The notes below the pieces were generated by a model that worked only from the letters and a program-made list of their open reading frames with translations, had not been told where the DNA came from and made no database searches. A stretch of 64,000 bases of DNA from NCBI GenBank assembly GCA_025463055.1, contig JAOAPV010000118.1, forward strand, positions 1-64,000, given 5' to 3'. This DNA comes from Candidatus Acidiferrum typicum. GTDB taxonomy: Bacteria; Acidobacteriota; Terriglobia; Acidiferrales; UBA7541. Positions within the stretch are counted from its first letter, which is position 1, and each line of letters starts with the position of its first letter. The position numbers and the translations under genes were made by a program. Below are positions 1-64,000 of the stretch, one piece after another.

Positions 1-304
1 GTTTCTCTAGTGACTGGCCCTTGATGTACTCCATAACAAGGTAGGGAGTCTGGGTCGGCTCATCAATCCCCATGTCGTGAAGGGCAATTACCGAAGGGTG
101 CGAGATTTGCCCCACCACGCGAGCCTCTTGCACGAAGCGGTCGCGGGCCTCGCCGCGGGCGAGTTCAGCAGGAAAAAGCTTAATGGCGACCAGGCGCGCG
201 ATCAGCGGATCGAAGGCACGGGCCACGCGGCTGTTGGCGCCGACCCCGATCACTTCCAGGATTTCGTAACGGCCGACCTTGCGAATGTCAGAGCGAGCTT
301 GCAC
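1..304 (-). CDS. Serine/threonine protein kinase, N-terminal part (cut by window edge)
   Basis: This is the N-terminal lobe of a eukaryotic-type (Hanks/PknB) protein kinase, which moves phosphate from ATP to Ser/Thr of target proteins. The visible 101 residues contain the glycine-rich loop (GVGANSRV, about 20-27), the ATP-anchoring VAIK with Lys42, the helix-C glutamate (Glu60 in FVQEAR), the HPSVIALHDMG strand region and the hinge LVMEYIKG. The catalytic HRD and DFG motifs lie outside the window. The GTG start at 304 is chosen because GGAAG lies a few bases upstream and the kinase fold starts almost at once (GRYEIL). The next gene on the same strand, 124 bp upstream, is a Cys-based phosphatase, but that protein looks exported, so a kinase/phosphatase pair acting on one substrate is not implied. 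Family assignment is firm; the substrate is unknown. Confidence 0.9.
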   Translation of the reverse strand, partial: MQARSDIRKVGRYEILEVIGVGANSRVARAFDPLIARLVAIKLFPAELARGEARDRFVQEARVVGQISHPSVIALHDMGIDEPTQTPYLVMEYIKGQSLEK

Positions 305-428
305 GGGGACTTCCTTCCAAAAAAATCTTACCCACTAGGATAGAGGATAGAAGGAACGGTGGCGAAATGGATGAAGCAGAAGTTTCCAAGAGAGAAGTAC
401 GCTGGTACTAGCCAAATGGGCGAAAGCG

Positions 429-1091
429 TCAGCGCGGCGCGGCTGAGACAGGATGCAGAGGAGCGAATGTATTGTCAGTGCCAAACGTGATGGGGAATCC
501 GCGGACGTAAGACTTCATCCCAGGATACAAGTAATAGCGGAAACCGAAAGAATTCATTTCCGCGACGGCTTGGTCCACCGTCCAGTTTTGTTGCGTCATG
601 CGGTAGGCCGCCACCATGACGCCGGTTCGATCGCGACCGTAATAACAATGAACGAAAACCTTTTGCGTGGAGTCGTGTTGAAATAATTTCAAGAATTCCG
701 CAACCTGCGCGTTGCTTGGGGGAGACCAACCGTTCACCGGGATATCAATGAAATGCATGCCGAGCGATTCGGCTTGCTCGCGCTCGCGACTTACCGGGCC
801 GCGATTGCCACGCAAATCAACAATCGTAGTCACGCCGAGTTTTTTCAGCTCAGCGAGACCTTTCGCAGAAGGTTGCGCGCCCCGAAAGAGAACGTCGCTG
901 ACTTTTCCTGCGTTGGGCACACCGGCGATTTTTAATTTTTCTGCGGGCGCGCCGAAAGAAGGATTGGCAACTCCCGGCTGCGTGGGAGCGGCAACGGTGA
1001 CTTGCGCAGACGCAACGCAAGGACCCGCGACGAAGCAGCACACCGCGAGAAAAGTTTTGCACAACCCGAGGAAAAGTGATCTGTTCACCAT
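429..1091 (-). CDS. Secreted dual-specificity/tyrosine-type protein phosphatase
   Basis: A 220-residue protein of the Cys-based phosphatase superfamily (DSP/PTP-like). It has a typical signal peptide (basic start, hydrophobic core, cut likely after ASA near residue 29), so it should act in the periplasm or outside. The catalytic P-loop HCYYGRDRTG is complete, with Cys149 as nucleophile and Arg155 binding phosphate. Upstream, FRGAQPSAKGL and VDLRGN are typical of DSP-like bacterial enzymes, and the general acid is probably an Asp in the DIPVNGW stretch. ATG at 1091 is the start that gives the signal peptide. Substrates could be phosphoproteins, inositol phosphates or other phosphoesters, since family members vary widely. 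The gene lies upstream of the kinase gene on the same strand. Confidence 0.82.
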   Translation of the reverse strand: MVNRSLFLGLCKTFLAVCCFVAGPCVASAQVTVAAPTQPGVANPSFGAPAEKLKIAGVPNAGKVSDVLFRGAQPSAKGLAELKKLGVTTIVDLRGNRGPVSREREQAESLGMHFIDIPVNGWSPPSNAQVAEFLKLFQHDSTQKVFVHCYYGRDRTGVMVAAYRMTQQNWTVDQAVAEMNSFGFRYYLYPGMKSYVRGFPITFGTDNTFAPLHPVSAAPR

Positions 1092-1221
1092 CGCTTGGAT
1101 GCTCTAGTGTACTCCGCTGGATGGGTGAAATCGGCTCGAAAGCTGAAAGTGTGGGCATGGAACATGACCACTACATGTAGACATAGGTACCAAAACGTCA
1201 ACGATATTTAGCGTTTTCCTC

Positions 1222-1250
1222 TTGACAGGAATTTGACAGAAGTTGATACT
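1222..1250 (+). promoter_or_regulatory. Sigma-70-type promoter for the nrdJ leader
   Basis: TTGACA (1222-1227) and GATACT (1245-1250) are separated by 17 bases, giving predicted transcription from about 1257, some 375 bases before nrdJ. A second TTGACA sits at 1233-1238. The -10 has four of six consensus bases and the same xATACT form as the promoters of ruvA and the radical SAM gene in this window. Confidence 0.5.
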
Positions 1251-1256
1251 GCGCTT

Positions 1257-1443
1257 CGCTGACTTAAGGGGAAACGTGGTAGCGCCCGGGCTGGTTTTCC
1301 TGATTCTGGGGGAATGACCGGCTTGAAACCACGTTGCCACCGAGTACCAAACAAAAAAAGAACGCGACGCTTGCGGTGCGAAGATGCGCCGTCAGCAGCT
1401 GCCGTGAAGCCTTCCAACATGAGAAGGCTAAGCTCGGCTTTTT
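1257..1443 (+). ncRNA. Possible structured leader or small RNA upstream of nrdJ
   Basis: No protein is evident here. The stretch after the predicted promoter has nested complementary segments: GCTGAC (1258-1263) with GTCAGC (1391-1396), enclosing AACGTGGT (1273-1280) with ACCACGTT (1328-1335). A hairpin AGCCTTC/GAAGGCT (1408-1429) is followed after nine bases by five Ts (1439-1443), which could be a weak terminator. No cobalamin-riboswitch core, 6S, SRP or tmRNA signature was recognised. It could be a regulatory leader, a stand-alone RNA of about 185 nt, or chance pairing in GC-rich DNA. Confidence 0.25.
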
Positions 1444-1485
1444 GCGCCCGCGATTTGCGATTGGGAAGGACGCTGACTCGCGATT

Positions 1486-1527
1486 CGTAAGGAGGCTGCA
1501 CTTTCACCGGAGTGCAGCCTCCTTACG
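1486..1527. repeat. Perfect 17-bp inverted repeat (hairpin) before nrdJ
   Basis: Left arm 1486-1502 and right arm 1511-1527 are exact reverse complements around an 8-base loop. The arms are rich in GGAGG/CCTCC, so an RNA hairpin here would be very stable. No T-run follows, so it is not a standard terminator. It ends about 105 bases before the nrdJ start codon, inside the probable leader. No second copy was noticed in the window. Confidence 0.75.
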
Positions 1528-1632
1528 GCTCTAAGCGGTAAGCCGAGCCGGCCTGACCCCAGCAAGGGCCCCAGCAGTAGTAAAATAGAAGGGTCGCCTC
1601 TGTATCGGGGCACCCGAAGAGCGGAGGGACGG

Positions 1633-4455
1633 ATGGCTACAGTGAAGTCCGCACTACACAGCAAATCAATGGAGACGGCAACGCGCACAGACCAGGCCAA
1701 TGCAGGAAAGGGACTGGTGTTCGAACGCCGTTTCACCGATGGAAAGACCTCCGCGTTCGACATGGTGGAGTGGGAGAAGCGCACTGCGCTGATCGGAAAC
1801 GAAAAGGGAGCGACTATCTTCCGTCAGGAAGGCGTCGAGGTCCCGAAGAATTGGTCGCAAACCGCGACGAACATTGTCACCAGCAAGTATTTCCACGGCA
1901 AGCCGGGCACCAGCGAGCGGGAGAATTCGGTGCGGCAGCTCATCAGCCGCGTGGCCAATACCATTGTGCGCTGGGGCGAAGAGGGCGGCTACTTTGCAGA
2001 CGCGGAATCTCGCGACGCTTTCCGCGACGAACTGACGCACTTGCTCGTCGAGCAGAAGATGGCCTTCAATTCCCCGGTGTGGTTCAACGTCGGCGTGCAG
2101 CCCAAGCCGCAATGCTCGGCCTGCTTCATCAATTCCGTGCAAGACAATATGGAATCGATCATGGGGCTGACGCGCACGGAAGGCATGTTGTTCAAGTGGG
2201 GCTCCGGCACGGGCACGAATTTTTCGACTTTGCGCGGCAGCAAGGAAACCCTCTCGGGCGGCGGCATTGCGTCCGGTCCGGTGAGCTTCATGAAGGGCTT
2301 CGACGCATTCGCCGGCGTCATCAAGAGCGGCGGGAAAACGCGGCGCGCGGCCAAGATGGTGATCCTGAACATCGATCATCCGGACATCGTCGAATTTATC
2401 GAATGCAAGATGAAGGAAGAGCGCAAGGCGCACGTGCTGATCGGGCAGGGCTACGACTCCGGCATCGACGGCGATGCGTATAGCTCGATTTTCTTCCAGA
2501 ACGCGAATCACTCCGTGCGCGTGACCGACGACTTTATGCGCGCCGCGGAAGAAGACCGCGATTGGTGGACTCGGAACATCACGGACGGCCAGCCGAACGA
2601 GAAACTACGCGCACGGGACTTGCTCGCGAAGGTTGCGGATTCCACTTGGCACTGCGGCGACCCGGGCATGCAGTACGACACCACGGTAAATCGCTGGCAC
2701 ACTTGCAAGAACACGGCGCGCATTAACGCTTCGAATCCCTGCAGCGAGTACATGTTCCTGGACGACACTGCCTGCAACCTGGCTTCGCTAAATTTGATGA
2801 AGTATCGGACTTCGAACGGTCAATTTGATGTCGAAGGGTTCAGGCACGCCGTAGACGTCACCATTACGGCGCAGGAAATCCTGGTCGATAACGCAAGCTA
2901 TCCCACACCGAAAATTGCCGACAATTCGCACGCGTACCGGCCGCTTGGCCTTGGTTATGCGAATTTGGGCGCGCTGCTGATGTCGATGGCCTTGCCCTAC
3001 GATTCTGATGAGGGCCGCGACGTTGCGGGCGCGATTACCGCGATGATGTGCGGCGAAGCGTATGCGCAGTCGTCGCGTATTGCGGAGCGCATGGGCCCAT
3101 TCCCCGGCTATGAGGTGAACCGCGAGCCGATGCTGGACGTGATCCGCATGCATCGCGATGCCATGCGCGGGATTCAGCCGGACCATGTGCTGCCGGAACT
3201 ATTTCTCGCCGCGCAGGAGTCTTGGGACACCGCGCTGCAGCACGGCGAAAAATTCGGCTACAAGAATTCACAGGTCACGGTGCTCGCGCCCACTGGAACC
3301 ATCGGCTTCATGATGGACTGCGACACCACCGGAATCGAGCCGGATCTGGCTCTGGTGAAGCACAAGAAACTCGTCGGCGGCGGGTTGATCAAAATCGTGA
3401 ACAACACCGTGCCGGAAGCGCTGATGAAGCTGGGCTACACACCGGAACAGTCTAGCGAAATCGTTTCGCACATCGACAAGCAAGGAACCGTGGAAGGCGC
3501 CCCGCACTTGAAGCCCGAGCATCTTCCGGTGTTCGACTGCTCCCTGGCACCAGCCGGCGGCGGCAGGTCCATCAGTTGGACCGGTCACGTCAAAATGATG
3601 GCGGCTGCGCAGCCTTTCCTATCCGGCGCAATCTCAAAGACCATCAACATGCCTGAGGAATCGACGATTGACGATATTTCGCAGGCTTACCTTCTTTCCT
3701 GGAAGATGGGACTAAAGGCCGTCGCGATTTACCGCGACAATTCGAAACGCTCGCAGCCTCTTTCTGCCGCGGGCAAGAAAGACGAGAAGACAGCGGAACC
3801 TACCGCAGCGGCCGCGGCCTCGATGCTCGAGCCATTGCAGCGAGAACTGTTTGGACGGCAGCAGCGCGAGAAAATGCCGGTCGAGCGTGCTTCCGTGACC
3901 CACAAATTCAGTGTCGGTGGACACGAAGGCTACATCACGGCCGGTATGTACGAGGACGGGCGCCCCGGCGAAATCTTCATCAAGATGTCCAAGGAAGGCT
4001 CTACGCTCTCGGGCATCATGGACGGCCTGGCGCTGACCATTTCGCTTGGATTGCAGTACGGCGTGCCGCTGAAAGTGTTCGTCGACAAGTTGCTGAACAC
4101 GCGCTTCGAACCTTCCGGCATCACCGCGAATCCGAATATTCGTTTTGTGTCGTCAGTGCTCGACTACATTGCGCGCTGGCTCGGCGGACGCTTCATCTCT
4201 TCTGATTATTTGAAGCTGAATGGCGAGCAGGCGGCTGTGGCGCACGCGCATGCACCTGCGCCACCGGCGGCAGCTCCGGTGTCGGCGATGACCGAGGCGA
4301 TGCGCTTGGCGCCGCCGCTCACCACTCCGCAATCCTCCAAACCTCGCGATCAGCATGAGGGCGCACCTACGTGCTCCGAATGCGGCATGCTGATGGTGCC
4401 GAACGGCGCTTGCTACAAATGCGAGAACTGCGGCAGCACCTCCGGTTGCAGTTAA
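1633..4455 (+). CDS. nrdJ: Adenosylcobalamin-dependent (class II) ribonucleoside-diphosphate reductase
   Basis: This 940-residue enzyme reduces ribonucleotides to deoxyribonucleotides using a thiyl radical generated from adenosylcobalamin, so it needs B12 but no oxygen-dependent NrdB subunit. The ten-stranded barrel core is recognisable from PQCSACFINSV (Cys161/Cys164), the NPCSE motif with Cys370 as likely radical cysteine, and TACNLASLNL with Cys381 as the second member of the redox pair. APTGTIGFMMDCDTTGIEP is another family signature. The last 25 residues form a zinc ribbon (CSECGML...CYKCENCG), and the extreme C-terminal cysteines probably re-reduce the active site. An Ala/Pro-rich linker (about 865-910) joins core and tail. 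GGAGGG five bases upstream fixes the ATG. There is no ATP-cone at the N-terminus. It is probably the main RNR of the cell. Confidence 0.95.
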   Translation: MATVKSALHSKSMETATRTDQANAGKGLVFERRFTDGKTSAFDMVEWEKRTALIGNEKGATIFRQEGVEVPKNWSQTATNIVTSKYFHGKPGTSERENSVRQLISRVANTIVRWGEEGGYFADAESRDAFRDELTHLLVEQKMAFNSPVWFNVGVQPKPQCSACFINSVQDNMESIMGLTRTEGMLFKWGSGTGTNFSTLRGSKETLSGGGIASGPVSFMKGFDAFAGVIKSGGKTRRAAKMVILNIDHPDIVEFIECKMKEERKAHVLIGQGYDSGIDGDAYSSIFFQNANHSVRVTDDFMRAAEEDRDWWTRNITDGQPNEKLRARDLLAKVADSTWHCGDPGMQYDTTVNRWHTCKNTARINASNPCSEYMFLDDTACNLASLNLMKYRTSNGQFDVEGFRHAVDVTITAQEILVDNASYPTPKIADNSHAYRPLGLGYANLGALLMSMALPYDSDEGRDVAGAITAMMCGEAYAQSSRIAERMGPFPGYEVNREPMLDVIRMHRDAMRGIQPDHVLPELFLAAQESWDTALQHGEKFGYKNSQVTVLAPTGTIGFMMDCDTTGIEPDLALVKHKKLVGGGLIKIVNNTVPEALMKLGYTPEQSSEIVSHIDKQGTVEGAPHLKPEHLPVFDCSLAPAGGGRSISWTGHVKMMAAAQPFLSGAISKTINMPEESTIDDISQAYLLSWKMGLKAVAIYRDNSKRSQPLSAAGKKDEKTAEPTAAAAASMLEPLQRELFGRQQREKMPVERASVTHKFSVGGHEGYITAGMYEDGRPGEIFIKMSKEGSTLSGIMDGLALTISLGLQYGVPLKVFVDKLLNTRFEPSGITANPNIRFVSSVLDYIARWLGGRFISSDYLKLNGEQAAVAHAHAPAPPAAAPVSAMTEAMRLAPPLTTPQSSKPRDQHEGAPTCSECGMLMVPNGACYKCENCGSTSGCS

Positions 4456-4559
4456 AGGTGCCGGGACGGAATCGGTTTTTACTTCTCGCGATTACTTTGG
4501 GATTGCTAGCGTAGACGAAGAACAGCGGACATGAGCCCGAGGGAGGGGTTCTCGATACG

Positions 4560-4904
4560 ATGAGTGCTATGCGAACCGGTTCGGCACTTGCCGCTGCAAA
4601 CGTTGCTCCGCCAAAACCAAAAACGCATGGCTTTTTGCGAATCGCCCGCCACGGTACCGGGCCCGGCGCCATGTACGTAGTCACATATCACCGGCTCGAT
4701 CAAATCGAAGGCTCGCATCCGCGTCCTGTGGCGGCGGAAAGTGCGCAGGCGCTGATCGAATTGATGGAGCGCATTGGCGTGGACTTCCGGCTTCGCGAAG
4801 TGCGCGGCGCCCTCGAAGATGTCCTCCGATTCGGCTCCGCGAATATCCCGGACCTCTGGCTCAGCGATGAAGAAATGATCGAGAAGGGGCTCGTCGAGAG
4901 CTAA
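4560..4904 (+). CDS. Hypothetical protein downstream of nrdJ
   Basis: A soluble 114-residue protein I do not recognise. Residues 1-40 are basic and Ala/Pro-rich, followed by a compact-looking segment (FLRIARHGTGPGAMYVVTYHRLDQIEG) and an acidic helical C-terminal half ending in a WLSDEEMIEKGL motif. There is no signal peptide, membrane segment or Cys cluster. It follows nrdJ by 104 bp on the same strand and precedes a good terminator, so it may be the last gene of the nrdJ transcript. A GGAGGGG stretch lies about 10 bases before the ATG; a second in-frame ATG follows three codons later. A role linked to the reductase is possible only by position. Confidence 0.55.
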   Translation: MSAMRTGSALAAANVAPPKPKTHGFLRIARHGTGPGAMYVVTYHRLDQIEGSHPRPVAAESAQALIELMERIGVDFRLREVRGALEDVLRFGSANIPDLWLSDEEMIEKGLVES

Positions 4905-4924
4905 GACACACCGAATATAATTTC

Positions 4925-4956
4925 AAACGCCGGGGGATTCCTCCGGCGTTTTTGTT
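4925..4956 (+). terminator. Rho-independent terminator after the nrdJ unit
   Basis: AAACGCCGG (4925-4933) pairs with CCGGCGTTT (4943-4951) around a 9-base loop and runs into a T-rich tract (TTTTTGTTTTT). It closes the nrdJ/hypothetical transcript. Confidence 0.85.
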
Positions 4957-4972
4957 TTTGCAGCGGGTGCGA

Positions 4973-5194
4973 TTAGCGGGGACGGGGGCGTAGCGGTGGG
5001 CGCGCCGTTAGCGGGCGGGGGCGCATGCGGAAGCGCGGGCCTAGCGGCGGGGGGACGTTGCGCAGGGAATCGCCGCAGCAGGGGCAGCGGCCTTCATCAC
5101 AGAACGCCCGGGTAGCATCGGCGCGCAGCCAATGGCCTCGGGCTTCGCACTGCGGATTGATGCATTGCACGGTGAAGCCGGGCAGAAATTGCAT
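4973..5194 (-). CDS. Small zinc-ribbon protein
   Basis: A 73-residue protein whose N-terminal half has Cys pairs typical of a structural zinc site: C-INPQ-C (about 11-16), then AFCDEGRCPCCGDSL (about 31-45). The C-terminal third is a very basic Arg/Pro tail (PRFRMRPRPL...RPRPR), which suggests nucleic-acid or membrane-surface contact. The ATG at 5194 is preferred over an in-frame GTG at 5209 because GAGGGA lies 6-9 bases before the ATG and overlaps that GTG. It converges on the nrdJ terminator and diverges from the SPFH gene across the palindrome at 5321. Function unknown; a small regulator or ribosome-associated protein are possibilities. Confidence 0.55.
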   Translation of the reverse strand: MQFLPGFTVQCINPQCEARGHWLRADATRAFCDEGRCPCCGDSLRNVPPPLGPRFRMRPRPLTARPPLRPRPR

Positions 5195-5320
5195 TTCGTT
5201 TTCCCTCACGGCCGTGACGCCTCTTGCGGCGGCGGCCCGTAGCGAGACCCGAATTCCCCTGTTACGGACGGATGTTGGCGCGGATTCTGGCGCACGCTGA
5301 CTCCGCTGTCAAGAGGAAAT

Positions 5321-5338
5321 ACCACAATATATTGTGGT
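5321..5338. promoter_or_regulatory. 18-bp perfect palindrome resembling an NrdR box
   Basis: ACCACAATATATTGTGGT is its own reverse complement over all 18 bases. Its core CACAATATATTGTG matches the known NrdR-box pattern (acaCwAtATaTwGtgt as I recall it), the site of the repressor of ribonucleotide reductase genes. Only one copy is visible here, although NrdR usually binds paired boxes. It lies between the divergent zinc-ribbon and SPFH genes, not before nrdJ. Confidence 0.5.
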
Positions 5339-5469
5339 TGGGTTGCAGGCGGCAGTTGGCACATTCGCTGCCAACCAATCTCGAAAGAACGAAACGCCAG
5401 TGCTCGTAGTAGATGATAGAGGCGGTGCGCGCGGCATCAGCTGGCAGAGGCCGCGTGAGGAGGCAGTCA

Positions 5470-6333
5470 ATGGCGAATGTCACGGGCGGCAGGTCGATCG
5501 ACTTAGGCGGCTCTATGCCGTCAATGCCGAATTTTCGGCTCGCAGGGTCGCGCCTGCTTAAAATTGGGCTCGCGATTTTGATCCTGCTGCTGTTGCTTTG
5601 GAGCACGACCTCGATTCCGACAGGTAACGTCGGCGTGCTCACACTCTTTGGACGCGTGACCGGCGAGACGCTGCCGGAAGGCATCCACCTGATCAATCCT
5701 CTGAAATCGGTGCAAAAACTTTCGGTGCAAACGCAGTCGCTCAAAGAAAGCGCCAACGTCCCTTCCAACGAAGGCCTGATCTTGGCTTTGGACACGTCTT
5801 TACTGTTCCGTTTGGACAAGAGCAAGGCTGCGTACGTCTATCAAACTATGGGAGAGCCGTACGTCGAGAGGGTGGTGGAACCGACACTACGTGCGGCAAT
5901 TCGCGCTGCAACTTCGGCGCACACGGCGAATGCGCTGTACACCAACGCCCGCGAACTGGTGCAAGCGCAAATCCAGGATGAGCTGACCAAGGAACTCGCT
6001 CCACGCGGTGTAATCGTTGAAAACGTGCTGCTGCGTGACGTGCAACTGCCCGCGATGTTGAAAGGCTCGATTGAGGCCAAGCAGCAGGCGGAGCAGGACG
6101 CGCTGCGCATGAGCTTCATCCTGCAGAAAGAAAAACAGGAAGCAGAGCGCAAGCGCATCGAGGCTCAAGGTATTGCGGATTTCCAGAAGATCGTCGCGCA
6201 AGGCATCAGCCCGCAGCTTCTCGAATGGAAAGGTATCGAAGCCACGGAAAAACTGGCGACGAGCTCGAACGCGAAAGTGGTGATAATTGGCAATCCCAAA
6301 AACGGATTGCCGCTCGTGCTGGAGCCGAGGTAG
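5470..6333 (+). CDS. SPFH/band-7 (prohibitin-like) membrane protein
   Basis: A 287-residue stomatin/prohibitin/HflC-type protein. Near residues 30-48 there is one strong membrane segment (IGLAILILLLLLWSTTSI), followed by the SPFH domain (VGVLTLFGRVTGETLPEGIHLINPL...) and a charged coiled-coil region rich in Glu/Lys/Gln (IEAKQQAEQDALRMSFILQKEKQEAERKR, in part). Such proteins form large rings in the membrane that organise lipid domains or hold proteases such as FtsH. The ATG at 5470 has GAGGAGG six bases upstream; an in-frame ATG at 5413 lacks a site. It is probably monocistronic, since the next gene converges with only 6 bp between stops. The exact role is not predictable. Confidence 0.85.
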   Translation: MANVTGGRSIDLGGSMPSMPNFRLAGSRLLKIGLAILILLLLLWSTTSIPTGNVGVLTLFGRVTGETLPEGIHLINPLKSVQKLSVQTQSLKESANVPSNEGLILALDTSLLFRLDKSKAAYVYQTMGEPYVERVVEPTLRAAIRAATSAHTANALYTNARELVQAQIQDELTKELAPRGVIVENVLLRDVQLPAMLKGSIEAKQQAEQDALRMSFILQKEKQEAERKRIEAQGIADFQKIVAQGISPQLLEWKGIEATEKLATSSNAKVVIIGNPKNGLPLVLEPR

Positions 6334-6339
6334 CGCGGA

Positions 6340-7011
6340 TCACTCAGGCTGCGGAGGAGTACCGGGCGCGTTTTCTGTTTGCGGTGGCGGAGCTGCTTGT
6401 GTTCGGACGGGTTTGCGGCGGCTCTTCAATTCCTCGAGTGTGCTGAGACGTAATTTCAGCCGCTCGATTTCCTGCTGCCGGTCGCTAATCCCTTGTTTCT
6501 CGTCATTAAGTTTGGCTTTACCACCCGCGTCGTGCACATGATCAGGGTTGGACAGATAAGAGTCTTGATCGAGCGCAAGCTGGCGCTGGGCAAGATCCAA
6601 ACCCTTTTCCGCTTCCGTGATTTCCAGTTTCAGCTTGGCTAATTTCGCATCTTGATCGGCCGCATCCTTTGCGGCCTTCTCCGGAGCTTCATCAGCGGCC
6701 TCGACAGAAGCTACCGCTTTTGAACTCGGGGGCTCCGTTTCCATCATTGGTGAGGCGCCCACGTTCAAACCTTCCTGCCCGGGCTGAAAGTTTTTCCGGT
6801 CAAGATCGTCGTCCGTAATGACCTTGGTGGGCTTGGAAGAATCGGGCGGATTCTTTTTCTTATCGCGATTGCGACGCGCGGCGTTGGCCACAGATGAATC
6901 TTGTTCGGAGGACTGTTGTGACGCGTCCTGGGACTGGGCTCGCGCGGCTACTGGCAAACCGATGGCAACGCTGACAAGCGCAACGATCGCTGGCAAAGAA
7001 AAGAGACGCAT
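6340..7011 (-). CDS. Secreted coiled-coil protein, KVxTxDDL type
   Basis: A 223-residue exported protein of unknown function. Residues 1-25 are a signal peptide ending in AARAQ. A disordered Ser/Asp/Lys-rich stretch follows, then the motif KVITDDDLDRKNF (about 62-74), an Ala/Glu-rich linker and a long helical, probably coiled-coil region (about 110-200: KLAKLKLEITEAEKGL, DRQQEIERLKLRL), ending in a Pro-rich tail. The same order of signal peptide, K-V-x-T-[DE]-D-D-L and coiled coil is found in the gene at 16943-17524, so these are likely paralogs. GAGGGA lies nine bases before the ATG. It diverges from the M48 protease gene. Confidence 0.6.
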   Translation of the reverse strand: MRLFSLPAIVALVSVAIGLPVAARAQSQDASQQSSEQDSSVANAARRNRDKKKNPPDSSKPTKVITDDDLDRKNFQPGQEGLNVGASPMMETEPPSSKAVASVEAADEAPEKAAKDAADQDAKLAKLKLEITEAEKGLDLAQRQLALDQDSYLSNPDHVHDAGGKAKLNDEKQGISDRQQEIERLKLRLSTLEELKSRRKPVRTQAAPPPQTENAPGTPPQPE

Positions 7012-7269
7012 AGATGGGTTCCCTCAATCCACTGCGAACTGCAGCATAGTGCAGAATACGCCTCGGTTTTTCGCTGGGCAATGCTGTGTGTTGCGGCTGT
7101 GCGAAATGTGCAATGGAGGCCCAACAGCAACGTGAAAGGAGCATCACGCGTCTTATGTAAGCCGCGGGCGGCGTATGAGTGTCGGCGCAAGCGCGCAAAA
7201 GTTGCGGATCACGTCGCTGCCGCGCATACTGCCGAGCCGATAGTTGAAGTCGAGCGTCAAAGGAGATTG

Positions 7270-8688
7270 ATGAAGCAGGGTTCCTTGGTCGGATTTTTGG
7301 CAGCCACGATGTGGCTTGCAGTGATGCCCGCTATTGCGGTCTCGGCTGCGGAAAGTTCGCACACGGCTTTGTCAGCTTCGAACAGGCTGCCTGCACAGAC
7401 TTCGCCGGATCGTTCGGCACCGACCCCGACACCGATCCCGGGCCTGCCGAAATCCGAGCACATCGAGCCGCAGCGGGGCAGAACTGAGCAGTACACGCTA
7501 TCCGAAGATCGGTACGAGAAAGCCGTAGCGTATTCGCGGGCGGGTTACACGCTGTATTTTGTTTCGTATTTCGTGAGCATCGCGGCTCTGCTGTTATTGC
7601 TTCGCCTCGGAGTCGCCGCTAAGTTCCGAGATTTTGCGGAGCGTGTGACCGGCCGGCGATGGTTGCAGGCATTTGTTTTCGTTCCACTCCTCGTCCTCAC
7701 ATCCGATATTTTTGATTTGCCGATCCGCGTGTATTGGCACTCTTTGTCCTTGCGGTATGAGCAGTCCGTGCAGCACTGGGGATCGTGGTTCCTGGATTGG
7801 ACGAAAGAAGAGTTGGTGGGCACGCTTTTTGCATTGATTCTGGTTTTGATTCTGTTTGCGGTGATACGACGCAGCCCGCGCCGCTGGTGGCTGTACTTTT
7901 GGTTTGCAGCTCTGCCCATCCTGCTTGGGATCATCTTTATCAACCCGCTGATCATCGATCCTCTTTTCCATAAATTTGAGCCGCTCGACAAGGAGCATCC
8001 GCAACTGGTGGACGCAATTCAAAAGCTGACCGTGCACGCGGGGGTACCCATACCGCGGGATCGTATTTTCCTAATGCGTGCCAGCGAAAAGAGCAACGAG
8101 ATCAACGCATACGTAACTGGACTCGGGGCTTCTAAACGCGTTGTCGTGTGGGATACGACGCTACAAAAGACTAGCAACGACGAGGCGCTGTTTATTATCG
8201 GGCACGAACTCGGACATTACGTGCTTGGACATATTTGGAAAGGATTCTTGTTTGGGGCCGCCGCGCTGCTCGTTGCTTTATACCTGATCTTTCGCGGATT
8301 GCATTGGATGCTCGGGCGTTGGGGCAGAGATTGGCGCCTTTATGGCTTGGAAGATTGGGCGTCGCTTGCCGCTTTTCTCTTGCTGCTGCAAATAGTCATG
8401 TTTATTGCTTCGCCGGTCGTGAACGGCGTCACCCGAATGGAAGAGCACGCCGCCGATGTATATGGTCTGGAAGTGATTCACGGGATTGTGCCGAATTCCG
8501 AAGAGGTTGCGGCACACGCCTTTCAGGTCTTGGGGGAAGTCGATCTCGCGGATCCGAATCCGCCGGCGTTCATTAGATTTTGGCTTTACTCGCATCCGCC
8601 GCTTGCCGAGCGACTTGTTTTTGCATACAGCTATGATCCGTGGTCGAAAGGCCAGCCGCCGAAGTACGTGAAAGCGCGCACAAATTGA
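7270..8688 (+). CDS. M48 (Ste24-type) membrane zinc metallopeptidase
   Basis: A 472-residue membrane protease related to Ste24/CAAX protease 1. After an N-terminal signal/anchor and a Pro-rich segment there are about seven predicted membrane helices. The zinc site is HELGHYVLGH (His312, Glu313, His316), and a downstream acidic ligand lies in MEEHAADVYGLEVI. The conserved SNEINAYVTGLG motif upstream is typical of M48A enzymes. Bacterial relatives probably take part in quality control of membrane proteins. The ATG at 7270 is chosen because AGGAG lies four bases before it; the open frame extends 63 codons further upstream without a good site. The sequence and length fit the family well. Confidence 0.9.
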   Translation: MKQGSLVGFLAATMWLAVMPAIAVSAAESSHTALSASNRLPAQTSPDRSAPTPTPIPGLPKSEHIEPQRGRTEQYTLSEDRYEKAVAYSRAGYTLYFVSYFVSIAALLLLLRLGVAAKFRDFAERVTGRRWLQAFVFVPLLVLTSDIFDLPIRVYWHSLSLRYEQSVQHWGSWFLDWTKEELVGTLFALILVLILFAVIRRSPRRWWLYFWFAALPILLGIIFINPLIIDPLFHKFEPLDKEHPQLVDAIQKLTVHAGVPIPRDRIFLMRASEKSNEINAYVTGLGASKRVVVWDTTLQKTSNDEALFIIGHELGHYVLGHIWKGFLFGAAALLVALYLIFRGLHWMLGRWGRDWRLYGLEDWASLAAFLLLLQIVMFIASPVVNGVTRMEEHAADVYGLEVIHGIVPNSEEVAAHAFQVLGEVDLADPNPPAFIRFWLYSHPPLAERLVFAYSYDPWSKGQPPKYVKARTN

Positions 8689-8690
8689 AG

Positions 8691-9293
8691 CTATGCGGAG
8701 TGCCGGCGCGCGAAGCTGGCTACCTTGTGCCGGTTCCCGCAAATCGCCATCGAACACCAACGCCGCCGATGGGTACGCGAGTTGTCGCTGAAAAAAAGGT
8801 CGCAACCAGTATTGGCGCAAACACGCAATCGGGCTTGCGCGCCTGCCACAATGATCTCCGCCGCTGAGCGCGCGATAGCCGCCAGCAACCAATCGAGTCC
8901 ACCTTCGCGAGCTATGAATTCCATCTTCCACGAGATCCCGTCGGAGACCAATTCGTCGTGGCCTTCCGTAATGCGGAGGATCTCATTAATGGGCTCGGTC
9001 CACTCGCGCGCAATTCCGCCCTTTCGAACCATCGCAGCAAATCCCAGGCGCAACGCGTCGCGAAGACGGACCGAGCGCGACAATAGTGTTTGTGCGGCAT
9101 CCGGATCAGAACCGGAAAGAGCTAGAAGGCTGGAGCCGCGCTCCGCGGAAACGATGCCTGAGGCCTGAAGAAAAACGATCAAGTCCTCCCAGGAGAGGTG
9201 CTCCGCCGGAGCGCCGGGATAGGATGGAATGTTGGCAAAATCGATGGCGAGGCGGCCACCGAGCAAGAAAGAAGGAGCGGCAGGGTCGGGCAA
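8691..9293 (-). CDS. CGNR zinc-finger / ABATE-domain protein
   Basis: A 200-residue protein with the two-part layout of the DUF1470/CGNR family. An N-terminal ABATE domain (LGGRLAIDFANI near residue 10) is followed by a C-terminal zinc finger near residues 160-197 with CANTGCDLFF, RRRWCSMAICGNRHKVASFARRH. The CGNR signature is intact. Members are thought to act as stress-linked transcription regulators that bind DNA through this finger, with the ABATE domain sensing a ligand. The start is a TTG at 9293 preceded by GGAG eight bases upstream; no better ATG exists. It converges with the M48 gene (2 bp between stops). Confidence 0.85.
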   Translation of the reverse strand: MPDPAAPSFLLGGRLAIDFANIPSYPGAPAEHLSWEDLIVFLQASGIVSAERGSSLLALSGSDPDAAQTLLSRSVRLRDALRLGFAAMVRKGGIAREWTEPINEILRITEGHDELVSDGISWKMEFIAREGGLDWLLAAIARSAAEIIVAGAQARLRVCANTGCDLFFSDNSRTHRRRWCSMAICGNRHKVASFARRHSA

Positions 9294-9395
9294 GAATGCT
9301 CTCCGCGATAACCGGTTAACTCTAGCATTGAGGTTAGAGGCGCGACCAGTATCATTTTGCCCGGCAAGGAATCTAAGTGTCGTCCGTTGGGGCTT

Positions 9396-9414
9396 ACAAG
9401 ACGTAATATCTTGT
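9396..9414. promoter_or_regulatory. Inverted repeat over a possible -10, upstream of the DUF1223 gene
   Basis: ACAAGA (9396-9401) and TCTTGT (9409-9414) flank CGTAATA. TAATAT (9404-9409) could be a -10 hexamer, so the repeat may be an operator for the gene starting at 9438. No clear -35 was seen. Confidence 0.25.
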
Positions 9415-9437
9415 GAATTACAGGAGCCACGCTAAGC

Positions 9438-10245
9438 ATGAATGGCTTTCTAGGCTTTCTGCTGTCCTGTCTCGTTTTCATCCTGGCTGCTGCTCACCCG
9501 TGGGGAATTCCCCAGGGCACTGTTGGCACCGCAACCAATACAGGTGTGCGAGTGCCTGTAGTTTTGGAGTTGTTCACCTCCGAAGGTTGCTCGAGCTGTC
9601 CGCCCGCGGACGCTTTGCTTGCAAGGCTTGAAGAGCAGCAGCCGATATCGGGAGCGGAGATCATAGCTCTTGAAGAGCACGTCGATTATTGGGACCATCA
9701 GGGCTGGGTCGATCCTTTTTCATCAGGCCAATGGACGCAGCGTCAGCAGGCCTACGCCTCTGGATTTGGGACTCGTAGCATTTACACACCAGAACTGGTG
9801 GTCCTCTGGGTTTGTTGGCAGCCACGAAGGTGACGCCTACCGAGCCGTCGCCGGTGCTATTGCACAGCCGCCTACAGCCGTCTCTATCGCACTCATAAAG
9901 TCCGATACGGGCGACCATGAGCACTTGAAGGTGGAGGTTGGAAAGCTGCAGGGAGCGCAACCTGGCGACATCGCCGAAGTATGGCTGGCGATTACGGAAA
10001 AGGCGCTGCATTCGGCCGTCGGCGGCGGCGAAAATTCCGGGCGCGATCTGCATCACGCCGCCGTGCTGCGCTGGTTGCACAAAGCCGGTATCGCGCACGG
10101 CAATGTGGCCTCAGCGTTCAACGGTGAGTCAGACCTGAAGTGGGATTCGGCCTGGAAGCGGGCGAACTTGCGCGTCGTAGCGTTCGTGCAGGAAAAGCGC
10201 AGCCGCCATATTCTCGGCGCAGCCTCTGGACGCGTCGAGCCGTAG
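9438..10245 (+). pseudogene. DUF1223 family secreted thioredoxin-like protein, frameshifted
   Basis: The first frame (from ATG 9438) has a signal peptide and the family hallmark VVLELFTSEGCSSCPPADALLARL, with the two-Cys thioredoxin-like CSSC, then EHVDYWDHQGW and RSIYTPELVV. It then runs into a stop at 9831-9833. The next reading frame carries on with the rest of the family (GFVGSHEGD, AEVWLAITEKAL, GGGENSGRDLHHAAVLR) to a stop at 10245. The switch falls at 9804-9807, where four bases (CTCT) stand where three are expected, so one extra base explains it. Either the gene is inactive or this is an assembly error. Without the frameshift it would be about 268 residues. The family's function is not established; it is often found near redox or stress genes. 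Confidence 0.8.
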
Positions 10246-10337
10246 TCTAATCCTCGCCCTCGCAGCATCTGGCAAGCACTCTGTGCTACGGTTAGTCAGC
10301 ACTCCGCCGAACGAGCACTTCGACTGAACGCGTTCTC

Positions 10338-11279
10338 ATGAGCGACGCTACTTTTTCCAACCCGGAAATTTCCCCGCAAGCAAGTCCGCCGCCCACCGGC
10401 CACCGTATTTTCCAAAGCCAATCTCTCCTTTTCATCCTGCTGCGTGTCGGTATGTACATAGCGCTCTCAACAGGAATCAGTTTCGCGGTGCTGCGGGTGG
10501 CGGCAGCGCTAATGCCGGGAGCCCACTCATCGTATTCGCCTAGAGTTCTGACGATTTCGGAGACAGGATCACTCGCTGGAGCCCTGGCAGCAGCCTTGAT
10601 AATGTCGCAACTCGAAGGTCGCCGCTTTGGCGATTACGGCCTTCCCGCACGCGGCGCCTTCGGAAAATTGTTCTGGCAAGGCGCACTTTTTGGATTGCTT
10701 GAGATCAGCGCCGTGATCGGCTTCATTGCGGCCCTGGGTTCCTACCATTTCGGCCCTTTGGCAATTCACGGAATGGACCTGTTCCGCTGGGCAACATTTT
10801 GGTTTGCGCTCTTTGTCCTGGTCGGGCTCTATGAGGAATTCGCGTTCCGCGGATATGTGCAATTCACGCTTGCGCAAGCCATTCACTTTTGGCCAGCCGC
10901 CGTATTGTTGTCGGTAGCGTTTGGACTGGTGCACATTACAAATCGTGGCGAAAGCAAGCTAGGCGTGACGGGGGTAATGCTTGCAGGTCTATTCTGGTGC
11001 TTCACTTTACGCCGCACCGGAAATCTGTGGTTTGCGGTGGGCATGCACGCCAGCTTCGATTTCGGCGAGACGTTTCTCTATTCCGTTCCAGACAGCGGCA
11101 CAGTTTTTGAGGGACACCTTTCGAACGCCACGCTTGCCGGACCGGTATGGCTGACCGGCGGGACCGTCGGCCCGGAAGCCAGCGTATGCGACTTCGTCAT
11201 GATTCTCATCCTCTTTTACGTGTTCCACAGGCTGTACCCGCCTCGCACTCAGGGGTTCCTCGAGCGACCCTCACTTTAA
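10338..11279 (+). CDS. CPBP-family intramembrane glutamic endopeptidase (CAAX/Abi-like)
   Basis: A 313-residue polytopic membrane protein with about eight hydrophobic helices. The three conserved motifs of the CPBP (Rce1-like) family are complete: EExxxR (Glu166, Glu167, Arg171 in EEFAFRG), HxxxN-type HITN (His199, Asn202) and the third-motif HASFDF (His237). Eukaryotic Rce1 cleaves prenylated proteins. Bacterial members work on other membrane substrates, including bacteriocin-related peptides and anti-sigma factors, or have unknown targets. The N-terminal 30 residues are soluble and Pro/Ser-rich. It lies 93 bp after the frameshifted DUF1223 gene and 52 bp before the GMC oxidoreductase, on the same strand. 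Confidence 0.85.
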   Translation: MSDATFSNPEISPQASPPPTGHRIFQSQSLLFILLRVGMYIALSTGISFAVLRVAAALMPGAHSSYSPRVLTISETGSLAGALAAALIMSQLEGRRFGDYGLPARGAFGKLFWQGALFGLLEISAVIGFIAALGSYHFGPLAIHGMDLFRWATFWFALFVLVGLYEEFAFRGYVQFTLAQAIHFWPAAVLLSVAFGLVHITNRGESKLGVTGVMLAGLFWCFTLRRTGNLWFAVGMHASFDFGETFLYSVPDSGTVFEGHLSNATLAGPVWLTGGTVGPEASVCDFVMILILFYVFHRLYPPRTQGFLERPSL

Positions 11280-11330
11280 TTACATCGAATCCGCTGGCTT
11301 ATCGGCCGCTCTGCTACACTGGCGCGTTTC

Positions 11331-13286
11331 ATGAACCTTTCTGCAAGGCAACGACGCGCGCTTGAAGCCATCTGCGATACATTCGCGCCTTCAGGAAATG
11401 GATGGCCCTCCGCATCCGAGACCGGAGTTCCCGACGCGATTGCCCGCGGATTGGAATTTACTGGTCGCGCTGCCGTACGCGCGCAATTTCTGCAACTGCT
11501 TGATTTCTGGGACTCACGTTTCCACAGCCTATTTACAACCGGCAGGTTCGCTCACTTTTCTTCGCTGACCCCGGAGGCTCGCGAGTGGGTCTTGCTTTCC
11601 TGGGCGGACAGCGGAATCCAGCGAAGGCGCGGCGCGTTTCAGGCGCTACGCAAAGCGATCGGCTTACTTTACGTCATGCTCCCAGGCGCAGAAGGTGGCC
11701 GCAGCAGAGTCTGGGACAGGCTTGGCTACCCAGGACCTCTGGGCGCGCAGAGGCCCAATGCGCGGCGGCCGCTCCGCGCCATCGTGCCCGACACCGACCT
11801 GGATTTGTCCTGCGATGTGTGCGTGATCGGGTCTGGAGCCGGCGGAGCAACTGCGGCGGCGGTTCTCGCGAAGGCAGGGTGCGACGTAATCGTTCTCGAA
11901 GCCGGCAGCTATTTCGATGACGCCGACTTTGACGGTGACGCCTTTCGCGGGTTTGAGCGGCTGTACACCGAAAGGGGAAATGCCGCGACGGCAGATCAAA
12001 GCGTCAATCTGCTCGCCGGGGAATGCCTGGGCGGCGGCACGGTAGTCAACTACTGCACTTCCTTCCGCACGCCGGATGACGTGCGAGCGGAATGGGCTGC
12101 CGCAGGCGTCCCGTGGTTCACGCAAGATGAGTACACGCGCAGCCTCGATGCGGTATGCGCGCGGCTTTCAGTGAACCTGGAACACAATCGCGTTTCGGCG
12201 CGCGAGCAGGTGTTGCAGCGCGGACTTCAATCGCTCGGCTGGCATTGTGCGGCGATGCCGCGAAATGTTGTCGGCTGCGAGCAAGGCAAGATCTGCGGCT
12301 ACTGCGGATTCGGTTGCGCTATCGGAGCAAAACAATCGGCGGCAAAGACGTGGCTGGCCGACGCCCAAGATGCGGGAGCACGGTTTTACGTTGAAACGCG
12401 CGCCGAGCGCGTTCGCGTGCAAGCGGACGCCGCCGTTGGCGTCGAAGCGCGTACGCGGAGCGGCCAACGCGTCACCGTGCGCTGCCAAGCCGTCGTCGCA
12501 GCGTGCGGCGCCATTCACACTCCCGCGCTGTTGCTGCGCTCCGGCTTGCGCAATGAACACATTGGCTTCCACTTGCATCTTCATCCCGTTTCTAACGTAT
12601 CTGGAATTTTCGCCGAAGAGATTCGACCGTGGGAAGGCACGATGCAGGCGGTCTATTCCGATCAGCTTCGTTTCCTGAGCGGAAATTACGGCGTGAAGCT
12701 TGAGACCACCGCGCTCCAACCGGCAATCGAAGCCGCGGTTCTTCCATGGCGAGACGCCCAGCATTACCGTTCGTTGCTCGAGAAGCTGCCGCGAACGGTC
12801 GGGATCGGGGCGTTGGTGCGGGACCGCGAAGGCGGCCGCGTAACGGTGGATCAGGAGGGTCAGCCAATTTCGCACTACTCGCTCGCTCCCTTTGACCGCA
12901 AGCACCTTCGGCATGGATTTATCGGCGCGGCCCGCATCCTGGAAGCTGCTGGCGCAGAACTGATTTATTCGCCGCACGCCAAATGGTGCGCTTACGAGCC
13001 AGGGCGTCGCGGCTCGCTGGGCAGCTTTATTCAGGATATGGATTCCGCCGGCTGGGATGCCGCGCAGCTCGCGCTGTTTTCATTCCATATCATGGGCACG
13101 GCGCGAATGGGCGGCTCGCCAAAAACTTCCGCTACAAATCCGGAGGGCCAAACCTGGGAAGTTGGCAATCTCTATGTAATGGACGGCTCCGGATTCCCGA
13201 ACGCATCTGGGGTTAATCCCATGATTTCCATCGAAGCGATAGCGCACCACCAAGCGTCGCGATTGGCAACGCGCCTCCGCCGATAA
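11331..13286 (+). CDS. GMC-family FAD oxidoreductase (long-chain alcohol oxidase type)
   Basis: A 651-residue flavoenzyme. Residues 1-150 form a helical region like the small-subunit part of membrane alcohol or gluconate dehydrogenases (RQRRALEAICDTFAPS). The FAD-binding fold begins near 160 with CDVCVIGSGAGGATAAAVLAKAG (GxGxxG) and EAGSYF. GGGTVVNYCTSFRTP matches the GMC signature region. A Cys-rich stretch, GKICGYCGFGCAIGAK, is typical of the long-chain alcohol oxidase branch. The C-terminal part has FSFHIMGTARMGG (probable active-site His) and VMDGSGFPNASGVNPM. It should oxidise an alcohol group, possibly of lipids or sugars, passing electrons to oxygen or a quinone. The substrate is unknown. 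Confidence 0.85.
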   Translation: MNLSARQRRALEAICDTFAPSGNGWPSASETGVPDAIARGLEFTGRAAVRAQFLQLLDFWDSRFHSLFTTGRFAHFSSLTPEAREWVLLSWADSGIQRRRGAFQALRKAIGLLYVMLPGAEGGRSRVWDRLGYPGPLGAQRPNARRPLRAIVPDTDLDLSCDVCVIGSGAGGATAAAVLAKAGCDVIVLEAGSYFDDADFDGDAFRGFERLYTERGNAATADQSVNLLAGECLGGGTVVNYCTSFRTPDDVRAEWAAAGVPWFTQDEYTRSLDAVCARLSVNLEHNRVSAREQVLQRGLQSLGWHCAAMPRNVVGCEQGKICGYCGFGCAIGAKQSAAKTWLADAQDAGARFYVETRAERVRVQADAAVGVEARTRSGQRVTVRCQAVVAACGAIHTPALLLRSGLRNEHIGFHLHLHPVSNVSGIFAEEIRPWEGTMQAVYSDQLRFLSGNYGVKLETTALQPAIEAAVLPWRDAQHYRSLLEKLPRTVGIGALVRDREGGRVTVDQEGQPISHYSLAPFDRKHLRHGFIGAARILEAAGAELIYSPHAKWCAYEPGRRGSLGSFIQDMDSAGWDAAQLALFSFHIMGTARMGGSPKTSATNPEGQTWEVGNLYVMDGSGFPNASGVNPMISIEAIAHHQASRLATRLRR

Positions 13287-13404
13287 GGCGCGAAGGCAGT
13301 CTCGACTTGTAACGTTTTTACCCCTCATTCAGGGTCGCCTCTGGCGGGCGTTAATAGCCCTCATTTAAGCCCTTATTATTAAATAACATACAGAGACGCC
13401 AGCT

Positions 13405-13420
13405 TGGCCTCTGGCCTGCA
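13405..13420 (+). promoter_or_regulatory. Candidate sigma-54 (-24/-12) promoter of the minor-pilin operon
   Basis: TGGCCTCTGGCCTGCA fits TGGCAC-N5-TTGCA at eight of eleven defined positions. The invariant GG (-24) and GC (-12) are present with the correct spacing of 12. Transcription would start near 13431, forty bases before the first pilin gene. Type IV pilin genes are sigma-54 dependent in several bacteria, which adds weight. An AT-rich stretch (TTATTATTAAATAA) just upstream could aid activator looping. Confidence 0.4.
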
Positions 13421-13470
13421 TTCTTACCTGTCCAGAAGTGAGTCGACTCGACCTGAGAGGATTCTAAGAC

Positions 13471-14043
13471 GTGAAGAAACACACAAATTCGAAGCGGCAA
13501 ATGCGGGGCTACAGCGTCGTCGAGCTCCTCGTTTCGATGGCCATCATCTCTACACTTAGCGCGTTCGCCGTTCCGTCCCTGGTGCGGACCTACCGCGCCT
13601 ATCAGATGGACGACGCTGCCAGCCAAGTGGCCAGCCAACTCAAGTTCACCCGTTATGAGGCAATTCGCCGGAATAACGTGATGACGTGCGTCGATAAGAC
13701 GCAAAACGGATATCTGACGATGTTCACGGACTATAACAACAGCGGAACGGTACAAGGGACGGAAAAGCAAATCGTATTCAGTGGCAGCGCGACCCTCGTA
13801 GACGCCGCATCGGTGCCGAGTTCCGCAGCTCTGACGGCGGTGGTGAGTGCCGGCACGCTTACAACGATGAGCCCCACGAATGGGACCATCACGTTTGATG
13901 GGCGGGGCGCGAAGAGCACCGCCGGGGTCACCGTGTATTGGGTTGGCAACGCTAACTACGGCTGGCGAGCCGTTACGGTAATGCCTTCCGGCTCCGTTCA
14001 GGTTTGGTCTTACGCGACCGGCACATGGACGCAGGTTAGCTAG
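13471..14043 (+). CDS. fimT: Type IV minor pilin, GspH/FimT family
   Basis: A 190-residue prepilin. The leader ends in a basic stretch and Gly (QMRG), followed by the class III signal YSVVELLVSMAIISTLSAFA, where cleavage and methylation by PilD should occur and Glu is at position +5. The mature protein has an N-terminal hydrophobic helix and a beta-rich, Thr/Ser/Gly-rich head with GspH/FimT features (ASQLKFTRYEAIRRN, then GTITFDGRGAK). It probably helps prime pilus assembly as part of the tip complex. The start is a GTG with AGAGG upstream. It is the first gene of a tight five-gene operon ending at 17524. Confidence 0.85.
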   Translation: MKKHTNSKRQMRGYSVVELLVSMAIISTLSAFAVPSLVRTYRAYQMDDAASQVASQLKFTRYEAIRRNNVMTCVDKTQNGYLTMFTDYNNSGTVQGTEKQIVFSGSATLVDAASVPSSAALTAVVSAGTLTTMSPTNGTITFDGRGAKSTAGVTVYWVGNANYGWRAVTVMPSGSVQVWSYATGTWTQVS

Positions 14044-14060
14044 TGAGAGGAATAGGGAAC

Positions 14061-14612
14061 ATGCCTAAAAAGCTTTCTATGCAAAAAATTAAACAACGCG
14101 GATTCACACTGATGGAGGTTCTGGTGGCTACGATCGTCCTGTTCACCGGTATCGTGGCAGTGGCGCAGTTGGTCCCGGTGGCGGTGACCGCGAATAACAA
14201 TAACCGCCGCGATTCCTCGGCTTCCGTGATCGCGCAACGCGCACTCACGCAGTTCATGCAGTTACCCGTGACCTTTGGTGGTCCGTTTACCGACCCAGTT
14301 TCCAATACTATCTGCAGTGCGGGTTGTTCTCTGGGCGACGCGGCCCAGCCGGGTGTTACGGTCGGCAGCCCTGTGGTGGTAATCGCCAATCGCCCCACCA
14401 TCAATTTCACGGCAGCAAAGGTGGCGGGGTATAACTCCACCTTGACCGATACCCAGGATCCCTATGGGGCAGCATATGACGTTCGCTGGGCGGTCATTAC
14501 CGGCGGCAATGGCACTAGCGCTTCCTCTCGCCGGTTCATCGTCGGGGCTCGGCAAGTCAACGGCAAAAACTATGTATTGCCCTTAACTCTGGATGGAATG
14601 GTGCAGCGATGA
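14061..14612 (+). CDS. pilV: Type IV minor pilin, PilV family
   Basis: A 183-residue prepilin with leader QRG and class III signal FTLMEVLVATIVLFTGIVAV. The following segment (AQLVPVAVTANNNNRRDSSASVIAQRALTQF, in part) is typical of PilV/type IV pilus modification proteins. It probably sits in the minor-pilin complex that starts fibre growth and supports adhesion. ATG 14061 is preferred because AGGG lies close upstream; an in-frame GTG at 14043 overlaps the stop of the previous gene. It overlaps the next gene by four bases, which implies translational coupling. Confidence 0.82.
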   Translation: MPKKLSMQKIKQRGFTLMEVLVATIVLFTGIVAVAQLVPVAVTANNNNRRDSSASVIAQRALTQFMQLPVTFGGPFTDPVSNTICSAGCSLGDAAQPGVTVGSPVVVIANRPTINFTAAKVAGYNSTLTDTQDPYGAAYDVRWAVITGGNGTSASSRRFIVGARQVNGKNYVLPLTLDGMVQR

Positions 14613-15397
14613 AGACACAGCAAAATAGGGGCCAGCAGGGTTTCACGCTCGCCGAACTTCTGGTTTCTTCCACGGTTTTCCTGCTGATGGCGGGGGCGGC
14701 GTTCAGCTTGTTGGGTACTTCGTCGCAACGTTTCAAGACCGATTCCCAAGTGCTTACTTCTTTCCAAGAAGCCCGCTTAGGCATCGACCAAATAACGCGC
14801 GACATCACGGATGCCGGATTCCCTCCACGAAGCCGTTTCTTTGCGGCGCCGGCCACCACCTTGTATGCCGCCGGACCGTTTGCTTGGGCCGGTACCACTT
14901 ATCCAACGACGCCCTGCACTGTCGGCGGGAGCTGCACGACCCCTACCGGCTTTGACATGATCATCGAGACGGATTACGGGGGCACGGGCGCCAATGCGGG
15001 TGTCAGATGGATCCGTTATCAGTTGGCCGCTGGAAGCACTACGCTCCTTCGTGCTGACATTGCTAAGACCGGCGGAAATCCAGATACGTTGACCCTGCTC
15101 GCCCTACTGCCGTACCTGCAGAGCGTGATGAACAACGCATCGGCTGCCCAGATTACGGCAATTCGTGCCGCATATCCGTCGATGTTCCCGGGGGGCAACC
15201 CGGTGCCGATGTTTACCTATACATGTGACGTGGTCGGTGGAAATCCCTTGCCATGCACGGCCGCAAACAATCCGGCAGACATCCGCGATGTCGATATTTG
15301 GTTGATCGTGCAGTCCCAATCGCGCGATGCCAAGACGAATCAGCTACGCCTGGTGGAATTGCATGGACTCGGCCATCGAGTGAATCCGAATCAGTAA
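14609..15397 (+). CDS. pilW: Type IV minor pilin, PilW family
   Basis: A 262-residue prepilin. The leader ends in QQG, followed by FTLAELLVSSTVFLLMAGAA with Glu at +5. Downstream, FQEARLGIDQITRDITDAGFPPRSR matches the PilW-type conserved region that follows the N-terminal helix. The remainder is a beta-rich head with several Cys (for example PCTVGGSCTT and YTCDVVGGNPLPC) that could form disulfides in the periplasm. Its ATG overlaps the stop of the PilV-type gene (ATGA). It is part of the minor-pilin operon; the order FimT-PilV-PilW-PilX matches the Pseudomonas-type cluster, but no pilY1 or pilE is present. Confidence 0.8.
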   Translation: MKTQQNRGQQGFTLAELLVSSTVFLLMAGAAFSLLGTSSQRFKTDSQVLTSFQEARLGIDQITRDITDAGFPPRSRFFAAPATTLYAAGPFAWAGTTYPTTPCTVGGSCTTPTGFDMIIETDYGGTGANAGVRWIRYQLAAGSTTLLRADIAKTGGNPDTLTLLALLPYLQSVMNNASAAQITAIRAAYPSMFPGGNPVPMFTYTCDVVGGNPLPCTAANNPADIRDVDIWLIVQSQSRDAKTNQLRLVELHGLGHRVNPNQ

Positions 15398-15408
15398 GGA
15401 CAAAAAAA

Positions 15409-16932
15409 ATGAGAAACATTTCAAAAAATCGACGTGCAAAGCAAGAAGCAGGAGTCGCTCTGGTCATCGCCATGGTTTCTCTGCTGCTCATCACCGGAGT
15501 GGCCTTAGCCATGGTAATGGCCTCGGGCATGGAGAGTTCCCTGAACGGGAATTACCGCTCTTCCTCCAGCTCCTACTATGCCGCCCTGGCCGGCCTCGAA
15601 GAAGGTCGCGGACGTCTCCTGCCCACAAATCCCAACCCTGTCGTCGTCACTAACGGCCTCACTAACTTGCTAGGTTTTATGCCTGTTGGGACGGTTAAGT
15701 ACATTCTGAATCCCAACCAAGCGGCTGGTGAGTCCCAAGGTACCATTCTCACCACCTATGCAGACAATGAGTATGTCTCTGAGTTTGGAGTTGCACCGAC
15801 CGCAACCACGAGTACGGGCTCCCTTTCCGCCACAAATTCCTCGAACATCCCTGGGCCGATGTACAAGTGGGTGCGCATCAACCCGATAACCGAAAGATCC
15901 CTGGGAAATGTGGACGTGAACGGCGACGGAAACTTTGACGCGGCGACTCCGCTTTATTACGACAGCGGTACCATACCTGCGACCCTGGTCGTTCCTCCGA
16001 TGGTTGCGGGCGTCCCCAATCCATCCTCCACGGCAAACCAGGTATTCGAAATCACGGCGTTGGCAGTCCTTCCCAACGGCAGCGAGAAACTGATGCAATA
16101 CCTGGTAGCTCCGCAGACCTATAACATGAACTTTCCTTCCGCGCTGACCTTGGGGGGGACTGTAGGAAACTTTGCCGGCGCAAGCTCCAATCCGTATCAT
16201 GTGAATGGCGCAGACGGCTCGGGGAGCGCTCCGTTAGTTCCCGGCTGCACGCCGAATGGGGCCGCGAAAAACGCCATCGGCGTGACCAATGGCGCCTCTG
16301 CTGCTGTGGTTACGGCGGGAATTCCTGGCAATCGTACGGACCACTACTCCGGTGCCGGCGCGTCCACACCCGATGTTGCCGCGGTGGGTCTGAACTCCAC
16401 TTTGTCGACGCCAAACAGCTTAAACCAGCTAGTGCAAAACATCCGCAACAATGCCGACGCGGTTATCCCCAACCCGCCCAATGCTCCGAACGTTAACAAC
16501 AGCGGAACGACCTATAACTTTGGCGGCCCCGGCTGGCCCGCCGGCATGTCGGCCAACAATCCCCAAACCGTCTACGTCGATGGCAGCTTCGACCTCGGCC
16601 CGAACACCGGGTACGGCTTGTTGGTGGTCACCGGCAACTTTACCTATCACGGTAACTCCGGGTGGAATGGAGTCATTCTGGTCATCGGAGACGGTACTAC
16701 CACCTTCCTGGGAAACGGTGGCGGCAATGGTGAATTTGACGGGGCTATTTTCGCTGCCACGACGCGCGACGCCGCTGGTACTCAGCTAGCTAACCTCGGT
16801 ACTGTTAATTTCGACATCTCCGGTGGTGGCGGCAACGGAATTTATTACAACCACTGCTGGGTCAATACTGTTCAGAAGCCGCCGACTTACAAGGTTCTTT
16901 CATTCAAAGAGATCCCGTACACGGTCAACTAA
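15409..16932 (+). CDS. pilX: PilX-type pilus assembly protein with long C-terminal domain
   Basis: A 507-residue protein. Residues 1-45 have a basic leader and a hydrophobic helix (AGVALVIAMVSLLLITGVALAMV) of the PilX N-terminal type, followed by SSLNGNYRSSSSSYYAALAGLEEGR, where the Glu-containing AALAGLEEGR is characteristic. Unlike classic PilX (about 190 residues) it continues into a long Gly/Asn/Thr-rich region. Its end (about 420-490: GLLVVTGNFTYHGNSGWNGVI onward) looks like a right-handed beta-helix or adhesin-like domain seen in acidobacterial and delta-proteobacterial PilX proteins. The start at 15409 follows AAGGA. It may present a surface-exposed tip domain. Confidence 0.75.
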   Translation: MRNISKNRRAKQEAGVALVIAMVSLLLITGVALAMVMASGMESSLNGNYRSSSSSYYAALAGLEEGRGRLLPTNPNPVVVTNGLTNLLGFMPVGTVKYILNPNQAAGESQGTILTTYADNEYVSEFGVAPTATTSTGSLSATNSSNIPGPMYKWVRINPITERSLGNVDVNGDGNFDAATPLYYDSGTIPATLVVPPMVAGVPNPSSTANQVFEITALAVLPNGSEKLMQYLVAPQTYNMNFPSALTLGGTVGNFAGASSNPYHVNGADGSGSAPLVPGCTPNGAAKNAIGVTNGASAAVVTAGIPGNRTDHYSGAGASTPDVAAVGLNSTLSTPNSLNQLVQNIRNNADAVIPNPPNAPNVNNSGTTYNFGGPGWPAGMSANNPQTVYVDGSFDLGPNTGYGLLVVTGNFTYHGNSGWNGVILVIGDGTTTFLGNGGGNGEFDGAIFAATTRDAAGTQLANLGTVNFDISGGGGNGIYYNHCWVNTVQKPPTYKVLSFKEIPYTVN

Positions 16933-16942
16933 GGAAGAGATT

Positions 16943-17524
16943 ATGAAAACCAGCTTGCTCATTCGTTCGATACTCGTAGCCAGTGTGGTCCTTTCCGCGG
17001 CGGGCCTTGTTCATGGTCAGGATGCTTCCAAACCTGACAAGAAGAAGGCATCCGCTGCGCAGCCAAAACCCACGTCCAAACCCCACAAGGTTTGGACCGA
17101 GGATGATCTTGGCACCATACGGAGCCGCGGGGACATCACCGTGGCGGCCGCGCAGACCCCAACGATCCCGGTAACGGCCGATGCGAGCCAACCTGCCGCT
17201 GCCCCAGCAAAGACATCCGCGTCGGCCATGCCGGTTGGCAAGCCTGCGCTTTCTAATCCCAAGACGGCCGGTGAGGCCGACGATATGATCGCTTGGGAGC
17301 AGCGGGATATCGATTCGCAACAAGAATTTGTTGATCGCTTGCAAACTCAGATTGAGCAAGCGCCGCCCGATCAGAGAGAGCGTTTGGAAAAATCCTTGAC
17401 CGAACGCCGGCAGTACCTGGCCGACACACGTCAAGAACAGCAGCAATTAATCGGGCAGAAAGAACTTCTTGTGAAAAAACCTGCGGGTGATACTAGCGCG
17501 GCGTCCTCACAGTCACCGCAATAG
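16943..17524 (+). CDS. Secreted coiled-coil protein, KVxTxDDL type, end of pilin operon
   Basis: A 193-residue exported protein of unknown function. The signal peptide (about 1-26) ends in VHGQ. A Lys/Pro-rich stretch leads into KVWTEDDLGTIRSRG (about 49-63), then an Ala/Pro-rich linker and a Gln/Glu-rich helical region (about 110-175) that should form a coiled coil (RDIDSQQEFVDRLQTQIEQA, RQYLADTRQEQQQLIGQ). It shares its layout and the K-V-x-T-[DE]-D-D-L motif with 6340-7011. GGAAGAG precedes the ATG, 10 bp after the PilX-type gene, and a strong terminator follows, so it is the last gene of the pilin operon. A periplasmic role in pilus assembly is possible from position only. Confidence 0.65.
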   Translation: MKTSLLIRSILVASVVLSAAGLVHGQDASKPDKKKASAAQPKPTSKPHKVWTEDDLGTIRSRGDITVAAAQTPTIPVTADASQPAAAPAKTSASAMPVGKPALSNPKTAGEADDMIAWEQRDIDSQQEFVDRLQTQIEQAPPDQRERLEKSLTERRQYLADTRQEQQQLIGQKELLVKKPAGDTSAASSQSPQ

Positions 17525-17558
17525 TTGCCACAAACCGTCTTTTCTCTCCCAGAGCACG

Positions 17559-17587
17559 GGGCCGGACGCCATTCCGGCCCTTTTTTT
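17559..17587 (+). terminator. Rho-independent terminator of the pilin operon
   Basis: GGGCCGGA (17559-17566) pairs with TCCGGCCC (17573-17580) around a 6-base loop and is followed directly by seven Ts. Confidence 0.92.
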
Positions 17588-17640
17588 CCTTCGGAGCCCA
17601 ACGCAGGATTGGCCAGTGAGAGTCATTCCCTGGTATGCGG

Positions 17641-17646
17641 TATAAT
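17641..17646 (+). promoter_or_regulatory. hslV: Perfect -10 hexamer before hslV
   Basis: TATAAT lies six bases before an ATG (17653) that is in frame with hslV. Transcription would start at or next to that ATG. No good -35 is seen at 16-18 bases, so other elements may compensate. Confidence 0.55.
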
Positions 17647-17679
17647 AGCCTGATGGAGAATCGACACGGAAGCGCACTG

Positions 17680-18204
17680 ATGCACGGTACGACTGTGCTC
17701 TGCGTGCGCAAAGACAATAAAGCGGTGCTAATCGCCGATGGCCAGGTGACCATGGGCGATCACGTGATGAAGCATACGGCGCGCAAGACCCGCCGCCTGT
17801 TCAACGACAAAGTCATCGCCGGTTTTGCGGGCTCGACAGCCGACGCCATCTCGCTCTTCGAGCGTTTCGAGGGCAAGCTCCAGGAACATTCGGGCAATCT
17901 CCAAAAAGCCTCCGTTGAGCTAGCCAAGGAATGGCGCAAGGACCGCGCGTTGCGTCATTTGGAAGCATTGTTAATTGTCGCGGACGCGAAGTCCACTTTT
18001 TTGCTTTCGGGAAATGGCGATGTAATCGAGCCGGACGACGGGCTCTGCGCCATCGGTTCCGGCGGCAGCTATGCCGTGGCCGCAGCACGCGCGATGCTCA
18101 AACATACCAAGCTGAGCACAAAGGACCTGGCCATGGAGGCTATGCGCATCGCCAGCGAAATTTGCATTTACACGAACGCAAACTTTACAGTGGAGGAGCT
18201 GTAA
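17680..18204 (+). CDS. hslV: ATP-dependent protease peptidase subunit HslV (ClpQ)
   Basis: HslV forms the double-ring proteolytic core of the HslVU protease, a bacterial proteasome relative that degrades unfolded and regulatory proteins in the cytosol. The protein begins [11 protein letters not shown]; removal of the first residues exposes the catalytic N-terminal threonine. Conserved features include [50 protein letters not shown] and EICIYTN. The 174-residue length is normal. ATG 17680 has GGAAG seven bases upstream. An in-frame ATG at 17653 lies six bases after a perfect TATAAT and could be a leaderless start adding nine residues. hslU follows by 173 bp. Confidence 0.93.
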
Positions 18205-18377
18205 AGGTTTTACGGAATGCGGCAACTATCGCGTGCAGTTATCGTCGAAGATCTCATAGCAGACCTGGATTAAGCTCCCCACTCCAAAACAGCAGGTACA
18301 GAAAGCCTTGCGTTTGCGTTTTAGGTAGGATGGAATGGAACAGTTGGGTCAGCACAGGGGCTGGAACAGAAGGATTC

Positions 18378-19817
18378 ATGCCAAGCAAGTCTGAAAAAGA
18401 AATAATTTTCGCGCCGGGAGGCAATGGCGCCGCGCCGGAGGAAGCCGAGGAGCTTCTTCCCGCGCTCGACGACATGACTCCGCGCGAAATCGTCGCGGAG
18501 CTCGACAAATATATCGTCGGGCAGAACGCCGCGAAGCGCGCTGTGGCCGTGGCTTTGCGTAACCGCGTGCGCCGCCAGAAGCTTCCGCCCGAAATCGCCG
18601 AAGACGTTCTGCCCAAAAATATTCTGATGATCGGCCCGACGGGCGTTGGCAAAACGGAAATCGCGCGCCGGCTTGCGCGACTGGCCGGCTGCCCGTTCGT
18701 TAAAGTCGAAGCCTCGAAGTACACCGAAGTCGGCTATGTGGGCCGCGATGTGGAATCTATGGTGCGCGACCTGGTCGAAACTTCGATCGACATGGTGCGC
18801 GAGGAAAAGCTCGATGAAGTAGCCGATCGCGCCGAACAAACTGCGGAAGAGCGCGTCCTCGATCTCCTGCTGCCGCCTTCGCCTCCGCCTGCACAGGGTA
18901 CTACCGAAACTGAACTCGCACAGCAGCGCGAGCAAACGCAGCGCACCCGCGAGAAACTCCGCGCGCAGCTGCGCGAAGGTAAGCTCGATCAGCGCATGGT
19001 CGATCTCGAGGTGCGCGAACGCGCGATGCCCTCCTTTGAAATCATCTCCAATCAAGGTGTCGAGGAGATGGACGTCAACATCAAGGACATGCTTTCCGGC
19101 ATGTTTGGTCAGCAGAAAAAGAAGCGCAAGATGAGCGTCGCCGACGCCTTCGAGTACCTGATTCAGGAAGAAGAGAACAAGCTGCTCGACATGGACCAGG
19201 TCACGCGCACGGCCGTAGAGCGCGCCGAGCAGATGGGCATCATCTTCATCGACGAGATCGACAAAGTCGCGGGACGCGAATCCGGTCACGGACCCGACGT
19301 CTCCCGTGAAGGTGTTCAGCGCGATATTCTGCCCATCATCGAAGGCACCACAGTCAATACTCGCTATGGAATGATTCGCACCGACCACATTCTTTTCATT
19401 GCGGCGGGCGCTTTCCATGTGACCAAGCCCTCGGATCTAATTCCCGAGCTACAAGGCCGTCTGCCCATTCGCGTCGAGCTGCAATCACTCAAAGAAGAAG
19501 ACTTCGTCCGCATTCTCACGGAGCCCAAGAATGCTCTCATCAAGCAATACGTTGCGCTGCTCGAAACCGAAGGCGTGAAGCTGAACATCACCGACGACGC
19601 CGTTGACGCCATCGCTAAGTTCGCCACGAGCGTCAACGAGCAGACTGAGAACATCGGCGCTCGCCGCCTGCACACTATTCTCGAAAAGGTCCTCGACGAG
19701 CTCTCCTTTGAAGCTCCCGACCTGAAGAAGAAAAACGTGAAGGTCGACTCCGCGTACGTGCACAAGCAGCTCGCCGACATCGTCAAGAACCAGGACCTGA
19801 GCCGGTACATCCTGTAA
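18378..19817 (+). CDS. hslU: ATP-dependent protease ATPase subunit HslU
   Basis: HslU is the AAA+ unfoldase that caps HslV, uses ATP to unfold substrates and opens the protease. The 479-residue protein has [16 protein letters not shown] at the N-terminus, Walker A GPTGVGKT, the pore loop GYVGRD, an I-domain insertion (about 150-260, charged and helical), Walker [11 protein letters not shown], and sensor and arginine-finger regions ([26 protein letters not shown]). The C-terminal LSRYIL is the tail that docks into HslV. ATG 18378 has AAGGA close upstream. The N-terminal 35 residues are a little longer than in Escherichia coli. The 173 bp before it has no gene. Confidence 0.95.
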
Positions 19818-19833
19818 AGTCCGAAACACATAA

Positions 19834-21018
19834 ATGGACAAGCGAATTTCGCGGAATTCCGAGGCGCTCTGGATTCGGCGGCGGCGAATTGTGCCTTGCG
19901 CGTTCGGAATTTCGGTTTTCATCTTCCTCCTCGCTATCGGCTGCGGCGCCCCGGGCGAACCCACCCCGCCTGTTCCACCAACTCCCGTAAGGATTACCGA
20001 TCTAGCGACACAGCAAACAGGTGACGCCGTCCAGCTCACATTCACTCTGCCGGCGAAAACCGTTTCCGGTGAGCGCCTAGCCCAGCCTCCCGCCATCGAA
20101 GTGCTGCGCGGCGCCGTGAAGCCCGACGGCTTGCCCGACGCCAAATCATTTCGCACCATCGAAACGATTCCCGGCGCGCTAGTCGGCGAATATCGCGCCG
20201 CGGACAAGATCCAAATTTTCGATCGCATCTCTCCGGAAGACCTTCGCGCCTATCCGGGCGGGTCCCTCGCCTACCGTGTGCGCACCCGTGCGTCACGCAA
20301 GCGCGCTTCTGCCGACTCCAACACTGTTATCGTGCGCATCCGCCCTGTGCCCGAGCGCATCACGTCACTTCAGGCCACCGTCACCGAGTCCGCCATCGAG
20401 CTCTCCTGGTCCGCCCCAGGCCACACTTCCACCGCCGATCCGCTCCCTGCGATTTCCGAATATCGAATCTACCGTGGCGAAATCGACCCCGCCTCCGCCG
20501 AGGCCGCCGTTAAGGATCTCTCGCAAGCCAAATGGAAATCACCGCTCGCCCTTCTCGCCTCCTCCCCCAACACGAGCTACCGCGACACCACCTTCGATTT
20601 TGGCAAGACGTACGTCTACACGGTGCGTACGGTAATTCCTGCAGATGGCGGCACGATTGAGTCGGCCGATTCCGTCCCGGCCATCGTCACGCCGCCTGAC
20701 ATCTATGCCCCGGCCGTCCCGCAGGGTTTGGTAGCCGCCGTCGTCACCCCCGACCCAAATGCTCCGTCCGAGGTCGACCTATCCTGGTCCATCAACACTG
20801 AAACCGACGTGGCCGGCTATCACGTCTACCAAAGTGAGCAAGAAGGCACGCCAGGTAGGCTTCTTACTCCCGATCTGTTGCTCTCCCCGGCCTATCGTGA
20901 TACGTCTGTACAGCCCGGTCACCGCTATTGGTACGCTGTGACCGCCGTCGACCACTCTGGCAACGAAAGCGCGCCTTGCGCTCCCGTAGCCGCAGAAGTC
21001 GCGCAACCTTCTCCATAG
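19834..21018 (+). CDS. Lipoprotein with fibronectin type III-like repeats
   Basis: A 394-residue lipoprotein. A basic start and a hydrophobic stretch end in a lipobox (LLAIGCG), so Cys should be lipidated and the protein anchored to the inner or outer membrane. The rest is built of three FN3-like beta-sandwich units (about 50-165, 170-285 and 290-390). Each has recurring motifs such as ITSLQATVTESAIELSWSAP...YRIYRG, VDLSWSINTETDVAGYHVYQSE and HRYWYAVTAVDHSGNES. It starts 16 bp after hslU and may be cotranscribed. A structural or adhesion role is likely; no enzymatic motif is seen. Confidence 0.75.
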   Translation: MDKRISRNSEALWIRRRRIVPCAFGISVFIFLLAIGCGAPGEPTPPVPPTPVRITDLATQQTGDAVQLTFTLPAKTVSGERLAQPPAIEVLRGAVKPDGLPDAKSFRTIETIPGALVGEYRAADKIQIFDRISPEDLRAYPGGSLAYRVRTRASRKRASADSNTVIVRIRPVPERITSLQATVTESAIELSWSAPGHTSTADPLPAISEYRIYRGEIDPASAEAAVKDLSQAKWKSPLALLASSPNTSYRDTTFDFGKTYVYTVRTVIPADGGTIESADSVPAIVTPPDIYAPAVPQGLVAAVVTPDPNAPSEVDLSWSINTETDVAGYHVYQSEQEGTPGRLLTPDLLLSPAYRDTSVQPGHRYWYAVTAVDHSGNESAPCAPVAAEVAQPSP

Positions 21019-21058
21019 ATCCGGGTTTGAACTTTGGAAAGCTGTCGGGAGCTTCTTT

Positions 21059-21502
21059 TTGATCGCTGTCCGAGCTCATCTCCCAGGGTATGGCAGGCTC
21101 CACGTTTTCAAGAACGCGGCCATTCGCACCGGTGTCTATTCCGGCGTGGGGATGGCCATGGTTCTCGTCGCCTGGCTCGTCGTTGCCAACCGCGCTCCTT
21201 CTCTCGAGTCCTTTGCGCGGGAACGCAACCTCGCGGCCTTCGTGGCTCTCGGCCTCTTCGCGGCTGTTCCCGTTCTTCGTTTCATGCGCCTTCCCGGACC
21301 GCTTCTGGCCTCCGGCCTCGTTGGCTTGAGCATCATGGCTCTCACGTACCGCCTGCTTTGTGTTTATTTCTCGGAACTCGCCGCGCGCTACAGCACCGTG
21401 CAGCTCTTCACGCTGGGCGCAGTTGTCTATATGATTCTGGCGACGCTCTCCTGGATCGGCACCTGCATTTGGAGAGCTCGCGAATCACGCGTTTCGCACT
21501 AA
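21059..21502 (+). CDS. Small integral membrane protein, function unknown
   Basis: A 147-residue protein with four predicted membrane helices (approximately 25-45, 60-78, 83-100 and 112-135) and short loops. A basic N-terminus precedes the first helix (VYSGVGMAMVLVAWLVVA). No family motif was recognised. The start is a TTG at 21059 with GGGAG about seven bases upstream, which is the only start that includes the basic N-terminus. It sits between the FN3 lipoprotein (40 bp) and the FAH-family enzyme (31 bp) on the same strand, so it is likely part of that transcript. Confidence 0.6.
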   Translation: MIAVRAHLPGYGRLHVFKNAAIRTGVYSGVGMAMVLVAWLVVANRAPSLESFARERNLAAFVALGLFAAVPVLRFMRLPGPLLASGLVGLSIMALTYRLLCVYFSELAARYSTVQLFTLGAVVYMILATLSWIGTCIWRARESRVSH

Positions 21503-21533
21503 CATTCAAATCCTTACGGTGGGTTGATCCTGC

Positions 21534-22322
21534 ATGAAATTCTGCCGCTTCGTTGCTCTCGACTGTCCAGACTCGTCTCGCAACCCGATTTACGGCATCT
21601 TGGACGAATACCAGGTCCGCGAAATCTCCGGAGCGCCTTGGGCGGAGTGGTCTCAGTCTCCTCGGGCCTATCCGTTGGCCGCGGTACGGTTGGTGGCTCC
21701 GGTCGATCCCACCAAGGTCGTATGCATCGGCCGCAACTATGCCGCGCACGCCGCCGAACTCGGCAACGAAGTCCCCAAAGAGCCGCTCATGTTTCTCAAG
21801 CCGCCCTCTTCCATTGTTGGCTGCGACGAACCCATCATCCTCACGCAGTATTCTCAGCGCATCGAGCACGAAGGCGAGCTGGCCATCGTGATCGGCCGCC
21901 TTTGCTCGCGGCTCCGCGATTCGGATGACGCGTTGTCTTATGTTCTAGGCTATACCTGCCTCAACGACGTCACCGCGCGCGACATCCAGAAAAGCGATGT
22001 CCAATTCACGCGTGGCAAAGGCTTCGACACGTTCTGCCCCGTTGGCCCGCACATAGAAACCGATCTCGACCCCACCAACGTTCTCGTCGAGACGCGCGTC
22101 AACGGCGCGGTCCGCCAGTCCGGTAACACTTCGCTGATGATTTATCCTTGCGCTTTTCTGATCCGCTGGATTTCCCGCATGATGACCCTCTATCCCGGCG
22201 ACGTAATCGCCACCGGTACGCCCGCGGGCGTGGGCCCGCTCGTAGCCGGCGACGCCGTGGAGGTCAGTGTTGCAGGAATCGGAGTGTTGCGTAATCCGGT
22301 GCATGCCCCGCAAGCACAGTAG
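21534..22322 (+). CDS. Fumarylacetoacetate hydrolase (FAH) family protein
   Basis: A 262-residue metal-dependent enzyme of the FAH superfamily, whose members hydrolyse, decarboxylate or isomerise 2-oxo/enol acids. The catalytic domain begins at VVCIGRNYAAHAAELG and holds the metal ligands in HEGELAIVIGR (Glu-x-Glu) and in the NDVTARDIQ region (Asp). PLMFLKPPSSIVG, TRGKGFDTFCPVGPHI, GNTSLMIYPCAFLI and GDVIATGTPAGVGPL are all conserved. The N-terminal 50 residues are the short extra domain seen in many bacterial members. The general fold is certain; substrates could be acylpyruvates, oxaloacetate or a homoprotocatechuate intermediate. Confidence 0.88.
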   Translation: MKFCRFVALDCPDSSRNPIYGILDEYQVREISGAPWAEWSQSPRAYPLAAVRLVAPVDPTKVVCIGRNYAAHAAELGNEVPKEPLMFLKPPSSIVGCDEPIILTQYSQRIEHEGELAIVIGRLCSRLRDSDDALSYVLGYTCLNDVTARDIQKSDVQFTRGKGFDTFCPVGPHIETDLDPTNVLVETRVNGAVRQSGNTSLMIYPCAFLIRWISRMMTLYPGDVIATGTPAGVGPLVAGDAVEVSVAGIGVLRNPVHAPQAQ

Positions 22323-22452
22323 TCCCGTTCGCTCTGCTTCTGTAAAATTGCCTACGTGGGGTTGCACCCGCTGAATCCGGTGAATGTAGTGGCCGCTGTT
22401 TAGACCGGTCACTCCCTGCACAGGTCCCACGCAAAACCACGGAGCCGTCTCA

Positions 22453-22905
22453 TTGAATACAGTATCGTCTGATTGGAAACTCATGCTTGCAATGGGTGGG
22501 GTGGCCGTAGCCGCCATCGGGATGATTGCGTATGCGTTCTTTCGCCCCGCTGAAGAACCCGAAGACATCGAACGTAAGCGTCGGTTGCACCTGAATCAGA
22601 TCGGTCGCATCGCGGAAGGCCAAGTCGTTGAGCTCGTTGCTCACGCACCGGAGCCTCGGGAAAAAAGTAAGCGCCTATTTCGGTCGCGTCCTCAGCCGCT
22701 TGCAGACTTGAGTCCGCGCCAGCTCGTCTCTTACAGCTACGCCATCTCCGGCGTCACCTACCACACGGCGCAAGATGTTACCGGCCTGGAAAGCCAGGTC
22801 CGCTTCGATAAGCTGGCCGCCGGCCAGCCGGCCAGCATAAAGTACGACCCTTCGAATCCCACGGATTCGATCCTCGTAGCTGACGACTGGTCCGGTTTAC
22901 GCTAA
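22453..22905 (+). CDS. DUF3592-like single-pass membrane protein
   Basis: A 150-residue protein with one N-terminal membrane helix (LMLAMGGVAVAAIGMIAYAFF, about 10-30). It is followed by a basic linker and a beta-rich domain ending ASIKYDPSNPTDSILVADDW. The latter closely follows the DUF3592 pattern, in which V.Y.P..P..S.L closes the domain. The domain probably faces the cytoplasm or periplasm; its function is unknown. The start is a TTG with GGAG eight bases upstream. It lies 130 bp after the FAH-family gene. Confidence 0.6.
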   Translation: MNTVSSDWKLMLAMGGVAVAAIGMIAYAFFRPAEEPEDIERKRRLHLNQIGRIAEGQVVELVAHAPEPREKSKRLFRSRPQPLADLSPRQLVSYSYAISGVTYHTAQDVTGLESQVRFDKLAAGQPASIKYDPSNPTDSILVADDWSGLR

Positions 22906-23022
22906 TACGTCCGTGTAGCGGCGTAGAACGCTGCTTCCCAGCTTGGCGCGATCGCAAATTGGGCACGCTCTTCGTTCTGATTTCTCACCCATTGCGCTAT
23001 TCTTCTACAGCGGCTTAGCGCC

Positions 23023-23277
23023 ATGAAACGCATACTCGCCTCCATTGTAACCACCATCCTGATCGTAGCTATGACTCTCGGTGCGATGTTCACGTTGGTC
23101 CGCACCACTGTCTATGTCACATCTATTCCGTCGCCTCTGCAACGTGCTATTGCCATTGCCGCCGAACTGCTCCTTGGCGTTGTCCTTCTTCTCGGCACCG
23201 TCTGGCTGGCCACGCATCTTGCCGTTCGCATCTTCAGCGTAAAAGATGCACCTTCCCCGGGAGGTCCCATTGCCTGA
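23023..23277 (+). CDS. Small two-helix membrane protein
   Basis: An 84-residue protein with two hydrophobic helices (about 4-27 and 42-66) joined by a short polar loop. It is not recognised as a known family. No strong ribosome site is seen before ATG 23023. Its last eight bases overlap the TTG start of the carboxyltransferase gene, and that gene's ribosome site lies inside this one, so the two are probably cotranscribed and coupled. That coupling is the best support that this frame is real. Confidence 0.5.
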
Positions 23278-24859
23278 ACCGAAGCGCGTGTCGCAATCGC
23301 TCGCCAATCACCATGACCGCATGGAAGAACTCCGCAAGCTTGATGCGGAAGCCCAAGCGGGCGGTGGTCCGGAGCGCCGCGAGCGCGAACATAAGGCGGG
23401 CAAGCTCACCGCCCGCGAACGCATCCATCTTCTGCTCGATGAAAATACCTTTGAAGAGCTGGACAAATTCATGCGCCACCGCAGCACGGACTTCGGCATG
23501 GACGAGCAGCGTCCGGCTGGCGACGGATTTGTCACGGGTTTCGGGCGCATCGATGGCCGCTTGGTGTACGTTTTCGCGCAGGACTTCACCGTGTTCGGCG
23601 GCTCGCTCTCCGAAACGAATGCGCTGAAAATTTGCAAAATTATGGATCAGGCCATGCGCGTCGGCGCGCCGCTCATCGGCCTCAATGATTCTGGCGGCGC
23701 TCGCATTCAGGAAGGCGTCGCGTCTCTCGCCGGCTACGCCGATATTTTTCTACGCAACACGCTGGCTAGCGGTGTCATCCCGCAGATCAGCGCCGTCATG
23801 GGGCCCTGTGCAGGCGGTGCGGTCTATTCCCCCGCGATCACCGACTTCATCTTCATGACTCGCGACACGTCCTACATGTTCGTGACCGGCCCCGATGTCA
23901 TCAAAACCGTGACGCACGAAGAAGTCACTAAGCAGGAGCTAGGCGGCGCGATGACTCACAACGCCACCAGCGGTGTCGCCCACTTTATCGCTCCCGATGA
24001 TGCCGACTGCCTTGCCATGATTCGCGAGCTGCTGAGCTTTCTTCCTTCCAATAACGTCGACGATCCGCCGCGCCGTGCCACTTCCGATCCCGCCGATCGC
24101 CGCGACGAGACACTCAACACGCTTGTCCCCGACGATCCACAAAAGCCCTATGACATAAAGGACGCGATTCATTCCATCGTGGACGACTCGTACTTCTTCG
24201 AGGTCCATGAGCATTTCGCCAAAAATTTGGTCGTGGGTTTCGCGCGCCTCGATGGCCGCCCCGTGGGCATTGTCGCCAATCAGCCCGCCTTTCTCGCCGG
24301 CGTCCTCGATATCAACGCTTCCGTGAAAGGCGCCCGCTTCGTGCGCTTCTGCGACGCCTTCAATATTCCCCTCATCACCTTCGAAGACGTGCCCGGATTT
24401 CTCCCCGGCACGCAGCAGGAATACGGCGGCATTATCAAGCACGGCGCCAAGCTCCTCTTCGCCTACGCTGAAGCCACCGTCCCCAAAATCACGATCATCA
24501 CTCGCAAAGCCTACGGCGGCGCCTATTGCGTCATGGCCTCGAAACACATCCGCACCGACGCAAATTTCGCGTGGCCCGCCGCCGAGATTGCGGTAATGGG
24601 CCCCGAAAGCGCCGTCAACATCGTCTATAAACGTGAGCTGGAAAAAGTTCCGGAGTCCGAACGCGAATCCGTACGCCGCGAGAAAATTGCCGAATTCCGC
24701 GACCGCTTCGCAAACCCCTTCGTAGCCGCCGAGCGCGGATACATCGACGCGGTAATCGAGCCCGCCGGGACCCGCGCCAGAGTCATCACGGCCCTGCGCG
24801 CCCTGGAAACCAAGCGCGACACCAACCCCAAGAAAAAGCACGGCAACATCCCGCTATAA
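23270..24859 (+). CDS. pccB: Acyl-CoA carboxylase carboxyltransferase subunit (propionyl-CoA carboxylase beta type)
   Basis: A 529-residue carboxyltransferase that moves CO2 from carboxybiotin to an acyl-CoA, most likely propionyl-CoA giving methylmalonyl-CoA. Crotonase-fold motifs are clear in both halves: [13 protein letters not shown] and [13 protein letters not shown] in the first, [24 protein letters not shown] and [16 protein letters not shown] in the second. [19 protein letters not shown] is typical of the N-terminus. The TTG at 23270 is chosen because GGGAGG sits five bases upstream; an in-frame ATG at 23246 lacks such a site. The partner biotin carboxylase and biotin carrier genes lie 2.4 kb downstream. 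The stop overlaps the HicB relic. Confidence 0.92.
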
Positions 24860-25071
24860 AGAAGAGAATCACACGCATCATTCGGAAGAGCGGCTGCTGG
24901 TATATCGCTTACATTAAGGAAATTCCCGGTGTGAATACGCAAGGACACACCCTCGTCGAAGCCCGATCAAACCTGAAGGAAGCACTGGCTCTAATTTTCG
25001 AAACGAAGCGCGAGTTGCACGCACGTAGTCCTAAGAGTTCGGCCGCTGTCGTGAAATCCTTCGCTACTTGA
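24856..25071 (+). pseudogene. Solitary HicB-type antitoxin with ATA in place of its start codon
   Basis: The frame reads [20 protein letters not shown], then KEIPGVNTQGHTLVEARSNL and KEALALIFETKREL, a full-length HicB-like antitoxin (about 71 residues) of the YIA..EIPG..TQG..EEAR.NLKEA type. No ATG, GTG or TTG is available at the expected place: the first codon is ATA at 24856-24858, overlapping the TAA stop of the carboxyltransferase gene. One A-to-G change would give the classic ATGA stop-start overlap. The first usable GTG would remove a third of the protein. No hicA is next to it. It is either a silent relic or uses a rare ATA start. Its last eight bases overlap the end of the opposing S9 peptidase gene. 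Confidence 0.6.
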
Positions 25072-27049
25072 GCAAATACTCCTGCAAGAACTCGACGGTC
25101 GCGTAGAACTGAAAGTCCTGGTTCGCCTTCTTGCGGTAGCCGTGCCCTTCGTCTTTCGCGATCAGTAGCCACACCGGAGTTCCCTGCTTCTTCAGGGCGT
25201 CCGCAATCTGCTGCGATTCGCTGACTGGCACGCGCGGATCGTTCTTGCCCGCAATCACGAACATCGGCTTCTTGGTCTTCTCGATGTTGTTCATCGGCGC
25301 GATCTTCTCCAGAAACTCCCGCATCTTCGGATCGCGCTCATCGCCATACTCGACCCGCCGCAAATCCCGCCGGTAGGCCTCCGTGTGCTCTAAAAATGTC
25401 ACCAGGTTCGACATTCCCACAATGTCCACCGAGCAGCGAATCCGGTGGCTATAAAATGTCGAGACCGCCAGCGTCATGTGCCCGCCATAACTGCCGCCGG
25501 TCACCGCAATGCGCTCCGCATCCAAATCCGGCCGCGTCCCAATCCAGTCAAACAGCGCATTGATGTCCTTATACGTGTCCTCGCGTTTGAATCCATTGTC
25601 GAGCTCCGAGAATGTCTTGCCATATCCGGTCGACCCGCGCACGTTCGGATAAATCAGCGCAATCCCCAGCTCATTCAAGTAGTAGTTGCTGCGCCCTAGA
25701 AATGTCGGCTGCGTCTGTCCCTCCGGCCCGCCATGAATCACCACCAGCACCGGCCGCTTGCCCGAAAACTTCGCTGGCGGCTTGTACAAAAATCCAGAAA
25801 TTTCTTTATCGTCGAAACTTTTCCACCGCACGAGCTCTGCCTGCGGAAATGCGTCGGTTTTCACGGCCGATTCGCTCGTGGTCCACCGCTCTAGCTTTCC
25901 GGTTGTCACATGGTAGGAATAGCAATCGCCCGGGCCGCGCGCGTTCGTCAGCGAAAATCCAAGCTCGTGCCCATTGCGATGCCAGTGCAAACTGGTGACA
26001 ACCCCCGCCGGCAAATTCCGCAACGGAATTTCCTTCTGGTCCGCCGTCTTCCGCACGTGAATAACGCTCACGCCGTCCTCGTCCTTGACGTATGCAATGA
26101 ACATCCCGTTATGTGAGAGATCAAACCGCTCCACATCCCACTTCGCTTCCGGCCCGCTGATCAGGTACTTGATTTCCGGCCGGCCCAGGTCCAAGTACGC
26201 CAGGTTCATATACTCAGCCCCGGAATCTGCCGTAACGTAAATTCCCTTTGAATCTTTGCTGAACCTTGCGTCGCCGTACGCGACCTTGTCTCCGCGCTTC
26301 GTTCCCGCGGGCATGAGCGCCGTCTTCTCACCCGTCTTCGTGTCTACCAGCCACAAGTACGATTCGTTCAGCGAAATCTCTTCCTTCAACAGAATCTTCG
26401 AATCGTCCGGCGACCAATCCTCCGGCCCCCAACCGCCGCCTTCCAATTTCGTCAGCAAACGATCGCTCTTTGGATCGGCCGGATTCATCACCCATAAATC
26501 CGTGTCCTTTCCCGTCCGCCGCGTCGACATATACGCAATCTGGTCTCCCCCGGAAGACCACGGCCCCATCAAATTCCGCGCCTTGCCATCGGTCAGCAAC
26601 GTCACATCTCCGCTTGCCACGTCATAGCGATAAAGCTGATACCACTCTCCGCCGCCGATATCTTTCGAGAAAACGATGTAATCGCCACCATTGGGATGAA
26701 ATTTTCCATTGCCAACCGCATCCGCAAAGAACGTAAGCTGCTGCCGCTCTCCGCCCGGCATTTTCACCAGATGCAATTGCGCCGTGTCCGCAAACCGTGT
26801 AGCGATCAGCATCTCGCTTCGCACCGGATTCCAATCCGCCAGCGTCGCATTTCGATACGACCCATACCGCCCCGCGGTCTCGGCCAGCGCAGCCGGAATG
26901 GGAGGAACGCCCTCCACGATTAAATTCTCAGCCGGCGCAATCGCCCCGTCCTGCGCGATTGCGATGTAGGGGCGCAGCACGCTGCGCCCCATCTCGGCAC
27001 AAACGCACAGAGCAGTCACGCTCACAACTGCCGCTAATTTCCTATTCAT
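25064..27049 (-). CDS. Secreted S9-family serine peptidase (dipeptidyl aminopeptidase/acylaminoacyl-peptidase type)
   Basis: A 661-residue exported peptidase. The signal peptide spans the first about 33 residues. The N-terminal half is a TolB/WD40-like beta-propeller (repeats such as PWSSGGDQIAYMSTRR and DWSPDDSKILLKEE). The C-terminal half is an alpha/beta-hydrolase with HGGPEGQ (oxyanion region), the nucleophile serine in GGSYGGHM, aspartate in GKNDPRVP and histidine in DEGHGYRK. Such enzymes release dipeptides or acyl amino acids from short peptides admitted through the propeller. The gene lies opposite to the carboxylase genes and separates pccB from the biotin carboxylase gene, so it was probably inserted there or the operon was split. 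Confidence 0.9.
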   Translation of the reverse strand: MNRKLAAVVSVTALCVCAEMGRSVLRPYIAIAQDGAIAPAENLIVEGVPPIPAALAETAGRYGSYRNATLADWNPVRSEMLIATRFADTAQLHLVKMPGGERQQLTFFADAVGNGKFHPNGGDYIVFSKDIGGGEWYQLYRYDVASGDVTLLTDGKARNLMGPWSSGGDQIAYMSTRRTGKDTDLWVMNPADPKSDRLLTKLEGGGWGPEDWSPDDSKILLKEEISLNESYLWLVDTKTGEKTALMPAGTKRGDKVAYGDARFSKDSKGIYVTADSGAEYMNLAYLDLGRPEIKYLISGPEAKWDVERFDLSHNGMFIAYVKDEDGVSVIHVRKTADQKEIPLRNLPAGVVTSLHWHRNGHELGFSLTNARGPGDCYSYHVTTGKLERWTTSESAVKTDAFPQAELVRWKSFDDKEISGFLYKPPAKFSGKRPVLVVIHGGPEGQTQPTFLGRSNYYLNELGIALIYPNVRGSTGYGKTFSELDNGFKREDTYKDINALFDWIGTRPDLDAERIAVTGGSYGGHMTLAVSTFYSHRIRCSVDIVGMSNLVTFLEHTEAYRRDLRRVEYGDERDPKMREFLEKIAPMNNIEKTKKPMFVIAGKNDPRVPVSESQQIADALKKQGTPVWLLIAKDEGHGYRKKANQDFQFYATVEFLQEYLLK

Positions 27050-27226
27050 AGTTCTCTCCAGGTGACGAACTACAAAACCGACCAGTCAGTGACTTTGGAC
27101 GCACGCCGGCTAGCCGCGGTGTCACTTTCGGCTTCTTTTACCGCAAACGATTGGACACGCAACCGCTTCGCGCGACAAAGACTGCCGCATCCGCATGCTA
27201 AGATTCCCTGGCACACCAAATTCGGC

Positions 27227-28741
27227 ATGTTCAACAAAATCCTAATCGCCAATCGCGGAGAAATCGCTGTCCGCATCGTCCGGGCCTGCCGCGAACTCGG
27301 GATCCGCTCTGTGGTCGTCTTCAGCGAAGCTGACCGCGCTTCTCTGCACGTCCGACTGGCCGACGAAGCCTATCCCATTGGCCCGGCGGCGTCCCGCGAA
27401 AGTTATCTCCGCATCGACAAGCTGATCGATGTCGCGCGGCGCTCCGGGTGCGACGCAGTTCATCCCGGTTACGGCTTTCTTGCGGAAAATCCCGCGCTCC
27501 CCCGCGCCTGCGAAGAAACAAGTCTTGTTTTCATCGGTCCGTCCGCCGAAGCCATGGAGGCTCTCGGCTCGAAAACCGCCGGCCGACAGCTCGCGCGCCG
27601 GTCGGATGTTCCCACCGTTCCCGGCGCCAACGATCCCATCGAAAAGCCCGAAGAGGCTCAAGCCCTCGCTCAATCCATGGGCTATCCGGTGCTCCTCAAA
27701 GCTGTCTCGGGCGGCGGCGGAAAAGGCATGCGCGTAGTGGCTAGCGATCCCGACTTCGCATCGGCGTGGCGCGATGCCTGCTCCGAAGCCCTCAACGCCT
27801 TCGGCGACGCCCGTTTGTATCTCGAGAAATATCTTGAAAAACCCCGTCATATCGAAATCCAAATCTTCGCGGACAAACACGGTCGCGTCGTCTCCCTAGG
27901 TGAGCGCGAATGCTCCGTGCAGCGCCGCCACCAGAAAGTAATCGAGGAAGCACCGTCGCCCATCGTCACGCCCGAGCTCCGCAAAAAAATGGGCGACGCC
28001 GCAGTGCGGCTCGCGCGCGCCGGTCGCTACGTCAATGCCGGCACCGTCGAATTCCTGGTCGATGCTCATCTCAATTTCTATTTCCTCGAAGTCAACACGC
28101 GCCTGCAAGTCGAGCATCCCGTCACCGAACAAGTCACTGGCCTCGATCTCGTCAAACTCCAAATCGCTATCGCCGCCGGCCACCGCCTTCCCTTCGCTTG
28201 GGAAACCATCACGCCCCGCGGCCATTCCATGGAAGTTCGCCTCTACGCCGAAGATCCCGACAATAATTTCTTCCCCTCTCCCGGAAAAATTCTTTCACGC
28301 CAGGTCCCCAGCGGCCCCGGCATTCGCCTCGACGATGGCGTCTACGAAGGTTGGACCGTTCCGAACGAATACGATCCCCTGCTTAGCAAACTAATTGCGT
28401 GGGGCAACTCGCGCGAAGAAACCATCGCGCGTCTCCGCCGCGCCCTCGACGAATATGTGATCACCGGCATCAAGACCAATGCCGGCCTCTTTCGCCGCAT
28501 TCTCTGCGAACCCGAGTTTCTTCGCGGCGAAATCCACACAAAATGGCTCGATCAGCTCCTGGCTCGAAAAAAGCACGGCGCACCCGAAAATGAAAATAGC
28601 GCAGCAGAGGCCGCCGCAATCGCCGCCGCCTTGTGGCAATTCTCGCAGTCACAAAAAAGCTCAGCGCCACAATCGACACAGGACGCATCCTCTCGCTGGA
28701 AGCAAGACGCCCGCCGCGACCAACTGGACCGCACTCCATGA
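27227..28741 (+). CDS. accC: Biotin carboxylase subunit of acyl-CoA carboxylase
   Basis: A 504-residue ATP-grasp enzyme that carboxylates biotin on its carrier protein using ATP and bicarbonate. It begins with the usual MFNKILIANRGEIAVRIVRACRELG. It has the glycine-rich loop SGGGGKGMR, HIEIQIFADKHG, ERECSVQRRHQKVIEEAPS, FLEVNTRLQVEHPVTE and the C-terminal domain ending near QLLARKK. The last about 45 residues are an Ala/Ser/Gln-rich tail. ATG 27227 is chosen from homology; the open frame continues upstream without family sequence, and no strong ribosome site is seen. It overlaps the biotin-carrier gene by four bases (ATGA). Confidence 0.93.
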   Translation: MFNKILIANRGEIAVRIVRACRELGIRSVVVFSEADRASLHVRLADEAYPIGPAASRESYLRIDKLIDVARRSGCDAVHPGYGFLAENPALPRACEETSLVFIGPSAEAMEALGSKTAGRQLARRSDVPTVPGANDPIEKPEEAQALAQSMGYPVLLKAVSGGGGKGMRVVASDPDFASAWRDACSEALNAFGDARLYLEKYLEKPRHIEIQIFADKHGRVVSLGERECSVQRRHQKVIEEAPSPIVTPELRKKMGDAAVRLARAGRYVNAGTVEFLVDAHLNFYFLEVNTRLQVEHPVTEQVTGLDLVKLQIAIAAGHRLPFAWETITPRGHSMEVRLYAEDPDNNFFPSPGKILSRQVPSGPGIRLDDGVYEGWTVPNEYDPLLSKLIAWGNSREETIARLRRALDEYVITGIKTNAGLFRRILCEPEFLRGEIHTKWLDQLLARKKHGAPENENSAAEAAAIAAALWQFSQSQKSSAPQSTQDASSRWKQDARRDQLDRTP

Positions 28742-29238
28742 AATTCGAAGTCGTGATCAACAGCACCCGCCGCATCATTGATCTCGAGCGCGACGCCAAT
28801 GCCTGGCGCATTTCGCTCGACGGCGAGGTGGTCGATGCTGACGCCGTCGAAATCGCGCCGAATATATTCTCGATTCTCCTCAACGGCAAATCGTACGAAA
28901 TTCGCGTCACGCCAACTCCCACGGGTTCACTCACGCTGCAAACCGGCCGCCACGAGTTCACCGCCGAAGTCACCGATCCTCGTGCGTGGCGCGGCCGGCG
29001 GCACGGCGCGCTCGAAGCTGAAGGCCGCCAGAAAATCCTCGCGCCCATGCCGGGAAAAATTATCCGTGTGCTAGTTCAAGCTGGAGAAAAAGTAGAGGCG
29101 GGGCAAGGATTGCTGGTAGTGGAAGCGATGAAGATGCAGAACGAAATCCGCTCGCCCAAGGGCGGCACCGTGGAGCGCTTGTTAGTGAAAGAAGGTCAGC
29201 CAGTAAACGCCGGCGAAGTTCTCGCCTGGATCGATTAA
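28738..29238 (+). CDS. Biotin carboxyl carrier protein of acyl-CoA carboxylase
   Basis: A 166-residue carrier protein. The C-terminal biotinyl domain (about 95-166) includes the attachment site EAMKMQN with Lys132 and the hairpin motifs MPGKIIRVLVQAGEKVEAGQ and GTVERLLVKEGQPVNAGEVL. Residues 1-90 are a small beta-rich domain like that of acyl-CoA carboxylase carriers, which binds the carboxyltransferase. It is translated from an ATG overlapping the biotin carboxylase stop, so the two are coupled. With pccB it completes a propionyl/acetyl-CoA carboxylase; a biotin ligase is not in the window. Confidence 0.92.
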   Translation: MKFEVVINSTRRIIDLERDANAWRISLDGEVVDADAVEIAPNIFSILLNGKSYEIRVTPTPTGSLTLQTGRHEFTAEVTDPRAWRGRRHGALEAEGRQKILAPMPGKIIRVLVQAGEKVEAGQGLLVVEAMKMQNEIRSPKGGTVERLLVKEGQPVNAGEVLAWID

Positions 29239-29316
29239 AGCAAAACCACCCCTACTTGGAAGAAGCTGCGTCGGCGTATTCCGTTTCGAGAGGCTACGGG
29301 CACAAACTACGGTTTC

Positions 29317-30429
29317 CTACGGCTGGAACGGCTTCACGGGCTTAGCTGTTTTCGCGGCTTCGGGGAGTTTGCCGGCGGCTTCAATTACTTGCTCGGCCAA
29401 ATAATTGCTCACGCGGGCTTCGTCGCGCGCAATCGCCAAATAGGCGGCGCGCAATAACTGCTCCTTGCGATTGCGCAGCGTGTCGCGAATCGTCTGCTGC
29501 ACCTGCGGATCGGTGATTCCGCGCTGTCCCGGCGATTCTCGCGTCACCAATTTCAAAATCCGAAAGCCGTCCTTCACTTGCAGCACCGGACTAACTTGCC
29601 CCGGCTTCATGCCCACAACCATCTTCTTCAACGCCGGGTCGGATTGATTCAGCGCCGACTCCGGCACATACCCCAAATCTCCGCCGGTCGTCGTAGTGTT
29701 CATGTCCTCTGAATAATCCATCGCCAACTGCGCGAAATCTGCACCGCTATTCAGGCGGTCCATCAGCATTTTGATTTTGCGCTGTGCTTCCGCTTCATTG
29801 GTGGCGTCATCGTTCTTGCGATTGCGAATCTGCGGCTCTTTACGCGGCGTAACCACGATCTGCGCAATGCGATACTGGGGCTCCGCCACATTGAACTGCG
29901 CTTTGTTTGTGTTGTAGAAATCCGAGACGTCCTGATCGCTAATCGTGATTTTTGCCACCACTTCGCGGTTCAGCAACTTCTGAATGGAAAGCTGCCGGCG
30001 CAGATCACGCTTCAAGTCGTCCGCGGATACGCCACGCTCTTTCAATTGCCGCTGAAACTCATCTTCCGTGTACGGACTTTTCAACTCCGTAAATTTGTCC
30101 TCGACCTCGCCGTCGCTCGCCTCTAAGTTCAGTTTCTTAGCGCGCTCCAGCAAAATTTCGTTGTTGATAAGCTCGTCCAACACGTTCAACTTCAGCGACA
30201 ACGCCTCTTCCTGCGAAGGCTCCTGCCCCTCCGGGCTGACCCGCGTGCGATAGAACTTGTCTACATCGTCGCGCTTGATGTCCTGCCCGTTGACCGATGC
30301 CCACACGTCCGGCGACGGCTGTTTCTGCTGCTTGCAACCGGCACCAGCAAAGAGCGCCGCCGCAAGCGGCACCAACACCGCTGCTCGCACGACTCGCTTA
30401 GAGCGTAGATCCAAGAAAGGGGATTGCAA
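29317..30429 (-). CDS. Parvulin-type peptidyl-prolyl isomerase lipoprotein (PrsA/SurA-like)
   Basis: A 370-residue envelope chaperone. An N-terminal hydrophobic stretch ends in a lipobox (FAGAGC), so it is probably a lipoprotein. A SurA/PrsA-type helical domain (about 35-170: WASVNGQDIKRDDVDKFY, LDELINNEILLERAKKL) is followed by a parvulin domain (about 180-300: YRIAQIVVTPRKE, ADFAQLAMDYSEDMNTTTTGGDLGYV, VKDGFRILKLV). It should help outer-membrane or exported proteins fold. The start is uncertain: a TTG at 30429, 11 bp after the rpmB stop, is used; a TTG or GTG a few codons later would also keep the signal. No strong ribosome site is seen. Confidence 0.85.
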   Translation of the reverse strand: MQSPFLDLRSKRVVRAAVLVPLAAALFAGAGCKQQKQPSPDVWASVNGQDIKRDDVDKFYRTRVSPEGQEPSQEEALSLKLNVLDELINNEILLERAKKLNLEASDGEVEDKFTELKSPYTEDEFQRQLKERGVSADDLKRDLRRQLSIQKLLNREVVAKITISDQDVSDFYNTNKAQFNVAEPQYRIAQIVVTPRKEPQIRNRKNDDATNEAEAQRKIKMLMDRLNSGADFAQLAMDYSEDMNTTTTGGDLGYVPESALNQSDPALKKMVVGMKPGQVSPVLQVKDGFRILKLVTRESPGQRGITDPQVQQTIRDTLRNRKEQLLRAAYLAIARDEARVSNYLAEQVIEAAGKLPEAAKTAKPVKPFQP

Positions 30430-30439
30430 GGTCAGGTGC

Positions 30440-30631
30440 TCAGGCAGCTTTCTTGACGCGGCCGGCGCGAATGCACGCCGCACAAACCCGCATATGCTTC
30501 CTCGCGCCGTTCACCACACCGCGCACGCGACGCAAATTCGGATTCCATCGCCGCCGCCGCGTGTTGTTCGCGTGGCTGATCACGTTTCCAAAATGCGGCC
30601 CCTTGCCGCACAATTCACACTTCATCGCCAT
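30440..30631 (-). CDS. rpmB: 50S ribosomal protein L28
   Basis: A 63-residue ribosomal protein of the large subunit. It keeps the zinc-binding version of L28 (C+ form): CELC near residues 5-8 and CAAC near 51-54. The family signature SHANNTRRRRWNPNLRRVR and the basic C-terminus RVCAACIRAGRVKK are present. ATG 30631 is chosen because AGGA lies seven bases upstream; an in-frame ATG five codons earlier is less likely. The next gene on this strand, the PrsA-like chaperone, starts about 10 bp after its stop. Confidence 0.93.
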   Translation of the reverse strand: MAMKCELCGKGPHFGNVISHANNTRRRRWNPNLRRVRGVVNGARKHMRVCAACIRAGRVKKAA

Positions 30632-30777
30632 AATTTTCCTGTTCAATCACTGAAAATGTCAAAAACGTAAGTCATCATTCTAGCAGACCCCTTCGCGTTT
30701 TCCCACTCGCGGCCGATAAAAAACGTGCAACGACCCGGACTTGCGTTAGTTTAACGCGTACCTGCCAACGACTCGCG

Positions 30778-30806
30778 TTGACACTCCTGCCGCGCTGCTG
30801 AATACT
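30778..30806 (+). promoter_or_regulatory. ruvA: Sigma-70 promoter of ruvA
   Basis: TTGACA (30778-30783) and AATACT (30801-30806) are 17 bases apart. The -10 ends seven bases before the ruvA ATG (30814), so the transcript should start at or within a base or two of the start codon and be leaderless. No Shine-Dalgarno sequence is present. Confidence 0.6.
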
Positions 30807-30813
30807 CTTCCCG

Positions 30814-31437
30814 ATGATTGGCCAGCTTCGCGGACGTCTCGCCGACAAGCGCCCGAATCAAGTACTCGTCGATGTAGGCGGTGTCGGCTACCTTGTGCAA
30901 GTTCCGCTCTCCACCTACGCCGCGCTTGGCGAGCTGCATACCGAAGTCACTCTGCTGATCCACACGCATGTTCGTGAAGACGCCTTCTCGCTTTACGGGT
31001 TTCTCTCCTCGCGCGAAAAGCACTTCTTCGAGATGTTGCTCTCCGCTTCCGGCGTCGGCCCATCCCTTGCTCTCAAGATTCTGTCCGGCATGAGCGTTGA
31101 GGAATTAGTGCCCGCGATACGCGGCGGCGACTTAGCGCGCCTGACGCGGATCCCCGGCGTGGGCCGCAAGACCGCCGAGCGCATGGTAGTAGAGCTAAAA
31201 GACAAGCTCGAGTCCGTGGCCATTGAAGCCGCGAAGCCCGCTGCGGCGTCGCCGGCCGGAGTTGAAGCCGATGTAGTCTCCGCGCTGGTCAATCTAGGCT
31301 ACGACGGCCGAGCCGCCGAAAATGCGGTCAGCGAAGCCAAACAGGAAGTGGGTACCGGCAGCTTCGAGAAACTCCTGCGTGCTTCCCTCCAGTCCCTAAG
31401 CACCCCCCAAGGCCGCTCCACGCGCGCTGGTGCCTAG
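30814..31437 (+). CDS. ruvA: Holliday junction branch migration protein RuvA
   Basis: RuvA binds the four-way Holliday junction as a tetramer and loads the RuvB motor for recombination and repair. This 207-residue protein has the N-terminal OB-fold (MIGQLRGRLADKRPNQVLVDVGGVGYLVQVP), two helix-hairpin-helix units (LLSASGVGPSLALKIL and LTRIPGVGRKTAERMVVELKDKL) and the C-terminal three-helix domain (VSALVNLGYDGRAAENAV) that contacts RuvB, joined by an Ala/Pro linker. Its length is normal. Here ruvA stands alone; ruvB is 3.5 kb away on the other strand and ruvC is not in the window. Confidence 0.95.
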   Translation: MIGQLRGRLADKRPNQVLVDVGGVGYLVQVPLSTYAALGELHTEVTLLIHTHVREDAFSLYGFLSSREKHFFEMLLSASGVGPSLALKILSGMSVEELVPAIRGGDLARLTRIPGVGRKTAERMVVELKDKLESVAIEAAKPAAASPAGVEADVVSALVNLGYDGRAAENAVSEAKQEVGTGSFEKLLRASLQSLSTPQGRSTRAGA

Positions 31438-32195
31438 CCAATCCCAACCCAGAAACGAGATTGCCCGCCTACATTGGCGCCACTCCCTGACGACCTGCGG
31501 CAAACAAAGGACTTCTAAAAGCGCAAGGTGCGACATGGGTATACCCACCCCCCTGTTTTGGGACAAAGATGCTGGAAGTGATTGAAAACAAAGAACGGAT
31601 CTCGCGAAAAGAGGGGCAAGAGGCGGTCGCATGCAGGAAAGCAGTTACGGCGCTTTGAGGTTGCGATGGACTAAGACTGGAACTCGCTTGGGGAGAAACG
31701 CGAGGGCGTTCGTCAGTGGAGACCACGAGGTTCGGGCGGACTGGGAGGCGAGCGTCATGCCTGATTTTAGCAACTGGATATTCATAAACAACTATGCGTG
31801 GGTGCAGAGATGTGTGTTCGAGCGGACACTTGAGGTCACTGGACGTGACGACCGAATCAGCTGGCAGTAGATTGACAGAAGATAAGTTTTCAACAAGACA
31901 TAAACGAAATTTTAAATAAACCGGAGAAGCGCGGGAATATAATCTACTCGCACCAGGCATGCTGTCCTCCTGGCCTTCCAGTGAGATTGGGGCCGCACAA
32001 CTCCCGCCTGTGATGTGCCTCATCTCGAGAGAAGCGTGGTTATGTCTTCTCGTCCGAACGCGAGCAGTTGCGACACGGCAATTGCGGCCATTGCCTCCGC
32101 ATCTAACCCCCGATTCTAATCTGCATTGGAAGAGGCTGCGACAGCCATGCTTTGGTGAATTTGAAAAATCGAAGTGAAGAAATAAGAGGTGCTTT
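31438..32195. other. Long intergenic region without a convincing gene
   Basis: These 758 bases between ruvA and the PQQ dehydrogenase hold open frames on both strands (up to 279 codons on the minus strand), but none shows family motifs, credible composition or a clear start site. A perfect TATAAT sits at 31938-31943 in an AT-rich stretch and may belong to a promoter for the downstream gene, 250 bases before its start. The 12-bp palindrome at 31536 is listed separately. The region may be a remnant of an insertion or a large regulatory segment. Confidence 0.5.
31536..31547. repeat. 12-bp perfect palindrome followed by a C-run
   Basis: TGGGTATACCCA is its own reverse complement and is followed by a run of Cs and CTGTTTTG. 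It could be an operator or a mobile-element remnant. No other copy was noticed in the window. Confidence 0.3.
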
Positions 32196-34181
32196 ATGAA
32201 AGAACCTGGGGCCCTCGGCAAACGCTTGACGAATTCCGCCGGCGCAACTCTCGGATCTGCAAATAGGAAGGCACGATCCCTGATGGGACAGCGGGGTGCA
32301 GCGCGCAAATTAGTTTTACTTTTGACCGCTGCGGCCCTGTGTTTTGGCGTGGCGCTTTATTTTGGGGCGTCGCGCACATCGGCAGAACATGGAAATCACG
32401 ACTGGCTGCATCACGGCAACGACCTGGCCAACACGCGATTCCAGAACCTAGACCAAATTAATCCCAGTAACGTCAGGAACCTGAAGGTTGCCTGGGTCTT
32501 TCACACCGGCGTACTCGATCCGTTGGCTGAATTGGAAGCCACGCCGATCGAGGTCGACGAGCGTTTGTTCATCACTGACGGTCACGATGACGTCTTTGCG
32601 TTGAATGCCGCCACGGGAAAAATGCTATGGAAGTTTGACGGATTCAACAATGAGGCGCAGCTCGCCACCTTCTTTCTCTGCTGTGGCCGGAACAACCACG
32701 GTGTTGCCTATGGAGACGGCATGGTGTTCGTTGGGCGATTTGATGATTCCGTGGTGGCATTGAATGCGGAAACAGGCAAAGTCGTCTGGAATAGGACAGT
32801 AGCCAATTTTCATGACAAGGTGAGCATCAATTCGGCGCCGCAATTCGTGGAAGCGGGTGGGCACGAACTGGTGATCATCAGCCTGTCGGGCGGCGAGTAT
32901 GAGATACGAGGCCAGGTTTTCGCGTTGGACGCAAAAACCGGTAACACGGTTTGGCACTTCTCGACGACGCAGCCGACTAGCTTTGCCGGGCAGTCTTTCC
33001 TGAACGGTGGTGCCGCGGTGTGGGTCCCGCCGGCGATCGACGCGGACTTGGGGCTTGTCTACCTCAGCGTAGGGAATGCCGCGCCAGATATTCTTGGCGA
33101 GAACCGTGGTGGCGACAATCTATATTCGGCGTCGATCGTGGCCATAAACCTGTTTACCGGCGTTCCTGTGTGGCATTTCCAGGAAGTGCATCACGACATT
33201 TGGGATTACGACAGCGCGCAACCCGCCGTGCTATTCCCCCTCGAGATCGAGAACAATGGGGGTGAAAAGCAATTCAAGGCGCTGGGCCACTGCAGCAAGA
33301 ATGGGCAGTACTACATCCTTAACCGGCGCACGGGCGAGCCCATCTACAAGGTGACCGAGAAGCCCGTCCCAACTGGCGCCGCGTTCCAGAACGCCGCCCC
33401 GACGCAGCCGTATTCAGCCGTTGAACCGCTAACCCTGCTCAGCTTCGACCAACTCACCGCTGAGGAACAGCCTGATAAGGCTGCCATAACCGCTGCTTTT
33501 AGCTCTTTCCTCGCGCCAGGTCAGAAGGAGGTTGTCTTCTCACCTCAATACACGCCTCCGGATGAGACGCTGCGGCTGATCATGCCCGGTGACAACGGAG
33601 GATGTGAATGGGCATCGGCAGCTTATAGCCCGCGAACAAAATACGTCTACTACGGCGCGAGGCAGGAGCCCGATGTCTTCAAGACGCACTCCGGTAATAC
33701 AAGTCTTGTTCCTCAGGCGGTCAACGGAGACCTGCACCTCGGCTCGCAATTTATCAATCATGTTCCCGGCGTAAAGGCGTTTGGCATGTACGGCGCCACC
33801 AACACGGAGACAGGCAAAGTGGTTTGGAAGATTCAGATCCCTCAGCCGGCGAAATCCGGCGTGCTGGTTGCCGGCGACCTGGTTTTCTTTGGAGAGGGAA
33901 ATGGAACCTTCGATGCCGCTGACGCACGGACGGGCAAAATGCTGTTCAGTTTCCATGCGCCGAGCAAAATTACGAACGCCGGCGGGGCCGCTGCGGGTCC
34001 CATGGCGTACCTTGTGGACGGACGCGAGTTCGTGGTGAACGCGTTCGGCGGAAATGTGCCGGATCGAACCATCACGGCGAATGGTAACTGCCTGCGTGGC
34101 GGGAGCGTCTGTGATAACCCAGTGGGCGATGCCTACATCGCTTTTGCTCTTTCCACTCACGAAAAAGAGAATGACGAGTAG
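32196..34181 (+). CDS. Exported PQQ-dependent alcohol/aldose dehydrogenase family protein
   Basis: A 661-residue quinoprotein of the eight-bladed propeller type. Residues 30-58 give a membrane anchor or signal. The mature start HDWLHHGNDLANTRFQNLDQI is the usual PQQ-dehydrogenase opening. FLCCGRNNHG carries the adjacent Cys-Cys pair that forms the vicinal disulfide over PQQ in methanol/ethanol dehydrogenases. HHDIWDYDSAQP holds the conserved active-site Asp region, and propeller tryptophan motifs recur (ALNAATGKMLWKF, ALNAETGKVVWN, ALDAKTGNTVWHF). No haem CxxCH is present, so electrons probably leave through a separate cytochrome. The periplasmic substrate is unknown. GAGGTG lies shortly before the ATG. 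PQQ synthesis genes are not in the window. Confidence 0.85.
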   Translation: MKEPGALGKRLTNSAGATLGSANRKARSLMGQRGAARKLVLLLTAAALCFGVALYFGASRTSAEHGNHDWLHHGNDLANTRFQNLDQINPSNVRNLKVAWVFHTGVLDPLAELEATPIEVDERLFITDGHDDVFALNAATGKMLWKFDGFNNEAQLATFFLCCGRNNHGVAYGDGMVFVGRFDDSVVALNAETGKVVWNRTVANFHDKVSINSAPQFVEAGGHELVIISLSGGEYEIRGQVFALDAKTGNTVWHFSTTQPTSFAGQSFLNGGAAVWVPPAIDADLGLVYLSVGNAAPDILGENRGGDNLYSASIVAINLFTGVPVWHFQEVHHDIWDYDSAQPAVLFPLEIENNGGEKQFKALGHCSKNGQYYILNRRTGEPIYKVTEKPVPTGAAFQNAAPTQPYSAVEPLTLLSFDQLTAEEQPDKAAITAAFSSFLAPGQKEVVFSPQYTPPDETLRLIMPGDNGGCEWASAAYSPRTKYVYYGARQEPDVFKTHSGNTSLVPQAVNGDLHLGSQFINHVPGVKAFGMYGATNTETGKVVWKIQIPQPAKSGVLVAGDLVFFGEGNGTFDAADARTGKMLFSFHAPSKITNAGGAAAGPMAYLVDGREFVVNAFGGNVPDRTITANGNCLRGGSVCDNPVGDAYIAFALSTHEKENDE

Positions 34182-34368
34182 TTTTCCCGCGACATCAAGG
34201 GAAAGCTGTTTGGATGATTACGGAGGTGGCCCTCGATGAGTCGAAGGCCACCCCTATCATCCTTGCAGTAGCGGTTTATCTGGAAATGTAAGGTTTGGTT
34301 TTGAAATAACAAAAGGTCCGACGGGATACCGAGGAACCGGTTAGAATTGGGAGGAGTGGAGGCGAGCG

Positions 34369-34590
34369 ATGGCGCACCGATTCACGGTGATCTTTGAAAA
34401 AGAAGAAGAGGGTGGCTATCACGCCTTCTCCCCTACGTTACCCGGATGCCATACGCAAAGCGAGACGATTGAAGAGGGCATCGAGAACATCCGAGAGGCC
34501 ATTGAGCTGTATGTTGGAAGCTTAGCGGAAGATGGCTTGCCTATCCCTACGGAAGATATCTTAATCAAACCCATTGAGATTGCGGTGTGA
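34369..34590 (+). CDS. hicB: HicB-family antitoxin
   Basis: A 73-residue antitoxin that neutralises a HicA mRNA interferase and usually represses its own operon. The degenerate RNase-H-like fold is clear: FTVIFEKEEEGGYHAFSPTLPGCHTQSETIEEGIENIREAIELYV. No separate DNA-binding domain follows, so it belongs to the short form. GGAGG lies six bases before the ATG. Its stop overlaps the canonical GTG start of the downstream hicA by four bases (GTGA). The antitoxin is intact while the toxin frame next to it is broken. Confidence 0.88.
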   Translation: MAHRFTVIFEKEEEGGYHAFSPTLPGCHTQSETIEEGIENIREAIELYVGSLAEDGLPIPTEDILIKPIEIAV

Positions 34591-34813
34591 GTCCGAAGCT
34601 ACCTTCCGTCACGCGAAAGAATTAGCGCGGGTCGCAGAGCGATTGGGCTTCGAGTTGCGGCGACAGAGCGGCAGTCATGCAATTTATGTGCGAGCTGCCG
34701 ACCAGGCGCGAGTTGTAATTCCGATGCACGGTGGCGATCTAGAGCCCAAAACATTGCATGCAATAATCCACGACTTAAAAATTAGCGTCGAGGAATTTCG
34801 CAAGGTGCTGTGA
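34587..34813 (+). pseudogene. hicA: HicA-family mRNA interferase toxin, frameshifted near its N-terminus
   Basis: From GTG 34587 the sequence reads VSPKLPSVTRK, the normal HicA N-terminus (SPKLPSVT.KEL), but it stops at 34623-34625. The next frame continues with KELARVAERLGFELRRQSGS, the catalytic-histidine motif QSGSH, then PMHGGDLEPKTLHAIIHDL, which completes a typical HicA. A one-base loss near 34611-34614 explains the break. A TTG at 34574 could start the second frame and yield a 79-residue protein with an unrelated first dozen residues (MRLRCESEATFRHA), so some toxin activity cannot be ruled out. HicA toxins cleave mRNA with a dsRBD-like fold. The GTGA overlap with hicB shows the original coupled design. 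Confidence 0.75.
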
Positions 34814-34958
34814 CATTTTGTTGCAGCCGTGGTTTACGAGCTCGAAGCCAAATTTTAAATAAAAGAATTCGTCAGTAGAACGGCCCGGTGGGGATATTCC
34901 TTCAATCTGACCACATTCCCTGGCCATCTTTAATCGCGAGAACCGTGAAGAAGTAGCT

Positions 34959-36011
34959 TCAGAACAGCCTGGGTTGGCGGCGAGGTTGTTCGCGATTGAA
35001 GTATTCGTAGGCGTGGGGGGTGGCTACTCTGCCGCGGGGGGTGCGGTCGATCATGCCGATCTGCATGAGGTAGGGCTCGTACATTTCTTCGATGGCGTCT
35101 TCTTCTTCGCTTAGGGTAGCGGCCAGGGTGCTGACGCCCACGGGCCCGCCGCCGTATTTGTCGATCAGGGCTAGCATTAGGTTGCGGTCGACCTCGTCCA
35201 GGCCGTTTTCGTCGATGCCGAGCATGGCTAACGCTTCCTGTGCTACCGCACGAGTGATGCGGCCGGCGGCGCGGACCTCCGCGAAATCGCGGGAGCGGCG
35301 AAGGAGGCGGTTGGCGACGCGCGGCGTTCCACGGCAGCGGCGAGCGATTTCTTCGGCGCCGCCCTCGTCCATTTCGATGGCGAGGATTTTGGCGGAGCGA
35401 TGCAGGATGATGAGAAGATCTTCCGGCTCGTAAAAGTCGAGTCGATGGACGATGCCGAAGCGGGAGCGCAGCGGGGCGGTGATGAGTCCGGCGCGGGTCG
35501 TGGCACCGATCAGCGTGAAATGGCCGAGAGGAAAGGGATGGATGCGGGCGCCGGGACCTTGGCCAATGATCAGGTCGACGCGGAAGTCTTCCATAGCGGG
35601 GTAGAGGACTTCTTCGACGGCGGGCTGGAGGCGGTGGATTTCGTCGAGAAAGAAAACTTCTTTGGATTCGAGCGAGGTGAGGATGGCGGTCAGGTCGCCT
35701 TTGCGTTCGAGGAGGGGGCCAGCGCTGGTCTTGATGGGCACGTTTAGTTCGTTGGCGATAATTTGGGCTAGGGTGGTCTTGCCGAGGCCAGGTGGGCCGT
35801 AGAGCAGGACGTGATCGAGGGCTTCGCCGCGGGTGCGAGCGGCTTGGATAGCAATCTGGATATTTTCTTTGACGCGCTTTTGGCCGATGTATTCGTCGAG
35901 GCGCTTGGGACGGACGCTGGCTTCGATGCGGGCGTCTTCGTCGATCGGCTGACCGGAGACGATGCGGGCGGGTTGGTGGGCCATCATGCGCTTTGTGCTT
36001 GCGTCTGGCAT
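34959..36011 (-). CDS. ruvB: Holliday junction branch migration ATPase RuvB
   Basis: RuvB is the AAA+ ring helicase that drives branch migration with RuvA. The 350-residue protein has [16 protein letters not shown] at the start, Walker [10 protein letters not shown], Walker B FFLDEIH, sensor and arginine-finger region [34 protein letters not shown] and the winged-helix C-terminus ([29 protein letters not shown], then [15 protein letters not shown]). All are intact. It begins at ATG 36011; ATGs eight and nine codons later are also possible. It is convergent with hicBA and far from ruvA, which is unusual but seen in some genomes. Confidence 0.95.
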
Positions 36012-36189
36012 GCAGGCAGAACATTAACACAGAGAGGCTGAGGGCGGAGCACGGGGAGCACAGAGAGGCAGGAAAAGATAATGCTACACAGTGCGAGCAT
36101 CATGCGCGCGCGAGTGCGGCCTGGACCGTCATTCGCTGACAGTCTCTGCTAGAGTCTTGCCAGAGTTGTATTCTGCCGAGGCGAATCGC

Positions 36190-36681
36190 TTGAAACAGAT
36201 TGTGTATCTCTCACTCGGCGCGAACGTGGGCGACCGAGGAAAGAATCTTCGCGACGCAATGGCGGCTTTAGGCAATGCCGGAGTGTGCGTAACGCGAGTG
36301 TCTTCCACATATGAAACTGAGCCGGTGGATTATTTGGACCAGCCCTGGTTTCTGAATTGCGCTGTTGAAGCAGAGACAGAATTGAAAGCAGTCGAGCTGT
36401 TGCATACACTCCGTGAAATCGAGACGCAAATGGGCAGCAAGAAACTGGTTGCCAAAGGCCCGCGCCTGATCGACATGGATGTGTTGCTCTATGGCAACGA
36501 AGTGATCTATACGGCAGAGTTGCAAATTCCACACCCTCGCATGCAGCTGCGCCGCTTCGTGCTCGAGCCGCTGGCCGAAATCGCACCGCAGGTGCGACAT
36601 CCAGCGTCAGGATTGACCGTTTCGGAAATGCTGGCCCGGACGCCAGATAAAAGTGCCGTGCGTCTGGTGACGGATATTTAG
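36190..36681 (+). CDS. folK: 2-amino-4-hydroxy-6-hydroxymethyldihydropteridine diphosphokinase
   Basis: FolK (HPPK) transfers pyrophosphate from ATP to hydroxymethyl-dihydropterin in folate synthesis. The 163-residue protein has VYLSLGANVGDRGKNL at the N-terminus, SSTYETEPVDYLDQPWFLNCAVE in the middle and the metal-binding signature GPRLIDMDVLLYG with two conserved aspartates, then LQIPHPRMQLRRFVLEPLAEIAP. The TTG at 36190 is chosen because GAGG lies eight bases upstream and the fold begins at once; the open frame extends upstream by 33 codons of non-family sequence. Other folate genes are not visible. Confidence 0.92.
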   Translation: MKQIVYLSLGANVGDRGKNLRDAMAALGNAGVCVTRVSSTYETEPVDYLDQPWFLNCAVEAETELKAVELLHTLREIETQMGSKKLVAKGPRLIDMDVLLYGNEVIYTAELQIPHPRMQLRRFVLEPLAEIAPQVRHPASGLTVSEMLARTPDKSAVRLVTDI

Positions 36682-36718
36682 AGAGCTCAGCGTTAAAAAA
36701 GTAGGAACGGAAACCAGT

Positions 36719-37870
36719 TCAGGATGTGCGATGGAGCAGCAGACGGTGCAGCGTCATGGGTTTAGGTTGCAGCGCGTCCAGCTCGATTAGGGCCAGGTGG
36801 CCTTCGGTGATTTCGCGCCAGCGGTACACGCCGGCTTCGGTTTCCTGTACTTCGCGGCCGTTGGGCCGGCGGAGAAATTCACGCGCATCGTCGAGCGACG
36901 CGGTTTCGCGCAGTGTGGGCCGCGCGAGAGCTTCCACCGCATAACTGCGTAGGAGCTTGCGCCAATACTGATGGAAGAGGTCGCTGGATGCGAAGATATC
37001 GCTCCAGGCGACTTCGCCGCCGTAGGCAACCACAACGCCGACAACGAGCATTTTGCGTTCGCCATTCACGCCGTTCGTCGCGCGAGAGAATCGCTTCTGC
37101 AGTTCGTCCACGAGCGAATCGACGGACATGCCGACGCGGCGCGATTCGTAGATCTTCTCGTAGGATTGCGTCGCCGCCTCCGAGGAGATGACGTCAGCCA
37201 AAACACCGGGGCTTAGACGCGGGGCCGGAGCTGAGGACGATGCTCTGGCAGCAGTAGAACCACCGGCAACCGCGGCCCAAACCTCCGTTTGCTTCTGGTC
37301 CACCGCAGCTTGCTCGCGCACGCTGGGATGGACAATGGTCTTCGATGACTTGAATTGTGCGCTGCCGCCAGTCCAGCGGCCATGCTCGACGCAAAAAACA
37401 TCGAGGGCCAGCGGTTCCGCGCCAACGGGGACGATGCGATCTTTGCCGATGATGCGGTCTTGCTTGCCGCCGCTGACTAGTTCGCCGGCCAGCAGCAGAA
37501 GCGGACGCTTGCTGCGGTTGATGAGCACTAGCTGATTCACGGAGGCGCTGGTGTCGTATTGCGGCGTGGCAATGGGCCGAATCTGACCACGGTTGCGCAG
37601 CATCCCGGCAGCGCCGCCCTCGGTGACAATGACCTCGCCAGAGGCAAGACCTTCTTCCAGAGTAAGGAACGAGCTGGTGTCTTGCGAGCCGCCAACCACG
37701 GGAAATATAGAAATGTTCTCGTAAGTGACCGGGTCGAGGATTCGCCAATCGCCTTCCGGGCGCTGAGATGCCTTGCTCGAATGCGGTGCGGCCCAGACAA
37801 AGGCGAGCCCGCCAAATGTGGCGATAAGCGCTACGGCGAAAATGGTGACAGCCAAGAGCGAACGTCGCAT
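36719..37870 (-). CDS. Exported ARPP-1/DUF6569-like protein
   Basis: A 383-residue protein with a signal peptide or anchor (VTIFAVALIATFGGLAFVWA). Its core (about 45-180 and 270-375) follows the ARPP-1 (DUF6569) pattern: ISIFPVVGG, FLTLEEGLASGEVIVTEGG, NQLVLINRSKRPLLLLAGELVSGGKQDRIIGKDRIVPVG and a CVEHGRW motif. A Ser/Ala-rich region (about 195-225) splits it. This domain is known mainly from comparative work that links it to rhodanese, phosphatase and ADP-ribose chemistry; no biochemical role is assured. An internal repeat of the fold seems likely. It stands alone between folK (convergent) and the degenerate receiver gene. Confidence 0.55.
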   Translation of the reverse strand: MRRSLLAVTIFAVALIATFGGLAFVWAAPHSSKASQRPEGDWRILDPVTYENISIFPVVGGSQDTSSFLTLEEGLASGEVIVTEGGAAGMLRNRGQIRPIATPQYDTSASVNQLVLINRSKRPLLLLAGELVSGGKQDRIIGKDRIVPVGAEPLALDVFCVEHGRWTGGSAQFKSSKTIVHPSVREQAAVDQKQTEVWAAVAGGSTAARASSSAPAPRLSPGVLADVISSEAATQSYEKIYESRRVGMSVDSLVDELQKRFSRATNGVNGERKMLVVGVVVAYGGEVAWSDIFASSDLFHQYWRKLLRSYAVEALARPTLRETASLDDAREFLRRPNGREVQETEAGVYRWREITEGHLALIELDALQPKPMTLHRLLLHRTS

Positions 37871-38011
37871 AAAACCTCCTTGCAGTCGGGAAAAAGACCT
37901 TGCTCAGGAGTTAGAACGGCTCGGCCGAGATTTCTTGCAAAGAAACAATGGGTACAACTGATCGGTGGGCGATAAGCGACGCGAGAACGCTTATGTGAAG
38001 GGGATAGATGC

Positions 38012-38638
38012 TCATCCGTGAGGGTCACCGAGGTTGAGACGGCCTTTGCTTCGCTTGTTCTTGAGCGCTTCGCCTTCTTCGCGCTCGTAGTCGGCGATTT
38101 CCTCTTCGGTGTAGGAAAAGGAATCGCGGGAGGCAAACATGGAATTGGACTTGGCGGCCTTTTTCTTCTTTTTGCGCAGCTCGCCGAATTCATAGCGCAC
38201 CTGGCGTAGAGGCGCTTCGATGGCTTTGATTTCCACTAGCAGATCGCTGACTTTTTCCAGGAAATCGTGAAGATGGAAGGGCCGCAAGACATAGGGAAGC
38301 TTGGCGCGCTCCAGCGGCTCGACAAAATGTTCGCCGTTTACGTCGGGGACCAGGTAAAGAGCGCGTAGGCGTCCCCCTTCTTCGGCAGGGACGTTGGTGA
38401 GCTCACGTAGGGTGACGAAAAGGGGGCTGTCGGTGCCAGTGATAGTGACATTGGCTATTACCAAGGACCATTCCCCGGTGCGCAGCTCAGCGAGGAACAT
38501 CTTGGTATCTGGCACGACGCGCACGCGCCAGCCCTCAGAATCCAGGATCTGCTTCAACGCGCCCTGGCTCTGGGGATCGTCATCAAGGATGAGGATGCCG
38601 ACCTGCCGGGGCTCAATCGGCGTCGCAGGGGTACCCAT
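38012..38638 (-). CDS. Degenerate (pseudo-)receiver domain protein
   Basis: A 208-residue cytosolic protein with a response-regulator receiver fold at 12-140: VGILILDDDPQSQ (acidic cluster Asp19-21), WSLVIANVTI where the phospho-accepting Asp should be, and VLRPFHLHDFLEKV where Lys of the usual VxKPF is Arg. Asn63 replaces the phosphorylated Asp and Arg replaces the switch Lys, so ordinary phosphorelay control is unlikely. The C-terminal 65 residues are charged (RKKKKKAAKS, then an acidic helix), with no DNA-binding domain. A TATACT hexamer ends six bases before the ATG. It may bind a partner protein constitutively. Confidence 0.75.
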   Translation of the reverse strand: MGTPATPIEPRQVGILILDDDPQSQGALKQILDSEGWRVRVVPDTKMFLAELRTGEWSLVIANVTITGTDSPLFVTLRELTNVPAEEGGRLRALYLVPDVNGEHFVEPLERAKLPYVLRPFHLHDFLEKVSDLLVEIKAIEAPLRQVRYEFGELRKKKKKAAKSNSMFASRDSFSYTEEEIADYEREEGEALKNKRSKGRLNLGDPHG

Positions 38639-38644
38639 TTTCAA

Positions 38645-38650
38645 AGTATA
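38645..38650 (-). promoter_or_regulatory. -10 hexamer six bases before the pseudo-receiver start
   Basis: On the minus strand TATACT is followed by TTGAAA and then the ATG at 38638, with no Shine-Dalgarno site. A leaderless transcript is predicted. No -35 consensus was found at 16-18 bases. Confidence 0.45.
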
Positions 38651-38778
38651 GCGTTCGAGTCGGTTGGGTGGCTGGGGAAGGCTACGGCAGGGGGCGTATC
38701 GGCCAATAGGGCTGCTTGACGCTGGCGGCGCACGTGCGGGCCGGGCTGAAGCCCGGCGTCTACACAGGCATGTTCCGG

Positions 38779-40155
38779 TTACTGACCCACGACTAGATCG
38801 GTGGCTGCTACGTATCGTTTGGCGGCAGAGCCGTCCCAGAAAACGCGGTAAGTCATTGATCCACCAGAGGAAAGGCGTGCGGTGTAGAAGATTTGAACGC
38901 CGTCCCGGGACCATTCGCCGTGATGGGCGGATTGTTCGGGCGGGGTCAGGACGACGCGGCGCTTGGTGCGCAACTCGAAGAGGAAGATGCCCCCGACGGG
39001 CTGCTTGGCATTGCTCGCAGCCCCGAGAGGCCCCACCAGGTAATTGGCAGATACCAGCAGCAGATCGGGATTGCCGGGATTGACGCGGATGGTGTCCGAG
39101 TCGCGGACCTCGAAATTCGTTCCGTAGATGTCTCGCAGAGGCACCGTCTGCGTTGGTTTGCCGTCGTCGCCGATCCAATATGCGTTCTGCAGGTCCGTGG
39201 CGAGAATCAGATGCGTGTCAACACAGCCGTGTAAGCCATTGACATTGTTGGTGTAAAGCGGCGCCGGGGTCTCCGGCGCGGCCGGCTGGAGCGTCCAAAC
39301 CTGCCATTTTTGCTCTAGATTCGAGAGATAGGCGATGCGGGCATCGTCAAGCGACCAGAAAGGCTGGCGGACACTGCCATGGACCAAATCGCGGGACCGG
39401 CCGGTGTCAAAATCGTACAGAGCGATAGTGCTTTCGGGACCGGATTTCGTGTCCGCGCGGACGTACAGAAGGTTTTTTCCATCGTGGGAAAGGGCGAGAT
39501 CGGTTCCGGTAGGGGCCGCGACCTTCTTTACGGCTCCACGACTCACGATGACCTTGCCCGTGGAAGCGATATACGCAACGGCTGTTGGCGCCTTGAAACC
39601 CGTAACTGTGGTTTCTGGGACGGGCTTTTTCTTCGTGGGGTCGTCGGAATCGTCTTCGCTCTGGTTGGTAATGCGGGGAAATAGCTCGGCAGCAATACGC
39701 GCGCACCCGTTCAGCGTGCCGAGTTGGGGATGTTCAACCTGGGCACGAAATGTGTATTTCGTGGCGGACATACCGTCTGAACAAGCTTCGCGCGACAAAT
39801 GGATCGCAATAGCAGCTCCCGTGCCCGTGTCCTTCGCGTGATAGGTCCAGGCTTGGCCTGCGGGTTCGTTGGTTACCTCGGCACCCTCGAGAATGATGGG
39901 CGGGTACCCGGGACGGTCGAGGCGCTCTGGGCCCTTTTGGCCAATGCGCAGGCTCCACGCAGGATTATTCCCGGAAGCGAGGAGGAGAATCGGATAGTGC
40001 TTGGACTGCGGCGCGTTGGGAGCAGCGGCAGCGGGAGGAGAGGAAGACGGTTTCTTACTCGGAGTCTGAGCCGGTGCCTGCGCCCAAGAGGCGGAACACG
40101 CGATTGCGGATAGGATCACTACGCCAAAGAAAGATGACGGTGCTCGCAAGGGCAT
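38779..40155 (-). CDS. Exported two-domain protein: COG3650-like domain plus TolB-like beta-propeller
   Basis: A 458-residue exported protein. The signal peptide (about 1-25) ends in SWAQ. Residues 60-170 resemble the small secreted COG3650/MliC-like domain: ASGNNPAWSLRIG, GYPPIILEGAEV, and the Cys pair in REACSDGMSATKYTF and LNGCARI, probably a disulfide. From about 205 on, the protein has TolB/WD40-like repeats (TDLALSHDGKNLLYVRAD, PFWSLDDARIAYLSN, HHGEWSRDGVQIFYTARL) that should form a propeller. ATG 40155 gives the signal peptide; a GTG further upstream is also in frame. Role unknown; binding of peptidoglycan fragments or proteins is a guess. Confidence 0.6.
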   Translation of the reverse strand: MPLRAPSSFFGVVILSAIACSASWAQAPAQTPSKKPSSSPPAAAAPNAPQSKHYPILLLASGNNPAWSLRIGQKGPERLDRPGYPPIILEGAEVTNEPAGQAWTYHAKDTGTGAAIAIHLSREACSDGMSATKYTFRAQVEHPQLGTLNGCARIAAELFPRITNQSEDDSDDPTKKKPVPETTVTGFKAPTAVAYIASTGKVIVSRGAVKKVAAPTGTDLALSHDGKNLLYVRADTKSGPESTIALYDFDTGRSRDLVHGSVRQPFWSLDDARIAYLSNLEQKWQVWTLQPAAPETPAPLYTNNVNGLHGCVDTHLILATDLQNAYWIGDDGKPTQTVPLRDIYGTNFEVRDSDTIRVNPGNPDLLLVSANYLVGPLGAASNAKQPVGGIFLFELRTKRRVVLTPPEQSAHHGEWSRDGVQIFYTARLSSGGSMTYRVFWDGSAAKRYVAATDLVVGQ

Positions 40156-40285
40156 GCGCCTGGATGAATCCTCCGCAGAGAGGATACCGCGCCAGAGTGA
40201 GAGGCACAAATGAGGACATCCCGTGCGAGGGCTGGAGCAATAAAAACGCAGTGTGAGTGCGCCGCCGGCCAGTTGGAAAAGCTAA

Positions 40286-41530
40286 TTAGTTTAAGTATGG
40301 CGGGCGGTCGTCGGGACGATCATCGCGATCTCTGTCACGATCGCGATCTCTGCGTTGGTCGCGGCGATCGTCGCGGTCACGGTAATCTTCACGATCGCGC
40401 TCATGATAGCGATCATGATCTCGTTCCCAGCCGCGGCGGTCATCGTCGTTCCAGTCGCGGGACCACTCGCGCCATTCACTCTGGCGCCGATCGACGATCT
40501 CGAAGTCGGCACGGCAGCCGCGATCGACCCAGATACGGTCGCGATCATAGCCCCACGTGCGATTGAAGACGCAATCGGCTTCGCTACGCTGGCGGATTAT
40601 GAAAACGCCGTCACGAGTATCAACGGGACAGAAATAGCGGTTCATGTAATCAGAGGGGCAGTAGACCAATGCGGCGGCGTTTCTCTGCCAATCGCCGGTA
40701 ACGCGGAAGTCGGCACGGCAGCCGCGGTCAACCCAAATTCCGCGCTTGCCGTAGCCCCAGGTTTGGTCCTCAACGCAAGAGGCTTGGCTGCGTTGGCGAA
40801 TCATCCGCACGCCGAAGCGAGAATCGGCCGGACACCAGGCGCGCCCCATATCATCGGAGGGGCAGTAAACTATGTAGGATTCGCCCCAGCCGCGGAATTC
40901 GTTGTCATGGCCGCGGGGCTCTTTGTCTCGGCGGTCATCGGCATCGCGGCGTACAAGGACATCGCGGCGGCGGCCGTCGATACGAAATAGGAGAAACTTC
41001 TGATTGTCGCCGCCGTTCGGAGGAAAAACCTGGAAAAGCTTTCCATTGCTGTGCGAGCCGTCTGGCAAATCCAGTGACTTACCGATGCGGGACGTGATCT
41101 TGACCCAGCCTTGGCCGACATCTTCGATTCGCCATAACTGGGTCTGGTCATTTCCGGGGCGGGAGAGGATTACGGGCACAGCCTCATGAACGTAGGGCTT
41201 TTGGACATCCAAACTCATTCCGGTTTGCGCGGATTTGATGCGGACGAAGCCAGAGCCAGCCTCCTCGATGTCCCACTGCTGGTTTCGGACGTTGTTAGGC
41301 GGATTGAGCTGATCGCTCCCGTAGGCGGCGGCCCATTGCCGGATCGTTCGGCCATCGCGAAGGTCCACGTCCAAGACCTTGCCACTGGCAACGTTCTGGA
41401 TTTGGTATCGTCCCGGCCCAGAATAGCCGCTTGGCGATTGGGCTTGGGTTAAGGGAACCGCGAACGTCGATGCAGCAATCAGCGCCAACGCAAGGTGAGC
41501 AGGGCTGGAAAATCTTTCTAATGCGGCCAT
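40286..41530 (-). CDS. Exported protein with ricin-type lectin domain, two DUF3011 repeats and an Arg/Asp tail
   Basis: A 414-residue exported protein. The signal peptide (about 1-32) ends in TQAQ. Residues 35-165 form a ricin-type beta-trefoil (GRYQIQNVASGKVLDVDL, QQWDIEEAGSGFVRIKS, WRIEDVGQGWVKITS) that probably binds carbohydrate. Two DUF3011 repeats follow (about 195-330), each with four Cys and WGY-x-x-x-x-IWVDRGCRADF. The last about 70 residues are almost only Arg, Asp and Glu. AGGAGG eight bases before the ATG fixes the start. The protein likely binds cell-wall or external polysaccharide; the charged tail is probably unstructured. Minus strand, divergent from the radical SAM gene. Confidence 0.82.
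   Translation of the reverse strand: MAALERFSSPAHLALALIAASTFAVPLTQAQSPSGYSGPGRYQIQNVASGKVLDVDLRDGRTIRQWAAAYGSDQLNPPNNVRNQQWDIEEAGSGFVRIKSAQTGMSLDVQKPYVHEAVPVILSRPGNDQTQLWRIEDVGQGWVKITSRIGKSLDLPDGSHSNGKLFQVFPPNGGDNQKFLLFRIDGRRRDVLVRRDADDRRDKEPRGHDNEFRGWGESYIVYCPSDDMGRAWCPADSRFGVRMIRQRSQASCVEDQTWGYGKRGIWVDRGCRADFRVTGDWQRNAAALVYCPSDYMNRYFCPVDTRDGVFIIRQRSEADCVFNRTWGYDRDRIWVDRGCRADFEIVDRRQSEWREWSRDWNDDDRRGWERDHDRYHERDREDYRDRDDRRDQRRDRDRDRDRDDRPDDRPPYLN
40318..40422. repeat. GATC-dense low-complexity repeat encoding the Arg/Asp tail
   Basis: About 105 bases made of imperfect repeats around CGATCG/CGCGATC contain eight GATC sites, where less than one would be expected. On the minus strand they encode alternating Arg and Asp codons. 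Such stretches are prone to slippage, so the tail length may vary among strains. Confidence 0.6.
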
Positions 41531-41711
41531 CGCAGAATCCTCCTGGCGAGCAAACCCCGTGTCAGAGCTGGTTCCGGGCATCAGCATGGATAAAGTCCGA
41601 CAGAGGGTTGTGAGTTGATTTAAGCAAGCTGGCGAGAACGGGGCAAGGCTGGAACGCGCGGGCGTTGCGTAACAGGCAAGGACTTTTTGAGGAGGAGAAT
41701 AGAGAAAGAAC

Positions 41712-41740
41712 TTGACAAAGGCGAAAGTAAAGCGAATACT
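41712..41740 (+). promoter_or_regulatory. Sigma-70 promoter of the radical SAM gene
   Basis: TTGACA (41712-41717) and AATACT (41735-41740) are 17 bases apart, predicting a start near 41747 and a 16-base leader before ATG 41763. An upstream in-frame TTG at 41712 is itself part of the -35 and so cannot be the start codon. Confidence 0.6.
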
Positions 41741-41762
41741 CAAGGCCGATGTGAGGTGGGCC

Positions 41763-43070
41763 ATGTCTCCAGTTCATTCCAATTCGACGCCAGACGTTCG
41801 GCGCCGCCCCGCTCAACAAACCACGCTGTTCCCTGCCGATTCCACCCAATCAACGGAACAAGGCCCAAAAGCTCGGACCGGATCTGATCTTGCCCCGATC
41901 GTGACTGGTCCTGGTGGCAGCATCTCGGGTTGCCCCACGCCGGATTGCCCCCCGGCGTTCTCGGCTGAACATGGCGCCCCACGCCATGAAGAAAGCCGGA
42001 CCCGAGATGCCGCCGCGCATTGTGGCGCGGAATCCGCTCGATGTTCTGCGGATGCTTCTGCGCCTCTGGTTGGCATTGCCCGCCTCGCAGCCAATTCTCC
42101 CGCGGCGGAGACACAACGGAGTTCACCGGAGCGGCCGGAATATTTTCTGCTGCCGGTAAAGTCGATCTTGAATCGTTGCGATTCGAAGCGGGTACCGTTC
42201 GAATGGACGATAAATCCCTACCGCGGTTGCGAGTTTGCGTGCAAATACTGCTATGCGCGGTACACGCACGAATATATGGAGCTGGATGGCTCGGAATTCG
42301 AGAAAAAGATTTTTGTGAAGCAAGATGCAGCGCCGCTGCTGGTGCAGGACATGCGCAAGTATTCGTTTGCGTCGAAAAGCTCTGGTGGAGTGTACCCGGA
42401 GCACATCGCGATTGGGACCGCCACGGATCCTTACCAACCGGCTGAGCGGGAGTACGGAGTGACGCGGGCGTGCCTGGAGGAATTGGCGAAACGCGAGGGG
42501 CTTAGCGTGTCGTTGATTACGAAATCGAACCAGATCGTGCGGGACATCGATCTCTTCAAGAAGATTGCGGAGCGGTCGGAGTTGTCGCTGAACATTACGA
42601 TTACGACGCTGCGGCCACGGTTGGCGCGCTTGCTGGAGCCGCGAGCGCCTCGGCCAGACTTGCGCTTGGCTGCAGTGAAACAGTTGCGGGATGCGGGATT
42701 GGCGGTGGGCGTTTCGGCTTGCCCGCTGATACCGGGAATGACGGATCGCGACGGTGAGTTGGAGGCGGTGGCGGCGGCGGCGAAGAATGCCGGGGCGCAG
42801 TGGTTCTTTTCTAATGTGCTGTTTCTGATGCCATCGTCGGCGAAGCAGTTCCTGCCCTTTGTGCGCGAGAAATTCCCAAAACTGGCGAAGCAGTATGAAG
42901 AGTGGTACGCGAAAAACGGATATGCGCCGGATGAGTATCGAAAGCAGATGTCGCAGCGGGTGGCCCGGATTCGGCAGGAGTATGGGTTTGTTTCGCGGCC
43001 GTGGGAGGAAAAGACGCGGAAGACCAAGCAGCCGCAGCTTTCACTCGTTTTGCAGGGGAGCGCGGCTTAG
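41763..43070 (+). CDS. Radical SAM protein, SplB-like family, with disordered N-terminus
   Basis: A 435-residue iron-sulfur enzyme of the PA0069/SplB-like group of radical SAM proteins. The cluster motif is CxxxCxxC in NPYRGCEFACKYCYARYTHEY. The conserved ELDGSEFEKKIFVK and GTATDPYQPAEREYGVTRACLE follow, then a TIM-barrel-like region (LSLNITITTLRPRLARLLEP, VSACPLIPGMTD). Reactions of this subgroup are not established; spore photoproduct lyase is a distant relative. Residues 1-130 are Pro/Ala/Ser-rich and probably disordered, an uncommon addition. GAGGTG just upstream and the promoter position support ATG 41763. Confidence 0.85.
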   Translation: MSPVHSNSTPDVRRRPAQQTTLFPADSTQSTEQGPKARTGSDLAPIVTGPGGSISGCPTPDCPPAFSAEHGAPRHEESRTRDAAAHCGAESARCSADASAPLVGIARLAANSPAAETQRSSPERPEYFLLPVKSILNRCDSKRVPFEWTINPYRGCEFACKYCYARYTHEYMELDGSEFEKKIFVKQDAAPLLVQDMRKYSFASKSSGGVYPEHIAIGTATDPYQPAEREYGVTRACLEELAKREGLSVSLITKSNQIVRDIDLFKKIAERSELSLNITITTLRPRLARLLEPRAPRPDLRLAAVKQLRDAGLAVGVSACPLIPGMTDRDGELEAVAAAAKNAGAQWFFSNVLFLMPSSAKQFLPFVREKFPKLAKQYEEWYAKNGYAPDEYRKQMSQRVARIRQEYGFVSRPWEEKTRKTKQPQLSLVLQGSAA

Positions 43071-43141
43071 GAGCTTCTAGTTTAGGGAGTCGAAGGAGAA
43101 TACCCGCACAACAACCAGAAATGGGTGTCCCACTGGTCGCG

Positions 43142-43780
43142 TTAAGGGACGATGATGCGGGTTTCCTCCCGCTTTAGTTCTTGGGCCTCTGGGAATTGGC
43201 TACGGAGGAATTCGATGTAGCGGCGCGAACGAAGGCGGCCGTTCGTCCGTAGCAACCCCATCCGGTAAAGAAAAACCAGAACGTAGAAGATGTCCGAGTC
43301 TTTCAGGGCCGAGAAGCCGGTGCGGTCAGCTTGCTGCTGCTTTACTTCAGTGATGAAGCTGGTGACTGCGGCGTAGAGCTCGCGGGCCAGTCGCGCATCC
43401 GGCGGCTTTTCGTAGTAGATGCCGGTTTGTAGCGTCTTAAAGGTTTCGGCCAGCGCCAGGATGGCGGTGAGAACGTCGGAGTCCGTGGCTTCGCGCTGGG
43501 ATGCGCAGAATTTCGCGACGGTGAAGGCGAGCGCAGACATCAGTTGCTGCTGCGTGTGAACAATATCGGACGGGAGATTGACCTCCAGCAGAGGCGTTTC
43601 CGGCGGCAGGGAACGGGGATGCTCGTCCTCGTAGCGATGAGCGGCCAGCAGGTGCGCGCAATCCGGCGCGCAATCAATCGTGACTTCGCGGCCGATGCCG
43701 CAGCAAACCGCGCAGATCGTTTCGCCCTTAGCGGGACAGAACCGCGCGCCTTTGCGCTTCTCGCAAATGGGACAGATCAA
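43142..43780 (-). CDS. Cys-rich N-terminus protein, conserved type, function unknown
   Basis: A 212-residue protein with a zinc-finger-like N-terminus (about 1-45): CPICEKRKGARFCPAKGETICAVCCG, then CAPDCAHL with eight Cys in total, enough for two zinc sites. The remaining 160 residues are helical, with no signal or membrane segment (QQLMSALAFTVAKF, LRSRRYIEFLRSQFPEAQ). I do not know the family name; it resembles uncharacterised acidobacterial proteins. The TTG start at 43780 follows GGAGG by four bases. It converges on the radical SAM gene and starts upstream of the flavin monooxygenase's 3' end on the same strand (74 bp). Confidence 0.6.
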   Translation of the reverse strand: MICPICEKRKGARFCPAKGETICAVCCGIGREVTIDCAPDCAHLLAAHRYEDEHPRSLPPETPLLEVNLPSDIVHTQQQLMSALAFTVAKFCASQREATDSDVLTAILALAETFKTLQTGIYYEKPPDARLARELYAAVTSFITEVKQQQADRTGFSALKDSDIFYVLVFLYRMGLLRTNGRLRSRRYIEFLRSQFPEAQELKREETRIIVP

Positions 43781-43854
43781 ACAGCCTCCGACAAGCTAAA
43801 CGCAAAAAAGCAGAATACGCTGCGTTGGGGCAAAAAGCCAAAACACCGTCGGCA

Positions 43855-45078
43855 TTATGGCAATGGGTGAACGTCCGGAGTTTTTACGTGCTCAGGGCGG
43901 AAACCAATGCCGACGAGCCGCGCGGGGATGCGCTGCAAGAGTGGCCAGCGGTCGACAAGCTTGAGAATCCAAGGAGCTTGGATACGCGAGCTGCGGAGCA
44001 CCCGCTTGATCACGTTGTTTTGAATGAGGATTTGCATGCGCTGCGTGGCCCGCGTGGGGAACTCGCGGCGCTTTTGGACGGCGGCGAGTTCGTGGTCATT
44101 GGCCCCGCGCGTTTGGAGCGGCTTGGCGAGAATGTTAGCGCCGGCAACGGCATCCTGAATGGCCAGATTGATGCCCACGCCGCCAATCGGCGACATCGCA
44201 TGAGCCGAGTCGCCGATGCACAGCAGGCCTGGCCGCCACCAACGTTTCAGGCGATCGACCATTACCGTGAGCAACTTGATGTGCTCCCAGTCAGCAAGCT
44301 CTGCAACGCGGTCACGCAGAAAGGGAGCCAACTTTGCGAGTTGCGCCTGAAAGGCAAGCAGGCCGCGCGCACGAAGCTCGTCATAAGCGCCCTTGGGGAT
44401 GATGAGAGCACACTGCCAGTACGTGCGCCGGTTGAGTAACACCAGGATTCTGCCGGCATCCACCCGGCCCAGAGTAATCGGTGGATCGCTCTCCGCACGC
44501 GAAATCTGCATCCAGAGGACATCCATTGGCGCCCCAAGATTGATGACTTCCAGGCCTGCTTTTTGACGAATGATGGACTGGCGGCCATCCGCTGCGATGG
44601 TGAGGCCGGCGCGAATGCCAAGCTGGCCCTGCGCTGATTTGGCGCGGACGCCGGTAACAAGCCCGTCCTCGACAAGCAGATCCGTGGCTTCGGTATTCGT
44701 TAGCAGCCGAAAAGCCGGGTAGCGTTTGGCCTCTTCGGCGAAGAAATTCAAGAAATCCCATTGCGGCATAAACGCTAGGAACTTGCAGTGAGTTGAAAGG
44801 TGCGTGAAATCCGCGATGCGCAAATGTGAATTGCCGATCCAGCCGGTAAGCTGGCGCACTTCATCGTGCGGTCGCTGAAGGAATTTCTCGAGGAGACCTA
44901 GCTCGTGCAGCAGGTCGAGAGTGGAAGGATGAATCGTGTCACCACGGAAGTCCCTAAGAAAATCACCGTGCTTTTCGAGGACCACTACCTCTATGCCAGC
45001 ACGGGCCAGAAGATAGCCAAGCATCATGCCGGCAGGGCCGCCACCAACGATGCAGCAACGAGTGTTGAGTTGTTCCAA
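43855..45078 (-). CDS. FAD-dependent aromatic-ring-type monooxygenase (PHBH fold)
   Basis: A 407-residue flavoprotein of the p-hydroxybenzoate hydroxylase/UbiH group. It has the Rossmann FAD motif CCIVGGGPAGMMLGYLLARAG, VVLEKHGDFLRDFRGDTIHPST, the DG motif TIAADGRQSIIRQ and the GD motif LLCIGDSAHAMSPIGGVGINLAIQDA. Such enzymes hydroxylate aromatic or related substrates with NAD(P)H and oxygen. The length fits single-component enzymes. The substrate cannot be read from the sequence; ubiquinone-type or secondary-metabolite hydroxylation are options. No partner genes are adjacent. Confidence 0.87.
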   Translation of the reverse strand: MEQLNTRCCIVGGGPAGMMLGYLLARAGIEVVVLEKHGDFLRDFRGDTIHPSTLDLLHELGLLEKFLQRPHDEVRQLTGWIGNSHLRIADFTHLSTHCKFLAFMPQWDFLNFFAEEAKRYPAFRLLTNTEATDLLVEDGLVTGVRAKSAQGQLGIRAGLTIAADGRQSIIRQKAGLEVINLGAPMDVLWMQISRAESDPPITLGRVDAGRILVLLNRRTYWQCALIIPKGAYDELRARGLLAFQAQLAKLAPFLRDRVAELADWEHIKLLTVMVDRLKRWWRPGLLCIGDSAHAMSPIGGVGINLAIQDAVAGANILAKPLQTRGANDHELAAVQKRREFPTRATQRMQILIQNNVIKRVLRSSRIQAPWILKLVDRWPLLQRIPARLVGIGFRPEHVKTPDVHPLP

Positions 45079-45269
45079 GTCCGCCGTCCCGGGCTCACGC
45101 CAAGCGCTTGCAAAGATTGTAACTGACCGGCAACGCTGCTCGGTTGGGTTCTATCGCTTTACGCTGAGACGGTCAAAGTGCTAAGTTCTCCGAGCTTGTG
45201 CCACAAGCTTTTCCCTCAGTTTTCCTAATACTGAGCTCAAGCAAAATCCTTCGGTTGATCGAGGAACAT

Positions 45270-47405
45270 ATGCCAAAAAACAATTCGCATGCGCGCCGAT
45301 TAGGAGTTGTCGCCGGCGTTCTCGTGGTCATGGCGTCTTTATCGCTGGCGCAGACTTTGCAATATCCGGCAGCGCGGAAAATGGAACAAACCGATAGCTA
45401 CGATGGCACAAAGGTGAGCGATCCTTATCGCTGGCTGGAGGACGACCACTCTGAAGAAACAGCGCGGTGGGTGAAGGCCGAGAACGAACTGACGTTCTCT
45501 TATTTGGACAAGATTCCGTATCGCGCACAGGTTATGAAGCGGCTGGAGCAGGTGTACAACTATCCGAAATACGTTCAGCCGTTCCGCAAAAGCAAACTTT
45601 ATTTCTTTTCGAAGAACGATGGACTGCAGAACCAGAACGTATTTTACGTTCAGACCGGGCTGGAGGGAACACCGGAACTTCTCCTTGATCCCAACAAGTT
45701 TTCCGCGGACGGCACCTCGCGGCTGCATGCGTTTACGGTTTCCAGGACTGGCCAATATTGCGCATATGCCGTGTCAACAGGCGGGGCGGACTGGGAAGAG
45801 GCGCATGTAATGGAAGTGAGTACGCGAAAAGTGGCTGCTGAGGACTTGAAGGGCCTGAAATTTTCCACGCTTGCCTGGGCGGGGAAGGGATTTTTTTATA
45901 GCAGGTTCGACGCGCCGAAAGAGGCGCATGAACTCTCGTCTAAGGACGAGTTTCAGAAAATTTATTATCACCGGCTGGGTGCCCCGCAATCGGACGACGA
46001 GCTGATTTACGAAGATAAAACGAAGCCAGAGCAATTCTACGCTGTGTATACGACCGAAGATGAGCGGTTCGCGATTTTGGCGATGCGCGGCAAGGGTTCG
46101 AAGGGCAATGCGCTCTTCTTTCGCGATCTCTCGAAGGATGAAAAGAAGTTCACTCCGATCGTGCCGGAGATCTCAGACGATTCATTCCAGGTCGTTGATA
46201 ATCTCGGCGACAAATTCCTGGTTATAACCAATCGAAAAGCGCCCAACTACCGATTGACGGTTTATGATCCCGCCGGCAAAGATTCCGCGTGGAAAGACGT
46301 GCTTCCCGAAAAACCAGAGACGCTGCAAGACGTGGCAACAGCGGGCGGGAAAATTTTTGCTACGTACATGAAGGACGTAACGAGCAGAGTTTACGTCTAC
46401 AGCCTTGCCGGGCAAATGGAGAATGAGATCGCGCTGCCGGGCGTAGGCACGGCGTCGGATTTTGGCGGCAATCGCGACGACAAGATCGCTTTCTTTTCGT
46501 TTAGCTCCATGAATTATCCTCCCACGATATTCCGGTACGATATTGCTTCCCGAGAGGCGAAGATTTTCCGGTCGCCGGAAATCTCCGGCTTTAAGGCCGA
46601 CGACTATGAAACGAAGGAAGTTTTCTATGCGAGCAAAGATGGCACGCGTGTTCCTATGTTTCTGGTGTACCGGCGAGGATTAAAGCTGGACGGGAACAAT
46701 CCCGTGCTGCTTTCCGGGTATGGCGGATTTAACATCGTCGAAGCTCCGGAATTTAATGCCCTGCGGCTGGCTTTGCTGGAGCAAGGCTTTGTGTACGCGT
46801 CGGCGAACATGCGAGGCGGGGGAGAATACGGGGAAAAATGGCACGAAGCGGGATCGAAGCTGAAGAAGCAGAATGTTTTCGATGATTTCATCGCGGCGGG
46901 GGAATGGCTGATCGCGAACAAGTACACTTCGCGCGAGAAGCTGGCGATTTTAGGAGGCTCGAACGGAGGATTATTGGTCGGCGCGGTGATCAATCAAAGG
47001 CCGGACCTTTTTCGAACGGCGGTTGCGCTGGCCGGCGTGATGGATATGCTGCGGTTTCAGAAATTCACGATTGGCTGGGCTTGGGTCTCGGACTACGGAT
47101 CGAGCGACAACGCAGACGAATTCAAAGCGTTGTACGCGTATTCGCCGCTACACAATATTCGTGCCGGGGTAAAGTACCCGGCGACGTTGATCACTACCGC
47201 GGATCATGACGACCGCGTGGTTCCGGGGCACTCGTTCAAGTATGCGGCGACTTTGCAAGCGGCGGCCAGCCACCAAAATCCCGTGCTGATTCGGATTGAT
47301 ACGAACTCCGGACATTCGGCGAGCAGCACGACAAAGAGGCTAGAGCAGACGCGGGATATTTATTCGTTCCTCTTTTACAATCTGGGAATCACGCCGAGAT
47401 ACTAA
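45270..47405 (+). CDS. Exported prolyl oligopeptidase (S9A)
   Basis: A 711-residue serine peptidase that cuts short peptides after proline. The signal peptide (about 1-30) ends in SLAQ. The mature protein starts YPAARKMEQTDSYDGTKVSDPYRWLEDDHSEET, a classic POP opening. The seven-bladed propeller spans about 80-420, and the hydrolase domain ends with Ser in GGSNGGLLVG, Asp in DHDDRVVPGHS and His in NSGHSAS. NMRGGGEYGEKWHEAGSKLKKQNVFDDF is a family signature. GAGGAACAT precedes ATG 45270. The short intergenic region upstream is shared with the divergent monooxygenase gene. Confidence 0.95.
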   Translation: MPKNNSHARRLGVVAGVLVVMASLSLAQTLQYPAARKMEQTDSYDGTKVSDPYRWLEDDHSEETARWVKAENELTFSYLDKIPYRAQVMKRLEQVYNYPKYVQPFRKSKLYFFSKNDGLQNQNVFYVQTGLEGTPELLLDPNKFSADGTSRLHAFTVSRTGQYCAYAVSTGGADWEEAHVMEVSTRKVAAEDLKGLKFSTLAWAGKGFFYSRFDAPKEAHELSSKDEFQKIYYHRLGAPQSDDELIYEDKTKPEQFYAVYTTEDERFAILAMRGKGSKGNALFFRDLSKDEKKFTPIVPEISDDSFQVVDNLGDKFLVITNRKAPNYRLTVYDPAGKDSAWKDVLPEKPETLQDVATAGGKIFATYMKDVTSRVYVYSLAGQMENEIALPGVGTASDFGGNRDDKIAFFSFSSMNYPPTIFRYDIASREAKIFRSPEISGFKADDYETKEVFYASKDGTRVPMFLVYRRGLKLDGNNPVLLSGYGGFNIVEAPEFNALRLALLEQGFVYASANMRGGGEYGEKWHEAGSKLKKQNVFDDFIAAGEWLIANKYTSREKLAILGGSNGGLLVGAVINQRPDLFRTAVALAGVMDMLRFQKFTIGWAWVSDYGSSDNADEFKALYAYSPLHNIRAGVKYPATLITTADHDDRVVPGHSFKYAATLQAAASHQNPVLIRIDTNSGHSASSTTKRLEQTRDIYSFLFYNLGITPRY

Positions 47406-47464
47406 ACGCTTGCTATTGAGCGATTCACACTACTCATCAACAATTTTTGTGTTTGCCCTGAGCG

Positions 47465-47488
47465 TAAAAGCGGCGGCAACTCCGCCGC
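47465..47488 (-). terminator. Rho-independent terminator of the SYLF gene
   Basis: Read on the minus strand, GCGGCGG (47488-47482) pairs with CCGCCGC (47476-47470) around a 5-base loop and runs into TTTTA. It lies 47 bases after the stop of the SYLF-domain gene. Confidence 0.75.
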
Positions 47489-47534
47489 ACTCCAAGAACT
47501 TCGTGAATAGAGCAAGCCTCGGGCGCTAAGTCTC

Positions 47535-48227
47535 CTACTTGGTCTTTGGGGACTTCTGATTTAGCAATGCGATCAGTTTTTGAGCGGAAGGCGGAACGGC
47601 GGCCGCCCCCTTGAAAATTATGCTCTCTGCTTCGAGCTTCCTCCCGTAGACTCGCGCGTTGGCGTCATTGTCGGGGCGAACGGAAGAGCCAGCGAGTGAC
47701 ACGCCTGCGAAAAGCCCCCGTGCCCGCGAATAGGTCAGGATTTCAGCGCGCAGCGTAACATCCGTTTCAGCGGCTGCGTTGCGCCCTTTAGGTCCAGCGG
47801 CAGCAGACGCGTCAGCTCCCAGCTTCACTTTGCTTTTCAGAATGGCGTGAGCTCCTCGATCGTTCATCACCAGCAGCACGAAATCGGTAGCTTGCCCGCC
47901 AATCTGAAATCCGACGCTGCCACCTTCGAGGGCCATCATTGTGGGGGCACTCCATGGGCCCGTGAAGTGCTCGCCGGTGCGGCAAGTCATCGCGCCACGG
48001 CCATAGCTACCGCCCAAAACGAAAGCGGCTTTCAGAACGGACGGGTAGACGATGACGCATTCGGATTTATCGAGGAGGTCCTGCGGAATGTCGTCGGGAA
48101 TGTCCAGGATTTCCTTTAGGATCAGGCCGCAATTTTCCAGGCGGTCCACTTCTTTCTTGTTGTCTGCCGCGGACAGCGGTAAGCCAATGGCTAGCGCCAG
48201 AACGGACGACATGATCTGCTTCAACAT
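47535..48227 (-). CDS. Exported SYLF-domain (Ysc84-like) lipid-binding protein
   Basis: A 230-residue protein with a signal peptide (MLKQIMSSVLALAIGLPLSAADN). The rest is a SYLF/DUF500 domain: ILDIPDDIPQDLLDKSECVIVYPSVLKAAFVLGGSYGRGAMTCR, SAPTMMALEGGSVGFQIGGQATDFVLLVMN, VKLGADASAAAGPKGRNA and YSRARGLFAGVSLAG, all as in the family. SYLF domains bind phosphoinositides in eukaryotes; in bacteria the exported ones probably act on the outer membrane lipid surface. The ATG at 48227 is chosen because GAGGTG lies close upstream and it gives a good signal; an in-frame TTG lies 20 codons further up. Confidence 0.88.
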   Translation of the reverse strand: MLKQIMSSVLALAIGLPLSAADNKKEVDRLENCGLILKEILDIPDDIPQDLLDKSECVIVYPSVLKAAFVLGGSYGRGAMTCRTGEHFTGPWSAPTMMALEGGSVGFQIGGQATDFVLLVMNDRGAHAILKSKVKLGADASAAAGPKGRNAAAETDVTLRAEILTYSRARGLFAGVSLAGSSVRPDNDANARVYGRKLEAESIIFKGAAAVPPSAQKLIALLNQKSPKTK

Positions 48228-48406
48228 CAATTCACCTCGTTGAAATTTGAGCGATGCGATTTTACGTTCCGAGGTTTCTGGGCGCAACCGCGGAGCTTCC
48301 GAACCTTATCTTCGCTGCGGCGTCCTCCACACATCGCGCCAAGCGAAGCCTCTATGCTGTTTCGACTATACTTTCCCGGAACATAATTTGCCAGCAGAGG
48401 TGAAGG

Positions 48407-50014
48407 GTGCGGGTCGGATTTGCGGTGGCGGTGATCTTCGCTTGCGGTGTGTTGCAAGCCGGTGTTTCGGTTGCCGCGCAGCCTGGTCAATCGAAACCCG
48501 CTGTTGCGACGGTTTCTAAGGGCAAGAAGTCGCGCGCTGCGGCAGTGGCAACGCGGAAATTTGGCGAGCGCGCTGATGCGCTGCTGGCATCGGCACCTGC
48601 GAGCAAGGGTGAGTGGGGGCTCTTGATCGTCGATGCAGAAACCGGCGAGACGCTTTATGAATTAAATGCGGAAAAATATTTCGTCCCGGCCTCGAACATG
48701 AAGCTTTTTACGACGGCGCTGGCTCTTGCCAAGCTGGGGCCGGACTATCGCTTTCACACTACGCTGGAAACGCACTGCACGGTTTCGCCGGAGGGTGTGC
48801 TTACCGGCGATTTGTTTCTGGTGGGGCGGGGCGATCCTAACCTGTCGAACCGGAAATTTCCTTACGATCTGAAGGAAGAGTTCGATGGCGCACCAGAGAA
48901 AGTGCTTGCGGGGTTGGCCGATGCGCTGGTCGCAAAAGGACTGAAGGAGATTTCTGGGAACGTAGTTGGTGATGACACCTATTTCCCTCGCGAGCCATAT
49001 CCCAACGGCTGGGAAATCGACGATATGGTCTGGGAGTATGGCGCCGCGGTTTCCGCAATCGTGGTGGACGACAATACGGTCGCGCTCACACTGACGCCAG
49101 GGGATTCGGCGGGCACGCCGGTGCAGGCGGCCGTTGTTCCGGCTACACCGGACTTTATTGTCCAGAACGATGTGATTACTTCGGCGGCGGAGACAAAGCC
49201 GGACTTAACCCTGACGAGAGAGCCGAATTCAAAAATCGTGGTGATTCGCGGCACCATGCCGGCCCACAGCGTACCGCGCAAGCTGGTTCTGGCCCTTCAC
49301 GATCCCGCGGAACATGCGGCGGCGCTGCTGAGCCAACTCCTGGCTGGGCGGGGAGTGAAGGTCACCGGAGTTGCGCGGTCCATGCACATTGCGGAAAGCG
49401 CCGGCGCAGCTCCGCGCGCGGTACTCGCCGAGCACGTGTCGGTGCCACTGAGTGACTCGATAAAGTTGGTGAACAAGATCAGCCAGAATTTGCATACGGA
49501 GATGCTGCTGCGAACGGCCGCTCGCAATACTGCAATGTGGAACACGCAGGACGATCTGATGAAGTTTCCTCAGGATTTCTATGCGGCGGCGGGGATTGCG
49601 CCCGGGGATGTGATCCAAACCGACGGTTCTGGGCTTTCGCGACACGATTTGGTGACGCCAAGAGCGATCGTGGCGCTGTTGAGGTACGCGCAAACCCAGT
49701 CCTGGTTTGCGCCCTATTATGCCTCACTGCCGGTTGCGGGGGTGGACGGGACCCTCGAGACGTCAATGAAGAACACAGCCAGCGCTGGGCATATTCATGC
49801 GAAAACGGGTTCGGTGGAGCATGTGCGGACGCGCTCCGGCTTTGCGGATACTGCCGGTGGGCGCCGGATTATCTTTTCATTTATGAGCAACAATCAGGGC
49901 GGAAAAAACCACGAGGCATCGGACGCGCTCGATGGATTGTGTCTAGCGATGATGGAGGAGTTTGATCGCAAGGCAGCGGTGTCTTCGGGCCACGGTGGCA
50001 AGCGCGCAAATTGA
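48407..50014 (+). CDS. dacB: D-alanyl-D-alanine carboxypeptidase/endopeptidase (PBP4, S13)
   Basis: A 535-residue low-molecular-weight penicillin-binding protein that trims and cuts peptidoglycan cross-links in the periplasm. A signal peptide is at 1-23. The serine SxxK is SNMK (Ser96, Lys99). The SxN-type motif lies near DSIKLVNKISQN, with TDGSGLSRHDLVTP as the S13 signature, and the third motif is KTGS. Domain insertions between the first and second motifs (about 140-340) give the usual three-domain layout of PBP4. The start is a GTG with GAGGTGAAGG just before it. It is followed at 6 bp by the LOG gene, so they may be cotranscribed. Confidence 0.93.
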   Translation: MRVGFAVAVIFACGVLQAGVSVAAQPGQSKPAVATVSKGKKSRAAAVATRKFGERADALLASAPASKGEWGLLIVDAETGETLYELNAEKYFVPASNMKLFTTALALAKLGPDYRFHTTLETHCTVSPEGVLTGDLFLVGRGDPNLSNRKFPYDLKEEFDGAPEKVLAGLADALVAKGLKEISGNVVGDDTYFPREPYPNGWEIDDMVWEYGAAVSAIVVDDNTVALTLTPGDSAGTPVQAAVVPATPDFIVQNDVITSAAETKPDLTLTREPNSKIVVIRGTMPAHSVPRKLVLALHDPAEHAAALLSQLLAGRGVKVTGVARSMHIAESAGAAPRAVLAEHVSVPLSDSIKLVNKISQNLHTEMLLRTAARNTAMWNTQDDLMKFPQDFYAAAGIAPGDVIQTDGSGLSRHDLVTPRAIVALLRYAQTQSWFAPYYASLPVAGVDGTLETSMKNTASAGHIHAKTGSVEHVRTRSGFADTAGGRRIIFSFMSNNQGGKNHEASDALDGLCLAMMEEFDRKAAVSSGHGGKRAN

Positions 50015-50020
50015 TGGAAT

Positions 50021-50566
50021 ATGGAAGAACGGATCGTCACTGTCTTTGGGAGTTCGCGGCCCCGCGAGAGCGATGCGGAGTACGAAGAGGCGCGCGAGCT
50101 CGGCCGACTACTGGCAGGCAGCGGATTTTCCGTGTGCAGCGGCGGGTACGGCGGCGTGATGGCGGCGGTGTCGCGCGGGGCGAAGGAAGGCGGAGGCAAA
50201 ACCTACGGTGTAACCGCGGAGTTTTTTAGCGCGCGGGCGAATTCGTGGATCGACGTGGAAGTACGTGTGGTGACTTGGCAAGAGCGGCTATTTGAATTGA
50301 TCCCGCTGGCCCACGGATTTGTAGCGTGCAAGGGCGGCACTGGCACGCTGGTGGAACTTGCCGTAGTTTGGGAGATGCTCAATAAATCGGTGATGACCGG
50401 GAAGCCTCTGTCGGTGCTGGGGGAGTTCTGGTCACCCATTATTGAATGCGTGCGCTCCGTGGAGTTGGCGCACGGCTCACCTTGGGGCGAGGCTAATGAG
50501 CGGCTGATTTACGTGGCCGCGACGCCGATGGAAGCGGCGCATCATCTAAAAGAGAAACTGAAGTAA
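50021..50566 (+). CDS. LOG-family (lysine decarboxylase-like) nucleotide hydrolase
   Basis: A 181-residue Rossmann-fold protein of the LOG/TIGR00725-type family; some members release cytokinins from nucleotides, others hydrolyse nucleoside monophosphates. It has TVFGSSRPRESDAEY, GFSVCSGGYGGVMAAVSRGAKEGGG and the active-site region ACKGGTGTLVELAVVWEML. The usual PGGxGTxxE has Lys instead of Pro (KGGTGTLVE) while the Gly, Thr and Glu remain. It sits 6 bp after dacB and 6 bp before mutS2, so it is an operon member. Confidence 0.85.
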   Translation: MEERIVTVFGSSRPRESDAEYEEARELGRLLAGSGFSVCSGGYGGVMAAVSRGAKEGGGKTYGVTAEFFSARANSWIDVEVRVVTWQERLFELIPLAHGFVACKGGTGTLVELAVVWEMLNKSVMTGKPLSVLGEFWSPIIECVRSVELAHGSPWGEANERLIYVAATPMEAAHHLKEKLK

Positions 50567-50572
50567 GAAGCG

Positions 50573-52978
50573 ATGGCTCGAACGGCACAAGACGTTCTGG
50601 AATTTGACAAGCTGCGGGAATTGCTGCGGCTGCGCACCACGTGTGTGCTCGGTAAGCGGGCGGTAGACGCGCTGGAGCCTGGAACTAACCAGCCGGCATT
50701 GGAAACAATATTCGCGCAAATTCGGGAAGCGCGGGAATGGTTGCGTGCGGGAAACGAGCTCGGTTTTGGCGGACTGGCCGATCCGCAGCAATGGCTCGAG
50801 CACATTGAGGCGCCGGGCGTCGTGCTCGATGCTGCAGAGCTGCTGGATGCGGCGTCTCTGTTGGAAACCGCTGGCTGGCTGCGACAACAGCTTCGCGAGG
50901 AACCCGCGAAATTTCCGCTGCTTGCGGCGCGCGCCGCATCACTGGCCGATTTTCGCGACGCGCTGGCGGCAATTCGCCGCTGCGTCCTGCCGAATCGAGA
51001 GATCAGCGATGACGCGTCTCCCGCGCTGCGGAGGATTCGAGGGAGCATTGCGCAGACACGCGACTCGATTCAGAGAGCACTAAAGCAGATCTTGCGGTCG
51101 CGAAGCGCCGAAGCCGGCGAGGATTACGTCACGCTGCGCAATGACCGCTTCGTGATCCCGGTGCGCGCGGAGAACCGGCGAAGCGTGCCGGGAATTGTGC
51201 ATGGCGCAAGCGGGACGGGACAGACGGTTTTTCTCGAGCCATTCGAGACCGTCGAGACGAACAATCAGCTCGTACAGCTTGCGGAAGAGGAAGCCGCTGA
51301 GATCGTGCGCATCCTGCGTGAGTTGACGGAGCGCTTGCAGGCGCTGCGAGGGCCGCTGATCGCCGCCACAGGCACAATCGCTGAACTGGATAGTGTTTTT
51401 GCGCGGGCTCGCTTCGCGCGCGCTTTCGATGCGGCGATGCCTGAATTTACCGCGGAGAGCGAATTGCGGCTGCAGGCAGCACGCCATCCCGTGTTGGAAG
51501 ACAAGCTGCGCCGCGAAAATCGCACGATTGTTCCGATGTCGCTTGCGCTCGGAGGTGACGAGCGCGTGCTGGTGGTCAGCGGGCCGAACACCGGCGGGAA
51601 GACCGTGGCGCTCAAGACCACGGGCATCGCAGTACTGTCTGCGCAATCGGGAATTCCGGTTGCGGCGCAACGCGCGGTACTGCCCCTGTTTGACCGCGTG
51701 CTGGTGGACATTGGCGATGAACAGTCCATTGCGGCGGACCTTTCTACCTTTTCGGCGCACATGCTGAATCTGAAATCGATGCTGCAGGCGGCGACTCCGC
51801 AATCTCTCGTGCTCGCGGACGAAATGGGCACAGGCACGGCGCCGGAGGAGGGCGCGGCGTTGGCCGTGGCGCTGCTGGATGAATTTCGCGCGAAGAACTG
51901 TATCGTTTTGGCTACAACACATCACGATCGGTTGAAGACGTACGCTTCGACAACGTCGGGCGTGGTGAACGCCGCAGTGGAGTTCGACGACGTGAATCTG
52001 CGGCCGACGTATCGTCTGATGGTGGGTGTCCCCGGAGGCTCAAGCGGGATTGCAATTGCTCAGCGGCTTGGGTTGGCGAGCTCCATTATTGAGCGCGCCA
52101 GATCGCTGCTCGCGCCGGAATCGCGAGAAGCCGCGGACCTGATTGCATATTTACATCGCAGCCGCGACGAATTGGACCGCATGCAACAGCAGATGACTGC
52201 GGAGCGCCACGCGCTGGAAGAGGAACGCGCGAAGTTGCGCACGCAGTGGGTCGAGCGGCAGCAGAAGCGCATCAAGGAGCTCGAAGACAAGTTTGCGGAG
52301 ATGCAGAAGCGCTTCGACGAGAACGTTGCGCGGGTCGTCGAAGAGGTGAAAGAGCGCGAGCTACGCGGGCAACTGGAGAAATCCGCGCGGCGCAAGGTAC
52401 AGGATGTTCGCGGCGAGGCAAGGGAAGAGCTGAACGCGGCGGTGGTGCAGACGCTTTCGGATTCGCAGGCGGACCTGGGCACGTCGGCGCGGGTGGAATC
52501 CGTGAGCAGCGAACGGCTTCAACCCGGCGTTCGCATTCGTGTGCGCGGGTTCAACAAGCCCGTCATTTTTCGGCGGCTCGACGGCAGCTCCGCAGAAATC
52601 GAGGCCGGTCCGCTGCGTATGAAAGTTGCGGTAGACGAGATCGTGGGAATTGAGAGCGCGGCGCCTTTCCCGGGAACTGTTCAGGGGGCAGGTGGAGGCG
52701 TCTCGGTGCGTTCTCGAGGTGGAGAAGGCGCGGCAACTGAGGAGATCAATCTAATCGGCTCGACGGTCGAAGAAGCGACCGAGCGCGTCGACAAATTTCT
52801 TGATGACGCGGCGCTCGCGCACATTTCACGGGTGCGCATCATCCATGGGCACGGCACTGGCGCCCTGCGAAAAGGACTGGGCGAATTTCTCAAAACTCAT
52901 CCACTGGTCGCTAAGCAGTCGTTCGAAACGGAAGATCGCGGCGGCAAAGCGGTGACGGTTGTAGAATTGCGGTCCTAG
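50573..52978 (+). CDS. mutS2: Endonuclease MutS2
   Basis: An 801-residue MutS homologue that acts on recombination intermediates or collided ribosomes rather than mismatches. It lacks the mismatch-binding N-terminal domain. The core includes YVTLRNDRFVIPVRAENRRSVPGIVHGASGTGQTVFLEP, Walker A VVSGPNTGGKTVALKT, Walker B LVLADEMGTGTAPEEGAAL and a long coiled coil (about 520-620). The C-terminal Smr nuclease domain (about 720-801) ends HISRVRIIHGHGTGALRKGL. Its ATG follows the LOG stop by 6 bp. dnaG begins 4 bp after it. Confidence 0.95.
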   Translation: MARTAQDVLEFDKLRELLRLRTTCVLGKRAVDALEPGTNQPALETIFAQIREAREWLRAGNELGFGGLADPQQWLEHIEAPGVVLDAAELLDAASLLETAGWLRQQLREEPAKFPLLAARAASLADFRDALAAIRRCVLPNREISDDASPALRRIRGSIAQTRDSIQRALKQILRSRSAEAGEDYVTLRNDRFVIPVRAENRRSVPGIVHGASGTGQTVFLEPFETVETNNQLVQLAEEEAAEIVRILRELTERLQALRGPLIAATGTIAELDSVFARARFARAFDAAMPEFTAESELRLQAARHPVLEDKLRRENRTIVPMSLALGGDERVLVVSGPNTGGKTVALKTTGIAVLSAQSGIPVAAQRAVLPLFDRVLVDIGDEQSIAADLSTFSAHMLNLKSMLQAATPQSLVLADEMGTGTAPEEGAALAVALLDEFRAKNCIVLATTHHDRLKTYASTTSGVVNAAVEFDDVNLRPTYRLMVGVPGGSSGIAIAQRLGLASSIIERARSLLAPESREAADLIAYLHRSRDELDRMQQQMTAERHALEEERAKLRTQWVERQQKRIKELEDKFAEMQKRFDENVARVVEEVKERELRGQLEKSARRKVQDVRGEAREELNAAVVQTLSDSQADLGTSARVESVSSERLQPGVRIRVRGFNKPVIFRRLDGSSAEIEAGPLRMKVAVDEIVGIESAAPFPGTVQGAGGGVSVRSRGGEGAATEEINLIGSTVEEATERVDKFLDDAALAHISRVRIIHGHGTGALRKGLGEFLKTHPLVAKQSFETEDRGGKAVTVVELRS

Positions 52979-52982
52979 ATGA

Positions 52983-54737
52983 ATGGCTGAGGCTGGCAGC
53001 ACTGCGGAGAGGGTCAAGCAGCAAGCCGACATTGTTCGGGTTGTCGGCGAATATGTGCGCCTCAAGAAAACGGGTAAGGATTTCAGCGGGCTTTGCCCTT
53101 TTCATCAGGAAAAAACACCCTCATTCACGGTTTCCCCAATCAAACAGATTTTTTATTGTTTCGGCTGCGGCAAGGGTGGCGACATTTTCAACTTCGTGAT
53201 GGAAATGGAGCGTTGCGAATTTCCCGATGCTCTGCGGCTGGTGGCTGAAAAATGCGGCATCTCGATTCCCAAGCCGAAACCGAGTTTACCGGCCGAGCGC
53301 ACACAGAGCAGCGTGCGCACAACACTGGTGGAGATGCACCGTGAAGCCCAAACCTTCTTCGTGAACCAGTTACAGGGAACGGCCGAAGGAAAGCTCGCGC
53401 GCGCTTATCTCGAAGACCGCGGATTGGATAAGGCGACTATCGACCGGTTTGGCATCGGCTATGCGCCCAGCGGCGGCGACTCGCTGTTGCGGCATTTGAA
53501 AGGAAAATACGCAGAGAAGCTGCTGGCAGAGTCCGGCTTGGTCTCGCGCGAACAGAATGGCAGCCGCCTCTTTGACCGGTTCCGTCGCCGCATCACGTTC
53601 CCAATCGCGAATGAAGCCGGCAAAATTGTCGCATTCGGCTGCCGCGCGCTAGGCGATGACCAGCCCAAGTACCTGAACTCACCCGAGACGCCTATCTATT
53701 CGAAAAGCAACGTGCTCTACCACTTGGACCGTGCGAAGGAAGCGCTGAGGCGCTCGGATTTCGCGGTCTTGGTCGAAGGCTACATGGATGCCATCGCGGT
53801 CGCGCGCGCCGGAATCAGCAACGTTGTAGCGAGTTGCGGTACGAGCCTCGCGGAGCCGCAAATCAAGCTTCTCGGGCGCTTCACCAAGCGCGTGATTGTG
53901 AATTATGACCCGGATACCGCGGGCCAAGCGGCCACCGAGCGCTCCATCGCGATTCTGCTCGAGCAAGATTTTGAAGTGCGCGTGTTGGCGCTGCCGGGAA
54001 AGGCCGATCCCGACAAATTCATCCGCGAGCAAGGCCCCGACGCTTACATGAAGCTGGTGAAGGAATCGCCACCATACGTCGATTACCTGATCGCGCGTGC
54101 GCGGCAAATGGACATGTCGACCGCGGAAGGCAAGCTTCGCGCGGTAAATTTCCTGCTGCCCTACGTGCAAAAAATTCCGAACCGCATATTACGCTCGGAA
54201 TGGGCCACGCGCATCGCGCAGCAACTCCGGCTCGATGAGCCGGTGTTGCGCGCAGCATTGAGTAAAGCAGCGGCAGAGCGTCGCAGTGAAGTGAAGACTC
54301 AGCCGGAGTTGGTAGGACGCGCTGCAAAGCCAGTGGAGCGCCTCCTGATCCGCATGCTGTCCGAAGCCGAGGGGTTCCGCCGCGAGCTAGCGCAGGAGCT
54401 TCAAGACAGCCAGCTCTATCACGGACTCGAAACGGAGAAGATATTCGGGGCGCTGATTGTCGCGAGCCTTTCCGGTCAGGCAATACAAGCGACCGAGATA
54501 GCGGCGGCGCTAGAGGACCGCGACCGTAGGCTGCTATACGAAATCCTGTTCGAGGAAACCAGCGAGCCAACCTGGGACGAAGCGCAAAGTTGCGTCGACG
54601 CTTTACGTCATCGCCAAGCCGAAAAACAGCTTGCCGAGGTGCAAAGGAGCATTGAAGCCAGTCCGCCCGGGGCGGAATTACGCGACCTATTGCAAAGAAA
54701 GCAAGATCTAATGCGGCGGCTGGCGGCTGCACGCTAA
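52983..54737 (+). CDS. dnaG: DNA primase
   Basis: DnaG makes RNA primers for replication. The 584-residue protein has the CHC2 zinc finger (CPFHQEKTPSF, then FYCFGCGKGGDIFNF; ligands Cys-His-Cys-Cys), the RNA polymerase core (KATIDRFGIGYAP, SRLFDRFRRRITFPI, GRIV-like KIVAFGCRALGDDQPKYLNSPETPIYSK), TOPRIM (LVEGYMDAIAVARAGISNVVASCGTSL, then VIVNYDPDTAGQAATER) and a C-terminal helicase-interacting region. It starts 4 bp after mutS2. rpoD follows after a 381-bp gap, forming the dnaG-rpoD part of the classical macromolecular synthesis operon; rpsU is absent. Confidence 0.95.
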   Translation: MAEAGSTAERVKQQADIVRVVGEYVRLKKTGKDFSGLCPFHQEKTPSFTVSPIKQIFYCFGCGKGGDIFNFVMEMERCEFPDALRLVAEKCGISIPKPKPSLPAERTQSSVRTTLVEMHREAQTFFVNQLQGTAEGKLARAYLEDRGLDKATIDRFGIGYAPSGGDSLLRHLKGKYAEKLLAESGLVSREQNGSRLFDRFRRRITFPIANEAGKIVAFGCRALGDDQPKYLNSPETPIYSKSNVLYHLDRAKEALRRSDFAVLVEGYMDAIAVARAGISNVVASCGTSLAEPQIKLLGRFTKRVIVNYDPDTAGQAATERSIAILLEQDFEVRVLALPGKADPDKFIREQGPDAYMKLVKESPPYVDYLIARARQMDMSTAEGKLRAVNFLLPYVQKIPNRILRSEWATRIAQQLRLDEPVLRAALSKAAAERRSEVKTQPELVGRAAKPVERLLIRMLSEAEGFRRELAQELQDSQLYHGLETEKIFGALIVASLSGQAIQATEIAAALEDRDRRLLYEILFEETSEPTWDEAQSCVDALRHRQAEKQLAEVQRSIEASPPGAELRDLLQRKQDLMRRLAAAR

Positions 54738-55118
54738 GGGCGGAACAAAGTGGCCACCGGTTTTTCACAGATTTCCATCAATTAAATCATTGACGCGAAC
54801 GGACTTAAACGTGTAGCGTAATAGGGTTTCGCGGGTAACGGGTTTGCCGCTAAGTGCATCTAATTTAGGAGATTAGCGGCAGGGGCAACCACCAAGCGTG
54901 AAACGGCGGGCGACGCACGGGCGAGCGGCGATTACGCGTGCATAAGCTTCAAACTACGTTCTTGGTGACCGCAGAGCGGTCAATAATCAGCGATCTTTCG
55001 GGGGATAACCCCACAGTTCGCGCCGGCGAGCGAGTCCGTTTGTGTCTCAGCGAATCTAATAGATTGCCCCTAACAATGCGAGAAGCGGCGGAATTACCAT
55101 GAAATTGGGGAGGGATTT
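54738..55118 (+). other. Leader region between dnaG and rpoD
   Basis: No gene is seen in these 381 bases. GCCGCTAA (54846-54853) and TTAGCGGC (54873-54880) form an 8-bp stem with a 19-base loop, which could be processed or regulate rpoD. A TTGACG at 54790-54795 may be a -35, but no good -10 follows. Internal promoters before rpoD are common in this operon and are the likely content. Confidence 0.45.
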
Positions 55119-56855
<1,737 letters not shown>

Positions 56856-56883
56856 AAATGGCGAGCGAACCCGAAACTAAACA

Positions 56884-56913
56884 GAACGCCTCCGAAACAT
56901 TCGGAGGCGTTTT
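56884..56913 (+). terminator. Rho-independent terminator of rpoD
   Basis: AACGCCTCCGAA (56884-56895) pairs with TTCGGAGGCGTT (56899-56910) and is followed by TTTATTT. It may also act on the opposing hicAB transcript, whose last stop is 4 bp away. Confidence 0.9.
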
Positions 56914-56916
56914 TAT

Positions 56917-57132
56917 TTACGCCGACAATTCGATGTAAGCCGAATAGCTACCAGGTTCGGGTACTGCTTGACCCTCCTCGCGCAGGCCGTCCACGTGAAA
57001 GGTAATCGCTTCACGCATATTCTGCTCGACTTCCTCGCGCGTGCGGCCAGTGGAAACGCAGCCAGGGAGATCCGGGGAATAGGCGGAGAAACCCGTTTGC
57101 GTCGGCTCGATCACCACCAAATACTTCTTCAT
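56917..57132 (-). CDS. hicB: HicB-family antitoxin
   Basis: A 71-residue antitoxin with the full short HicB fold: MKKYLVVIEPTQTGFSAYSP, DLPGCVSTGRTREEVEQNM and REAITFHVDGLREEG. It should bind and silence the HicA encoded just upstream. Its ATG (57132) lies 3 bp after the present hicA stop; if the frameshift in hicA were undone, the hicA stop would overlap this ATG as ATGA. It ends next to the rpoD terminator. The frame is intact. Confidence 0.88.
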   Translation of the reverse strand: MKKYLVVIEPTQTGFSAYSPDLPGCVSTGRTREEVEQNMREAITFHVDGLREEGQAVPEPGSYSAYIELSA

Positions 57133-57135
57133 CGT

Positions 57136-57318
57136 TTAAGCCCCGCTTGTTTCATAACGCTGTTCAGGGTGCCGGGGGGCCAGGTCATCTCCCGGCTTTC
57201 CTGGAACTGTGACAAGTCCTAGCTTAACAGCATGCTTATACTGACGGTGACTTCCTCTTGTTCTCACCAAAAACCAGCCATCCTGCTCGAGCATCCGGAT
57301 CACATCTCGAATTTTCAC
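57136..57318 (-). pseudogene. hicA: HicA-family mRNA interferase toxin, C-terminus frameshifted in a C-run
   Basis: The first about 47 residues are canonical HicA: MKIRDVIRMLEQDGWFLVRT, the histidine motif RGSHRQYKH and VTVPGKPGDDLAP. The end then reads RHPEQRYETSGA instead of the usual GTLNSVMKQAGLK. Removing one C from the six-C run (57174-57179 on the minus strand) restores exactly GTLNSVMKQAGLKR and moves the stop so that it overlaps the hicB start as ATGA. The toxin as it stands lacks the C-terminal helix and is probably impaired. If real, this could be decay or phase variation through the run; it could also be a homopolymer error. Confidence 0.82.
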
Positions 57319-57349
57319 CGGCCAACCTTAGCGTTCGTCACCGAATCGG

Positions 57350-57859
57350 TCAATCCCTTTGAATTTTCGAGAAGCGGAGGATCAGTTGGAGGACAGCAAT
57401 GGTATCGAAGGCGACGAACACAAGAAGAGCCGGGACGAACGCAGCCATGTTCAGTTGAGGCGGCGTGTGCAGATTGGCGCGAAATACCAGCTCCATCACG
57501 AAAAGCAAGAAGCCCAGGAGCGCACAGCCAAGCCAGGCGGTCCACACGCGAATATATGAGAGCGTGTCCTCGCGCCGCTCGGGGCTCAGCCAAAATTCTT
57601 TGTGAGGCAGATTGATCATAGAAACGGGCATGGCTGCGATTATGCGCGGAATGCTAAACGAAACGAGTGTAGCCAGCACAATAATCGCCACCTCCATCGA
57701 TAAAAATGCCGTCTTGGTCTGCCACGCATTGACCGACCCAGCTTTCCCAAAATGCGAGCCGAGGATCTCCGGAAGGCGCGGCGTGTAATAGAAGAACTGC
57801 ACAGCACCCAGCACGATGAGCATGAAGAAAATCGAGTTAGGCAGGCGAGTATTGGGCAT
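57350..57859 (-). CDS. DUF1648-type membrane protein
   Basis: A 169-residue polytopic protein with four predicted membrane helices. The first loop (RLPEILGSHFGKAGSVNAWQTKTAF) follows the DUF1648 motif, in which P..lP.HfG..G.p..w..K is typical of SdpI-like proteins. In Bacillus, SdpI gives immunity to a secreted killing peptide; other members have no known function. Its helices are LIVLGAVQFFYYT, LSMEVAIIVLATLVSFSI, WLGCALLGFLLFVMEL and FVPALLVFVAFDTIAVLQLIL. ATG 57859 follows AGAGG. Same strand as hicAB, 31 bp upstream of it. Confidence 0.7.
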   Translation of the reverse strand: MPNTRLPNSIFFMLIVLGAVQFFYYTPRLPEILGSHFGKAGSVNAWQTKTAFLSMEVAIIVLATLVSFSIPRIIAAMPVSMINLPHKEFWLSPERREDTLSYIRVWTAWLGCALLGFLLFVMELVFRANLHTPPQLNMAAFVPALLVFVAFDTIAVLQLILRFSKIQRD

Positions 57860-58008
57860 GAGTCCTCTTCCCGCAGAGTATGCACGGACGGCTGCTGGAG
57901 CAATACTTGCCTTCGCGAATGTGCTGAAAGAGCGCTTAGTCTCGTACCGCCGCTTCGCCTTGTTAAGCGCTGGCGTAATGCGCGCCAAGCGTTAGAATTG
58001 AAAGCCCT

Positions 58009-59817
58009 ATGAAATCCAAGCAACGCTCTGCCGCCCTCGTTCTCGTTGTACTGTTGGGCGGCACAATATACGAACTGGTCCACACCGGCGCATCCACGCC
58101 AAACTCGATCGCCCCGACGACCACAGCAGAGTCGAACCCTACCGAACCAGAACTCGTGGATCAGCGGCCTCTGCAAACTGCGCAGCAGTTCGCCAAGATG
58201 CCGACCACCGTTGAAGAAAAACCGTTTGCCGAGCAAGCCTTAGCGCTCGCCGACAAGGAGATGGACCTCGCGTTTGCCGCAGCGGTATTGGACGCGCAGG
58301 AGCATCCACCCGTTTTGAGCGCCGAAGCCAAAGCGATTCAGGCGCGCTTACAAAAAGGCGAGGACGCTCTGGATGCTTCCAAGAAGCGGGTCGATGAGCT
58401 TACGGCAGCAGAAGCAAAAGCGAGCGGCTCGAAGAAAAATGCTCTGGATGACCAGCTCGATTTAGCCAAGGCGCAGCTCGAACTGGATCAAGACGAAGTG
58501 GACGAAGCAAAGCAAGACTTGACCCACGCGGGGGACGACCCGCAAGGCCGCATTCAGACCATGGTGGAGCAGCACGAAGCTGCCTCCCATGCTTCGGACA
58601 CGACGCATGTCACCGTCATCGAGCCTGCGGACACACGCGGCCTGATTCATCGGGTGCAGCAATGGTTAACCTGGCACCGAAAGCAACTGCAGTTGTGGCG
58701 CGCCAAGCATGATGCAGAATCCGCGGCGGCTTCCTTTTCCGCGAAACACGCTGCGCTCGAGAAGCAAGTCAGCGCGCAAAAACAGCAATTGACTCAGAGC
58801 CCGCGACTCACCGATGGACAGACCCCGGATAGTAAAGAAGAATCCGCCGCCCTTGTAAAAACGACAAGACGTCGTGCTGGCGATCAGAAAACACTGACCA
58901 TCCTCGACAAACGGATCGCAGACCAAGCGCAACTTGCTGCCGTCTATGGCAACTGGATTTCAGTCGTGGCCGCAAGACAACGCGCCGTCTTGCACAATGG
59001 CATGATCGGCATCGCGGTCATTCTCGCAATCCTGCTGGTCGGCGTCTTCTTTGATGGATGGCTTGAGCATTTGCTGGGTAAGACGTCGCTGGACCGCCGC
59101 CAAGTAGAGACGTTACGCGCTGTGACGAGGGTTAGCCTGCAGGTACTCGCGGTTCTTTTTATCTTGCTGGTCATCTTCGGGCCGCCGAGTCAGCTCGGTA
59201 CATTCCTCGGCCTGGCAGGCGCCGGCCTTACCGTCGCGCTGAAGGATTTTATCGTGGGATTCTTGGGCTGGTTCGTCTTAATGGGCAAGAATGGAATTCG
59301 CCTGGGCGACTGGGTCGAGATTAACGGAGTCACCGGAGAAGTTGTTGAGCTAGGAATGTTTCACACGGTCCTGCTGGAAACCGGCAACTGGACCGATTCC
59401 AGCCATCCTACCGGGCGCCGCGTGACATTCACAAACAGTTTCGCAATCGAGGGCCACTACTTCAATTTCTCCACGTCAGGCCAGTGGCTGTGGGACGAGC
59501 TGCAGATTGTTGTGCCAACCGGTCAAGATCCATACCCGATCGTCGACGCTATTCAGAAGAAAGTGCTGGAGTTCACCGCCGAAGGGGCACAGCAAGCGGA
59601 ACGCGAATGGCAGGGTGCGTCAAAATCGCGCGACACGAGTTCTCGCTCCGCAGTCCCGGCGATTAACATCCGCCCGGTGATCGGCGGCATTGAACTCGCC
59701 GTGCGCTATGTCACCCGCGCCAACGAACGCTATCAAACGCGCGCTAAACTCTATGAAGCAGCCGTAGGCCTGCTGGGACAGAAAGCAAGACCACTGCAAG
59801 AAAAAGTCTTAGGCTAG
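58009..59817 (+). CDS. MscS-family mechanosensitive channel with periplasmic coiled-coil domain
   Basis: A 602-residue channel. The N-terminal signal/anchor is followed by a long periplasmic helical region (about 75-300) rich in Ala, Lys, Glu and Gln, likely a coiled coil. Three membrane helices then lie at about 325-440, with the pore-lining LGLAGAGLTVALKDFIVGFLGWFVLMG. The MscS beta-domain has GDWVEINGVTGEVVELGMFHTVLLE, and a C-terminal cytoplasmic cage domain follows. It should open under membrane tension to release solutes. It overlaps the opposing dehydrogenase gene by four bases at the 3' ends. Confidence 0.9.
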   Translation: MKSKQRSAALVLVVLLGGTIYELVHTGASTPNSIAPTTTAESNPTEPELVDQRPLQTAQQFAKMPTTVEEKPFAEQALALADKEMDLAFAAAVLDAQEHPPVLSAEAKAIQARLQKGEDALDASKKRVDELTAAEAKASGSKKNALDDQLDLAKAQLELDQDEVDEAKQDLTHAGDDPQGRIQTMVEQHEAASHASDTTHVTVIEPADTRGLIHRVQQWLTWHRKQLQLWRAKHDAESAAASFSAKHAALEKQVSAQKQQLTQSPRLTDGQTPDSKEESAALVKTTRRRAGDQKTLTILDKRIADQAQLAAVYGNWISVVAARQRAVLHNGMIGIAVILAILLVGVFFDGWLEHLLGKTSLDRRQVETLRAVTRVSLQVLAVLFILLVIFGPPSQLGTFLGLAGAGLTVALKDFIVGFLGWFVLMGKNGIRLGDWVEINGVTGEVVELGMFHTVLLETGNWTDSSHPTGRRVTFTNSFAIEGHYFNFSTSGQWLWDELQIVVPTGQDPYPIVDAIQKKVLEFTAEGAQQAEREWQGASKSRDTSSRSAVPAINIRPVIGGIELAVRYVTRANERYQTRAKLYEAAVGLLGQKARPLQEKVLG

Positions 59818-60710
59818 CGGCGCCAGAATTTCATTACCGCCGAATAATCCAAGTCTTCCTTTGCGTTGCCTTTCACGTAGTTGTATGTCTCACGGGCCGC
59901 GGCGGTCGCGGGCAACGCGACGCCGATTTGGTTTCCTAAGTCGAGCGCCAAGCTCAAATCCTTGTGCATCAGTCGCAGCGGAAAGCTGGGCTTGTACTCG
60001 CCTTTCAAAAGATTCGGCGCCTTTACGTCCAGTACACCGGAGCGAGCCATGCTCGATTGCATCACTTCGACGAGGCTCTCGCCTTTTAGCCCCGCGCCGG
60101 TTACCAGCGCCAGCGCCTCGGCGAGCGCGTCGACCTGCAATGCCAGAATCAAATTCATCGCCAGCTTGATGGTCTGTCCGGCTCCGTTCGGGCCTAGATG
60201 AAACCAGCGCTTTCCCAGGACACCGAGAATGGGCTCAACCGCTTTCAGCGTTTCGGCGTCTCCCCCCACCATGAAAATCAGCTCGCCCTTCTTCGCTCCC
60301 CAATCACCACCCGTAACTGGAGCATCCAGGAAATGCACTTTGCGCTCTGCGCAGGCCGCCGCAATTTTGCGCGCCAGCGCAGGCGACACAGTGCTGGAGT
60401 CAATGTATGTGCTGCCCGGTTTCAGCCCGGCCAGTGCGCCGGAATCTTTGCCGTCCGCTCCCCAAAGAACACTTTCCAGCGCTGGCGGGTCGCTGACAAT
60501 CGTTAGCAAAACATCCGAAGCCGCAGCCACTTCCTTCGGCGACATCGCCAGCGTTGCGCCCATTGCCACCAGTTCATTTGCCCGCGAAGTTGTTCGATTC
60601 CACACCGTCAGCAGATAACCCGCTTTCAACAGATTCATGCCTATCGGCTGGCCCATCAAGCCTAGGCCGATCAGGCCGACTTTCAGTTTGGAATTGGCGG
60701 CGGAATCCAC
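59814..60710 (-). CDS. NAD(P)-dependent beta-hydroxyacid dehydrogenase family protein
   Basis: A 298-residue enzyme of the 3-hydroxyisobutyrate/6-phosphogluconate dehydrogenase family, such as tartronate semialdehyde reductase or related enzymes. It has the N-terminal Rossmann motif VGLIGLGLMGQPIGMNLLKAG, the substrate-binding DAPVTGGDWGAKKGELIFMVGG, and the catalytic Lys region GAGQTIKLAMNLILA, with YKPSFPLRLMHKDLSLAL at the C-terminus. The start is a GTG at 60710 with AGGAG six bases upstream. The substrate cannot be told from sequence; gamma-hydroxybutyrate or glyoxylate reductase activity is possible. Confidence 0.88.
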   Translation of the reverse strand: MDSAANSKLKVGLIGLGLMGQPIGMNLLKAGYLLTVWNRTTSRANELVAMGATLAMSPKEVAAASDVLLTIVSDPPALESVLWGADGKDSGALAGLKPGSTYIDSSTVSPALARKIAAACAERKVHFLDAPVTGGDWGAKKGELIFMVGGDAETLKAVEPILGVLGKRWFHLGPNGAGQTIKLAMNLILALQVDALAEALALVTGAGLKGESLVEVMQSSMARSGVLDVKAPNLLKGEYKPSFPLRLMHKDLSLALDLGNQIGVALPATAAARETYNYVKGNAKEDLDYSAVMKFWRR

Positions 60711-60857
60711 GGAGATCTCCTATACGGCGGGTGTGTGTCGCTAAACTACGAACCAAACCGATTGTACAGCGTTGGGCGAAAAGTGCTGGCACGCATTTGA
60801 CAGCCAATCTTTGGGCCAATATTTGGCAAATATTTGAAGGGCGGCGTGGAGAAACGA

Positions 60858-61205
60858 TTAGGCAGTCTTAGGACGATTCGGAAGGGGAAGCAGTCCGGGC
60901 ACGCTCGCAGAGGCACTGGCCGAGGCGCGGGAAACTTGATCCTTGCGCTCCGTACTCGAGGCCGAGGTCCTGGCGCTCCCCGAATCGTTTTCTTCGTCCT
61001 CGGTCTTTTCTTCCAAACGCACAATATATTGATAAGGAATTTCCCACCGGAAGTGTCTTTGTTGACCGCGCTGTAGAAAGCTTTGCTCCAGGAAAATGGA
61101 ACGTCCCGAATCGGCGACAAAAGTACCGGACGCGGGCAGCAGGATGTCGCCGGCGCGGTAATGCACCTCGACCCTGCGCCCTAGAAAAGCAGAATAACGG
61201 GCCAT
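60858..61205 (-). CDS. Small beta-rich protein with low-complexity tail, function unknown
   Basis: A 115-residue protein. The first 66 residues look like a small beta-barrel (YSAFLGRRVEVHYRAGDILLPASGTFVADSGRSIFLEQSF, then RHFRWEIPYQYIVRLEE), reminiscent of PilZ-like or SH3-like domains but without PilZ's RxxxR/DxSxxG motif. The rest is acidic, then Ser/Ala-rich and Pro-rich, so probably disordered. No signal or membrane segment. The GGAGAC stretch upstream is a modest ribosome site. I do not recognise a family; small proteins of this kind are frequent in acidobacteria. Confidence 0.5.
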   Translation of the reverse strand: MARYSAFLGRRVEVHYRAGDILLPASGTFVADSGRSIFLEQSFLQRGQQRHFRWEIPYQYIVRLEEKTEDEENDSGSARTSASSTERKDQVSRASASASASVPGLLPLPNRPKTA

Positions 61206-61336
61206 ACATAACCAGTCTCCGGGTAGGTGGCAGGTGGGTCAATGGTACGGAAGGACTCCCCTGCGGATGTGTGTGGAAAACGGTGAAAACTCTGCGGCTC
61301 ATTTCGACAGCGAGGGACTAACTCTCGCCTATTTGC

Positions 61337-62479
61337 TTATCGTCGCTCAAGCGTGAGCGCGCCATGGCTCGTCTTTTGCACAGCGTCGGACTGCAAATAG
61401 CGCTTAGCCGCTATGTCGTGCTTCAGATAGGCGTCCCAGAACGCCACGGTCGCCGCATGGATGTGCCTTGCCGTCGAGCCCTCTGGCTCTAGCTTCTCGA
61501 TAGAATCGCCCAGCGCTACAGGTCGATCGCTTACGATGGAGGTTTCGTCGCCGCCGTGAACGAACAGCTCGTATTTCTCACCCGGTTGGCTCCGCTCGAA
61601 GGGTACCTTGTGCCACGCGGCGGCTGCAAATTTCGCGGGGGCCGCGTCGCGGTCTCCCGTAACTCCGAGATACGGCAATATGAGTTGATCGAAGGACTGC
61701 TCCGTCAATCCGGACTGTCCAGGCCCCTGAGGAGAGATGCAGATTACCGCGCGCACCCTCGGATCGGCCACATTTGAACGCGATTGGCCGGGCAGTTCCA
61801 GCAGCGCGCCCGCAATCGCTTCCGCCGCAAGAGCACCGGTAGCATCCCCGGCAACACCTATGTGCGCGGCATCAAGCTTTCCGCGTATCCCAGGAAAACG
61901 CGTCTCCAGAGCCGCCAGCGAATCGATAACAGCGGTGACGTTCAACGCCCGGGTTCCAGATTCCGCACCACTCACCCGGTGGCGGATATCGCGCTTGAAT
62001 CCCACGGCTTGCACCGACTTTTCCTGCTTCTCCGTAGGAAGCGCCGCGACTCGCGCGAGCTGAATGATTGCGTATCCATGCGATGCCCAATCGTGGACCA
62101 GCGCCTCACAACATTCTCGCGAGTCGCGATCATCCGGAGAAAAAATGATCACCGGGAACTTACGGGAAATTTTCGGAAAAAGGAGTCGCACGTGAATGTC
62201 AGCTTGGCGAACGGTATCGTGCACCGGAACGTCAGCAATCTCGTCCAGCACGTACCGACCATCCGCAAGCGTATATTTGCCGAAGCTATGACCAGTGACC
62301 TCGGAGCCTTTGCCCGAAGCGGAAGGTACAGTGTTCTGGCCGGCGGCTCGAATGAAAAACGCAGGGGCGTCCGGCTGGCGAGTAATCGCCCAGGCCAGAA
62401 CTGCACCGAGCACGCCAACTCCAACGGCATTCGTCACTGTGCGCCAGATGCGGCGCCGACCCATGTAATCGCGAGGCAT
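61337..62479 (-). CDS. Exported alpha/beta-hydrolase-fold protein lacking the nucleophile serine
   Basis: A 380-residue exported or membrane-anchored protein (hydrophobic stretch about 17-33) of the dienelactone hydrolase/PAF-acetylhydrolase-like group. The fold markers FPVIIFSPDDRDSRECCEALVHDWASHGYAIIQLA and HIGVAGDATGALAAEAIAG are clear. The nucleophile elbow, normally GHSFGG, reads GDATGA with Ala213 at the serine position, so normal hydrolysis is not expected. The His region FVHGGDE and Asp region GDRDAA remain partly. It may have become a binding protein or be a decaying gene. Confidence 0.65.
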   Translation of the reverse strand: MPRDYMGRRRIWRTVTNAVGVGVLGAVLAWAITRQPDAPAFFIRAAGQNTVPSASGKGSEVTGHSFGKYTLADGRYVLDEIADVPVHDTVRQADIHVRLLFPKISRKFPVIIFSPDDRDSRECCEALVHDWASHGYAIIQLARVAALPTEKQEKSVQAVGFKRDIRHRVSGAESGTRALNVTAVIDSLAALETRFPGIRGKLDAAHIGVAGDATGALAAEAIAGALLELPGQSRSNVADPRVRAVICISPQGPGQSGLTEQSFDQLILPYLGVTGDRDAAPAKFAAAAWHKVPFERSQPGEKYELFVHGGDETSIVSDRPVALGDSIEKLEPEGSTARHIHAATVAFWDAYLKHDIAAKRYLQSDAVQKTSHGALTLERR

Positions 62480-62695
62480 GAGCTGCGTGTTAGGCGTTCA
62501 CCGGAGGCTGGAAGTGGAAATCCTGGAAGCAACGCCGCCTTAATTCTACCAGAGCTGGCCAATTCGCTAAAGCAGCGATCAATCAGCAATTCTGTTTCGT
62601 TAGGCAATCCTTGACTTTTTCCGCGAGCAAGCTATTGTCGTGCGTTCCGGTCAACGCGGAAACTGAATCGAGAAGGTTCCGAATAGGAGAAGCTC

Positions 62696-64000
62696 ATGCG
62701 CAAATGGTGTCGCTGGCTGCTTGTTGCTGCCCTGGCCATGCCTGTTTCGTCCGCCATCGCTCAGACGCCGAAGGCAGGCAAGACATACGTACTGAAAGCC
62801 GCGCATATGTTCGACGGCAAGAGCAGCACTCTCTCGACTCCCGGTCTAGTTGTCGTCACCGATGGAAAAATCGCCGGCGTCGGCCCCAAAGCCACCATTC
62901 CTGCCGGTGCCGAAACAATCGACCTAGGCGAAGCGACACTCCTCCCCGGCTTCATCGACGCGCACACCCATCTCACCATGATGTATTCGGACGATTGGAA
63001 GCAGAGCGCGCTAGACGTTCTCCAAAAGCCCATCGCCGAACAAGCACTGGACGCGAGCGTGAACGCACGCGTGACTCTCATGGCCGGCTTCACCACCGTG
63101 CGCGACGTCGGCTCCAGCAACTATATGGACGTCGGTCTGCGCAATGCCATTCGCGACGGAATCGTGCCGGGTCCGCGCATGCTCGTGACTGTGCATGCTC
63201 TAGGCTCAACAGGTGGTCATTGTGACCACGAAGGTGGGTTCCGCCAGGGACTCTTTGGCAGAGAGAGCGATCCTCTCGATGGCGTAATTAATGGACCGGA
63301 CCAAGCGCGCTACGCCGTGCGTCTCGACCATAAGTACGGCGCAGACATGATTAAAGTATGCGCCACCGGCGGCGTCCTTTCTCTGACTGACGACGTCGAT
63401 ACCCCGCAGCTCACGCAAGCAGAATTGGACGCGATCGTCGATGAAGCGCACGCGCTCCGCCGCAAAACGGCGGCACACGCGCACGGCAATGAAGGCGCCA
63501 AGCGCGCTATCCTCGCGGGCATCGATTCCATCGAGCACGGCTCATTTATCCAAGACGAAACGCTCGATTTAATGAAGCAGCGCGGCACCTACCTGGTCCC
63601 GACGCTCATCGCTGGTGAAAGCCTGGGCGAAAAAATCGACAAAGGCATGTATTTGCCTCCCGCTATCATTGCGAAAACGCGTGCAGCGCTTTCCGCGCGC
63701 TCGCAAATGTTCCAGCATGCACTCGCAAAAGGCGTCAAGATCGGTTTCGGCACCGACGCTGCCGTCTACAAGCATGGCCGCAATGCCGAAGAGTTTCACT
63801 TGATGGTCGATCTCGGCATGAAGCCCATCGATGCCTTGCGCTCGGCTGCCCTCTCCGACGCCGAACTTCTCGGCCTACAAGACAAAATCGGCATGCTGGA
63901 CGCCGGCAAGCTCGCGGACATCGTAGCCGTGCCCGGCGATCCGGTCGAGAACATCCGCCAAACTGAAAAGGTATTTTTCGTCATGAAAGAAGGCGTGATC
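62696..64000 (+). CDS. Exported amidohydrolase (imidazolonepropionase/prolidase-like), C-terminus cut by window edge
   Basis: A metal-dependent amidohydrolase of at least 435 residues; no stop is reached by the window end. The signal peptide (about 1-23) ends in AIAQ. The TIM-barrel metal ligands are in place: HxH in GFIDAHTHL, the bridging carboxylated Lys in MIKVCATGG, His in AAHAHGNEG and EHGSF, and Asp in GTDAAVYKHG. These enzymes often cleave Xaa-Pro or Xaa-Arg dipeptides or other cyclic amides. The start has GGAGAAGCTC before the ATG. An extracytoplasmic peptidase role would fit the several other exported peptidases here. Confidence 0.9.
   Translation, partial: MRKWCRWLLVAALAMPVSSAIAQTPKAGKTYVLKAAHMFDGKSSTLSTPGLVVVTDGKIAGVGPKATIPAGAETIDLGEATLLPGFIDAHTHLTMMYSDDWKQSALDVLQKPIAEQALDASVNARVTLMAGFTTVRDVGSSNYMDVGLRNAIRDGIVPGPRMLVTVHALGSTGGHCDHEGGFRQGLFGRESDPLDGVINGPDQARYAVRLDHKYGADMIKVCATGGVLSLTDDVDTPQLTQAELDAIVDEAHALRRKTAAHAHGNEGAKRAILAGIDSIEHGSFIQDETLDLMKQRGTYLVPTLIAGESLGEKIDKGMYLPPAIIAKTRAALSARSQMFQHALAKGVKIGFGTDAAVYKHGRNAEEFHLMVDLGMKPIDALRSAALSDAELLGLQDKIGMLDAGKLADIVAVPGDPVENIRQTEKVFFVMKEGVI

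Follow-up and report, generated by a model that had tools for sequence, protein, structure and literature searches.

The 18-bp palindrome upstream of a small zinc-ribbon gene, here called zr, is probably an NrdR box that controls the zr promoter, and zr would be regulated together with nrdJ, the nearby gene of the class II ribonucleotide reductase (RNR). NrdR is a bacterial switch for genes making DNA building blocks. The type of the box, its fixed place 7-9 bp before the zr -35 element, the box pair of nrdJ and the linkage of zr to nrdJ are established by the sequences compared. Since NrdR-type boxes stand at both zr and nrdJ, the two genes probably make up a small regulon of NrdR in this lineage of Acidobacteriota. 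Within the window, by which the whole analysed stretch of 64,000 nucleotides is meant, the palindrome is perfect over its 18 bp (5321-5338) and is flanked on the left by zr (minus strand) and on the right by an SPFH/Band 7 gene (plus strand), as had been noticed in an earlier sequence-only reading; it begins 866 bp past the final base of nrdJ (4455), close to the 870 bp or so given there.

Table. Features of the window that bear on the palindrome and its neighbouring promoters.
Feature	Position	Strand	Remarks
NrdR box 1 of nrdJ, ACCACTACATGTAGACAT, core CTACATGTAG at 1171-1180	1167-1184	+	
NrdR box 2 of nrdJ, TCAACGATATTTAGCGTT, core CGATATTTAG at 1202-1211	1198-1215	+	31 bp centre to centre from box 1
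nrdJ promoter, TTGACA 1222-1227, 17-bp spacer, GATACT 1245-1250	1222-1250	+	
nrdJ, class II (B12-dependent) ribonucleotide reductase	1633-4455	+	
zr, zinc-ribbon protein, 73 aa, CX4C ... CX2C, basic Pro/Arg tail	4973-5194	-	no Pfam/NCBIfam family
zr promoter, -10 element CAGAAT	5284-5289	-	17-bp spacer from -35
zr promoter, -35 element TTGACA	5307-5312	-	8 bp from box; TTGAC 7-9 bp past box in 35/35 loci
NrdR-box-type palindrome ACCACAATATATTGTGGT	5321-5338	.	single recognisable box, zr promoter
SPFH/Band 7 gene	5413-6333	+	other side of palindrome; judged not the target

Taken on its own, the palindrome is no more than chance would give. The base composition of the window leads one to expect 0.31 perfect 18-bp palindromes, and a match comparable to the palindrome was present in 5 of 100 shuffles of the window. 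A pattern search with ACWCWATATATWGWGT at up to two mismatches found one place in the 5.33-Mb genome, the palindrome itself, as against two for the reversed control pattern. As the palindrome is not rare by itself, its significance rests on conservation.

The zr promoter, TTGACA-N17-CAGAAT, reads leftwards into zr, and the palindrome stands 8 bp upstream of its TTGACA. A box before TTGAC was found in all 35 zr loci, the distance being 7, 8 and 9 bp in 2, 20 and 13 of them, respectively, with the reservation that each box was chosen as the highest-scoring site with TTGAC after it, so that position had a share in defining the weakest ones. Farther than about 10 bp upstream of the box, the sequence showed no conservation (n = 35). 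That the palindrome is a product of chance or a transcription terminator is scarcely credible: the expectation of 0.31 per window would allow the former, and a scanner flags the palindrome as terminator-like on the minus strand, but in every one of the loci the box keeps its spacing, and a terminator of zr would have no meaning where it stands, ahead of a conserved promoter.

The SPFH gene adjoins zr divergently in 24 of the 35 loci, with the palindrome upstream of it, and there is also, on the plus strand, a weak promoter-like match overlapping the palindrome; both would suit an operator of the plus-strand gene. Eleven loci gave no SPFH match; four of these have too little flanking sequence, and the box is present in 7/7 of those with about 1.5 kb of flank. 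Because the box is kept without SPFH and stands at a set distance from the zr promoter, it belongs with zr and not with SPFH; the SPFH gene was dropped as the target, and an SPFH operator is very improbable. The suggestion that the neighbouring genes belong to the NrdR regulon holds very probably for zr, with its box in 35/35 loci, and was given up for SPFH.

The start of zr was placed at the ATG at 5194, which has GAGGG ahead of it; this codon is ATG in 34 of the 35 loci, the window counted, and TTG in one. The gene was found in 35 of 61 genomes examined, namely in 34 of 36 of the same genus (window included) and in one of a sister genus. A sample of the phylum, 396 genomes, gave a strong zr match solely in the window's own genome; the five weak matches among the other 395 were taken as chance. 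Judged from its codons, zr is under purifying selection (median pN/pS 0.18; 120 pairs from 16 of the 35 sequences). It shares a contig with nrdJ in 30 of the 32 genomes having both, at a distance of 3.4-7.6 kb. The search of zr against Pfam and NCBIfam gave no family match, and the target is thus not an RNR gene by annotation; in this zr departs from what is expected of a target in the NrdR regulon, the nearby nrdJ being an RNR gene. The AlphaFold model of the protein had a mean pLDDT of 69.6 and a pTM of 0.46. The best Foldseek hit of its structure had an E of 0.95, and its sequence found no match in the PDB at E up to 1; with no informative match from either, no function follows. Directly 3' of nrdJ there is also an ORF of 114 aa (4560-4904), present in 24 of the 35 zr stretches (relatives and window), which had no Pfam match and an NCBIfam match far below threshold.

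The comparison of the promoters showed that nrdJ carries boxes of its own. The sequence-only reading had seen no site before nrdJ and had described the palindrome as located away from the reductase gene. A pair of boxes is present there, and since nrdJ has its own, the palindrome is not a site displaced from it. The pair fits the published NrdR-pair expression with a spacer of 21 in the counting of PMC12051234, which is a common class; any such pair occurs in 8 of 254 overlapping 500-bp tiles of the window, the tiles over nrdJ among them. The check that had been proposed, a search of the genome for recurrence of the motif, came out favourably in so far as the box type stands before nrdJ, in diverged form, but the near-exact pattern search missed the nrdJ boxes.

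Among the same-genus nrdJ promoters first fetched, a pair fitting the strict expression precedes TTGAC in 21 of 30, one of the other nine being without upstream sequence, and TTGAC..GATACT is found in 27 of 30 nrdJ upstream regions. Only 2 of 21 nrdJ/RNR promoters beyond the first 30, of which 19 are from outside the genus, fit the strict pair expression, and the two of the same genus (G005, G010) are both without it. In the class beyond the genus, 15 of 16 NrdR-positive genomes have a best phased nrdJ pair that no more than one of 100 shuffles reached, a more distant RNR being used in place of nrdJ in two genomes (G049, G057); the exception was G054, with 6 of 100 shuffles. G050 and G058 are among the genomes in which one member carries nearly the whole phased-pair score.

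The relation between the zr box and the nrdJ boxes was examined with matrices built from one promoter type and applied to the other. Regions of up to about 400 bp were scored with a matrix from nrdJ alone (42 boxes), and in 32 of 35 the zr box was the top match. Many of the scores are modest: only 10 of the 35 zr boxes have one that is reached by at most 5 of 100 shuffles, and in two loci (L093, L101) the score lies below all 100. Conversely, a matrix from zr alone ranked nrdJ box 1 first in 21 of 21 promoters, and box 2 anywhere from second to fiftieth. In the window, scored with a matrix from both promoter types, the zr palindrome reaches 26.6 against 17.4 and 12.5 for the nrdJ boxes; the averages under the nrdJ-only matrix are 12.2 for zr boxes against 14.9 and 12.6 for nrdJ boxes, so zr is not higher. 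Copies of the palindrome with at most two mismatches are present in 17 of the 61 genomes; 11 have theirs at zr, one (G050) before nrdJ and five at places with neither gene. The window palindrome has the core expression C.[AT].A[AT].[AT].G of the published NrdR-box motif, and 23 of the 35 zr boxes fit the published single-box expression (PMC12051234, section 4.6), which bears out its earlier description as NrdR-box-like. The half-sites of the zr box matched in 214 of 315 pairs, compared with a column-shuffle mean of 216.5; the variation is not symmetric, which counts against the NrdR reading, and half-site covariation gave no evidence for the palindrome.

The number of boxes is where zr and nrdJ part. 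A second box at phased offsets was found by matrix in none of the 35 zr loci, with the off-phase control also at 0 and the profile covering -60 to +60, and by the published expression in one of the 35. The same phased matrix test was positive in 21/21 nrdJ promoters, these having been chosen beforehand for having pairs. By the definition of a two-box operator (integer turns, spacer 14-17 or 24-27 bp) the nrdJ promoter of the window is one and the zr promoter is not. With second boxes at that level, zr is not filed as a canonical NrdR operator. The available text of PMC12051234 (section 2.7) gives a fall in the affinity of E. coli NrdR of 530- to 1000-fold once either box is mutated; NrdR being said to need two boxes, the single box counts against NrdR control of zr.

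Family f11 has a layout of its nrdJ promoters close to that of zr: 17 of the 18 evaluable ones have a strong box 6-7 bp before TTGAC, and NrdR is encoded in 20 of 20 genomes; in this sample of 20, L264 has no box, the match in L265 stops short of the gene start and one genome gave no nrdJ match. The best phased second site was at +30 or +31 in 13 of 17, with low scores (-3.3 to 6.2). Judging by this nrdJ layout, NrdR may use in this class an arrangement in which a strong box stands close to -35 and the second position holds little. The resemblance to zr lies in the one strong box near TTGAC; family f11 differs in that the target is nrdJ itself and in the faint second site.

It might also be supposed that the zr operator is a canonical NrdR pair after all, with a much-decayed second box inside the promoter spacer, ACCACAG-N5-CGCGGC, about 31-32 bp downstream of the palindrome. 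ACCACAG, which starts on the last base of TTGACA, shows conservation at zr and is three helical turns off the palindrome, and the faint sites at +30/+31 in family f11 would be of the same kind. Against this, the matrix signal at +31 has a z of only 0.7, no locus passes the threshold, as in the off-phase control, the zr spacer shows no greater conservation than the nrdJ spacer (mean information 0.87 vs 0.89) and no clear symmetry, and the window itself is without ACCACAG. A hidden pair is therefore considered unlikely, and the reading of a lone recognisable NrdR box at zr is retained.

The association of the motif with RNR genes was examined by a scan that was blind to the downstream gene. The pattern CCACWATATMTWGTRG followed by 6-12 bases and TTGACA was searched in one genome per species, 84,980 species in all, a set that may omit records close to the window's own genome. 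It was found in 104 stretches at 105 sites, which were sorted by similarity clusters, Pfam scans (10 representatives and 26 cluster members) and a zr search. The site was followed by an RNR catalytic gene in 48 cases, by an nrdG-like gene in 5, by zr in 13, all of these from Acidobacteria records, by a Rhizobiales histidine kinase in 9 and by another ORF or none in 30. From the RNR cluster 31 different members were Pfam-scanned in all, and the 26 cluster members scanned gave NRDD in 17, the class II N-terminal domain in 7, the barrel domain in 6 and the ATP-cone in 19. The term nrdG-like is our label for five radical-SAM genes of which one was Pfam-scanned, and one of the nine in the histidine-kinase group was likewise scanned. 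A phased second box by the published expression accompanied 19 of the 48 RNR sites (off-phase control 3/48), 4 of the 5 nrdG-like sites (control 0), 1 of the 13 zr sites (control 1) and 9 of the remaining 30 (control 4).

Two smaller groups in the scan are recorded here as side observations. The Rhizobiales records L147, L149, L151, L153, L192, L194, L196, L209 and L236 have a box-like palindrome and TTGACA before related ORFs, the one scanned being a PAS/histidine kinase. In L149, inspected by eye, a GC-rich hairpin has TTGACA in its loop and T-rich sequence after it, so that TTGACA may belong to a terminator rather than a promoter. In L160, L202 and L210 (Thermodesulfobacteriota, Syntrophales, Desulfobacteraceae) a common CCACAATATMTTGTGG box lies 10 bp before TTGACA with related ORFs downstream; the one scanned matched PilZ (E 6.5e-06), a possible further non-RNR target.

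The genus encodes NrdR: a TIGR00244 match was obtained in 33 of 36 same-genus genomes. D15 and R17 of the zinc ribbon, which the accessible text of PMC9110341 names as giving DNA specificity to NrdR of S. coelicolor, are present in the four same-genus NrdR translations read, the window's genome not being among them. In that genome (G000) nrdR was found neither with TIGR00244 nor with a same-genus NrdR query (best E 0.64). The gene just upstream of nrdR in relatives, for a conserved protein of about 364 aa, had no match in G000 by a query that was without a positive control, and the downstream neighbour of nrdR in one relative gave matches of 37% identity or less. The assembly comprises 146 contigs and is 98.9% complete. 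An assembly gap or the loss of the whole locus would each explain the absence, and as the usual upstream neighbour of nrdR was not found either, a gap is possible. An nrdJ pair in spite of no nrdR match was seen in G059 (92% complete), G040 (75%), G026 and G000, the pair of G059 being near the ribosome site with no TTGAC; G052 has neither nrdR match nor nrdJ pair. The three nrdR-negative genomes outside the genus were thus mixed (none in G052; a pair in G059 and G040), and the co-occurrence of NrdR and boxes was dropped as support. Autoregulation of nrdR was looked for in 30 nrdR loci (22 oriented right, 8 wrong), where the best upstream score was 13 of 18.

The failure to find nrdR in the window's genome, together with the single box and the non-RNR target, could be read as the mark of another regulator that binds a site like an NrdR box. 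This is improbable in view of the motif, which is the same as that of the nrdJ boxes and lies at a similar distance from -35, and of the 84,980-species scan, in which RNR genes are the largest class of matches.

If NrdR is indeed the regulator of zr, then at high dATP the protein loaded with dATP/ATP would bind the box beside the zr -35 element, and transcription of zr would shift in step with that of nrdJ, most likely by repression. The zr promoter has a lone recognisable box that is a perfect palindrome, as against the diverged pair of nrdJ, so that NrdR may act there as a single-site complex, possibly a less cooperative one. It is tempting to speculate, though we hold it only tentatively, that NrdR works in this lineage from a single near-ideal box upstream of the -35 element, on a non-reductase gene that has kept its linkage to nrdJ, perhaps activating it or responding at a dATP threshold different from that of nrdJ. 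Were this true, class II deoxynucleotide synthesis would have in zr an accessory that has gone unrecognised.

In its palindromic core the zr box is the same as the NrdR boxes of RNR operons (S. coelicolor nrdRJ, E. coli nrdHIEF, the nrd operons of Listeria and Streptococcus). As in those, a sigma-70-type promoter adjoins it and NrdR is encoded in the genus, and nrdJ of the window has the usual pair; unlike those, there is one recognisable box, and zr does not encode a reductase. A non-RNR gene with a lone NrdR box in front of it is also described in the text at hand of PMC4409342, namely P. aeruginosa topA, the expression of which was lower in an nrdR mutant; mutation of its one box gave similar levels. 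Single-box control of topA is doubted in the parts of PMC12051234 at hand. The two cases differ in that topA is a topoisomerase gene reported to be activated, whereas zr encodes a zinc-ribbon protein, is restricted to a lineage and lies near nrdJ, its box being present in 35 genomes. The accessible portions of PMC12176259 and PMC5343134 held nothing further on single NrdR boxes, a literature search on the NrdR box with topA and single gave nothing beyond PMC12051234 and PMC4409342, and one on NrdR with Acidobacteria had as its sole match a paper on Staphylococcus aureus regulators. A lone box at fixed spacing in 35 genomes, near a two-box nrdJ, offers a natural test of single-site NrdR action, and zr, an unannotated protein family, is a candidate partner of class II ribonucleotide reduction.

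The leader of nrdJ deserves a separate remark. It is about 380 nt long (1245-1633 in the window), and its first part is conserved, with a mean column identity of 70% over 201 nt in 27 same-genus sequences. A hairpin is predicted within this part, at alignment columns 48-53/74-79. In five of its six pairs both bases have changed in one or more of the sequences; the total covariation term is small, at -0.78. Comparison with Rfam gave no family at the gathering score and six at E up to 1, these being microRNA and frameshift models below their cut-offs. On the strength of its conservation and predicted fold, the nrdJ leader is put forward as a candidate structured RNA leader.
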